A DNA stretch of 41,064 nt from Geminocystis sp. GBBB08 (lineage in GTDB: Bacteria; Cyanobacteriota; Cyanobacteriia; Cyanobacteriales; Cyanobacteriaceae): the NCBI RefSeq assembly GCF_016743215.1, contig NZ_VRZC01000014.1:1-41064 (forward strand). The letters are read 5' to 3'. Position numbers and translations under genes: made by a program. Below the pieces are notes generated by a model. The model was not told the DNA's origin, searched no databases, and saw nothing but the letters and a program-made list of their open reading frames with translations. This document shows positions 1 to 41,064 of this stretch, piece after piece (positions within the stretch are counted from its first letter, which is position 1; each line of letters begins with the position of its first letter).

Positions 1-110
1 AATTGTCAATTTTATAATTAAAACGGTAGAAATCTAAGCCTTTTTTAGTTAATGAAATGCGTATAACCTCTTGATTTAAATAGCTTTAGTATCCCAAACA
101 GCAACCCTTA

Positions 111-623
111 TTAATTTTGCCAACGAAAAATAACGATTTTAATGATTGCTCCTTCAAAGTTACTGAAAATGATGTCAGCTTTAATCAGGTGAGTATTAAT
201 GAGTTGAGCATAACTAAAGTTACTTTTATATATTTTTGCTTCTCCTAGTTCTGTTTCATATAAAATACTGTTACTTAAGTCCGATTCGCTGATTAATACT
301 TGATTTAAGTTCGCTTCGCTCAAATTTCCTCGATGTAGCTTCGTTTTAATTAACATTGCTTTTCTTAAATTAGCTAATCTTAAGTTAACACCGATTAAAT
401 TAGTATTGGTTAAATCTGCATAGTTCAAGTTAGCAAATCTGAGATTACTACCTATAAAATTCACTTCAGTTAAATTACAGTTACTTAAATTTATGGCTTC
501 TAAGTTATAATTACTGAAATTCATCCCGGAAAGATCAATTTTGACATCATGATTAAATTGTCGCCATTGATTCCATTTTTCGACATTTTGAATTAATTTT
601 TCCCAATATGCTTGATTATTCAT
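111..623 (-). CDS. Pentapeptide-repeat protein
   Basis: A 170-residue protein made almost entirely of A(N/D)Lxx-type pentapeptide repeats, for example LSNCN, LTEVN, FIGSN, LRFAN, LNYAD, LTNTN and LIGVN between about residues 28 and 155. This pattern predicts a right-handed quadrilateral beta-helix. A short N-terminal segment (residues 1-25, rich in W, Q and N) precedes the repeats. There is no signal peptide or membrane segment, so it is probably cytoplasmic. Such proteins are abundant in cyanobacteria and most have no known biochemical role; the few known ones act as DNA-gyrase-protecting DNA mimics or scaffolds, which this sequence alone does not support. It lies 14 bp downstream of ccmP on the same strand and may be co-transcribed with it. 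Family call is secure; function unknown. Confidence 0.9.
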   Translation of the reverse strand: MNNQAYWEKLIQNVEKWNQWRQFNHDVKIDLSGMNFSNYNLEAINLSNCNLTEVNFIGSNLRFANLNYADLTNTNLIGVNLRLANLRKAMLIKTKLHRGNLSEANLNQVLISESDLSNSILYETELGEAKIYKSNFSYAQLINTHLIKADIIFSNFEGAIIKIVIFRWQN

Positions 624-637
624 CTTTTTTCTTTTCC

Positions 638-1276
638 TTACTCATTTACTTCTGAAAGACTGATTCTTCCACCAATATTGGCGATCGCCTCTAAAGCCGC
701 TTGAGCACCTGCTTTTATATCCCTTTCAGCACCACCAAGATAAACTCTACCAAAACTACCAACTGCTTGTACGGAAAGAATATTAATTAAAGCGGATTTT
801 TCTGCTTCATTAGCCGCTAATGCTGCGTAAGCTGCTGGTTTTACTTCTAAAACATATAAGGTTTCTCCCGCTAGTAACATTTGTCCTCGCCGATTACGAT
901 TAATAATTTGTGCTTGGTAAGGATCAATATTACGGATAATTTGACTAGAAACGACTTCCGGTTTAATGCAATCTTGTTCACTTACTCCTAAAGCATCTAA
1001 AATGGCTCTTCCTGCAGTTTTTGTTTCTCCTTGATTACTAGAGTGAATTTCTAATAACCCATAAAGACGTTCTACAAATTGAACTCCTGGACGTACCACC
1101 GCCGATTTTAACGCTATATCAGTTATTCTATTAATTTCAATACCGGGAGAAATCTCAATCCAGAGAGAAGCATCCCCGGGTAACGGTAAAAAACCTAATG
1201 CTACTGTACCAATATAGGAAGCGTGTTGAGGTTGTAATCGATCTAAGTAAACGTAGCTTCGGAGTTCAACACCCAT
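638..1276 (-). CDS. ccmP: Carboxysome shell protein CcmP (tandem BMC domains)
   Basis: A 212-residue protein with two bacterial-microcompartment (BMC) folds in tandem, roughly residues 1-100 and 105-212. The length and the N-terminus [20 protein letters not shown] match CcmP of beta-carboxysomes rather than CcmK (about 100 residues, one BMC domain) or CcmO (longer). CcmP forms pseudohexameric trimers that stack into a double layer with a large gated pore, thought to pass bulky metabolites such as RuBP and 3-phosphoglycerate through the shell. It is usually a satellite gene away from the main ccm cluster, as here. The second domain keeps the BMC-like segment [20 protein letters not shown]. The ATG start is followed directly by the conserved N-terminus. 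Function is inferred from family resemblance. Confidence 0.9.
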
Positions 1277-1410
1277 GTTTTAAATTATTTAACTATTTGG
1301 TCAACAGTAATTAATTATCAATCATTAACCATCAATAGGCAATAGGCACTCTTGTAAGAGTTTTTAAAATTTTTTACTAATTTTAAGTGCAATAAATGGG
1401 TTTTAGCTTA

Positions 1411-1547
1411 TATAGCAATCCTAAATGATTCGTGGCAAAATAAGGACTACAAATTTAAAGGCAAGGGGTTTAAACCCCTTGTTAAATAATAGGTAAAACA
1501 TTATTTCCTATCTTTACATATTTCACAACTGATTTAGTATTGCTATA
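1411..1547. mobile_element. 137-bp MITE with TA ends, copy 1
   Basis: A non-coding 137-bp unit with imperfect terminal inverted repeats: the left end reads TATAGCAATCCTAAATGATT and the right end, read inward, TATAGCAATACTAAATCAGT. At its centre is a 20-bp perfect palindrome, CAAGGGGTTTAAACCCCTTG (1462-1481). It matches 16726-16862 with only three substitutions. The outermost TA at each end is probably a target-site duplication, as made by IS630/Tc1-mariner transposases. There is no ORF inside, so it would need a transposase acting in trans. It sits in the 500-bp gap between the phosphatase and ccmP genes. The rest of that gap is AT-rich, with a short piece near 1337-1360 resembling the interior of the other repeat family at 38608-38789. 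Confidence 0.85.
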
Positions 1548-1778
1548 GCGCTTTTCAAATGAATAAACCACATTTTTGATTCCGCTTTTATCCCTAGGGC
1601 GTTTTCATTCTCCCATAAAAATTCTTTCATGTTGAGGTGTTAGGGTGTTGGAATGTTGGGGAATAATTTATAGTTCATACCCCAAATCACCAGTGCCAAA
1701 ATAAATTATATATAAGGAATAAATTTAAACTATTGTGGTGCTAATTTTTAATGAATATAATTGAATAATCAATTTTGC

Positions 1779-2537
1779 TTATCGACTTAATACCTTTTGA
1801 TGAAAACGAAATAATGTAGGGGTATTGGTATTAACGGGGGTAAGATTTTGATTTAAAGAAAATTGACGAAAATTGTTACCAAAACTATCTACCTGATACA
1901 CCATAGACTCATTTAATTCTAACGCCGTTAACCATCCTTGTTCATGATGATAAACTCCCGTATCAATACCAATCCAACCTTCTCCTTTAGCTAATTGTCC
2001 GGGCTTAATTCCCTTAAAGGTAAAAGTAATAGTATGACCAATAATAATAATTTTATCCTGAAAATAAGGTTGATTACTTTGATGAAATTCCGTTCGAATC
2101 CAACAAAATTGATCTGAACATTGTTGCTCAATTGTAAGTTGTGGATCTACTCCAGCATGAACTAACCAATAATCTCCTAAATCATAGTATAGAGGTAGAT
2201 TTTTCATCCATTCAATATGCTCAATATATGGCATTTTTTGCCCATAACTCATTACTGTGGCACTACCACCATTTTGTAACCATCCTTGTAACTTTTTGTG
2301 GTTTATTCTTTCTTCCCCTAAAGCATCGATTAACATAATTTCATGATTGCCCTGAATACAGTTATAGTTATTATTCTTAACAAATTCTACTACTTGAGCA
2401 CTTTGAGGACCACGATCTATTAAATCTCCAAGAAAATATATGTCATCATCTTTATCTGGGGCAATTTTTTCAAATAATGCAGATAAAGCATCATAATGAC
2501 CGTGAACATCTCCAATAACCAATCTTTTATTATTCAT
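1779..2537 (-). CDS. PPP-family serine/threonine phosphatase (PrpA/ApaH-like)
   Basis: A 252-residue calcineurin-like metallophosphoesterase with the full PPP metal-binding set: GDVHG (residues 9-13), GDLIDRGP (37-44), GNHE (63-66), and histidines in VHAG (H127) and GHT (H168). These residues hold two divalent metals and a catalytic water. The length fits the single-domain bacterial phosphoprotein phosphatases (PrpA/PrpB, lambda phosphatase) and also symmetric diadenosine tetraphosphatase ApaH, so substrate (phosphoprotein or Ap4A) cannot be settled by motif. No signal peptide; cytoplasmic. Flanking gaps hold repeats only, so it looks like a single-gene unit. Confidence 0.88.
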   Translation of the reverse strand: MNNKRLVIGDVHGHYDALSALFEKIAPDKDDDIYFLGDLIDRGPQSAQVVEFVKNNNYNCIQGNHEIMLIDALGEERINHKKLQGWLQNGGSATVMSYGQKMPYIEHIEWMKNLPLYYDLGDYWLVHAGVDPQLTIEQQCSDQFCWIRTEFHQSNQPYFQDKIIIIGHTITFTFKGIKPGQLAKGEGWIGIDTGVYHHEQGWLTALELNESMVYQVDSFGNNFRQFSLNQNLTPVNTNTPTLFRFHQKVLSR

Positions 2538-2596
2538 TCTTATATTATGCTGATTTCAGGTATAAATTAACAAATTTTATAAATTTTACAATAAGT

Positions 2597-2630
2597 GTAG
2601 CTTAAATTATTTTTTTTATGTCTAAGCTAC
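2597..2630. repeat. 8-bp-arm hairpin upstream of the phosphatase gene
   Basis: GTAGCTTA at 2597-2604 is perfectly complementary to TAAGCTAC at 2623-2630, with an 18-base AT-rich loop. It lies 60 bp upstream of the phosphatase start and directly abuts the degenerate MITE fragment at 2632, so it may be part of that repeat or a cis element. No gene is convincing in 2538-2908. Confidence 0.4.
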
Positions 2631-2631
2631 A

Positions 2632-2700
2632 TATAGCAATCCTAACTAAAAAATTAGTTTACATACTCAAATTTCAACAAGGGGCTCCCATCCCCTGCCA
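2632..2700. repeat. Degenerate fragment related to the 137-bp MITE
   Basis: It begins TATAGCAATCCTAA exactly like the MITE left end, and about 50 bp later has CAAGGGGCTCCCATCCCCTG, the counterpart of the central CAAGGGG/CCCCTTG palindrome with a different loop. The right half is not recognisable. It probably is an older or diverged family member. An open frame running through it on the plus strand is a by-product. Confidence 0.5.
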
Positions 2701-2908
2701 AACCATTAAAACTTTTGCCAAATCCGCTCTTCTCTCTTTTCTCTCTTCACTTATAATTTTATGTCGAACTGAGGTAATGTTAATTTTTGATAACAATTCT
2801 TAGAAAATAATTGAACATTTAGTATCATTATATACAGAAATCTTTTATCTTTGAGCAATTAGAGATGATCGTTTTTCGATATTTATTATATATATGTGAG
2901 ATAAAGCT

Positions 2909-3157
2909 ATGGTAACTCAATTAGCCTCAATGCCCTCTAACCTAGAATCAAAAGTACAAGACTCCATCTCTACTAACTGGAATCCTGTTTGTCATATTAC
3001 CTATAATCGTGATTCTTGGGTGAAATTGTTTCAATCTCCTAGTGCCTATAGTGAAAAAGAAGCTTTATTATTGTGTGAAAAATCTGCTGGTATTTGGGTT
3101 AGTTGGGTTTCAGGTTATGGCGAAATTATTTTAGATAAAAGTGAATTTTACTGTTAA
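2909..3157 (+). CDS. Small protein of unknown function (82 residues)
   Basis: An 82-residue soluble protein with many tryptophans (NWNP, DSWVKLF, IWVSWVSGYGE) and three cysteines, including a C-terminal YC. The ATG follows GTGAGATAAAGCT, a weak Shine-Dalgarno. Coding character looks real: codon choice resembles neighbouring genes and the frame is closed by a TAA. No transmembrane segment or known motif is visible. It lies 99 bp upstream of the ferredoxin gene on the same strand, so the two could share regulation, though a -10-like TATAAT at 3212-3217 suggests the ferredoxin has its own promoter. It looks like a small cyanobacterial protein of unknown role; I cannot assign a function. Confidence 0.65.
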   Translation: MVTQLASMPSNLESKVQDSISTNWNPVCHITYNRDSWVKLFQSPSAYSEKEALLLCEKSAGIWVSWVSGYGEIILDKSEFYC

Positions 3158-3256
3158 AAAGTTTTCTGATCAGTTTTATTTCTACAATTAGTTATTTGAT
3201 AGAGTTCTGAGTATAATGGGAATTTGTGACTAAATATTGAAAATTAACCCCTATTT

Positions 3257-3577
3257 ATGACAAGTATCTATACAGTAGAAATTATTAACGAAAATCAAAC
3301 TTATACCATCAAAGTACCTGAAGATCAAAAAATCTTAGACGTAGCAGAAAAAGAAAATCTCAATTTACCTAATTCTTGTAATGCAGGAGTTTGTACAACT
3401 TGTGCTGCAAAAATTATTAGCGGTAAAGTCGAACAAAGTGAAGGCATGGGTTTATCTCCTGAGTTACAAGGTGAGGGTTATGCTTTGTTATGTGTTTCTT
3501 ATCCTCGTTCTGATTTAAAATTAGAAACAGGAAAAGAAGATGAAGTTTACGATCGCCAATTTGGCAAAGCAAGTTAA
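3257..3577 (+). CDS. Plant-type [2Fe-2S] ferredoxin
   Basis: A 106-residue ferredoxin with the ligand spacing C41-x4-C46-x2-C49-x29-C79 of plant-type 2Fe-2S proteins (NSCNAGVCTTCA ... LLCVSYP). It is a small soluble one-electron carrier. It differs from photosynthetic PetF by being longer at both ends, with EGMGLSPELQGEGYALLC before the last ligand and a charged C-terminal tail ending YDRQFGKAS. That pattern resembles the minor ferredoxin paralogues of cyanobacteria (Fed3-like), whose partners differ from those of PetF; this subgroup assignment is from memory. It is convergent with the chromate-transporter gene, 75 bp apart. Confidence 0.92.
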   Translation: MTSIYTVEIINENQTYTIKVPEDQKILDVAEKENLNLPNSCNAGVCTTCAAKIISGKVEQSEGMGLSPELQGEGYALLCVSYPRSDLKLETGKEDEVYDRQFGKAS

Positions 3578-3652
3578 AATTAAAGTCTGAAGTAATAAGT
3601 AATAAGTATTTTTGATTAAACTCAAGATTTATAGCTGTTTGATTCTTCTTGA

Positions 3653-4795
3653 TTAATAATTCATGGCGATAAAACCAAGTATTCCTCCCCCTAAAACTAA
3701 CCAAGCGGAATTGACTTGATAACGAAAAATTATTATTGTAGTTGCGATCGCCAAAATAAAAGTAAAAAGATCTATAAGGGATGTGCCAATTAACAGAAAA
3801 GTAACCCCTGCCATTAAGCCTAAAGAAGCGACATTAACTCCGTCTAAAAAACTACTAGCAAACTGAGAATTACGAATTTTATCTACCCAAGGATTAACCA
3901 ATAACACAAAAACAAAAGAGGGCAAAAATATGCCAACAGTGGCACTAATCGCTCCTAAATTACCAGAAACAAGATAACCGACAAAAGTAGCTGTAGTAAA
4001 AATCGGTCCAGGAGTTAACTGCCCAATAGCGATGGCATCTAGCAGTTGTTGAGAAGTCAACCATTGATAATTTTCTACTAAATCCCGTTGTAAAAAAGCT
4101 AATAATACATAACCTCCACCATAAAGAACACTGCCAATTTTCAGGAAGGCAAAAAACACATTGACAGAAGAAGGGCTAAAAGTTGAAGTGATAGGCATTT
4201 GGGCAAATAATCCTGCAAAAGGCAATAATAAAGAACTTTGTATCTTATTTTTGGAAAAAGTTTTATAGATCATTACTCCTAATCCTATGATTAATAAAAT
4301 AATTACCTCATCAACTCCAAAAAAGAAACCTAGGGTAGCTAAAATGCCTCCGATGATGGTGGGAGTATCTTTTATCGCTTTTTTGCCCAATTTCCACAAA
4401 GCCTGAATAATAATTGCTATAACTACGGGTTTGATGCCATATAATAACCATTCCGCCGAAGGGACATTTTGATAACGAACATATATAATCGCTAAAATCC
4501 AAACGATGGCCATAGCTGGAAAAATGAAGCAACTACCTGCTACAATTAAACCCTTCCAACCTGCCTTCTCATAACCGATATGTATAGCCAATTCCGTAGA
4601 ATTAGGTCCAGGTATTAAATTTGTAACCCCTAGCAAACCTAAGAGTTTTTCACGACTAATCAACTTCCTTTTATTGACGATTTCTTCATCCATCATCGCA
4701 ACATGGGCCGCAGGGCCACCAAAGGCGATCGCACCTAACTTCAAAAAGACTTTAGCAATTTCTGTTAATGATGGTTGTTGCTCATTATTCAACAT
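3653..4795 (-). CDS. chrA: Chromate transporter family protein (ChrA/CHR)
   Basis: A 380-residue polytopic inner-membrane protein with the duplicated structure of long-chain CHR transporters. The N-terminal half carries FLKLGAIAFGGPAAHVAMM (about residues 17-35) and NLIPGPNSTELAIHIGY; the C-terminal half repeats the theme as FLKIGSVLYGGGYVLLAFLQ and GQLTPGPIFTTATFVGYL. About ten to twelve hydrophobic segments are visible. ChrA proteins export chromate using the proton motive force; some members may handle other oxyanions such as sulfate, so chromate specificity is a family inference. It is divergent from atpD with a 212-bp spacer containing a perfect palindrome at 4861-4878. No ChrB-type regulator is adjacent. 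Confidence 0.88.
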   Translation of the reverse strand: MLNNEQQPSLTEIAKVFLKLGAIAFGGPAAHVAMMDEEIVNKRKLISREKLLGLLGVTNLIPGPNSTELAIHIGYEKAGWKGLIVAGSCFIFPAMAIVWILAIIYVRYQNVPSAEWLLYGIKPVVIAIIIQALWKLGKKAIKDTPTIIGGILATLGFFFGVDEVIILLIIGLGVMIYKTFSKNKIQSSLLLPFAGLFAQMPITSTFSPSSVNVFFAFLKIGSVLYGGGYVLLAFLQRDLVENYQWLTSQQLLDAIAIGQLTPGPIFTTATFVGYLVSGNLGAISATVGIFLPSFVFVLLVNPWVDKIRNSQFASSFLDGVNVASLGLMAGVTFLLIGTSLIDLFTFILAIATTIIIFRYQVNSAWLVLGGGILGFIAMNY

Positions 4796-4860
4796 ATTTT
4801 TATAATTTGGTCAAGAAATATTATTTTCATAGTTTATTTTAATAAACGTTTTTTGTTAGC

Positions 4861-4878
4861 TTGGAAATAAATTTCCAA
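4861..4878. promoter_or_regulatory. Perfect palindrome between chrA and atpD
   Basis: TTGGAAAT-AA-ATTTCCAA, 8-bp arms with a 2-bp centre, located 66 bp upstream of the chrA start and 130 bp upstream of atpD. Such a compact palindrome in a divergent promoter region could be an operator for a dimeric regulator. No regulator gene is adjacent and the factor is unknown. Confidence 0.35.
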
Positions 4879-5001
4879 AAGAGATAATTACTTAAAATCC
4901 TTTAGACCAAATTGAGATCATAAATTGATCCAGTCCATGATAATGTTGAAAGTGGCAAATTTTATTATAAATTCACATTTACGAAAGTAAATTAACGATA
5001 A

Positions 5002-6456
<1,455 letters not shown>

Positions 6457-6471
6457 TCATTAATCAAGAAT

Positions 6472-6540
6472 AGTTTGTAGTGAGAACTTTAGTTCTTTAA
6501 TCCTATAGGGAAAACAACCCTAAAGGGTTTACTACGAACT
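6472..6540. repeat. 69-bp imperfect inverted repeat between atpD and atpC
   Basis: The left arm, AGTTTGTAGTGAGAACTTTAG, pairs imperfectly with the right arm, whose inward reading is AGTTCGTAGTAAACCCTTTAG (15 of 21 positions). It lies wholly within the 130-bp atpD-atpC spacer and so would be transcribed as a hairpin in a beta-epsilon mRNA. The AGTTCGTAGTAA end resembles short interspersed repeats I remember from other cyanobacterial genomes. It may be a MITE remnant and could alter the relative expression of epsilon by RNA processing or attenuation. Confidence 0.55.
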
Positions 6541-6586
6541 TTTTTGAGACGAATAAAATTTTAATTATTAAACTTATACTTGAATT

Positions 6587-6988
6587 ATGACTTTAACAGT
6601 AAGAATAATTACTCCTGATAAAACTGTGTGGGATCAAACTGCACAAGAGGTAATTTTACCTAGTGGTAGTGGACAATTGGGTATTTTAACAGATCATGCT
6701 CCTTTATTAACTAATCTTGAAATTGGTGTAGTTCGTGTACGTTCTGATAAAGAATGGAAATCTATCGCCGTTATGGGGGGTTTTGCGGAAGTAGAACAAA
6801 ATGAGGTTAAAATTTTAGTTAATGGGGCACAATTAGGAGACTCCATTAATAAAGAATCCGCTCAAACTGATTTAGATGAAGCCGAAAAATCCCTCGCACA
6901 AGCAACTTTATCCGGCGATCGCCGTTTACAAATAAAAGCTACTCAAAGTGTCAAAAAAGCGAAAGCTAGATTACAAGCAGCAAGTTAG
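6587..6988 (+). CDS. atpC: ATP synthase F1 subunit epsilon
   Basis: A 133-residue epsilon subunit (atpE in plastid naming). The N-terminal beta-sandwich starts [22 protein letters not shown] and contains [19 protein letters not shown]; the C-terminal helical hairpin (about residues 90-133) is rich in A, K and Q. Epsilon sits on the gamma central stalk and inhibits ATP hydrolysis. It follows atpD by 130 bp, the gap being filled by a hairpin-forming repeat. Normal length and order. A tandem heptamer array starts immediately after the stop codon. Confidence 0.97.
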
Positions 6989-7020
6989 GAATGAGGAATG
7001 AGGAATGAGGAATGAGGAAT
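6989..7020. repeat. Heptanucleotide tandem repeat (GAATGAG)n
   Basis: About four and a half copies of GAATGAG start at the base following the atpC stop codon. It belongs to the short heptameric tandem repeats that recur in this genome (also 9141-9243, 16528-16620, 16863-16917). The following 7021-7130 holds a copy of the CCCAGTGCATCGTTGCCCAT repeat also found, in inverse or variant form, near 18680 and 21470. Confidence 0.8.
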
Positions 7021-7130
7021 TTAGCCATTGCCTATCGCCTATTGCCCAGTGCATCGTTGCCCATTCCCTGAAAAATTTAGAATTTAGAAATCAGGAATTA
7101 AAAATGAAAGGGAATAACAGCCAAAAGCGA

Positions 7131-9056
7131 TTAAATACTTAATAAACCAGAAGGATTAACCGAAAGTAAATCACGCCTTTGTAAACCTTCTTGATGAAGA
7201 ATAGCATTTGCACAGAGTAAACCACTACTAACTGCTCTTTCCATTAAACCACAAGGAAAAGGCATTTTTACCCAATCCCCAGCAAACATCAGGTTTTTAA
7301 TGTCAGTTTCCGTTTCAGGGCGCATTTTAAAACTATTTGGTGGATAACCAGAAAAATTCTTCTGATTAACTAATTGTTGATGTAAAATGTTGGCATCAGC
7401 TAACTCTGGCACAATTTCGTATAATTCCTGCACAAAAGTAGCTAAAATTGCTTCTTGGGTGGGAAATTCCTTTTCTTTATAACAATAAGCGTGTAATTCG
7501 ACAACGCTTCCTCCTGTTTTTTGTGCCCATGCCTTATATTCTCTTTGGATGCGATGATAAAGGGTGATACTATCGGTTAATTTATAGCCTGAAAGAGAAG
7601 CAAAATTACTATGTTGCCAATCAAAATCTTTGTCTAACCAAAAACGCCCGACGGCAAAAGGATCTGCTAATGCTAAACTGGCTACCTGAGTCTTAGTGTG
7701 AGCAAAATTTTCTCCTTCACCTTCCATCAAATTAAATAAATGTTTTAAGCCATTAACATCCGTTGCCACCACAAAGTAATCGCCTTCAATTTTCTTCGGT
7801 TTACTAACTATGTTGGTATTATCCGCCACTAATTTCACCCTATTGTCTTCAACGGCGATAACTTTGTAAGTATTAAGGTTTCTTTTTGCAGGAGGGTTGA
7901 CAATTTTACCATCTTGATCATACATTGCTCCATGACAAGGACATAAAAATTTACCGTCTTCTTGCTTATTTACGATACATCCTTGATGGGTGCAACTCAA
8001 AGAAAAGGCTTTATCAGTATTTTTCACTACTGCAAATAATTCATCTCCTGCCCCATAATAGTCATAATGGTTATCTTTTAATAAAGGATTAACGTCAACC
8101 CAAAAAGGCACATTACTAATATTTTCACCTTCATAGTATTCTATTGAATTTATTTTATTACCGTCATAATGAATTTTACTAATATTAGCTTCCGTGATGA
8201 CTTTTCCGCCATTATTTTTGATATTTTCAGCGATGGGATTAACTAAACTTGTACCCATATCATCTACCGTACCATTAAAAGCCAACCCTTCAGGATTACC
8301 GAAAAAATAGAAATGAAAAAACTGCATTAGTTCACCAGTACTTAATACATCAGGAGCGTTAAGAGAAGACTTAGCGAAGGGAAGAAAATATAAGTCAAAT
8401 AAGCCTTGAGGAATACCTTTTTTTGCCCAATCAGAGACAGAAATTGCATCTAAATCATCATAACTATTGGGAATTTTAAAGCTAGTAATAGCATGAAAAA
8501 CTCGCCAATGGGCAGGATTAGCTAGATTTATACCCCAATGAAGAGAATTTCGGGAGGATATAGCTAAATCGACTATATTCCAAGGAAAAGAAGAATGACT
8601 AGGGCGAAAATTTTCAGGTGCATATTTATCATCTTTAAACACCACCGAATAATAATCTAAAGATTGAAAATTATCCTTAATCTTAATTTCGTTAACAATG
8701 CTTTTGAGGTTATAGTATTGAGGGAAAAAACCATGAAAACCATGTTCCATTTTAAAGGAATCTTCTCCTATTTCAATATCCCAACTGGCGATTTTTCCTC
8801 CTAATTGTGGTGATTTTTCTAATAACGTCACCTCAAATCCTCGATTACTTAACTCATAAGCCGAAGCTAAACCTGCCAATCCTCCACCAATAACAACGAC
8901 TTTTTTAGGTTTATTTAGTTTTCGAGGTAGGGTTAAAGTATCCCATTGATGAATTGTTGGTTGAGGTTTAACCACTCTTGAATAAACGAGAATACCGAGA
9001 ATACCAGTAACGGTAAATAGTTTAAGAAGAGTGCGACGGGAGAGAAAACTATTCAT
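7131..9056 (-). CDS. Tat-exported FAD oxidoreductase with internal Rieske [2Fe-2S] domain
   Basis: A 641-residue flavoprotein of the phytoene-desaturase/amine-oxidase superfamily. The N-terminus SRRTLLKLF followed by a hydrophobic stretch is a twin-arginine signal, so it is probably exported to the periplasm or thylakoid lumen. The FAD-binding motif VVVIGGGLAGLASAYEL lies at residues 53-69, and the C-terminal NLMFAGDWV is the second FAD-contact region. Between them a Rieske domain is inserted, with ligands C355 and H357 (CTHQGC) and C372 and H375 (CPCH), plus disulfide cysteines C360 and C374. The arrangement suggests one-electron transfer between a Rieske cluster and the flavin acting on a lipophilic substrate, possibly a carotenoid or quinone. 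Substrate unknown; the desaturase name alone would be over-annotation. Confidence 0.85.
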   Translation of the reverse strand: MNSFLSRRTLLKLFTVTGILGILVYSRVVKPQPTIHQWDTLTLPRKLNKPKKVVVIGGGLAGLASAYELSNRGFEVTLLEKSPQLGGKIASWDIEIGEDSFKMEHGFHGFFPQYYNLKSIVNEIKIKDNFQSLDYYSVVFKDDKYAPENFRPSHSSFPWNIVDLAISSRNSLHWGINLANPAHWRVFHAITSFKIPNSYDDLDAISVSDWAKKGIPQGLFDLYFLPFAKSSLNAPDVLSTGELMQFFHFYFFGNPEGLAFNGTVDDMGTSLVNPIAENIKNNGGKVITEANISKIHYDGNKINSIEYYEGENISNVPFWVDVNPLLKDNHYDYYGAGDELFAVVKNTDKAFSLSCTHQGCIVNKQEDGKFLCPCHGAMYDQDGKIVNPPAKRNLNTYKVIAVEDNRVKLVADNTNIVSKPKKIEGDYFVVATDVNGLKHLFNLMEGEGENFAHTKTQVASLALADPFAVGRFWLDKDFDWQHSNFASLSGYKLTDSITLYHRIQREYKAWAQKTGGSVVELHAYCYKEKEFPTQEAILATFVQELYEIVPELADANILHQQLVNQKNFSGYPPNSFKMRPETETDIKNLMFAGDWVKMPFPCGLMERAVSSGLLCANAILHQEGLQRRDLLSVNPSGLLSI

Positions 9057-9140
9057 GTATTGCTATTTTGGAATATATCTTGATAAATTAACATTTCTTA
9101 ACTTAAATTATCATTAATTTCTCTCTTAGGATCAAGTTTA

Positions 9141-9243
9141 TCAGGAATTAGGAATTAAGTAATAGGTAATAGGTAATAGGGAATGGGGAATAGGGAATGG
9201 GGAATAGGTAATAGGTAATAGGGAATGGGGAATGGGTAATAGG
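9141..9243. repeat. Heptanucleotide tandem array outside the left inverted repeat
   Basis: A run of degenerate 7-mers (GGTAATA, GGGAATG, GGGAATA) covering about 100 bp and ending against the left terminal repeat of the island. A related array of GGTGATA-type heptamers lies outside the right terminal repeat at 16863-16917 in inverted orientation. Confidence 0.8.
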
Positions 9244-9249
9244 GTGATG

Positions 9250-9343
9250 GTGTTAAAGAAAGAAAAGTTTTATCAGCAATTATCCCACGAGAAAATAAAT
9301 TTCAAAGTAATAGCTAACGTTATCTAAAGATAACTTAATTTCT
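9250..9343 (+). repeat. Left terminal inverted repeat of the island
   Basis: About 94 bp reading GTGTTAAAGAAAGAAAAG at the outside and including AATTATCCCACGAG near the middle. It pairs with 16631-16725. At the outer junction it preserves GGTGATG-GTGTTAAAG, which corresponds to the MITE-interrupted site at the right end and so acts as a natural empty-site control. Confidence 0.85.
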
Positions 9344-9390
9344 GATTCCTCATTTCCTCATCTCCTCATCTTCTTCCTCCCTGTCTTGAA

Positions 9391-12300
9391 TTAGTTTTCT
9401 TGGCATAAGATTAGATTTAAAATATTCAAGTTACAAGAAGAAAAAATTTGTTTATCCGTAAATAGTTTATGTCTCAATAAGTTGAAGCTGAAGCTATTAA
9501 ATAATAAAAAAGGAAACTCATGATAATATGAGCCAATGGGTAAAACATTTTGTAAAGGAAATATGTATCTTAAATAAGATTGTAAAATTGTCCGAAAACT
9601 GTTTTCTTCTCCTAATTTTTCTTCAACTTCTGTCGCTAAATATTCTTTGATAATTTGCGGATTAATTAATAGTAGAAAAGGAAAGGCATAATATTGATCA
9701 AATTGTTGGCTATTTTGTTGAAACCATTTAGTCATTGTATCATTTTTCTTCATCTTTTCTAACAATTCGATCGCATGATAACAAGCCATAGTTAAATGAT
9801 GATTATAACTATCACTTTGACTAATATATCTTAATTTTGAGAGTAAATATTGATTGATTTCTTGTTGTAAATTTAACTCATAAGTTTCTTTTAATTGACG
9901 ATTTACTAAAGGAATAATTAACATATTTCCACTAATAAAACTAGGCTCAATCATGCCTATATTTAACAATTCTGCTACATTGTTATTGACAGATTTAATA
10001 AATTTATCGCTAAAAGATTCTCGAATATTAAGATAAGAAACAGGGTTATTTTGAGGATTTTTGTCTATCCACTTTAATAAAAAGTCTGTCTTACCTAAAA
10101 AAGATTTTAACTTGTCAGAAACCTCTCTTAAAACCTTCGATTTATAGTTAATTTTATACTCCTTATCTAACAGAGTAATTAAATTTTTCATTTTACCGCT
10201 AAAGGTTTCACCCACAGAAGATACTGATTTACCGCCGATAGGGATAATTAGATAACGATGATTGCCAATGTTACCGTAACCTTTAATTCTAGTCATGATA
10301 GCGGCTTTCAGCAGGAGGAGAAGATTGACTACATTTAAAATTTTTTCTTGTAGGGATAATTCGGCTTCTTTCTCATCATCAAAAATTACTTCTTCCCAAA
10401 GATAAAAAGTTAAGAATTTATCTTTATCATCATTAGTTATTTTTTCACCATTTTCAAAAAATTCACCTCTGCCACGATAAATAACTTGGATAATTTCCAT
10501 CAAGTTTGCTTCAATATTAAAACGAGGTATATCTACTAAAATATGCCTAGCTTTTGGAAAAGATAAACCTCGACTTCCCGAAGCAGTCATAAAGATAATT
10601 TTGACATGATTTTGATATTCTTTAATTTTCTGTTTATCAGCTTCAGAATTGTTACTATGAATTTGTAAATAGTCTTTATTTTCAGTAAATTCTGTGTTAG
10701 TTTCTTCTAGTTGAGTGATTAAATCTTGAAGACGACTTTTATCTTGGATATAAACGATAACTTGTTGATTTTCAGGATAAGCAAAAATTCTATTTATATC
10801 ACTGATAATGGCTTGTTGTAAACGGGAAGTTAGATTATTCGTTTTTTCCTTGTAAAGAGATTCCGTAAATTTTTTAGTTTCGAGAAAAATTTGGTAGTTA
10901 ATGGTTAAATTTTTGGAGGGATAGGAGTTAGTGTTAATAATTTTAGCTGGTTTTTGATTAAATTCAAAATTAGTAGCGGATAGAGGTAAAATTTCTGAGT
11001 TAACTCCACGATAGTATATTTTATCAGGCTCAATCGAACTTTTTTCCAAATGTTGATTAATAACTTTTTTATCGACAATGGAAGCATCAGCAATGATAAT
11101 TTTAGCATTGAAGCCATAGGGATTATGAAAAAGATTATATTGACGAAAAAAGTTAGTGACACCAGATAAAAATTCGACACCACTACTATCTCCCGTTATT
11201 TCATCAATCATGATAAAAAAGTGTTTAAAGCGACTAGCAATTGCTGACATTTTGGAAGGGATAACTTGATTTTCTCTTTGGTTGTAGGCAGAATCAAAAA
11301 TTTTCTCAAGATGTTTAAGAGTATCATCTTTTTCATTTAACTTTTTCAAGGATTGAATAGAAATAGTGGCGACAAGATTCCTTGTTTTTTCTTCTTGGAT
11401 AATAGCACAGATACCTTGACAAAGACTATTTAAAACTCCTACTGTTTTTTTCCCAGCATTTTCCCAAGTATCTTGATTTTTTTGTCTGATTTGTTGATTA
11501 ACTTTAGCTTGACGAGGAGTCTTATTTTTCCCATCGATAAACTCAACATTTTTGAGACGGAAATCCCCTTGAAGAGAAGAAGAATCAGAAAAATATTGAA
11601 TAGTTGGTTTCCCTTGGTTACTAGTTATCAAGTTGGCATTACTATTAATTGCTATTAATTCTTTTTGTTGAATGTCACTAAATTTATGAATAATATCCAG
11701 ATTAACTTGAGTGCGTGGACTAATATATAAGAATAAGAAACCATCCTCAAAATATTCTTGTAAAAATTTAACAATGGCGGTAGTTTTACCGATACCAGGA
11801 TTACCAGTCAGGAATAAGTAAGTTAAGTTATCTTCATTCAAGGCTTGACAAATAAGATAAGCATGGGCATCTCTTAAAGTAAGATTTGGAGGAAGATGAA
11901 GACTTGTTTGTAAATCAGGAGAAATTTCGTCAATGGAGTTAACAAAATTTGTTATTTTTTCCTCGTGAGAGATTGTTGTTAGTTGCGGTTTTTCCGAAGG
12001 AGTTATTTCAAGAAGGGAGTTAATAAATTTTCTGCCATTGGTAAAACTTTTAGCGGCATTATATTTAATCGTTTTAACAACTTTTCTCTTCGCCGAAAAT
12101 ATGTCTTGTTTTTCTTCCCGTTGATAAATATATTGACAAGTTTTCAGTAAATTAAGATTTTCAGCAGTAACAGCAATGGAGTTAACACTTCTATCGCTAT
12201 AACCCATGACATTAATTTTTATCTCATCTTCGGTGGTAAGAATTTTGTGGTTTAATAAAAATTGATAAAAACTATAACCATAACTACCAGCTTGAATTAA

Positions 12301-13059
12301 TTTAACTGTTTCTTTATCTTGACGTTTAAAAGCTTGGTAATAGTTAGTTAAATCTTTATCAAAATTCACTCCCAAAGAATTATCTTTTTCTCCCGTATCT
12401 ATATTTAAACTTGAAAAGACACTTTTCGATCGCAAATAACTAATTTCGGTAAGAAGAATTTGTTTCCAATTTTCGACATTATCTAAATCTTTGACATCCT
12501 TAAGAGACTTAACAGAAAAAACCGATAAGTCAACCACCAAAAGATGAAACTTTCTTTTATCATGATGACGAATCAAGATTAAAGTATCAGCGCGTAAAAA
12601 CTCTCCTTTTTGACTATATCTATCAATATTAACCTCAAATTCTCCTAACTGAGACAAAATTACGGGAAAATTTTCCTTCTCACTTTTATTACTAATAATA
12701 CTAAAGCTACTTTCCTCAATAAAATTGCATTGACAGTAAACAATTTCTAGTCTTTCATATTTTTGACGAGTAACTATGGAGTCGAGATACTCCCGAAAAA
12801 GATTAAAGCCAGAAAGAAAACCCTTTTCCAAAAAAAACAAAATCCATTTCTCCAAAATCTTCTCGTCTTGAGGATTAATCAAAGAAGAATCCTTGACAAT
12901 TTTTTTCTTGATTTGACTTAACTTGATTTTGCCTAAGTCTTCCTCATAGACATTAGAAAATTTATGTTTTAGTTTTTGTTGTTGAATAAAAGAAAGAATA
13001 CCAACATTAAAACCAATTTCAAAAAGTCTGCCGAAATTTGCCGCTGTTTTATCTTTCAT
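9391..13059 (-). CDS. Large helicase-like NTPase with possible N-terminal nuclease-like region
   Basis: A 1222-residue intact protein. The centre carries superfamily-type helicase motifs: Walker A GNPGIGKTT (residues 419-427), Walker B FIMIDE (615-620), motif III-like IIADAS (655-660), motif V-like MTASGSRGLSFP (824-835) and motif VI-like QVIYRGRGE (858-866). Spacing between Walker A and B (about 190 residues) is unusually large for SF2. Residues 156-179 (RADTLILIR ... FHLLVVDLS) could be the strand pair of a PD-(D/E)XK-like fold, but the final lysine is absent, so nuclease activity is only a suggestion. The C-terminal 300 residues are helical with no recognised domain. The gene is AT-rich, with no clear Shine-Dalgarno, and its leader is partly duplicated. 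It is downstream of the split partner gene on the same strand. Function unknown; DNA or RNA unwinding is inferred. Confidence 0.7.
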   Translation of the reverse strand: MKDKTAANFGRLFEIGFNVGILSFIQQQKLKHKFSNVYEEDLGKIKLSQIKKKIVKDSSLINPQDEKILEKWILFFLEKGFLSGFNLFREYLDSIVTRQKYERLEIVYCQCNFIEESSFSIISNKSEKENFPVILSQLGEFEVNIDRYSQKGEFLRADTLILIRHHDKRKFHLLVVDLSVFSVKSLKDVKDLDNVENWKQILLTEISYLRSKSVFSSLNIDTGEKDNSLGVNFDKDLTNYYQAFKRQDKETVKLIQAGSYGYSFYQFLLNHKILTTEDEIKINVMGYSDRSVNSIAVTAENLNLLKTCQYIYQREEKQDIFSAKRKVVKTIKYNAAKSFTNGRKFINSLLEITPSEKPQLTTISHEEKITNFVNSIDEISPDLQTSLHLPPNLTLRDAHAYLICQALNEDNLTYLFLTGNPGIGKTTAIVKFLQEYFEDGFLFLYISPRTQVNLDIIHKFSDIQQKELIAINSNANLITSNQGKPTIQYFSDSSSLQGDFRLKNVEFIDGKNKTPRQAKVNQQIRQKNQDTWENAGKKTVGVLNSLCQGICAIIQEEKTRNLVATISIQSLKKLNEKDDTLKHLEKIFDSAYNQRENQVIPSKMSAIASRFKHFFIMIDEITGDSSGVEFLSGVTNFFRQYNLFHNPYGFNAKIIIADASIVDKKVINQHLEKSSIEPDKIYYRGVNSEILPLSATNFEFNQKPAKIINTNSYPSKNLTINYQIFLETKKFTESLYKEKTNNLTSRLQQAIISDINRIFAYPENQQVIVYIQDKSRLQDLITQLEETNTEFTENKDYLQIHSNNSEADKQKIKEYQNHVKIIFMTASGSRGLSFPKARHILVDIPRFNIEANLMEIIQVIYRGRGEFFENGEKITNDDKDKFLTFYLWEEVIFDDEKEAELSLQEKILNVVNLLLLLKAAIMTRIKGYGNIGNHRYLIIPIGGKSVSSVGETFSGKMKNLITLLDKEYKINYKSKVLREVSDKLKSFLGKTDFLLKWIDKNPQNNPVSYLNIRESFSDKFIKSVNNNVAELLNIGMIEPSFISGNMLIIPLVNRQLKETYELNLQQEINQYLLSKLRYISQSDSYNHHLTMACYHAIELLEKMKKNDTMTKWFQQNSQQFDQYYAFPFLLLINPQIIKEYLATEVEEKLGEENSFRTILQSYLRYIFPLQNVLPIGSYYHEFPFLLFNSFSFNLLRHKLFTDKQIFSSCNLNILNLILCQEN

Positions 13060-13060
13060 C

Positions 13061-13383
13061 TTTTTTATTTTTTACTGGTGTCTCATAAATTTTAGAGAGT
13101 TTTTCTCGCAAAGGCGCAAAGACGCTAAGAAGAAAATTGATTTTTAAATAAGTTAATCAAGGAAGAAGAGAAGAAGCAATCATCGGCTGAAAAGGAAGAC
13201 AGGAATACAATAAGATAGGATGGCAAGGTAACTTTTTTTATTTTTTACCGCTGTCTCATAAATTTCAGGGGGTTTTTCTCGCTAAGGCGCTAAGGCGCTA
13301 AGAAGAAGAAAATTGATTTTTAACTAAGTTAATCAAGAAACTAAGGAAGAGGAGAAGGAATCATAGTTCGACAAGGTGACAGG
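13061..13383. repeat. Direct duplication of the helicase gene leader
   Basis: Bases 13061-13203 and 13234-13383 are two diverged direct copies of one ~145-bp sequence. Shared landmarks are TTTTTTATTTTTTAC, GTCTCATAAATTT, TTTTTCTCGC, the AAGGCGC-type run, GAAAATTGATTTTTAA and AAGTTAATCAAG. Copy one begins a base away from the helicase ATG. The CTCGC(A/T)AAGGCGC core resembles an interspersed repeat also seen at 28193. The rest of 13060-13442 has short TTCTCAATTC-type repeats and no gene. Confidence 0.75.
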
Positions 13384-13442
13384 TTGACTTTTTGCTTTCT
13401 CATTCTTAATTCTTAATTCTCAATTCTCAATTCACCATCGCC

Positions 13443-14018
13443 TCATTCCTCATTATTAATTAACACGCTTCTAACTTCCGTAAGAAAAGCTAGAGAATTA
13501 AAGTCAACTTTTTTATTGGCAAAGGAAAAAAGACAGTGTTTTCCTACAGAAGAATCATCGATGATATTTTCATAAGGATTCAGTTTTATATTAATGACAT
13601 TTTTGTTGGCTTCAAAACGAGAAAAGTGAAAGAAAGTTAAGTATTGCAGAATATCATCTTTAAGATTGTTACTTTCTTTGTCATAAATTAAGCCTTGACT
13701 AATATCTTGGTTATCTAATATTTCGTCATAGGTATTCAGTAAAGTTGAGTAAGACATCACCCCCCGATAATTTCTTTCCTCCTTTTTTCCCACATATAAA
13801 CCATTAAAGAGATTGAAGAAAACTACTGATTTTTGTGAGTCATCTTCAAACAATTTCCCTAAGTATTCCGTGTCTTGGATATAAAGGGAAGTTGTAGGTT
13901 GTTTTTCTCCTCCTAGTTTTCCTTCCAATTTAACAACAAAATATTTATCAAAAAAAATCGGATAGATTCTTATATCTTGCCTATCACCTTTCAATTTTTT
14001 TAACACCGCCTTTGACAT
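13443..14018 (-). CDS. C-terminal piece of the split large protein
   Basis: A 191-residue frame starting at an ATG (MSKAVLKKLKGDRQDIRIYPIFF). The same frame continues upstream without a stop to 14084, encoding TFSLYCYSSSLNITEEDKDLFF before the ATG, so the ATG is probably internal. It contains alternating strands (IRIYPIFFDKYFVVKL, SVVFFNLFNGLYVG) and a helical C-terminal region with HFSRFEANKNVINIKL. No known motif. There is no Shine-Dalgarno before the ATG (sequence TTTATTTTTC). If the upstream break is a real mutation this piece might still be made separately, but I consider it the tail of the larger protein. Confidence 0.55.
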   Translation of the reverse strand: MSKAVLKKLKGDRQDIRIYPIFFDKYFVVKLEGKLGGEKQPTTSLYIQDTEYLGKLFEDDSQKSVVFFNLFNGLYVGKKEERNYRGVMSYSTLLNTYDEILDNQDISQGLIYDKESNNLKDDILQYLTFFHFSRFEANKNVINIKLNPYENIIDDSSVGKHCLFSFANKKVDFNSLAFLTEVRSVLINNEE

Positions 14019-14050
14019 GAAAAATAAATCCTTGTCTTCTTCGGTAATGT

Positions 14051-14623
14051 TTAAGCTACTCGAATAGCAATATAAAGAAAATGTTTAAAGCCTTCTCTAT
14101 ACAATCTATCTACTTGGTTAACTAATACGGTGGGATTTTTATACATCTCCTCTTTGTTATAGTTAGCTGAAAAAGTAAAATCATTTCTTACTGTTACTTT
14201 TCCATTTTCTTTTACTATTTTCACCACTTCTCCATATAAGTTAGCTATTCTTTTCCCCCCTTTATAATTAGCATCGGCTTCTCGACTCGAAACAATAATT
14301 AAGGCTAATTTTTCTAATTGCGGTTGATAAGATGATTCGGTAACGGTAATTTTTTTTGGCAGTAACGAATATAATGAGCTTAAACTGTTTTTGATTCTGA
14401 AATTTTTCCCTGATTCTGATTCATTTTCCCCTAAATAAAATCCCTGTGCATTGGCAAGATGTTTTTCTCTCAACAAATGTGCTAAAGTTTTAGAATACGA
14501 TCTCATGAAAGTTTCTTCATTATAAGCTGAGTCTTTATCCTTAATATGCAGTCGCATAATGGGAATAAAAATCTTGTGAGATACTGACTCTAAGATTATT
14601 TGTATCGCCAGATAAACTAACAA
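14051..14623 (-). CDS. Middle piece of the split large protein
   Basis: A 190-residue frame whose only possible start is a TTG (encoding LLVYLAIQIIL in the natural frame). The frame is open upstream to the slippery heptamer at 14704, where it would read ETQKQDKEIIFKYPDSPKAF, so it is not a free-standing gene. It contains LEKLALIIVSSREADANYKG and GFKHFLYIA, which look like buried beta strands, and ends abruptly at IRVA. The end lies 33 bp upstream of the next frame's ATG. I read it as residues about 604-817 of one protein. Confidence 0.55.
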   Translation of the reverse strand: MLVYLAIQIILESVSHKIFIPIMRLHIKDKDSAYNEETFMRSYSKTLAHLLREKHLANAQGFYLGENESESGKNFRIKNSLSSLYSLLPKKITVTESSYQPQLEKLALIIVSSREADANYKGGKRIANLYGEVVKIVKENGKVTVRNDFTFSANYNKEEMYKNPTVLVNQVDRLYREGFKHFLYIAIRVA

Positions 14624-16512
14624 CGAAAAAACGAAGCGATAAAAAAAGGCTTTCGGTGAATCTGGATATTTAAAAATAATCTCTTTATCTTGTTTTTGAG
14701 TCTCTTTTTTTCCTTTATAATTAAGTTATGTTGTTGAAATTCTTTTTGATAAAATTCATTAACTTTCTCATCACTCAAAGGCAACATCATAATGGGTAAA
14801 GCTTTAATCCCCGTCAAATCATATCCCAAGTTTAAAGTATGAGTTTCCTGTGTGGGATAATAACGAATATCGTCAATGGTTAAAGTAACTCGAAGATGGC
14901 ATAAATAATCATCGTTAATTCTCGCTTCACCAATGGCAAGAAATTTTAAACTGTCTTTCGTCTTAATTGTGGATTGAAAGAAATTACCATCTTCATTAAT
15001 TTTATCCGCTGAAGTTTTCAAAATATTTTTTCTTATGCCAATTTGTAAAGGATATACCTTTGGCACAATTACAGACTTTTTTAGTAAAAAACTTTTTAAT
15101 ACTTTCTCCAACCTCGCAACTTTCGTCTCAATTTTATATTTTTCAATTCCTTGTTTTATTCCTCGCAAAATATTTTTTTTCTTCTCATTATCACTCGATT
15201 GCAAAATTGGTAAAACTTTTTCTTCCCATGATTCTATCGGATTATATGTCAATTCTGAATTAATATCGTATCCCTCACCATCAATATCTTGTCGGGAAGC
15301 AAAAATAAAGGTAAATAATAGGGCAATTTTTAAAATTTTACGTTTACCACTTTCTCCCTTCCCTAATTCTTCTTGATGTTGCTTACTTTCAGGATTAAGT
15401 AAATTCAAATAATAATTTAAACTAGAGGAAGATTCCCTTTTTTCCCCTTGATTTTTCACTCCCCCATTTAACTTCAATTTCAACCCAAAAATAAACCCTT
15501 TTTCCCCTTTACTTTCGTTAGTTTCTTCCCCTAAATATCCCTCCACTAAGGGAATTATTGGTAACATATCGTAGGCTTCTCCTCTAGAAAATAAATCTCG
15601 ATAATTAACTTCTAATCCCTCATAATTAACTATATAATCTCCTTCTCCTTTATTTTTATCATTTAAATAATTTTCTAATAACCTTAACCGCCTAATTAAG
15701 TCTTGTAAATAGATAGCATCTGAATTTTTATTCACGTCAATCTGACTCAAAATATATTCTAAATAAATAATTTTTGCTTCTTTTTTTAGTCTTCCTACTG
15801 CCTCATTTTTAACTAAGTCAACTAAATTCTCTATTTCTGATTTTTGTTTATTTTTACGATAATCACTATAATTAATAAATTCATGTAAAGTTAACTCTAA
15901 ATCTTCGTATATTTCTGAGTCAACATCACTAAAATTTGTCGATAAATTCTTCCTTAAACTATCTTTCAATTCTTGCTCAAATTCTTTTATATTCTTAACT
16001 TTTATCGTTAACTTATGTAACTTTAAACTAGAATTGTTAGGAATAATTTTTTCAGGATTTGAGATAGTTAATCTTTGCTTTTTAATGCCATTTATGTCAC
16101 TAAAAGCATATTCAAAACCTTTATTTTTTTGATAGTTTTTCCATTTAGTTAAATCGATTAATAATTTGTTAATACTCTTTTCTAAAGACTGATTATTAGG
16201 AGTTATTTTAACTAAGAAATCTCTTAATTTATCTCTAATATTTCTAATTTCTTGAGGAAAACTGTCTTCACTCTCATCACTAAAATTAATACTAACACAG
16301 TGATCGCTTTTATTAATACTAGCTGGTAAAGATATTTCGTCAGATAAGGCAATATTTCTCGCTATAGTATCAACATTAATCTTTAATCTTTTGTTATCAG
16401 ATGAAAATTGAAAAGGATTATATTGGTCAAGTTGCCGTAAAATTAATCTTAATAAAGAAGTATAATTAACGGTTGTTAATAAATCATCTTCTTCTCTTAA
16501 TTTGTTAGCCAT
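14617..16512 (-). CDS. N-terminal piece of the split large protein
   Basis: A 631-residue frame with an ATG start (MANKLREEDDLLTTVNYTSL). It is rich in Lys, Asn, Glu and Ile, mostly helical to about residue 300, with a more beta-rich segment from about 495 to 575 (KVYPLQIGIR, FLAIGEARINDDYLCHLRVT, TLNLGYDLTGIKALPIMML). No recognised domain, signal peptide or membrane span. The last 28 residues (RLKNKIKRLFLNIQIHRKPF...) are basic and differ in character from the rest, as expected for translation in the wrong frame after the A7 tract at 14705-14711. Upstream lie a heptamer array and the right inverted repeat, so a promoter must lie within 16513-16640 or inside that repeat. Confidence 0.6.
   Translation of the reverse strand: MANKLREEDDLLTTVNYTSLLRLILRQLDQYNPFQFSSDNKRLKINVDTIARNIALSDEISLPASINKSDHCVSINFSDESEDSFPQEIRNIRDKLRDFLVKITPNNQSLEKSINKLLIDLTKWKNYQKNKGFEYAFSDINGIKKQRLTISNPEKIIPNNSSLKLHKLTIKVKNIKEFEQELKDSLRKNLSTNFSDVDSEIYEDLELTLHEFINYSDYRKNKQKSEIENLVDLVKNEAVGRLKKEAKIIYLEYILSQIDVNKNSDAIYLQDLIRRLRLLENYLNDKNKGEGDYIVNYEGLEVNYRDLFSRGEAYDMLPIIPLVEGYLGEETNESKGEKGFIFGLKLKLNGGVKNQGEKRESSSSLNYYLNLLNPESKQHQEELGKGESGKRKILKIALLFTFIFASRQDIDGEGYDINSELTYNPIESWEEKVLPILQSSDNEKKKNILRGIKQGIEKYKIETKVARLEKVLKSFLLKKSVIVPKVYPLQIGIRKNILKTSADKINEDGNFFQSTIKTKDSLKFLAIGEARINDDYLCHLRVTLTIDDIRYYPTQETHTLNLGYDLTGIKALPIMMLPLSDEKVNEFYQKEFQQHNLIIKEKKRLKNKIKRLFLNIQIHRKPFFIASFFRC
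14704..14710 (-). other. In-phase A_AAA_AAG slippery heptamer (candidate -1 frameshift site)
   Basis: Read on the minus strand the codons are GAA AAA AAG AGA, placing A_AAA_AAG in exactly the phase of the classical -1 slippery site used in dnaX and several insertion sequences. A -1 slip makes the next codon GAG and enters the 14051-14623 frame, which is open from that point. An AAAGGA just upstream could act as a stimulatory Shine-Dalgarno but is closer than usual; no strong downstream hairpin is visible. An indel in the A7 tract is the rival explanation. Confidence 0.5.
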
Positions 16513-16527
16513 AATATTTAGAATTTA

Positions 16528-16620
16528 GATATCAGGTATTAGATATTAGGTATTAGGTATTAGGTATTAGGTATTAGGTATTAGGTATCAGGTATCAGGT
16601 ATCAGGTATCAGGTATCAGG
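16528..16620. repeat. Heptanucleotide tandem array (TTAGGTA / TCAGGTA)n
   Basis: About twelve copies of a 7-mer, first TTAGGTA then TCAGGTA, occupy most of the space between the start of the split gene and the right inverted repeat. The orderly change of unit implies two rounds of expansion. It lies where the promoter and leader of the split gene would be expected. Confidence 0.9.
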
Positions 16621-16630
16621 GGGAGAAAAA

Positions 16631-16725
16631 AGAAATTTAGTTATGTTTAGATAACGTCAGATATTAGCTTTGAAATTTATTTCCTCGTGGGATAATTATT
16701 AATAAAACTTTTCTTTCTTTAACAC
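16631..16725 (-). repeat. Right terminal inverted repeat of the island
   Basis: The reverse complement of this 95-bp stretch matches 9250-9343 at about 90%, with identical outer 24 bases. Its outer base is immediately followed by the MITE at 16726-16862, so that insertion post-dates the repeat. Confidence 0.85.
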
Positions 16726-16862
16726 TATAGCAATCCTAAATGATTCGTGGCAAAATAAGGACTACAAATTTAAAGGCAAGGGGTTTAAACCTCTTGTTGA
16801 ATAATAGGTAAAACATTATTTCCTATCTTTAAATATTTCACAACTGATTTAGTATTGCTATA
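16726..16862. mobile_element. 137-bp MITE with TA target duplication, copy 2
   Basis: It matches 1411-1547 at 134 of 137 positions. The flanks read CTTTAACAC-TA at the left and TA-TCACC at the right, and the homologous sequence at the island's left end (GGTGATG-GTGTTAAAG) lacks it. Removing the element and one TA gives a sequence that aligns base for base with the left end. This is direct evidence of insertion with TA duplication. No coding sequence inside. Confidence 0.9.
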
Positions 16863-16917
16863 TCACCTATCACCCTACCTATCACCCTATCACCCTATCA
16901 CCCTATCACCTATCAAC
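16863..16917. repeat. Heptanucleotide tandem array outside the right inverted repeat
   Basis: Seven to eight copies of TATCACC / CTATCAC directly follow the MITE and end 11 bp before the stop codon of the SpoIID-like gene. On the minus strand the unit is GGTGATA, close to the GGTAATA/GGTGATG heptamers outside the left inverted repeat. Confidence 0.9.
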
Positions 16918-16928
16918 TATTCGCTACA

Positions 16929-18554
16929 TTATTGGCTAGGTTGCCAAAATATAATAGACTTATTTAAAGGCTCAAGTTTAGTACCTGGATAATAAAATTC
17001 TAATATTTTTTGCGCTGACCAACCTAAATAAGCTAAATTATAACTACCAAACTGGCTCAATCCTACTCCATGCCCAAATCCGCCACCTATAAAGGCATAT
17101 CCGGCGAGTTTTTTATTTTTATCATAAAAAGGCTCTAAGTAAAATAAAGTACTTCTAGGAGGCGTAAAGGCACTTCTCACTTCATTTTTAGCAAGGGATA
17201 CCACCCCTAAGTCTGTGGTTATATCTAGTTTAATCACTCTACCTGAAGGCGATCGCTCTATAATCTTCATTTCCTGAATGGTGTTAAAATCTTGAAGAGG
17301 GTGTTTTGTTCTTTTTAAATATTTTTGTAAATCTTTTGTTAAGTTTTCTAAGCTACTTTTACGATTCCAACGAAATAAGCTTCTTCCTGTCTCATTAAAT
17401 CCTTTTTGTAAAGCAATAAAGTTGCGAAAATTTGCCTCCGATTCGAGAGTATTTTCTCCTAAATTCCACACCTGTTGCGGTGAATCAATCACGGATTTAA
17501 GATAAGGGCGATTTTCCCCATTCCAGACATCTTCAAAATAAGATGTTACCCCCCCCGTGGTAGAAGAATATAAGGCATCTACTAGCTCGTTATTATAGGT
17601 TAGCACTAATCCTTTCGTTTTGGCGATCGCTTGATCGGAAATAGGGGAAGTGCCTGTTAAACCATAATAAACTTGACAATGAGTTGTCGCACACATTTCA
17701 TAATTATCAGCTTGAAATCGGCGAGTATTGCGAAGGGCATAAGTACGAGCAATGATAGTTTGTGCTTCAGCGGCGGCTAAGGGAACGTTACTACCAATTT
17801 CATGGGGTACGACACCCCGCAAATAAGTCTCAAGATCAACTTTATTCACAAGGGTATAATCACCATAAGAGTTTGGTTGCAGGGTGAAATTTCCCCCGTA
17901 ACTACGCCATGTACCTTTGATACCGTCTTTTACTTGTATAATATCTCTATTACTGTCTATTTCTAAATAACTAGCTTGATAAGTATTCTCTCCAACTTTA
18001 AATGACACTACTGGTTTTTCTAACAATATCGTCGTTTCAATATAAACATCTTTATAGCCTTTTTCTTCAATTCCTTTCAGTAATAATCTCTTTAATAAAG
18101 GTGTAGAATAAGTACTACGTTTAGCCCACACTTGCCAACGCCCGGGTTGTGTAATTTCTACATCAATACCTAAAGATTGCCAACGTTGAGCATCATTTTC
18201 GGCAGTTTCAAATGTACCATGATCTCCTAAAATTAATCTTTCTTCAATAATTTTATTCGGTAATGGTTTAGGTGTCATCGATAATTTTAATTCATTGGTG
18301 GTTAAAGTTTTTTCTTCTTGGGTAGATAAATTAGTAAATTTAACGGTTAAAGAGTCACCCTGAGTACTTTTGAGGGTAATTTCATCTTCTAATTCGTCCC
18401 CAAATCTTTGTACAATACCTACTTTTAAATCTACTGCTAAAACTGGAAAAGTGTGATAAAAAAGAGAAAATACCAGTAATAGTGGTAAAGCAAACCAAAC
18501 TTGAACAGATGTCAACGGTAGAATCTTAAAATGGTACTGATTATTAAACTTCAT
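16929..18554 (-). CDS. SpoIID/LytB-domain protein
   Basis: About 541 residues from the ATG at 18554; a GTG at 18578 would add eight residues and cannot be excluded. The N-terminus has an uncleaved anchor or signal peptide (VWFALPLLLVFSLFYHTFPVLA). Residues about 100-230 form a beta-rich region, followed by the SpoIID domain with LRGVVPHEIGSNVPLAAAEAQTIIARTYAL and the C-terminal GGGFGHGVGLSQFGSYNLAYLGWSAQKIL. SpoIID in Bacillus is a peptidoglycan lytic transglycosylase acting on glycan strands lacking stem peptides; cyanobacteria do not sporulate, so a general cell-wall remodelling role in the periplasm is likely. The catalytic Glu of SpoIID lies in the PHEI segment, which is present. A single-gene unit divergent from obgE. 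Confidence 0.88.
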   Translation of the reverse strand: MKFNNQYHFKILPLTSVQVWFALPLLLVFSLFYHTFPVLAVDLKVGIVQRFGDELEDEITLKSTQGDSLTVKFTNLSTQEEKTLTTNELKLSMTPKPLPNKIIEERLILGDHGTFETAENDAQRWQSLGIDVEITQPGRWQVWAKRSTYSTPLLKRLLLKGIEEKGYKDVYIETTILLEKPVVSFKVGENTYQASYLEIDSNRDIIQVKDGIKGTWRSYGGNFTLQPNSYGDYTLVNKVDLETYLRGVVPHEIGSNVPLAAAEAQTIIARTYALRNTRRFQADNYEMCATTHCQVYYGLTGTSPISDQAIAKTKGLVLTYNNELVDALYSSTTGGVTSYFEDVWNGENRPYLKSVIDSPQQVWNLGENTLESEANFRNFIALQKGFNETGRSLFRWNRKSSLENLTKDLQKYLKRTKHPLQDFNTIQEMKIIERSPSGRVIKLDITTDLGVVSLAKNEVRSAFTPPRSTLFYLEPFYDKNKKLAGYAFIGGGFGHGVGLSQFGSYNLAYLGWSAQKILEFYYPGTKLEPLNKSIIFWQPSQ

Positions 18555-18649
18555 AACACCGATATTATTTTGATACACACCTAAATATTTAATAAAATTT
18601 ATTTACTTCAAAATTATATAGTAACAAATCATAAAATCAAAAGTGAATC

Positions 18650-18720
18650 ATCAATAGACTTCTTGCACCAAGTTGCGGCAACGATGCACTGGGCAATGGG
18701 TAATCCTAAATCATTCGTGA
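18650..18720. repeat. Composite repeat: TTCAATAGAC-family end fused to a MITE-like end
   Basis: ATCAATAGACTTCTTGCACC at 18649-18668 matches the outer end of the 38608-38789 family. It is followed by GCGGCAACGATGCACTGGGC, the repeat also seen near 7050 and 21470, and then AATCCTAAATCATTCGTG at 18702-18719, which differs by one base from the 137-bp MITE left end. The rest of 18579-18918 has AGCTGAx heptamers near 18768 and no gene. Confidence 0.65.
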
Positions 18721-18918
18721 AGAATTAAAGATTAAAAAATAAATCTGTAAATACTACTATACCTTAAAGCTGACTGCTGAAAGCTGATAGCTAACACCTC
18801 TTTAAATCTTACTTAATTCTACATTTTTAATTCTTTAATTCCTCATTCCTAACATTTGTCAGATTCGATAAAATAGTAATATATTAAAACTTAGCCCCAA
18901 TAAGGCTAAAGATAGTTT

Positions 18919-19959
18919 ATGAAATTTATAGATCAAGTTGAGATAGAAGTAGAAGCCGGAAAAGGAGGCGATGGTATTGTCGCCTTTCGTCGAGAAAAAT
19001 ATGTTCCAGCAGGAGGGCCTTCCGGTGGTAATGGTGGTAGAGGTGGTTCAATTTTTTTTCGGGCAACAACAAGACTACAAACGTTATTAGATTTTAAATA
19101 TGCAAGACGTTTTAAAGCTGATGATGGTACAAGAGGAGGACCAAATAACTGTACAGGTGCGGCGGGAAAAGATCTCATTTTAGAAATTCCTTGCGGTACA
19201 ATGATCTATGATGCCCAAACAGATGAATTAATTGCCGATTTAGTTCCCCCTGATGAAACATTTTTGATTGTTAAAGGTGGTAAAGGTGGCTTGGGCAATC
19301 AGCACTTTTTGAGTAATAGTAATCGTGCTCCTGAATATGCGTTACCTGGTTTAGAAGGAGAGATTAAACAGTTACGTTTGGAATTAAAATTATTGGCTGA
19401 AGTGGGTATTATTGGGCTTCCTAATGCCGGAAAATCTACTCTTATCTCCTCTTTGTCTTCTGCTAAACCGAAAATTGCTGATTATCCTTTTACTACTCTT
19501 ATACCCAATTTGGGCGTTGTGCGTAAACCCACCGGTGATGGTACAGTTTTGGCAGATATTCCAGGATTGATTGAAGGTGCTTCCGAAGGTGTTGGTTTAG
19601 GCCATGATTTTTTACGGCATATTGAGCGTACTCGTTTATTAATACATCTTGTAGATATTAATTCTGTTGATCCTTTTCATGATTACCAAATTATTCAAAG
19701 AGAATTATATGCCTATGGGAAAGGATTACACCATCGCCCTCAAATTATCGGTTTAAATAAGATAGACACGATAGATGAGGAAACTCAACAAGACATTCTT
19801 GCTCAATTTCAGGCTGTAACTAATGATCCTATTTTCTTAATTTCAGCTGTAGCGGGTTCAGGTTGCGATCGTCTTTTACAAGCAGTTTGGCATCAATTAG
19901 ATTTAATGAAGGAAGAATCAACTAAAGAAATCAGCTTTTTAGAGAGTTTAAATGCCTAA
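18919..19959 (+). CDS. obgE: GTPase Obg/CgtA
   Basis: A 346-residue Obg-family GTPase of normal length. The glycine-rich Obg fold occupies residues 1-158 (GKGGDGIVAFRREKYVPAGG and GGKGGLGNQHF). The G domain follows: G1 GLPNAGKST (166-174), switch II DIPGLIEGASEGVGLGHDFL, and G4 NKID. Obg associates with the 50S subunit and couples GTP levels to ribosome assembly and stress responses. It overlaps the convergent response-regulator gene by 12 bp at the 3' ends. Confidence 0.97.
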   Translation: MKFIDQVEIEVEAGKGGDGIVAFRREKYVPAGGPSGGNGGRGGSIFFRATTRLQTLLDFKYARRFKADDGTRGGPNNCTGAAGKDLILEIPCGTMIYDAQTDELIADLVPPDETFLIVKGGKGGLGNQHFLSNSNRAPEYALPGLEGEIKQLRLELKLLAEVGIIGLPNAGKSTLISSLSSAKPKIADYPFTTLIPNLGVVRKPTGDGTVLADIPGLIEGASEGVGLGHDFLRHIERTRLLIHLVDINSVDPFHDYQIIQRELYAYGKGLHHRPQIIGLNKIDTIDEETQQDILAQFQAVTNDPIFLISAVAGSGCDRLLQAVWHQLDLMKEESTKEISFLESLNA

Positions 19960-20349
19960 AATTCGATAAATAGTGTGTTTAATTTCTTGTCCTTTTTTTT
20001 CTTTTAAATCAGGAGAAACAACTCCGGAAGGTTTAGTAATGACTACTTGTGCGCCTAACATTTTTGCCTGATTAATTTTTGGTGAATTATTTAAAGCACC
20101 GGTAATCACCATAATTTTTGCATTACTTTTAGCTTTCACATTTTGCAAAAAAGTAATCCCGTCCATATTCGGCATTTCTAAGTCTAAAATAATTAAATCA
20201 GGTTTAACGTTTGTTAACTTTAATAAAGCATCTTTCCCGTCATTAGCATATTCCACAATCATTAAATGAGGATCTCCACTGATAATATTACCAAGAATAA
20301 CTCTCATAATAGGAGAGTCTTCTACTATCATAATTTGCTTAATATTCAT
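19948..20349 (-). CDS. Single-domain CheY-like response regulator
   Basis: A receiver domain of 133 residues from the ATG at 20349; an upstream TTG at 20370 would add seven residues but is less likely. It shows the acidic pair ED in MIVEDSP, the phospho-acceptor aspartate in LIILDLEMPNMDG (D56 from this start), the switch threonine in MVITGAL and the lysine in VITKPSG. There is no output domain, so it would act by protein-protein contact as CheY does. No histidine kinase is adjacent. The C-terminus (SPDLKEKKGQEIKHTIYRIL) forms the last helix. It overlaps the obgE 3' end by 12 bp tail to tail. Confidence 0.9.
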   Translation of the reverse strand: MNIKQIMIVEDSPIMRVILGNIISGDPHLMIVEYANDGKDALLKLTNVKPDLIILDLEMPNMDGITFLQNVKAKSNAKIMVITGALNNSPKINQAKMLGAQVVITKPSGVVSPDLKEKKGQEIKHTIYRILGI

Positions 20350-20473
20350 AGGATTATTTATTATTAACAAATAAAATTTATTTACTTATTTTCTTTATAA
20401 TCTATTTTGTATCTTAAAAATCATTGTAATCATAAAACTTAATCATTCCCTCTAAAAAAACAGATTTTTTGCG

Positions 20474-21424
20474 ATGAATTTAGACTCTGCTATTGCTACT
20501 ATTGGATTAACAAAACAATTTGAAAGACATATTGCCGTTAATGATGTTGATTTACAAGTTAAAAAAGGCGATGTTTATGGTTTAATTGGTCCTAATGGTG
20601 CTGGAAAAACTACTTTAATTCGGATGTTAGCTGCCGCCGAAAATCCTACTAAAGGCGAAATTTATCTTAATGGCGATCGATTACTAATGGATGACAGTAA
20701 CCGTTATTTAAAGCAATATCTTGGTTATCTTCCCGATGATTTTCCTTTATATGATGACTTGACAGTAATTGATTATTTGGAATATTTTGCCCTACTATAT
20801 AAATTAAAACAACCTCAACGCCGTCGCCGAATACAAGAAATCTTAGAATTAGTCAACCTCGAATCAAAAATTAATGCTTTGATTGCCACTCTTTCTAGAG
20901 GTATGAAACAACGATTAAGTTTAGCAAGGACAATTATCCATCAACCAATTATTTTACTATTAGATGAGCCAGTTTCAGGTTTAGATCCCATTGCGAGAAT
21001 GGAGTTTAGAGAAACGATAAAGACGTTACAACAGGCACAAATGACAATTTTAATTTCCTCCCATGTGTTATCAGACTTAGCGGAATTATGCACATCCGTA
21101 GGTATTATGGAGTTAGGTTGTTTAGTAGAAAATACCTCTTTACAAAATTTATATAGTCGTCTTAGTCGTCAACAAATTATTATTAAAATATTAGGAGAAT
21201 GGGATAAATTAGAGGTAGAATTGCGTAATTGTGACACTGTAAAAGCATGGGAAAAACTACCTGATGAAGAAACAATGAAAGTAGAATTTACCGGCAATAA
21301 TCAAGATGCAGCTAATTTATTAAAAAGTTTAATTAACGCTAATATTCCTGTGAGTAATTTTCATTGTCAACAGGAAGATTTAGAGAGTATTTTCTTAAAA
21401 TTAGGACATAAACAAGTATCCTAA
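20474..21424 (+). CDS. ABC transporter ATP-binding protein (CcmA/NatA type)
   Basis: A 316-residue ABC ATPase with Walker A GPNGAGKT (39-46), signature LSRGMKQ (140-146), Walker B LLLDEP (161-166) and the H-loop in ISSHVLSDLAELC. The C-terminal ~90 residues form the extra domain usual in multidrug or polysaccharide/Na+ exporter ATPases of the CcmA/NatA class. No permease gene is adjacent, so its membrane partner is encoded elsewhere and the substrate cannot be told. The gene is divergent from the response regulator, with a ~120-bp spacer. Confidence 0.9.
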   Translation: MNLDSAIATIGLTKQFERHIAVNDVDLQVKKGDVYGLIGPNGAGKTTLIRMLAAAENPTKGEIYLNGDRLLMDDSNRYLKQYLGYLPDDFPLYDDLTVIDYLEYFALLYKLKQPQRRRRIQEILELVNLESKINALIATLSRGMKQRLSLARTIIHQPIILLLDEPVSGLDPIARMEFRETIKTLQQAQMTILISSHVLSDLAELCTSVGIMELGCLVENTSLQNLYSRLSRQQIIIKILGEWDKLEVELRNCDTVKAWEKLPDEETMKVEFTGNNQDAANLLKSLINANIPVSNFHCQQEDLESIFLKLGHKQVS

Positions 21425-21453
21425 ATAGTAATTTGGTGAGGGTAGGCATTCTG

Positions 21454-21560
21454 GCAATGGGCAATGATGCACTGGGTAAGTTTCCTAATTCTAAATTCTA
21501 AATTCTTCTGGCAATGGGCAATGGCTAAATTTTAAATTCTAAATTCTAAATTACCCATTA
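21454..21560. repeat. Mixed short repeats between the ABC and hpf genes
   Basis: Contains GGCAATGATGCACTGGGTAA (also near 7050 and 18680), two copies of CTGGCAATGGGCAATG, and runs of the heptamer TAAATTC. It separates two convergent genes and is transcribed only by read-through. No gene. Confidence 0.7.
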
Positions 21561-21568
21561 ATTGCTCA

Positions 21569-22156
21569 TTATTCTTGGTGATTTGTATGGCGAGGTTGAA
21601 TAACCCCAAAACCACCATGATTTCTCTGATAAATAACGTTTATATCCCCTGTTTCTTTATTGCTAAACATATAAAAGTCATGATCTACAAGTTGTAACTG
21701 TTCCCATGCTTCATCAATAGTCATTGGAGTCATGGCAAAATATTTCATTCTTATTACTTCTGCTGGTAATTCAGGTTGGCGATCGCCAATGAGACTAGCA
21801 TCAACGGGTTTTTCTTCAACAGCTTCAACGGTTTTAATGGGAGAATGAGTTTTTTTGGTTAATTGTCTTTCTTTATATTTGCGTAATTGACGAGCAATTT
21901 TATCAGATACAAGATCAATACTGGCGTATAAACTTTCACTATCTTCTTGAGCTCGAATTACTGTACCATTAGCATAAACAGTTACTTCAGCTTTATGTTT
22001 ATTACTGATCCGCGCGTTACGAGCTACAGATAAATGAACATCTACTTTGGTAGCTAAATTTTGAAAATGTTTGACAGCTTTGTCTAGTTTTTCCTCAACA
22101 TAATCATGGATAGATTCAGTTACTTCAATATTGTTTCCTTGAATTAAAAATTTCAT
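21569..22156 (-). CDS. hpf: Long ribosome hibernation promoting factor (LrtA type)
   Basis: A 195-residue long-form HPF. The N-terminal S30AE domain (residues 1-105: [43 protein letters not shown]) binds the 30S decoding centre. A linker (about 106-135) leads to the C-terminal dimerisation domain ([31 protein letters not shown]). Long HPF joins two 70S ribosomes into 100S dimers in the dark or stationary phase. In cyanobacteria the gene is lrtA, a light-repressed transcript with a long leader that affects mRNA stability. The 560-bp upstream gap here would permit such a leader. Confidence 0.95.
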
Positions 22157-22716
22157 AATTAATACTCCATTTTTTAGGTAATTAATAACCCTTTTTTATT
22201 TTAAATTAACCAAAGTTTTAATGTTAATTCTCAAAATCGATTAGTTTATAGTATTTTTAACTATAAATCAATATTTTGTCTTGAAATAGGTTAAGCAAAT
22301 ATGCTTGAGAATTTAATTGACTAAAACAATTTATTCACCATCTAAATAACACAATATTTTAAGTGTAGTTTTATGTTATTTAGTTGCTCTTTCCTCCTAA
22401 AAACTTTCTCTATATTTTATAGATTAGCACTTTTTTGATTTAAAAAACACTGATTTTAATTTATTTTCATTTTTCTTTGATTTTTATAAAGTTTTGTAAC
22501 TAAAAATTGGCTATGGGCTGGAGGAAAATATCAACAAAACTAATTCCTCAGCTATGAAGAATCTTTTATGGTAAAATCAGGCAACTTTTAACTAATCTTG
22601 ATGTAAAAAGGAAAGTTAATATTTTGAGTTATAATCAATGAGCTACAAAAGATTTTTGATCAGGTGCAAGATCTAAATTATAAGTAAGTATTGTAAATTT
22701 TTGTAACCAACAAACT
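22157..22716. promoter_or_regulatory. 560-bp divergent spacer with candidate lrtA leader hairpin
   Basis: No convincing ORF. Within 110 bp upstream of hpf, TTTATAGT (22245-22252) pairs perfectly with ACTATAAA (22260-22267) around a 7-base loop, and would form a hairpin in a long hpf leader. The rest is AT-rich and should also hold the amidase promoter. A long regulated leader is known for lrtA in Synechococcus; its boundaries here are not visible. Confidence 0.35.
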
Positions 22717-24480
22717 ATGAAGCGAAAAAATTTTTGGCAAGGAGTGATTTTTTCTTTTTCATTCACTTTCATGACTCAACCTGCTTATAGTCAAGATTTT
22801 AAGGTTGTTTATCCTCCTGCTAACCATGAAACTACTGCTGACTCTATTTTTGTTATTGGTTCAGGTAATCCTAATATCCCTGTTACAATTAATAATCAAC
22901 AAATTCAGCGATCGCCCCAAGGAAATTTTGCCCCTAGTTTTCCGTTACAAATGGGAAAAAATGAGTTAATAATTCGCTACGGGAAAGAAGAAATAAGAAA
23001 AATTGTTACAAAAGTTAGCAATCAACCAAATATTCAAGATATTTTAAATTTATCTCCCCGTTTGTTATCTCCCCAAGTTAATATAAGCAAGTTACCTCAT
23101 GAATTGATTTGTTTTGAAGCGATTGCTCCATTAAATGGTCAAATTACGGTAAATTTAGGCAAAAAAACTGTCAATCTTACCCCTCAATTAACTATCACCG
23201 ATTTACCATCTAATTCTGCCATTTTAATTGATCAAAATCAAGGTAAAAATATCACAGCAAAATCATGGGAAAGGGTAAAAGGATGTACCAATTTTACAGA
23301 AATAGGCAGTAAAATTCAACCTGTTTTTGTAATGAATCATGAGGGAAAAACTATCACTCAAGAAAGTCAAGGTAATATTAACATTTTAGATCCTGAAAAT
23401 TTAACGGTTATTGAAGTTATAGCAGAACAAGGCGTGGCACGAACTGGGGCTAGTACGAATCATTCAAGATTAACTCCTTTACCAAAAGGCACAAGGGCAA
23501 CGGTTACAGCTAAAGAAGGGGATTGGTTACGGTTAGATTATGGCGGTTGGATAAAAGCCGAAGAAACCCGAATTTTACCCACAAATGTGCCTCCTACCAC
23601 CATTATTCGCAGTATTACTTCTCGTCAAATAGGTAATAGCACGGAAGTTATTTTTCCCTTAGAAAATCCAATACCTATTGCTATTCAACAAAGTGATCAA
23701 ACTTTCACTTTATCTTTATATAATACGATCGCACAAACAGATACGATTCGTTTTGATGATAACCCTTGGATTAAACGTTTAGACTGGTATCAAACTCAGC
23801 CGACACAAGTTGACTATATTTTTACTTTCAAATCTTCTCAGCAATGGGGTTATGATGTGCGTTATGAGGGAAGTAACTTAATTCTCACTTTCAATCATCC
23901 ACCTATTTTGAGTAATTCTGATAATCTTGAGGGTGTCACTATTTTAATAGATCCGGGTCATGGTGGTGATGAATTAGGATCATTAGGCTTAACGGGTTAT
24001 CCTGAAAAGGATGTTAATTTAGTAGTATCCCTATTATTAGCTCAACATTTAAGAAATCTTGGCGCACAAGTTTATCTTACAAGAGAAAATGATACATTTG
24101 TTTCATTAAGTGATCGCCAAAAAATCATTGATAAACTAAAACCAACTTTAGCTTTTTCCATTCATTATAATGCTTTACCAGACGGGGGTAACGCCGAAAA
24201 AACTCAAGGAGTCAGCACATTTTGGTATCATCCTCAAGCCCATGATGTAGCAGTCTTTATGCACAATTATATAACAGAAAAATTAAATCGCCCTTCCTAT
24301 GGAGTTTATTGGAATAATCTTGCCCTTACTCGCCCTTCTACTGCCCCTAGTGTCTTATTAGAGTTAGGCTTTATGATTAATCCTGATGAATTTGAATGGA
24401 TTACTAATCCTCAAGCACAACAAAAATTAGCACTAACAATCGCTCAAGGTATAACTGAATGGATACACTTAAGTAAGTAG
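22717..24480 (+). CDS. amiC: N-acetylmuramoyl-L-alanine amidase (Amidase_3) with SH3-like region
   Basis: A 587-residue exported amidase. A signal peptide (MKRKNFWQGVIFSFSFTFMTQPAYS) precedes beta-rich N-terminal domains of AMIN/SH3 type, including ARTGASTNHSRLTPLPKGTR and WLRLDYGGWIKAEE around residues 240-283. The C-terminal catalytic domain carries the zinc ligands H415 (DPGHGG), E430 (EKDVNL) and H483 (SIHYNA), with catalytic E549 (LLELGFM). It cleaves the amide bond between MurNAc and the stem peptide and functions in daughter-cell separation. The symbol amiC is by similarity of domain type. A stand-alone gene. Confidence 0.92.
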   Translation: MKRKNFWQGVIFSFSFTFMTQPAYSQDFKVVYPPANHETTADSIFVIGSGNPNIPVTINNQQIQRSPQGNFAPSFPLQMGKNELIIRYGKEEIRKIVTKVSNQPNIQDILNLSPRLLSPQVNISKLPHELICFEAIAPLNGQITVNLGKKTVNLTPQLTITDLPSNSAILIDQNQGKNITAKSWERVKGCTNFTEIGSKIQPVFVMNHEGKTITQESQGNINILDPENLTVIEVIAEQGVARTGASTNHSRLTPLPKGTRATVTAKEGDWLRLDYGGWIKAEETRILPTNVPPTTIIRSITSRQIGNSTEVIFPLENPIPIAIQQSDQTFTLSLYNTIAQTDTIRFDDNPWIKRLDWYQTQPTQVDYIFTFKSSQQWGYDVRYEGSNLILTFNHPPILSNSDNLEGVTILIDPGHGGDELGSLGLTGYPEKDVNLVVSLLLAQHLRNLGAQVYLTRENDTFVSLSDRQKIIDKLKPTLAFSIHYNALPDGGNAEKTQGVSTFWYHPQAHDVAVFMHNYITEKLNRPSYGVYWNNLALTRPSTAPSVLLELGFMINPDEFEWITNPQAQQKLALTIAQGITEWIHLSK

Positions 24481-24629
24481 GGTTTACTTAAAAAGTCTAT
24501 CGATTAGGGAGACTCTTATTACTCTGATGACTAGGAGAGAATTAACTGAAACATTATTAAAATTGATTTTCGATAATTATTTACTAAATTTAATTCTTTA
24601 CTACTGTAGAATAACCAGATTTATTTTAT

Positions 24630-26411
24630 TTATTTAATGTTTAATTTATTGGGTAAAATAGTATAAATTTGATTAGGATTTTGGATAATTTCCTTGAGAT
24701 TTAATTCGGTATTTAAGTCCCAAATAATTGTAGCTAATTTTTCTTTATCACTTAAATTATTATTGATTTGACTACTACTTAATCTATTTAATAATTCTAC
24801 CTCCCAAGTTCTTTGTTCAGGAAAAGAGACTATTTGATAATTATTATTTAATTGCAGTTTTTCGTTCAAATATTCAAGAGATTTATCTAACCCTCCTATT
24901 TCATCAACTAAACCAATTTTGAGAGCCGATTTTCCCGACCAAACTCTACCTTGGGCAATTTCTGCTACTTTAGAAATGGGCAAATTTCTTGCCTTAGAAA
25001 CTCTTTCTAAAAATAACTCATAAATGTTTTCTACGTTTTGTTGAAAAATGTCTAATTCTGCTTCATTTTTAGCACTAAAACCGTTACCAATATTAGCAAA
25101 TTTATTAGTTTTTATTACCCCATTATGAATACCATTATCTTTAGCAATTTTTTCCACATTAAATAATAACCCAAATACACCGATCGAACCAGTAATAGTG
25201 TTATTACTAGCAAAAATTCTTTCCCCCGCCGTTGCTATCCAATAACCTCCCGATGCGGTAACATCACCCATAGAAATAACTAAGGGTTTTTCTTTCGCCA
25301 TTAATTGTAACTCCCTTAAGATTAATTCTGACGCTACAGCGCTTCCACCTGGGCTATTTATTCTAGCGATTACGCCTTTAATATTTTTGTCTTGGCGAAT
25401 TTTCCGAATTTCTGTCACAAAACGCTGACTTCCCACTTCACCAATTTTACCTTCACCATCAACAATACTACCCTCAAGATAAAGAATTGCAATTTGATTA
25501 TTATTCTCCTCAGCAGGATTTGCTACTAAATAATTTTGAATAGTAACTTGACGAAAAGAATCTTCATTTTTAGTATTGGTAATTTCTTGTAACTCAGTAA
25601 TAATTTCATCTTGATAACTTAATTTATCAACTAATTTTAAATTTTGAGCTTCTTTAGCTTGTAAAATACCTTTATTATCGGCAATGTTATTAATTTCTCC
25701 TGTTTTTAAAGAACGGTTTTTACTTACATTTTCTACATAAGAATCCCATAAATCTGCTAATAATTCAAAAGTTTGGTCTTCACTTTCTCGACTATAATTA
25801 TCAAGGGTAAAAGGTTCAACAGCTGACTTAAATTTACCGACTCTAATTACTTGTACACCGATGCCATATTTTTGTAAAGCTGAAGCAAAAAATAACTGTG
25901 AAGAGGCAAAACCATTCATCTCTAAAGCACCAATGGGGTTTAAATTAATTTCATCAGCAATAGAGGTTAAAAAGTAGTCTTGTTCACCTTGAGAGATATT
26001 ATAAGCAATAATTTGTTTACCACTGGCTTTAAAATTTTCTAAGGCGTTTTTGATTTCTGTTAAAGTTGCATAACCAGCAGTAATATTTCCTCTACTTCCA
26101 TCTAAATATAAAGCCGAAATACGATCATCTTTAGCCGCTTTATTAATGGCAGTGGTTACTTCTCTTAAAGTTAAACTATTATTCTCACTACTCAATAATG
26201 AAGATAAATTAGTCTCAGATTGATAATCATTGATTTGACTATTAAGATTAAAAACTAAAACAGATTGATTGTCAATTTTTGGGGTATTATTAGATAATAA
26301 TAAAGCTAAAATAAATATTAATAACCCACCACCACTTAAAGCAAAAAACAAAAATATTCCTGCAAGACTACCGACAAAACTTGCGAAAGTTTGTTTGAAA
26401 AATTGTTTCAT
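24630..26411 (-). CDS. sppA: Signal peptide peptidase SppA, 67-kDa type
   Basis: A 593-residue protein with an N-terminal membrane anchor (residues 10-40, FASFVGSLAGIFLFFALSGG...) and two tandem S49 domains. The catalytic dyad is formed between domains: lysine K195 in GKFKSAVEPF and serine S387 in TASGGYWIA, matching K209/S409 of E. coli SppA. It degrades cleaved signal peptides in the membrane; cyanobacterial SppA proteins have also been implicated in light-stress responses of thylakoid proteins. Length matches the long form. Its gene is convergent with the amidase gene. Confidence 0.95.
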   Translation of the reverse strand: MKQFFKQTFASFVGSLAGIFLFFALSGGGLLIFILALLLSNNTPKIDNQSVLVFNLNSQINDYQSETNLSSLLSSENNSLTLREVTTAINKAAKDDRISALYLDGSRGNITAGYATLTEIKNALENFKASGKQIIAYNISQGEQDYFLTSIADEINLNPIGALEMNGFASSQLFFASALQKYGIGVQVIRVGKFKSAVEPFTLDNYSRESEDQTFELLADLWDSYVENVSKNRSLKTGEINNIADNKGILQAKEAQNLKLVDKLSYQDEIITELQEITNTKNEDSFRQVTIQNYLVANPAEENNNQIAILYLEGSIVDGEGKIGEVGSQRFVTEIRKIRQDKNIKGVIARINSPGGSAVASELILRELQLMAKEKPLVISMGDVTASGGYWIATAGERIFASNNTITGSIGVFGLLFNVEKIAKDNGIHNGVIKTNKFANIGNGFSAKNEAELDIFQQNVENIYELFLERVSKARNLPISKVAEIAQGRVWSGKSALKIGLVDEIGGLDKSLEYLNEKLQLNNNYQIVSFPEQRTWEVELLNRLSSSQINNNLSDKEKLATIIWDLNTELNLKEIIQNPNQIYTILPNKLNIK

Positions 26412-26559
26412 TATATTTAATATTTATTATTGATTGTTGCATTGCACAATTAGCTCTTACTTATGATTTAATTTTAATTCATAATGATCAAGATTTTGAA
26501 ACTATTAAACAAGTTAGATCTTTACAATCTCTGATTTTTTCATTTCTCATTCTCTTTCC

Positions 26560-27990
26560 TCATTGCATCTGTTTCAGAGTTTCGATCGCCTGTTTGTAAC
26601 TTTGTATATCTCCTTGTTCATAAAACAAATTAGCTGATTGAGTCGTATCATTAATGGCTTCAACTACCAAATCTAACTCATAATAGGCAATACCACGATT
26701 ACCATAAGCCAAAGAAAATTTAGGATTATAACGAATAGCCTCTGTATAATCGGCGATCGCCTCTTCAAACTGACCTAAATCTGAATAAATATTGCCTCGA
26801 TTGTAATAAGCATCCGCATAATCTGGTTGATACTTAATAGCTTGTTCGTAGTCTCGTAGAGCATAATCTGTATTACCTAACAAATATTGTAAAAACCCTC
26901 GATCATTATAAGCCTGACTAAAATCAGGTTTAAGTTTAATGGCTCGATCATAGTCTTTTCTTGCTCCTCGTTCATCTCCCTGACGAAACATCGCTAATCC
27001 TCGATCATGATAGGCAAGAGGATTTTGCGGATTCAATTTTAGTACTTGAGTTAAATCCTTAATGCCATTACGGTAATCACCTAATCTTACTAAAGTATGA
27101 CCACGACCTTGAAAAGCTCTTTCAAATTTGGGATCAAGTTTAATCGCCATATTATAATCATTTAGAGCTTCGGAATCATTTCCTAGGGAGGAATAAACAT
27201 CTCCTCTGTGACAAAAAAGTTCAGCAGAAGAAGGATTATTAAGAATCGCCTCATTTAAAGATTCGAGATCAGTTTTCGCCGTCATAACCCAGACATCTTC
27301 CATTAAAGAATGGTTTAAGATTTTTTCATCAATTTTTGTGATAATTTCAACAGAAATCGGCTCATTCTTAATGTCTTCTATGGGTGCATTTTGTTCTAAA
27401 ATAGGTGTATCAACAGAAATCGGCTTATTCTTAATGTCTTCTACCGGTGTATTTTCTTCAAAGATAGGGGTATCAACGGAAATTGGCTCATTCTTAATGT
27501 CTTCTGCTTCTGTTTTGTGAACTTCCATTGTCGGTATAATTATTGATTGTTCCTCAATTACTGGATTGAGTTTTATACCTAAAATTTCATTCAATTTACT
27601 GATTATGCGAGGCAAGTTGTCAGGGTTGAGTTTCGGAAAAATTCCCGTCAATCCTTGATATTTAGCCCAACTTTGTTGAAAACTAGAAATTTGTTCATCT
27701 TGACCATTAAGAGCGAAAATATAGATAGAAATTTTATTATCTTTACACCAACGAGATAAAGAACTTGCTTGATAAAAATGGCCATCTGGAGTCTTAGCAC
27801 TAACATCAATTAACACTAAATCAGGAAAAGTAAATTGATTTTCTTGGTGATTTTGGAATAACTCAGTAATATTTGTATTTGGAGACTCGACATTTAAAAT
27901 AATTTCATCAGAATCAAGTAGTTTAAGCCACTCTTTTTCTTGTTCAGAAATGGTATAAAGGAATAGTATTTTTGGTTTATATTTGGACAT
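26560..27990 (-). CDS. TPR protein with N-terminal receiver-like domain and internal 21-residue repeats
   Basis: A 476-residue soluble protein. Residues 1-140 resemble a response-regulator receiver (KILFLYTISE, LVLIDVSAKTPDGHFY, IYIFALNG), with the phospho-acceptor-like aspartate in LIDVS, but the conserved lysine region is atypical, so it may be a pseudo-receiver. Residues about 162-215 are a linker of tandem 21-residue repeats beginning EDIKNEPISVDTPI. The C-terminal half contains about six TPR units (AYNDRGFLQYLLGNTDYALR, AYYNRGNIYSDLGQFEEAIA), a protein-docking scaffold. No membrane segments. It is probably an adaptor in signalling; partner unknown. A single-gene unit. Confidence 0.85.
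   Translation of the reverse strand: MSKYKPKILFLYTISEQEKEWLKLLDSDEIILNVESPNTNITELFQNHQENQFTFPDLVLIDVSAKTPDGHFYQASSLSRWCKDNKISIYIFALNGQDEQISSFQQSWAKYQGLTGIFPKLNPDNLPRIISKLNEILGIKLNPVIEEQSIIIPTMEVHKTEAEDIKNEPISVDTPIFEENTPVEDIKNKPISVDTPILEQNAPIEDIKNEPISVEIITKIDEKILNHSLMEDVWVMTAKTDLESLNEAILNNPSSAELFCHRGDVYSSLGNDSEALNDYNMAIKLDPKFERAFQGRGHTLVRLGDYRNGIKDLTQVLKLNPQNPLAYHDRGLAMFRQGDERGARKDYDRAIKLKPDFSQAYNDRGFLQYLLGNTDYALRDYEQAIKYQPDYADAYYNRGNIYSDLGQFEEAIADYTEAIRYNPKFSLAYGNRGIAYYELDLVVEAINDTTQSANLFYEQGDIQSYKQAIETLKQMQ
27348..27507. repeat. 63-bp in-frame tandem repeat in the TPR gene
   Basis: Direct repeats start at 27348, 27411 and 27474 (period 63 bp, about 2.5 copies). They encode EDIKNEPISVDTPIFEENTP and variants. 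Because the period is a multiple of three, copy-number change alters linker length without breaking the frame. Confidence 0.9.
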
Positions 27991-28192
27991 TAATATACTA
28001 TTAAGTTATATTTTAAGTTACAACTTTTTTTATTTATGTTATATGATTAACTGAGATTATAACCTAAACAGTTTAACTACAACAAGCAATCACTAATTAA
28101 GATTTTGATCAAGATCTTCAAATCAGCGATTATTTACAAGGAAAAATACTATTGCTTAAATTTTAAGTTTGATCTTTTTCAGTATGAATTTA

Positions 28193-28237
28193 TCTCGCAA
28201 AGACGCAAAGACGCAAAAATACAAAGACGCAAAAATG
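28193..28237. repeat. CGCAAAGA-type short tandem repeat
   Basis: TCTCGCAAAGACGCAAAGAC followed by further imperfect CAAAGACGCAAAAA units. The same core occurs in both copies of the 13061-13383 duplication. The 399-bp spacer 27991-28389 holds nothing else convincing apart from the promoters of the divergent TPR and permease genes. Confidence 0.7.
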
Positions 28238-28389
28238 TAAAGAAAATAAGATTAATAGATTTCTCAAGGTAATTATTAGATAATGTTAAGAAATTTATCA
28301 TAAGTTATTTAAGAAGATTAATAAGTATTAAACTCAATAATTAATTCAATATTTATTTAGATCTTTTTAACAAAACTTATTAAACAAAA

Positions 28390-29844
28390 ATGACACAAAG
28401 AAAATTAAAAAGTGTTGTCCGTTATGCCAGTATTGATGGAGATTATCTTCAACGGCGACAACTTAGAAAAGGTGCTAATTGGACTCTTCTTTGGGGTTTA
28501 GGTGTTGGTGCTGTAATCTCAGGAGAATTTTCCGGTTGGAATGTTGGTTTAGCTAGTGGTGGTTTTTGGGGTTTATTGATCGCCACAATTTTAATGGCTA
28601 CTATGTACTTATGTTTGGTATATAGTATTGCTGAATTATCTGCCGCTTTACCTTACGCTGGAGGTTTTTATTCCTTTGCTAGATATGCTTATGGTCCTTT
28701 TATGGGATTTATTGCGGGTGTTGTCGAAGCGATTGAATATGTCTTAACTCCAGCAGTTATTGTTTATTTTATCGGTAGTTACTTAAGTACTATTTTACCT
28801 TTTATTCCCCAACCAATTTGGTGGATCGTTTTCTATGCTTTATTTGTATATATTAATACTTTAGGTGTTAAAACTACCCTCAAAGTTGGTTTAATCACTA
28901 CGTTAATTGCCATTGCTGTTTTATTAATATTTTGTTTAGCTGTTTTATTTAGTGGTAAATTTGACCCTAATATGTTGTTTACCGCTTCAGCACCGGTAGG
29001 TAGCGGAATATTTAAGGCGTTACCCTATGCTATTTGGTTTTATTTGGCCATCGAACAAATACCCTTAGCAGCAGAAGAAGCTGAAAATGTTGTTAAAGAT
29101 GTTCCTAAATCCTTAACTACAGGAATGTACACCCTATTAGCTCTTTCTATTGTGGTATTGATTTTTAATTCAGGAATTCCTTTAGAAATAACGACAAAAT
29201 TAGGAGAAACACTTACAGGTGCTGCTGCGGTTGGTGTATCTGGCGCACCACTGGCGGATGGTTTTAAGCTAATTTTTGGAGAAGGAATTATCACTAATTT
29301 TTTCACTTTTTTATGTCTTTTTGGCTTAATTGCTAGTTTTCATTGTATTATTTATGCCTATGGACGTGTACTATTTGCTATGTCCAGGGCCGGATATTTG
29401 CCCACCAGAATTTCTGTCACCAATGACAATGGAAGCCCAGCCAGAGCCTTAATTTTAGGCGGTGCAATTGGTTTAGGATGTACTTTTTTAATTAGTATTC
29501 TTGCCAACAATGCCAATTTAGGTCCAGCGTTGTTAAACATGGCTGTAGCCAGTGCTGTTATTTCTTATGCCATTGTTTTATCTAGTTATATTCAACTCAA
29601 ACTCAATCGTCGTAACCTTCCTCGCCCCTATAAAAGTCCTTTAGGATTATCTGGTGCTTTTATTGGTATTATTTTGGCCGTCATTGCTTTTTTAGCTTGT
29701 TTTGCTAATCCTGATTACCGTTTAGCCGTATTTTTAGTTATCGGATTTATTGCCTTGGCGATCGCTTATTTCTGGTTTTTCAGAAGAGAAGGTTTGATTG
29801 CGGAAGCACCCGAAGAACAAATTGCGTTAACCAGTGAAAGTTAA
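28390..29844 (+). CDS. Amino acid/ethanolamine permease (APC superfamily)
   Basis: A 484-residue polytopic membrane protein with about twelve helices. The first helix region LLWGLGVGAVISGEFSGWNVGLASGGFWG and AELSAALPYAGGFYSFARYAYGPFMGFIAGVVEAIEYVLTPA-type sequence resemble ethanolamine permeases (Eat) of the APC superfamily more than general amino-acid carriers. The motif AIEQIPLAAEEAENVVKDVPKS is the conserved loop after helix 6. It probably imports ethanolamine or a related small amine or amino acid. No ethanolamine ammonia-lyase genes are in view, so the physiological substrate is uncertain. A 61-residue gene follows 9 bp downstream and is likely co-transcribed. Confidence 0.87.
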   Translation: MTQRKLKSVVRYASIDGDYLQRRQLRKGANWTLLWGLGVGAVISGEFSGWNVGLASGGFWGLLIATILMATMYLCLVYSIAELSAALPYAGGFYSFARYAYGPFMGFIAGVVEAIEYVLTPAVIVYFIGSYLSTILPFIPQPIWWIVFYALFVYINTLGVKTTLKVGLITTLIAIAVLLIFCLAVLFSGKFDPNMLFTASAPVGSGIFKALPYAIWFYLAIEQIPLAAEEAENVVKDVPKSLTTGMYTLLALSIVVLIFNSGIPLEITTKLGETLTGAAAVGVSGAPLADGFKLIFGEGIITNFFTFLCLFGLIASFHCIIYAYGRVLFAMSRAGYLPTRISVTNDNGSPARALILGGAIGLGCTFLISILANNANLGPALLNMAVASAVISYAIVLSSYIQLKLNRRNLPRPYKSPLGLSGAFIGIILAVIAFLACFANPDYRLAVFLVIGFIALAIAYFWFFRREGLIAEAPEEQIALTSES

Positions 29845-29853
29845 GTCGCCCTT

Positions 29854-30039
29854 ATGAAAACTGATACTTACACTAAAACAATTTTAACAATTATCGCTTT
29901 ATGTTTAGTTTTAATAGTAATAGAGTTAGCTAGTTTTTCCCCTGTTAAAGCTAATAATAATACTATGGACGTTAATATAAAATCGGTTAATAATCGAACT
30001 GTTTTTGACGGTGTACCTGTTATTATTCAAAGTAAATAA
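29854..30039 (+). CDS. Small secreted or membrane-anchored protein (61 residues)
   Basis: A 61-residue protein with an N-terminal hydrophobic segment (residues 9-27, TILTIIALCLVLIVIELAS) and a SPVKA-N signal-peptidase-like site, then a short polar tail (NTMDVNIKSVNNRTVFDGVP). It starts 9 bp after the permease stop, with CGCCCTT before the ATG and therefore no clear Shine-Dalgarno, which suggests translational coupling. I recall similar tiny proteins (MKTDT...TKxxLTxIAxCLV) in cyanobacteria with no assigned role. Function unknown; an accessory role to the permease is only suggested by position. Confidence 0.7.
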   Translation: MKTDTYTKTILTIIALCLVLIVIELASFSPVKANNNTMDVNIKSVNNRTVFDGVPVIIQSK

Positions 30040-30069
30040 TAAGATGATTTATCTTAATTTATTTTTATC

Positions 30070-30414
30070 TTAATCCATAGAAACAGCATCAACATCTACA
30101 GTTGTTTGTGGCTCATTTTCTGTAGATTTATCCTTTTTATTTTTGACGTTACTTACTATCATTTGAGAAACTTCTGTTAACATAATTGATAATAATAAAA
30201 AGTCGTCAATTTGTCCTGCTAAAGGGAAAAAATCTGGTGAAATATCCAACGGACTTAAAACATAAATTAATGTACCTAAAATAATCCAATTACGATATTT
30301 TGGGTTACGAATAGCGTTGCGATAGTAACCGTAAAGAGATTGAAGATTAAATTTCATTTGGTGTTTATCGGATGAGTAATATAAAGGCAAGAAAATTTCT
30401 ATTGTTTCTATCAT
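30070..30414 (-). CDS. DUF1232 (YkvA-like) membrane protein
   Basis: A 114-residue protein with the DUF1232 core: WIILGTLIYVLSPLDISPDFFPLAGQIDDFLLLSIML at about residues 43-79, giving two membrane-embedded segments joined by the conserved SPLDxxPDFxPxxGxxDD signature. The C-terminus is charged (NKKDKSTENEPQ). The family has no established biochemical function. It is convergent with the 61-residue gene, 30 bp apart. Confidence 0.88.
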   Translation of the reverse strand: MIETIEIFLPLYYSSDKHQMKFNLQSLYGYYRNAIRNPKYRNWIILGTLIYVLSPLDISPDFFPLAGQIDDFLLLSIMLTEVSQMIVSNVKNKKDKSTENEPQTTVDVDAVSMD

Positions 30415-30517
30415 AACTTATTCTTCAGGGTACACAATAAATAATTAGTTCAGTTTTCCCCCCTTTTAATGACGGATATTCTTCCTTGATTTAATGATTT
30501 TTTAAATTATTTAATAA

Positions 30518-30645
30518 TTCAATAGACTTCTTGTACCAAGTCGAGTAATGAGTAATAAGTAATCAGTAATGAGTTAAAAAATCAACATTTTTCACCTTAA
30601 AACAGATTTTACTTTGAATTTTGCCCTCGTGTCTAATACAAAAAG
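30518..30645. repeat. Degenerate copy of the TTCAATAGAC repeat family
   Basis: Starts TTCAATAGACTTCTTG (30518) and contains ...CCTTAAAACAGATTTTACTT... and GCCCTCGTGTCTAAT (30623-30637), collinear with the reverse complement of 38608-38789 up to the GTGTCTAAT mark. A heptamer run (AGTAATA/AGTAATG) replaces the GGCAATGGGC segment, and the distal third is unrecognisable. The rest of 30415-30783 holds no gene. Confidence 0.65.
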
Positions 30646-30783
30646 ATTTAGCTTGAGTATATTATAAGAATATCTAATTACTTATTACTTATTACTTTAT
30701 CTCAACCAAAAATTTAAGAATGAAATAACCCTGCCCTTAAAAGATAAGATGGTAACGGGGTGGGCATCTTGGCTTACCTCAAA

Positions 30784-31986
30784 TTAACAATATTTATGAA
30801 TTAAATTAATTAAAGTCTGTTTTTCAAAAGGTTTCGGTAGAAAATCTCTCGCCCCTGTAGATTCTAAAATGTCTGCTTGAATATTCGTTTCACCACTAAT
30901 TAAAATAATCGGTACAGATTTAAAGATAGAACTACTTTTGAGAATTTGACATAATCGATTACCATTAATTCCGGGCATAGATATATCCATGATGATCAAA
31001 TCAGGATTACTTTTAAACATATAAGAAAGAGATTTCATGGGATCGGCGATCGCAATTAAGTGATATTTATGAGAATCCAAATAAGAGCTAATTATTTCTA
31101 ACATCGCCGGGCTATCATCAATACAGACAATATTATATTTTTTCTGAATAGGTTTATTTTCTTGAGTGATAATCTGATTTATCTGTGTTTCATTTATAGG
31201 TGACTTTTCAGTAATTAATGGAGGAATGTGAGGCAGTAAATTAAAAGGTGATTTTGGCGGATATAATTTTAAAATTCCACCTGTAATATAAGTAGATAAT
31301 AATTGAGCCAATTTTAACTCATCTTGTTTAATCATAAAAGCCAATTCACGAATACTTAAACCGTTCATTAATTGAACTAATTGCTTTAAAACTTGAACGG
31401 AAAGATTCCCTGATGAAATAGATTTTTCTAGTAGAGATGGATTTGCACAAGAAGGACGTTGATGAGGTGAAACAATAAGAGGATAAAGTTTTTGCCATAG
31501 TTGCCATCGTTGATGAATATTTTTAATTAAAGGTTGAATTTCTAAAAGATGATGTTCGGAAATAGCTAAATTTTCTTCAAAAGTTAAAGAAGCACTTTGT
31601 TGAACGGGGATCAATTCATTTTCATCTTGAGTTAACCAAAAAAGAGGTTCTAAGGCATCTTCTGTGATTTTTTTAGTTAATATTAATCTTTGTTTGGAGT
31701 TGAGATACCCTAGTTTTTCTAAGCGATTAATTAAATTTTTAACTTGATGTTTACTCTTATGAGAAGTTTTCTCTTTTAGCAAATCAATTTCTTCAATATC
31801 ATGATAACCTAGACTTCTTAAATAGTATTTAATTGTTTGTTCAGATTGTAAAGAATGATTAGCTGATTCTAGCTTTCCTTCCACTAAAAAAAGTTGCCAA
31901 ACTACAGAATTATGAGTAATTTCTACCTTCCCATTTAACTTAGCAATATCATTAAATAAATTTACGGATTTTAGTTTCTTATTCAT
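30784..31986 (-). CDS. PatA-type response regulator (DUF4388 + receiver)
   Basis: About 400 residues from the ATG at 31986; a TTG at 32040 would add 18 residues that do not look like the family. The N-terminus (KSVNLFNDIAKLNGKVEITH, WQLFLVEGKLESANHS) is the PATAN/DUF4388 domain. A helical middle follows, and the C-terminal receiver has the aspartate in LIIMDISMPGING (D334) and the lysine in DFLPKPFEK. In cyanobacteria such proteins (PilG, PixG, PatA) act with CheA-type kinases on type IV pili or heterocyst patterning. It is last in the taxis operon, 254-308 bp after the CheA gene, and may have its own promoter. Confidence 0.88.
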   Translation of the reverse strand: MNKKLKSVNLFNDIAKLNGKVEITHNSVVWQLFLVEGKLESANHSLQSEQTIKYYLRSLGYHDIEEIDLLKEKTSHKSKHQVKNLINRLEKLGYLNSKQRLILTKKITEDALEPLFWLTQDENELIPVQQSASLTFEENLAISEHHLLEIQPLIKNIHQRWQLWQKLYPLIVSPHQRPSCANPSLLEKSISSGNLSVQVLKQLVQLMNGLSIRELAFMIKQDELKLAQLLSTYITGGILKLYPPKSPFNLLPHIPPLITEKSPINETQINQIITQENKPIQKKYNIVCIDDSPAMLEIISSYLDSHKYHLIAIADPMKSLSYMFKSNPDLIIMDISMPGINGNRLCQILKSSSIFKSVPIILISGETNIQADILESTGARDFLPKPFEKQTLINLIHKYC

Positions 31987-32294
31987 AATTTGTCCAGAGG
32001 GATTTATGAGGTTAAATAATAAGTAATAATTAATAAACAATGAGGAATTAGGAATTAAGAATTAGAAATTTATCTCCTCTTCTTTTCTTCTCATATCTTC
32101 CTTTTATTTTCAGCAATTGTGATAGGGTTGAGATAAGGTGATGGCTATTTAACAGAATTATAGCTATTAAACATAGACATTGACCATATGGAAAATTAAA
32201 TATTAATTAAGGTTTCTTATATCGATCAAACTCAGGTAACTAGAGGCTTGTTAAGTATGACTGCCAAAGCAATTATTTGATAACTTGAAAATTA

Positions 32295-35204
32295 TTACAA
32301 ATGATTGGGGATTGGTATATCAATTAAATTGTTTAATTTATGCAATAATTCTTGTTCGTTATAAGGCTTAGAAAAGTAACCATTTGCTCCTAAATTAAAG
32401 GCTAATTTACGATGTTTATCATTGTTTCTTGAGGTTAACATAATAATAGGTAAATCTTTGAATTTTTCTTGACTTTTAACTTCTTTTAATAACCCATAAC
32501 CATCAAGACGGGGCATTTCAATATCAGAAATTACAGCTTTTACTGATAAACCATTAAATAATTTATCTACTGCTTCTCGCCCATCTCTGGCTTCTTCCAC
32601 CTGATAACCTGCTTTTTCGAGAGTTAAAGCTAAATAATTGCGTACATTAATGGAATCATCAACAATCAAAATACGATGGCTTATCACCACTTGGGACTTG
32701 ATTTGTTCTTGAGGAGTTAAGATATTGAAAACATGATCAAAATTACTTTGTGAGGAAGAATTTTCTAAACATCCTTGCAACATTTCTGAAGGTTCAATCA
32801 AGGGAATTACTCTACCGTCACCAAGAATAATTGAATTATTAAAGCCACGAGGTAAAGGAATTGGAGATAGTATGGGATATACTGTTACTTCTTGTTCTCC
32901 CCAAACTCGATCCAAATAAATACCGCCAAGATTTGCACTTTCTCCTACAACCACAATAGTTGATTTATTAATGAGAGGATTTCCTTTAAGGGGAAAGGAT
33001 TTATGCACTCGATGAAAGATGAATGTTTCCTCCATACGAACTACTGGAATATTTTTTCCGTTCCATTGTAGTTGATCTTGATCCTCAATAGCGATTATTT
33101 CGGCGGTGGTAAAAGATTTTAATTCTCGAATACTATTAAGTGGAATGGCAAAAACCAGCCCATTTCTTTCTAGTAACATAACTTTTAATACCGAGAGAGA
33201 AAAAGGAATGTTGATAATAAAAGTTGTACCCTTACCTTCTTTGGTTTTGACTTGAACATCTCCTCTCATTTCTCGCAAATTTGTTCGCACTACATCCATC
33301 CCTACTCCTCGCCCTGAAAGTTCAGTAACAACTTCTTTGGTGCTAAATCCTGGTTCAAAAATATAGTTAAGAATTTGGTTTTCGGACATTTTTTTGATGT
33401 CTTCTGGTGAAATACTTTGATTTAAAAGGCGATCGCTAATTTTTTTGAGAGAGATACCATTGCCATCATCTTCAATGGTGATAATAGTTTGATTTGCACG
33501 ATTAACCGCAGAAATGGTAATTTTACCCTCTGGGGGTTTACCTTTAGAAATACGAATGTCTGGAGATTCGATACCATGATCAAAAGCGTTGCGCAATAAA
33601 TGATTGAGAGGGGAGTGAAGTTTATCTAAAATTACTCTATCAATTAAAGTCCCTTCTCCTTCAATGATCAGTTTAACTTGCTTGTTAAATTGTACTGACA
33701 AATCTCTCATCATTCTGGGAAATCGTTTGACAACATCCGCAAAAGGAGTCATTTGGGTGCGTGTGACATTCTTTTGTAAAGCTGTAGTAGTTTGAGTTAA
33801 TTCCCCCATAGTTTGGTTAATGTCTAACAAGCCTAATTGAATATCGGTACTAACTTCTTTTAGTTGTACAATGGTTTCAATTTGCTCTTGAGAAATGAGG
33901 TGTAAATCTGTATAACGATCCATTTCCAGAATATCAAAATCTTCGGTTTGAGACTCTTTAGTTAAGGTATTAGAAGAACCGTTTATTGTAGCTGTTAAGG
34001 TTTTTGTTTCTGGTACTGTATTTATTAATCCTTCAATAGAGGCTCTATCATACCATTTGATTAACTGTTCTTGAGATTCTTCTAATTTGAGCATTCTTTG
34101 TCGCATCAAAAAAGCAAAGTTTTTAAGTTGCTCTAATTGTTCATTAACGGAATTTCTTTCCAGAATTAATTTACCAAAAAGGGTGTTAAATTGAGCTAGT
34201 TGTTTAGCCGGAATCCTCACCATTTTTACGGCTTCATCTTTATCTTTTTTTACAGGAATATTTGGAGATAATGGATTTAAGTCTTGTGTTAAATTCGGAG
34301 TAATAGATTCCCCTTGTGGTTGCTCTAAAAATTGCTCTTCAAGATTAGTTAATTGTAGTTGTACTTGGCTTAAATCAAGATCAAAATTAGAAATGTCTGC
34401 CCAATTTGTTGGGGTAGTTTCTGTGTTAATATCGAAAGATTTTATGTTTAATTCGGTTGGTATTTGTTCGGAATTACCACCAAGAGCAAAATTATAGGAT
34501 TGTCGCCAAGTATTTAAAGCCTGTTGTGCAAGATTAGGCAAATCATCTATATTAGTAACTAGAGTTTGCTGTTGAATAGATTGACATAGTTGCGTAAAAG
34601 CCTCAATGTTAGCCATTTGACTAAATACCATCAATTCTTCCGTAGTGATGATTAAAGTCTGAGATAATTCTTCTCCTGATAAGTGATTAAGTTGTTGTGA
34701 CAATTCATCTAAGATGCGATCAACTTCTTCTTGAAATAGCTCTAATTCCGTTCCTGTACCGTGATTAAGAGCAAAAAGGTTATTTTCGTCATCTTGCTGT
34801 AAATCCCCTAAATATTGCCGTAAACTTTCAAAAATGGGGTTAATTTGATTTTCAATAAAACTCTCATCAATGACTATTCCTTGTTGATAGAAGTTGATAA
34901 TATCCCTTAAACTATCTATTCCTTTTAGTAGCAGAGTTTGCACTTCAGGAGTAATAGACAAAGAAACAAAACGAACCCGTAAAATTTTCAAAAAATCTTC
35001 TAAACGGTGAGCAGTTTTACTTAAATGAGAAAATCCCATCATTCCTGCACTGCCTTTAAGAGAATGTGCCGCTCGTAAAGTAATATCAAGATCAAATAAT
35101 TCATTAGTATTACTATTTAAAGTTAATAAAACTGATTCTATTTGATCTAAATAACCTTCCGCCTCTTCTAAAAAATTGAACTTAATTTGTGTTTCTCGAT
35201 CCAT
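32295..35204 (-). CDS. Hybrid CheA histidine kinase/response regulator (PilL/PixL-like)
   Basis: A 969-residue hybrid kinase. HPt domain at the N-terminus with the phospho-accepting H47 in LRAAHSLKGSAGM; a long linker; then dimerisation and ATPase domains with the N-box LNHLLRNAFDHGIE, TIEDDGNGIS and GRGVGMDVVRTNLREMRG; a CheW-like domain (KVMLLERNGLVFAIPLNSIRE); and a C-terminal receiver with D894 in VISDIEMPRLDG and the lysine in YFSKPYNEQE. The absence of a CheB/CheR pair nearby and the attached receiver are typical of cyanobacterial type IV pilus taxis systems. It is downstream of the MCP gene by 96 bp. Confidence 0.93.
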   Translation of the reverse strand: MDRETQIKFNFLEEAEGYLDQIESVLLTLNSNTNELFDLDITLRAAHSLKGSAGMMGFSHLSKTAHRLEDFLKILRVRFVSLSITPEVQTLLLKGIDSLRDIINFYQQGIVIDESFIENQINPIFESLRQYLGDLQQDDENNLFALNHGTGTELELFQEEVDRILDELSQQLNHLSGEELSQTLIITTEELMVFSQMANIEAFTQLCQSIQQQTLVTNIDDLPNLAQQALNTWRQSYNFALGGNSEQIPTELNIKSFDINTETTPTNWADISNFDLDLSQVQLQLTNLEEQFLEQPQGESITPNLTQDLNPLSPNIPVKKDKDEAVKMVRIPAKQLAQFNTLFGKLILERNSVNEQLEQLKNFAFLMRQRMLKLEESQEQLIKWYDRASIEGLINTVPETKTLTATINGSSNTLTKESQTEDFDILEMDRYTDLHLISQEQIETIVQLKEVSTDIQLGLLDINQTMGELTQTTTALQKNVTRTQMTPFADVVKRFPRMMRDLSVQFNKQVKLIIEGEGTLIDRVILDKLHSPLNHLLRNAFDHGIESPDIRISKGKPPEGKITISAVNRANQTIITIEDDGNGISLKKISDRLLNQSISPEDIKKMSENQILNYIFEPGFSTKEVVTELSGRGVGMDVVRTNLREMRGDVQVKTKEGKGTTFIINIPFSLSVLKVMLLERNGLVFAIPLNSIRELKSFTTAEIIAIEDQDQLQWNGKNIPVVRMEETFIFHRVHKSFPLKGNPLINKSTIVVVGESANLGGIYLDRVWGEQEVTVYPILSPIPLPRGFNNSIILGDGRVIPLIEPSEMLQGCLENSSSQSNFDHVFNILTPQEQIKSQVVISHRILIVDDSINVRNYLALTLEKAGYQVEEARDGREAVDKLFNGLSVKAVISDIEMPRLDGYGLLKEVKSQEKFKDLPIIMLTSRNNDKHRKLAFNLGANGYFSKPYNEQELLHKLNNLIDIPIPNHL

Positions 35205-35212
35205 GACATTAA

Positions 35213-35300
35213 TTTAGAATTTAGAATTTAGAATTTAGAATTTAGAATGAGGAAACTTACTCATTGCCCATTGCCCCAACTTGTGCAACAAGTCTATTAG
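35213..35300. repeat. Heptamer array plus TTCAATAGAC-family end against the MCP stop codon
   Basis: 35213-35247 is the heptamer TTTAGAA repeated about five times. It is followed by CATTGCCCATTGCCCCAACTTGTGCAACAAGTCTATTAG, which in reverse complement (AATAGACTTGTTGCACAAGT) is the outer end of the 38608-38789 family. The repeat ends at the base adjoining the MCP stop codon (35301-35303). Confidence 0.65.
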
Positions 35301-37754
35301 TTATTCAACATTAAACTGCTCTACCGCCGTTTGTAACTCTTGAGCTATTTGTGCTGTATTGCGCATGGATTGAGATACTTCCTCAGAAGACTTAAGTCTT
35401 TCTTGTGAATAACTAGCAATTTGCTGCATTAACTCTTTTACTAAAGATGATGTATCAGTTTGGGTAACAGTAGTTTGAGAAATCGACTGCATTAATTCAT
35501 TAATCCGTTGAGATTTTTCTAACACTGCCTCCAGACGTTTTTTCGTTGCTTCCACTAAACGAGTACTATCAACTACCTGAGTTGTACCTACTTCCATCGC
35601 TTCTGTTACTTCCTGGGTTTCTAACTGAATATTGGCGACAATCTGGGCAATTTCTTGAGTTGCGATCGCCGATTGTTCTGCTAAGGCTCCTACTTGTTCG
35701 GCAACTACCGTAAAACCTTGTCCTTGTTCTCCGGCACGACTAGCTTCAACACTAGCGTTAATAGCTAATAAGTTTGTTTTCAGGGCAATTTCTTCAATTA
35801 AAGATACCACTTGAGAAATTTTTTGAGAAGATTCTCCCAAACGCTTTATTTTCTTAGCAGTTTCCCCTACGGTAGTTCTTAAACTAACAATACTATTAAC
35901 AGTATCATCCATAACTTGTGTACCTTCTTGGGTTTCTTGAAAGGCATCGTTAGCAAGAATGGCGGCTTGGTTTGCATTTTGTGCTACTATTTCAATAGAT
36001 TCAGACATTTCCTGTACTGATTCTAAGGTTTTATTTGTCGCTTCAGCTTCTTTAATAGCTTGTCCTGCTAATTCTTGAATAGATAGTTGATTTTCAATTA
36101 AAGATGATCCCACTTGAGTGGTAGATTGTTTTACCTGAATTGCAATATCTTTAAGGCTATCAATAATAGCGTTAAATAAATCAGCAACGGTACTCATTTC
36201 TATAGAGTCTAAATTAGCTCTAACGGTTAAATCCCCCTCTAAAGCTCCACTAACTTCATCTAATAGTTGATAAATTTCTTTCTCCAGTTTTTCTTTTTCT
36301 TTTTCCCTCTCTTGGGCAACATTAGTTTGCTCTGCAATTAAATTTTTTACTTCCTTAACTAAATTATTAAAACTATTTCCCAACGTAAAGGTTTCTAAAG
36401 TCCCCGTTTCTTCTAACACTACTTTTACATCCAAGTCTCCTTGGGCTACCTGTTGAGCTTTGGTTGTTAGGTTCGTTAAAGGTTTGGATAATTCTCTAGC
36501 TAAAGATGTCACCACCACAATAGAAATAATACCGAGAACAAAAGTAATTAAAATCAAAGTGTTAGTCAAATCACGTCCAGCAGTAGCAATCTCACTTTTT
36601 TTAATAGAAGAAGAAGCCATTAATCCCGTACCCGGAATTTTCTTTACATAAAAAATGCGATCGCCAATTTCTAAAGAAAGAATTGATTCTTTTCCATCAA
36701 CTTTAATCAAATTAACCTTAGAAATTTCCTGAGAATTTTTCAATTTGTTAACATTAGATAGAAGATTTTGAGGAGAATGTAACAGAGTTTTAGCAAAAAT
36801 ATCCACCGCCTTTTGTAAAGGTTTACCACCGATAATTTCTGGTAAACTTTCCACCTTCTCAGGGGTAAACTGACTTATGGCTTTCCCAGACTGAGTACTA
36901 ATGATCTGAACTACTTGAGAGCCCGAAAGATTAGATGCTAAATATCTGAATACTTGATGATTCAAAGTTTCGGTAGATGTGCGTATTCTAGTTACTCCCA
37001 AAAAACCACCAAGATCAGATTCATTGATAGACTTGAGAAATTCAAATGTTGCTGTTTTTGACGACTCATCTAATTCGGCTTCAACGATTTTTTTATCCTT
37101 CCCAAAGTGCCACCATGGTTTCGCGCTTTGGACAAAATAGGGGGTAATTGTACTGTATGCCACATTATAACCATGCTTTTCAGTAATTAGAATATCTTTC
37201 AATTGCTGTTCTTGAACAATAACTTTGAGATAGTTATTCAGTTGTGCCACTTTATCAGGTTCAAGCAATCTTTTTTGAGATTGATTATATATATTTTCCA
37301 ACTGATTAAAAGGTTTTTGTTCTAAATCTTCTAATTGTGCTTTTTTTTGCCCTGAGTACACTGCATCAAGAACAAAGGGGCTACTATGAAGTAAAGAACT
37401 CACCTCAAAAACTTCATCAATCCAATTTTGAGTAGCTTCAGAAGTAATAGTAAGAGTTTGGAGGATCTTTTCCACAGCCCGTTCCCTAGCTTGGCGATAA
37501 GTAAAATTAATAGCAAAGCCACTAGCAACAACTAAAGGAATTAAAACGGAAGGTAAAACGGTGATTAGTAGTTGATTACGGAGAGTTCTTTTTTTTGGGG
37601 ATCGAGAAGCCTGAAAGTTATATTTTATGGTATTATCCCTTACGGACTTCGGTCTATGATCAACAGAGGATTTTGTTGAGGAAGAATCAGACACAATAGT
37701 CTCTTGAGTCTCACTTTTAGTAGCTGAAAGCAACTGTTTTTCTGAGGTATTCAT
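35301..37754 (-). CDS. Methyl-accepting chemotaxis protein (PilJ-like)
   Basis: An 817-residue transmembrane receptor. A cytoplasmic N-terminal ~55 residues precede TM1 ([21 protein letters not shown]); a ~310-residue periplasmic sensor region of Cache-like character follows; TM2 is [20 protein letters not shown] (about 400-420). Then a HAMP domain ([24 protein letters not shown]), a second HAMP-like segment ([20 protein letters not shown]) and the signalling hairpin with [35 protein letters not shown]. No GAF phytochrome-like domain is present, so it is not a PixJ photoreceptor; PilJ of type IV pilus taxis is the closest match. Between cheW and cheA in the operon. Confidence 0.92.
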
Positions 37755-37799
37755 AATCAGTAATATAAGTACAATTTAGTGATGGGGTGATCAAAATAT

Positions 37800-38366
37800 T
37801 TATTTCATAATTAGAGGAAAGATTTTTTGTAAATCTAAAATCATTAATTCCTCTCCTTTGCTTTCAAACTTAGTATAAAAATATTGTTTTGAATTATCAG
37901 TAAGATCTGTTGTTCTTAAATTATTATCAAGATCTTCCCTTATTTCTCTTTCTTGTAATACCACACGCTTAATCCCTTGAATTTGAGTAACAGCCAAACC
38001 GATTAATAAATTTTCGGAGGTTAATTCTGAGGGGGCAACTTGATTTGATAAGTCTAATACCATTACGTCATATTGCCTATTGTAAGTTGATAGTGGTGCT
38101 AAACCAATTAATTGGGCTAAATCCATTACCAAAAAAACCGAATCTCGTGAACTCATTAAACCCATGACAAAACTTGGTACCCCCGGTATAGGAGTAATTT
38201 TTTCAGCAGATACTGACAAGGATTCCTTGATATTTTCCATAGTAATCAAGGCTGAAAGTTGAGTATTTAGACGAATGCGTAAATAAGCATCACCTTGAAA
38301 TTCAGGTTCTTGAAATAGCTGAGGTAGTAATTCTTGAAGTCTAGTAAAAGACGAAGACGTTGACAT
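37800..38366 (-). CDS. CheW-like adaptor (PilI/PixI-like)
   Basis: A 188-residue CheW-domain protein: LRIRLNTQLSALITMENIKESLSV, ITPIPGVPSFVMGLMSSRDSVFLVMDLAQLIGL, and YDVMVLDLSN. It couples the MCP to the CheA-type kinase. It is the first gene of the operon, 45 bp upstream of the MCP gene. The 510-bp region above it (38367-38876) contains the repeat element at 38608-38789 and presumably the operon promoter. Confidence 0.9.
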   Translation of the reverse strand: MSTSSSFTRLQELLPQLFQEPEFQGDAYLRIRLNTQLSALITMENIKESLSVSAEKITPIPGVPSFVMGLMSSRDSVFLVMDLAQLIGLAPLSTYNRQYDVMVLDLSNQVAPSELTSENLLIGLAVTQIQGIKRVVLQEREIREDLDNNLRTTDLTDNSKQYFYTKFESKGEELMILDLQKIFPLIMK

Positions 38367-38607
38367 TCACCAGTAATGCTCCTACGAAAAGTTTGTTTAG
38401 CAAAAGAAAAAAGAAATCCTAAATTGTTTATACAATGAGAAAAACTATCTTTTCTGTTACAAATTTGCCATAACAAAAAAAATATCAACAAACAACAAGC
38501 TAAACAGTCAAGCAATAATACTTAAAAATATGCCTAGTAATTTCAATAACGAATTTTATTTGTAATCGTATAAACTAAATTTTGCATTGCAATTTAAACT
38601 CCACTTT

Positions 38608-38789
38608 TTCAATAGACATCTCCAGAAATAAAAAATGTGGCTTATTCATGTGAAAAGTGCTGTAAAGATTTGATAATTAGACACGAGTGCAAAATAAAAA
38701 TTAAAATCTATTTAAGGCGAGGAATCATCAATTTTAATAACCATTGCAAGAGTGCCCATTGCCGCGACTTCCGCAAGAAGTTTATTGAA
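38608..38789. mobile_element. 182-bp MITE-like element with TTCAATAGAC ends
   Basis: The left end is TTCAATAGACATCTCC and the right end, read inward, TTCAATAAACTTCTTG, so the ends form inverted repeats of about 13/15 identity. The interior has no ORF but includes segments (GACACGAGTGCAAAATAAAA, AAAATCTATTTAAGGCG, GCAAGAGTGCCCATTGCC) shared with the shorter relatives at 30518, 18650, 35262 and 1337. It lies between cheW and the peroxiredoxin gene. No clear target duplication was found. Confidence 0.6.
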
Positions 38790-38876
38790 ATAATCACATA
38801 AAAAAAGAGAGGGCAATTTTTTCCCCCCCCTATGTTAGTTTGAAATTTATAGAGTATAAAAACTCACAAACTTTAA

Positions 38877-39449
38877 TTAACCGACAAACTCTTTACGAGG
38901 TGCTGAAACACCTGCTGGAGCAACACCTTTGAGATAAGCTAACATGGTATCAGCGTCTGACACTTGAAAAGGATCGGTAGGACAATTATCAGCAAATCCG
39001 GGTTCAACAAAGATTTTCTCGATAGTACCATCATTGACTAACATGGAATAGCGCCAAGAACGAGTACCAAATCCGATATTAGATTTATCAACTAACATCC
39101 CCATTTTACGAGTAAATTCACCGTTGCCATCGGGTAATAAAAATACATTTTTAGCACCAATTTCTCTACCCCATTTGAACATAACGAAAGCATCATTAAC
39201 AGAAATACAGATAATTTCATCTACTCCTAGGGCTTTAAATTCGTCGTAAAGTTCTTCATAACGAGGAAGATGATTAGAAGAGCAAGTAGGGGTAAAAGCT
39301 CCGGGTAAAGAGAATACAACTACTTTTTTGCCTCCAAAAATTTGTTCGGTGGTTTTGTCTTCCCAACGGTAAGGATTAGGGCCTTCTACGGATTCGTCAC
39401 GAACACGAGTTTTAAATACAACACTAGGTACTTTTTCAATAACAGTCAT
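38877..39449 (-). CDS. Type II peroxiredoxin (Prx5 family)
   Basis: A 190-residue thiol peroxidase with the peroxidatic cysteine C56 in [18 protein letters not shown] and the downstream [13 protein letters not shown] motif typical of Prx5/PrxII. It reduces hydrogen peroxide or organic peroxides using glutaredoxin, thioredoxin or glutathione. In Synechocystis the equivalent gene (sll1621) is divergent from perR (slr1738) and under its control; the same arrangement exists here. A C-rich run (38822-38830) lies downstream, with no clear terminator. Confidence 0.94.
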
Positions 39450-39550
39450 ATTTGCCTCTACAGTAATGATTAATAAAACTTTAAACTTTGTTTTTCCATG
39501 GTGAAGTTTTTACTTCTATCTCAGAATAACTCTTATTTAAGAATTTGTCA

Positions 39551-39577
39551 ATAACAAGAATTATTTTATTTTGTTAT
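39551..39577. promoter_or_regulatory. Inverted repeat upstream of the peroxiredoxin gene
   Basis: ATAACAA (39551-39557) and TTGTTAT (39571-39577) form perfect 7-bp arms around 13 AT-rich bases, about 100 bp upstream of the peroxiredoxin start. It could be a second regulator site beside 39621-39639 or a hairpin in the leader. Confidence 0.3.
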
Positions 39578-39620
39578 CTTAGAAGATATAGATCTTATTT
39601 TTTTGATACTTAAACCTAAA

Positions 39621-39639
39621 GTTATTTATAATGAATAAC
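39621..39639. promoter_or_regulatory. Candidate PerR/Fur operator
   Basis: GTTATTTATAATGAATAAC is a 19-bp near-palindrome with perfect 6-bp outer arms, the length and AT-rich nature of a Fur/PerR box. It lies in the shared spacer, 69 bp upstream of perR and 172 bp upstream of the peroxiredoxin gene. Assignment to PerR rests on position and on the known slr1738-sll1621 circuit. Confidence 0.45.
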
Positions 39640-39707
39640 CTTTTATAGCTGAAGACAAAAGAGCTAAGGGAAATTCCCTTATGATTACATAGAAACAAGA
39701 GAAGAAA

Positions 39708-40121
39708 ATGCTAAAACCAGCCGATAAAATCATTCAAACCCTCAAATCAAAAAGATTAAGAATCACTCCTCAACGTTTTGCTGTATATTCTAATTTACTG
39801 AATCGAAGTGATCATCCTACGGCCGAACAAATTTTAAAAGATCTTAATCAGGATACACCAACATTATCTCAAGCAACTATTTATCTTTCTTTGCAAACTC
39901 TTCGAGATGTAGGTTTAGTTCGTGAAGTTTTATTAGAAGAAGGTGTGTGTCGTTATGATGCTAATACTGAGCCTCATCATCATTTTCGTTGTCACTGTTG
40001 TGGAAAAATTGAGGATATTCCCTGGGAATCTTTTTCTAATCTTAGTTTAGATAAATTGAGATCGGGCTTAAAAGTTGATCAATATGAAGTCATTATACAA
40101 GGGCAATGCGATCGCTGTTAA
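39708..40121 (+). CDS. perR: Fur-family peroxide regulator PerR
   Basis: A 137-residue Fur-family repressor. The winged helix lies at residues 1-85 (RLRITPQRFAVYSNLL, ATIYLSLQTLRDVGLVREV) and the metal/dimerisation domain follows with HHHFRCHCCGKIEDIP. Two CxxC pairs (CHCC and the terminal CDRC) form the structural zinc site. The divergent peroxiredoxin gene marks it as PerR rather than Fur or Zur. PerR senses peroxide through metal-catalysed histidine oxidation and derepresses antioxidant genes. The protein is slightly short, ending at the second cysteine pair. Confidence 0.88.
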   Translation: MLKPADKIIQTLKSKRLRITPQRFAVYSNLLNRSDHPTAEQILKDLNQDTPTLSQATIYLSLQTLRDVGLVREVLLEEGVCRYDANTEPHHHFRCHCCGKIEDIPWESFSNLSLDKLRSGLKVDQYEVIIQGQCDRC

Positions 40122-40134
40122 AGTAAAAATAAAA

Positions 40135-40162
40135 ATAGGGCAGACAATTAAGCCCACCCTAT
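40135..40162. terminator. Bidirectional terminator between perR and rbcS
   Basis: ATAGGG (40135-40140) pairs with CCCTAT (40157-40162), with further internal GGGC/GCCC pairing. On the minus strand it is followed by TTTTTATTTTTACTTT, a good T-tract for rbcS; on the plus strand only a weak tract follows. It is the only strong terminator-like signal between the convergent genes. Confidence 0.6.
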
Positions 40163-40189
40163 AATTAATTTAAGATTGAAAGATTAATC

Positions 40190-40525
40190 CTAGAAACGAG
40201 TTGCATTAGGTTTATGAACAATAAAACTTACAGTTTGGCACTGTCTGAGGTTATCAAAACCAATAACTCTGATGTAAGAATCGGAATATTGACCTTTACA
40301 TTCACGAACTTCGTTTAATACTTCTTGAGCAGAATAAGCATTAAATAAGGGTAATTTCCATAAAGTCCAGTGGTGATCAGTAGGTTTAGGATCTTTTTCA
40401 AATTCTACCGCCGGAATAAATCCTTGATCTAATAAGTATTGAACTTGTTTAACGATTTGTTGATCGGTTAAAGGGGGTAAATAAGATAGAGTTTCGTAAC
40501 GACGCTCTTTGGGTAAAGTTTGCAT
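40190..40525 (-). CDS. rbcS: RuBisCO small subunit
   Basis: A 111-residue form IB small subunit: [20 protein letters not shown], the [14 protein letters not shown] segment, [13 protein letters not shown] and the C-terminal [20 protein letters not shown]. It assembles as eight copies capping the RbcL octamer in carboxysomes. Only 2 bp separate it from rbcX upstream, so they are co-transcribed in the order rbcL-rbcX-rbcS usual for cyanobacteria. Normal length. Confidence 0.98.
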
Positions 40526-40527
40526 AT

Positions 40528-40941
40528 TTATTCTTCCTTGTTTTCTGATTGATTAGATTCTAATTTGGGTTCATCTACAGATGATGACATTAATGAAGAA
40601 GATTGAGTTTGGGTTAAACGCTCTAAAAGATGACGACGGTGTTCCATATTAGATTGATCTATATTTGTTTTCACCATTTCCGGTAAAAATTCTAATATTT
40701 GCTCGGCTAAATCTTGTCTAACGGTAAGAATTCTTAAAACTAACTCTTTATTTTCCTTAATCAAATCATTAATATAGGTATCACTATCTTGGATTTTTTG
40801 GCGATCGCTATAATCACTAAGCCAAATAGCTTGTCCGGGGTTAGTTTCCGAGAGTTGTTCAATAATAATTCTGACAGCTTGATAAGTAAGATAACTTTGC
40901 AGAACTTTTGCCGTATCCTTAACGATTTGTTTATAAGCCAT
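40528..40941 (-). CDS. rbcX: RuBisCO assembly chaperone RbcX
   Basis: A 137-residue helical chaperone: [33 protein letters not shown] is the conserved N-terminal helical core, with [30 protein letters not shown] following. RbcX dimers bind the RbcL C-terminal tail and help form RbcL8 cores before RbcS joins. The C-terminus (about residues 110-137, rich in S, Q and E) is disordered as usual. The 123 bp upstream to the window edge contain no rbcL coding sequence, so the rbcL-rbcX spacer is longer than that. Confidence 0.95.
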
Positions 40942-41064
40942 AAATTTCAGTTATGATCAGAATTTTTTTATAAGTATTATTGCCTAAATGACTTAAATTA
41001 TTCTGTTTTGACACAGATTTTTTGTTCATTGGTGACTATTTAGCCTAAAATCTAACCCGTAGGG

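What the first reader, a model, noticed from the sequence alone, without database searches (positions are those of the whole stretch)
9250..16725. 7.5-kb accessory island bounded by ~95-bp inverted repeats
The sequences at 9250-9343 and 16631-16725 are inverted copies, about 90% identical, with identical outer 24 bases, and they frame exactly one gene set on one strand. There is no transposase. Conserved genes lie on both sides, and heptamer arrays lie on both outer edges. This looks like an unnamed mobile or exchangeable cassette rather than core chromosome.
Basis: partly seen in the sequence, partly recalled or inferred. Interest (0 to 1): 0.8.

Follow-up and report, generated by a model that had tools for sequence, protein, structure and literature searches.

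The report
Broken Argonaute-like gene with helicase partner
The supposed mobile island in this cyanobacterium is framed by two copies of a scattered repeat, probably by chance, but its contents are a little-studied gene pair: an Argonaute-shaped protein (here broken) and a helicase, possibly a plasmid- or virus-defence system.

Summary
The two ~95-bp inverted copies are real but do not bound a mobile unit. The repeat is dispersed in this genome: 35 model hits, 12 nearly full length, ten of those on ten other contigs. The closest relative, G001, carries the same cargo remnant between the same flanking genes, without this repeat or the window's heptamer arrays.

The cargo is two genes, not four. 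Three ORFs (631, 190, 191 aa) are pieces of one broken gene, K, a single 993-1022-aa ORF in six relatives. The other, H (1222 aa), is an intact SF2 helicase with a candidate N-terminal PD-(D/E)XK nuclease domain. K has no convincing Pfam, NCBIfam, PADLOC or PHROGs match, but its AlphaFold model is Argonaute-like (Foldseek E 1.9e-5; Z 11.8 to Aquifex Argonaute); no sequence-level support was found. K-H occurs in many cyanobacteria, often near purQ or pheT, and on six plasmid records, all typed conjugative. It most likely works like ApsAB/DdmDE anti-plasmid systems: inferred, not shown. The copy here looks decayed.

The parts
9250..9343 (+). left copy of a ~95-bp dispersed repeat
   Evidence: 19 BLAST matches in own genome; 35 model hits
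16631..16725 (-). right copy of the same dispersed repeat, opposite strand
   Evidence: 91% BLAST identity to the left copy; whether the two are sister copies is unresolved
9144..9244 (.). heptamer array on the outer side of the left copy
   Evidence: absent at the G001 site
16525..16620 (.). heptamer array on the inner side of the right copy
16861..16920 (.). 7/8-mer array about 135 bp outside the right copy
13443..16512 (-). gene K, Argonaute-fold protein, broken into three ORFs (14617-16512, 14051-14623, 13443-14018)
   Evidence: single 993-1022-aa ORF in six relatives; three in-order pieces against intact K; fold from an intact relative
9391..13059 (-). gene H, SF2 helicase with candidate N-terminal PD-(D/E)XK domain, intact
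   Evidence: Helicase_C; fold of a relative; motif residues kept in the window protein
13061..13350 (.). two copies of another repeat between K and H
   Evidence: families D2/D3
7131..9056 (-). flanking gene: FAD amine oxidase with Rieske domain
   Evidence: adjacent in G001, elsewhere in G003 and G004
16929..18578 (-). flanking gene: SpoIID/LytB-domain protein
   Evidence: matches in 58 of 60 genomes, paralogues included

Best explanation
The segment holds an old accessory two-gene operon, K-H, that happens to have a dispersed intergenic repeat on each side; the repeats did not bring it. K is a highly divergent, probably catalytically dead Argonaute-like protein. H is an SF2 helicase with a candidate N-terminal nuclease domain. 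By analogy, K would bind a short guide through its MID-like domain and find matching foreign DNA (plasmids first), and H would unwind and degrade it, as in ApsAB and DdmDE. In this genome K is interrupted in two places while H is intact, so the system is probably off or being lost. Shown here: dispersed repeat, cargo without repeats in kin, broken K reading frame, conserved K-H pairing, predicted folds, plasmid and genomic settings. Inferred: guide binding, nuclease activity, anti-plasmid role.
For: Repeat dispersed; cargo without repeats at the same site in G001; K is one ORF in relatives. K-H pairing: 44 of 59 full-length K have H downstream within 6 kb, 34 with gaps of 300 nt or less, of which 13 overlap. 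K model pLDDT 82.7, pTM 0.78; all 17 Foldseek matches with E <= 0.001 are Argonaute, PIWI or SPARTA chains; VIA Z 11.8 to A. aeolicus Ago, 406 residues, rmsd 5.8 A. MID-like Q680-G681 invariant in 44 of 44, K705 in 41 of 44. H: SF2 core, Prp2 Z 14.4; E14, D162, D179, K214, D223 invariant in 39 of 39, in an alpha-beta-beta-beta-alpha-beta order. Setting: K on six plasmid records, all six typed conjugative; an Eco57I-type methylase gene and a PIN-domain gene between K and H in G004; HNH endonuclease genes near a distant H in Acinetobacter.
Against: The Argonaute link rests on predicted fold alone. hhalign of K against a cyanobacterial pAgo profile gives P 0.15; the reversed K control gives 0.53, but the H control gives 0.047, better than K. 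None of 44 members matches Pfam Piwi. Foldseek TM-scores over the whole chain are low (0.16-0.22 by query for the first 17) with large rmsd. H has D-x-S where PD-(D/E)XK enzymes usually have a lysine; a displaced lysine is assumed, and that domain was not searched alone. PADLOC shows only weak helicase matches for an H relative (mad8 0.0035, type IV DinG 0.014). In Nostocales the pair sits stably near purQ, which also fits a housekeeping role. One K break lies near A/T runs, so an assembly error there is possible.
Confidence: 0.6

Rival explanations
1. A mobile or exchangeable cassette whose ends are the two inverted repeats, moved in trans or by homologous recombination between repeats.
For: Inverted copies with identical outer 24 bases frame the operon. 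By BLAST the right copy is the best match to the left (91%, the others up to 86% over full length), and by tree path the two are nearest to each other (0.15 against 0.17 to C294), though no fork is resolved. K-H is found at different loci within the genus.
Against: Same cargo remnant at the same site in G001 without repeats; no repeat hit near K-H in G004 or G002; dispersed copies on other contigs; in the alignment matrix the left copy is as close to C290 (88%) as to the right copy (87%).
Confidence: 0.06
2. K-H is a housekeeping nucleic-acid-processing pair (repair, R-loops or RNA) of cyanobacteria, not a defence system.
For: 22 of 63 K loci have purQ and 13 pheT upstream within 1.9 kb; purQ-linked H proteins form one clade, so long vertical residence.
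Against: Patchy presence (H in 26 of 60 genomes, own included; K in 7 of 194 drawn across the class, own included), repeated decay (G000, G001, G196, Hormoscilla), plasmids typed conjugative, an R-M type methylase gene inside the G004 operon.
Confidence: 0.25
3. K-H is simply a cyanobacterial branch of ApsAB-like systems already noted in print.
For: PMC11096173 (section 11 read) mentions ApsAB-like systems in some cyanobacteria; the QG...K part of the ApsB motif is conserved in K.
Against: ApsA carries its nuclease at the C-terminus, H's candidate is N-terminal; ApsB is described as lacking a typical PIWI domain while K's model matches MID-PIWI; among near-invariant residues of K 550-1004 no Y is followed by K four residues on.
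Confidence: 0.25
4. The breaks in K are assembly errors and the gene is intact.
For: Draft genome of 325 contigs; A and T runs of six and seven near the first break.
Against: The second break has no homopolymer longer than five in the stretch read and lies in a stretch conserved in nearly all intact relatives; the neighbour G001 is decaying too.
Confidence: 0.1

Closest known systems
ApsAB anti-plasmid system (E. coli ST38; PMC11096173, passages and section 11 read)
   Same: [quoted passage not shown] QG...K of the MID-like motif; often partly deleted
   Different: nuclease domain C-terminal in ApsA, candidate N-terminal in H; ApsB described as lacking a typical PIWI fold, K's model matches it
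DdmDE (Vibrio cholerae; known here through PMC11096173 passages and recall)
   Same: Argonaute-like partner plus helicase-nuclease
   Different: no sequence link tested; DdmE is said in that paper to lack the MID-like motif
pPIWI-RE systems (PMC3702460, section 7 and passages read)
   Same: divergent PIWI protein with an SF2 helicase in one operon
   Different: DinG-type helicase plus separate REase gene, other gene order; no pPIWI-RE Pfam model matches K
Long prokaryotic Argonautes (PMC6299218, passages read)
   Same: overall predicted fold, MID-PIWI match
   Different: no detectable sequence similarity; no conserved catalytic Asp seen where strand order places it
Dispersed intergenic repeats and heptamer STRRs of cyanobacteria (term recalled; only a search listing seen)
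   Same: short, multi-copy, some copies beside heptamer arrays
   Different: this ~95-bp family has no Rfam match at E <= 1; no name came up in the listings

Membership tests
Inverted-repeat-bounded mobile cassette | repeats mark the ends of the mobile unit | tested here: not met
   G001 has the cargo at the same site without repeats; dispersed copies
Inverted-repeat-bounded mobile cassette | transposase or recombinase gene | tested here: not met
   no such family in the ORFs between the repeats
Inverted-repeat-bounded mobile cassette | target-site duplication / precise empty site | tested here: inconclusive
   intergenic spacers differ too much between G000 and G001
MITE | terminal inverted repeats within the element | tested here: not met
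   in 11 of 12 copies the ends pair no better than in 33 or more of 300 shuffles; only C103 does (4 of 300); consensus fold shows one internal 6-bp hairpin
Argonaute/PIWI superfamily (K) | Argonaute fold with MID and PIWI | tested here: met
   Foldseek and VIA on a pLDDT 82.7 predicted model of an intact relative; whole-chain TM-scores are low
Argonaute/PIWI superfamily (K) | match to the Pfam Piwi model or pAgo profile | tested here: not met
   0 of 44 members; hhalign no signal above controls
Argonaute/PIWI superfamily (K) | MID guide-binding residues | tested here: inconclusive
   Q and K conserved at Argonaute-like spacing, the two upstream residues not recognised
Argonaute/PIWI superfamily (K) | DEDX catalytic tetrad | tested here: inconclusive
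   no conserved Asp at the end of the fourth strand (A-P instead); positions assigned by strand order only; D730 and E748 are invariant but unassigned
ApsAB/DdmDE | SF2 helicase partner | tested here: met
ApsAB/DdmDE | C-terminal PD-(D/E)XK nuclease on the helicase | tested here: inconclusive
   the candidate nuclease is N-terminal; neither end was searched alone
ApsAB/DdmDE | sequence homology to ApsA/ApsB or DdmD/DdmE | not tested
   their sequences were not fetched; PADLOC 2023 gave no convincing match
ApsAB/DdmDE | plasmid elimination | not testable with these tools
   needs an experiment
pPIWI-RE | pPIWI-RE Pfam models | tested here: not met
   0 of 44 K proteins at E <= 0.01
pPIWI-RE | REase gene and DinG helicase in a three-gene operon | tested here: inconclusive
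   K-H is usually a two-gene order, but H relatives show weak DinG-type matches (type IV DinG 0.014; F. magna DinG among the Foldseek rows) and neighbours were not searched for REases

The most novel reading that the evidence does not exclude
K-H is a separate, so far unnamed branch of Argonaute-plus-helicase systems: a long, sequence-unrecognisable, inactive Argonaute guides a helicase that carries its nuclease at the N-terminus, eliminating plasmids or phage DNA in cyanobacteria. It is itself carried on conjugative plasmids and has settled near purQ in Nostocales.
Probability: 0.4. Interest if true: 0.75.

Novelty: new variant of a known kind. Interest (0 to 1): 0.5.

Why it matters
A gene pair found in many cyanobacteria, annotated in the plasmid records seen only as 'hypothetical' plus 'helicase-related', 'helicase-like' or 'ATP-binding', becomes a concrete, testable candidate for guide-directed DNA elimination. 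It would widen the ApsAB/DdmDE theme to a lineage where barriers to plasmid maintenance matter for engineering. The case also warns that inverted repeats around a gene set can be a coincidence of a dispersed repeat.

Tried and rejected
IR-bounded cassette: rejected. MITE with terminal repeats: not supported. Rfam: nothing in 8800-17200 at E <= 1. Viral contigs: 212 stretches matched a pattern, none encodes an H relative. Four-gene operon: rejected. K as recognisable pAgo or pPIWI-RE by sequence: no signal. Scattered single-member Pfam matches of K at E 0.0018-0.008 (DUF7608, PH_SPT16, DUF2267) were taken as chance. Distant Acinetobacter upstream gene as K: hhalign E 0.004 but probability 8%, undecided. 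No row shown is described as DdmD, DdmE or ApsB; that excludes nothing. Papers: searches; only listings were seen except PMC3702460 (passages, section 7), PMC11096173 (passages, section 11) and PMC6299218 (passages). None of the passages seen describes this pair, but PMC11096173 mentions ApsAB-like systems in some cyanobacteria and its supplements were not read.

Correction: in the tree I labelled 13 rows as purQ-linked; one search confirms 12, and L154 is not confirmed. The tree was the quick method, its purQ group has 94% SH-aLRT, and the long branch of the window's genus makes its place beside the plasmid copies uncertain. The 12 near-full-length hits are the copies from which the model was built.
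Full report
The repeats. The repeat finder gives arms 9247-9307 / 16668-16728 at 92%; BLAST of the left copy against its own genome gives 19 matches: itself, the right copy at 91%, and 17 on other contigs. A sequence model from 12 copies finds 35 hits in G000 at E <= 0.01. Twelve are nearly full length (E <= 2e-18): the two in the window and ten on ten other contigs, all twelve being copies the model was built from. Of the four other genomes of the genus, G003 has 19 hits, G004 12, G001 2 and G002 none, all weak (best 2e-7) (150 candidates scored per genome). Several contigs are short or the copy lies near their end, so a far partner could be missed. In the alignment matrix the two window copies are 87% identical, against 88% for the left copy and that of contig C290; by BLAST (91%) and by tree path (0.15 against 0.17 to C294) the two window copies are slightly nearer to each other; all 9 inner forks are open. 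The ends show no terminal inverted repeat in 11 of 12 copies. Random placement of 12, 17 or 35 copies gives an opposite-strand pair within 7.4 kb in 11%, 22% and 65% of trials. The pair is therefore not remarkable.

The site in relatives. G001, closest by its SpoIID protein (92%), has the same order Rieske-FAD / cargo remnant / SpoIID. Window 9364-11374 and 14950-16527 align at 95% and 93% DNA identity. The spacers that hold the repeats and arrays in the window (9152-9363, 16528-16901) are replaced there by other sequence (on the right with a short AAAAATG-type tandem stretch of its own), and the cargo has an internal deletion plus stops. Another repeat copy (C288) is likewise absent from the matching G001 spacer; a third (C317) could not be judged because only one flank matched. 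In G004 the cargo lies about 285 kb from its SpoIID gene and more than 80 kb from the nearest repeat-like hit. In G002 the K and H genes lie on two contigs and no repeat hit was found. G003 lacks both genes. Rieske-FAD and SpoIID are far apart in G003 and G004 and on different contigs in G002, so no simple empty site can be defined.

The genes. In six relatives (G015, G017, G022, G033, G045, G046) the region matching the window's 631-, 190- and 191-aa ORFs is one ORF of 993-1022 aa. G002 and G004 also have it open (1037 and 1060 aa stop to stop). In the window the three pieces are in order and nearly contiguous against intact K. The first break lies near A/T runs. The second, at about 14060, has no homopolymer longer than five in the stretch read and is shorter there than the conserved relatives. 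H is open over 1222 aa and keeps the helicase motif residues.

Fold. K of Oscillatoria PCC 10802 (L109) was modelled on 44 sequences: pLDDT 82.7, pTM 0.78. Foldseek against PDB: 17 matches with E <= 0.001, all Argonaute, PIWI or SPARTA chains, best 1.9e-5; whole-chain TM-scores are low (0.16-0.22 by query). VIA: A. aeolicus Ago Z 11.8 (406 residues, rmsd 5.8 A, 10% identity); a yeast Mediator kinase-module chain Z 10.3 (7kpv_D, which I recall to be Med13); T. thermophilus Ago MID-PIWI Z 9.3, 304 residues, rmsd 4.7 A. There is no sequence-level support: hhalign P 0.15, reversed control 0.53, H control 0.047. Q680-G681 (44 of 44) and K705 (41 of 44) fall 25 apart, like the Q and K of the Argonaute MID pocket (spacing in T. 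thermophilus Ago recalled). The strand where Argonautes carry the second catalytic Asp ends in A-P. Hence 'probably inactive' is an inference.

H of Calothrix C42 (L132) was modelled on 39 sequences: pLDDT 82.3. The SF2 core is clear: Foldseek DHX37 3.5e-8; VIA Z 14.5 to a spliceosome chain (8r09_B, recalled to be Brr2), Prp2 Z 14.4. The N-terminal third has alpha-beta-beta-beta-alpha-beta order, with E14, D162, D179, K214 and D223 invariant in 39 of 39.

Spread and setting. H: 26 of 60 genomes, own included, none of the ten family members outside the genus. K: 7 of 194 genomes drawn across the class, own included, all in this order. In these, 44 of 59 full-length K have H downstream within 6 kb, 34 with gaps of 300 nt or less, of which 13 overlap; some loci end at contig ends, so this is a lower bound. 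Of 63 K loci, 22 have purQ and 13 pheT upstream; 52 held more than 2.5 kb upstream (names by NCBIfam). purQ-linked H proteins fall in one clade (12 of 13 labels confirmed). K is on six plasmid records, all typed conjugative, beside H in the three examined. In a quick tree the window's genus groups with two of these plasmid copies and a Hormoscilla copy (97% SH-aLRT), on a long branch. In G004 an Eco57I-type methylase gene and a PIN-domain gene sit between K and H. Distant H relatives occur on Acinetobacter plasmids, one seen near HNH endonuclease genes. Classical Piwi (PF02171) is in 16 of 60 genomes of the order but not in G000.

Reading. The repeats belong to the background of small dispersed sequences of this genome. 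What deserves the second look is K-H: an Argonaute-fold protein paired with a helicase, patchy, plasmid-borne in some strains, decaying here and in G001, and in some others (G196, Hormoscilla). The closest working model in print that I found is ApsAB/DdmDE (PMC11096173). Whether K-H is a branch of that family was not tested, and the defence role is inference.

Noticed in passing
L112, L130, L131: K-H-K triplets: two K genes flank one H gene on the same strand.
   Followed up: no
L087:9510-16843 (G004): Between H and K lie an Eco57I-type methylase gene (1054 aa), a PIN-domain gene and small ORFs: other defence-like genes inside the operon.
   Followed up: partly
L194 (Acinetobacter piscicola plasmid): A 1191-aa hypothetical gene directly before a distant H homolog (1327 aa), with HNH and WYL genes nearby: possible proteobacterial version of the pair.
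   Followed up: partly
L164, L165 (Hormoscilla); G196:C1:2058983-2060969: Heavily decayed K copies, showing repeated loss of the system.
   Followed up: no
window 13061-13350 and 28196-28243: Two 74-bp copies between K and H, and an array further on, share a CGCAAAG/CGCTAAG-type motif: another repeat type in the window.
   Followed up: no
window 27347-27505: 63-bp tandem repeat inside a TPR-protein ORF.
   Followed up: no
window 7130-18647 against G001: Only this 11.5-kb block aligns between the window and the fetched 18-kb G001 stretch; DNA identity is 93-95% over Rieske-FAD and cargo, 88% over SpoIID, and 84-85% at two other loci, possibly a sign of recombination.
   Followed up: no
window 4830-4902: A weak third match to the ~95-bp repeat model.
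   Followed up: no
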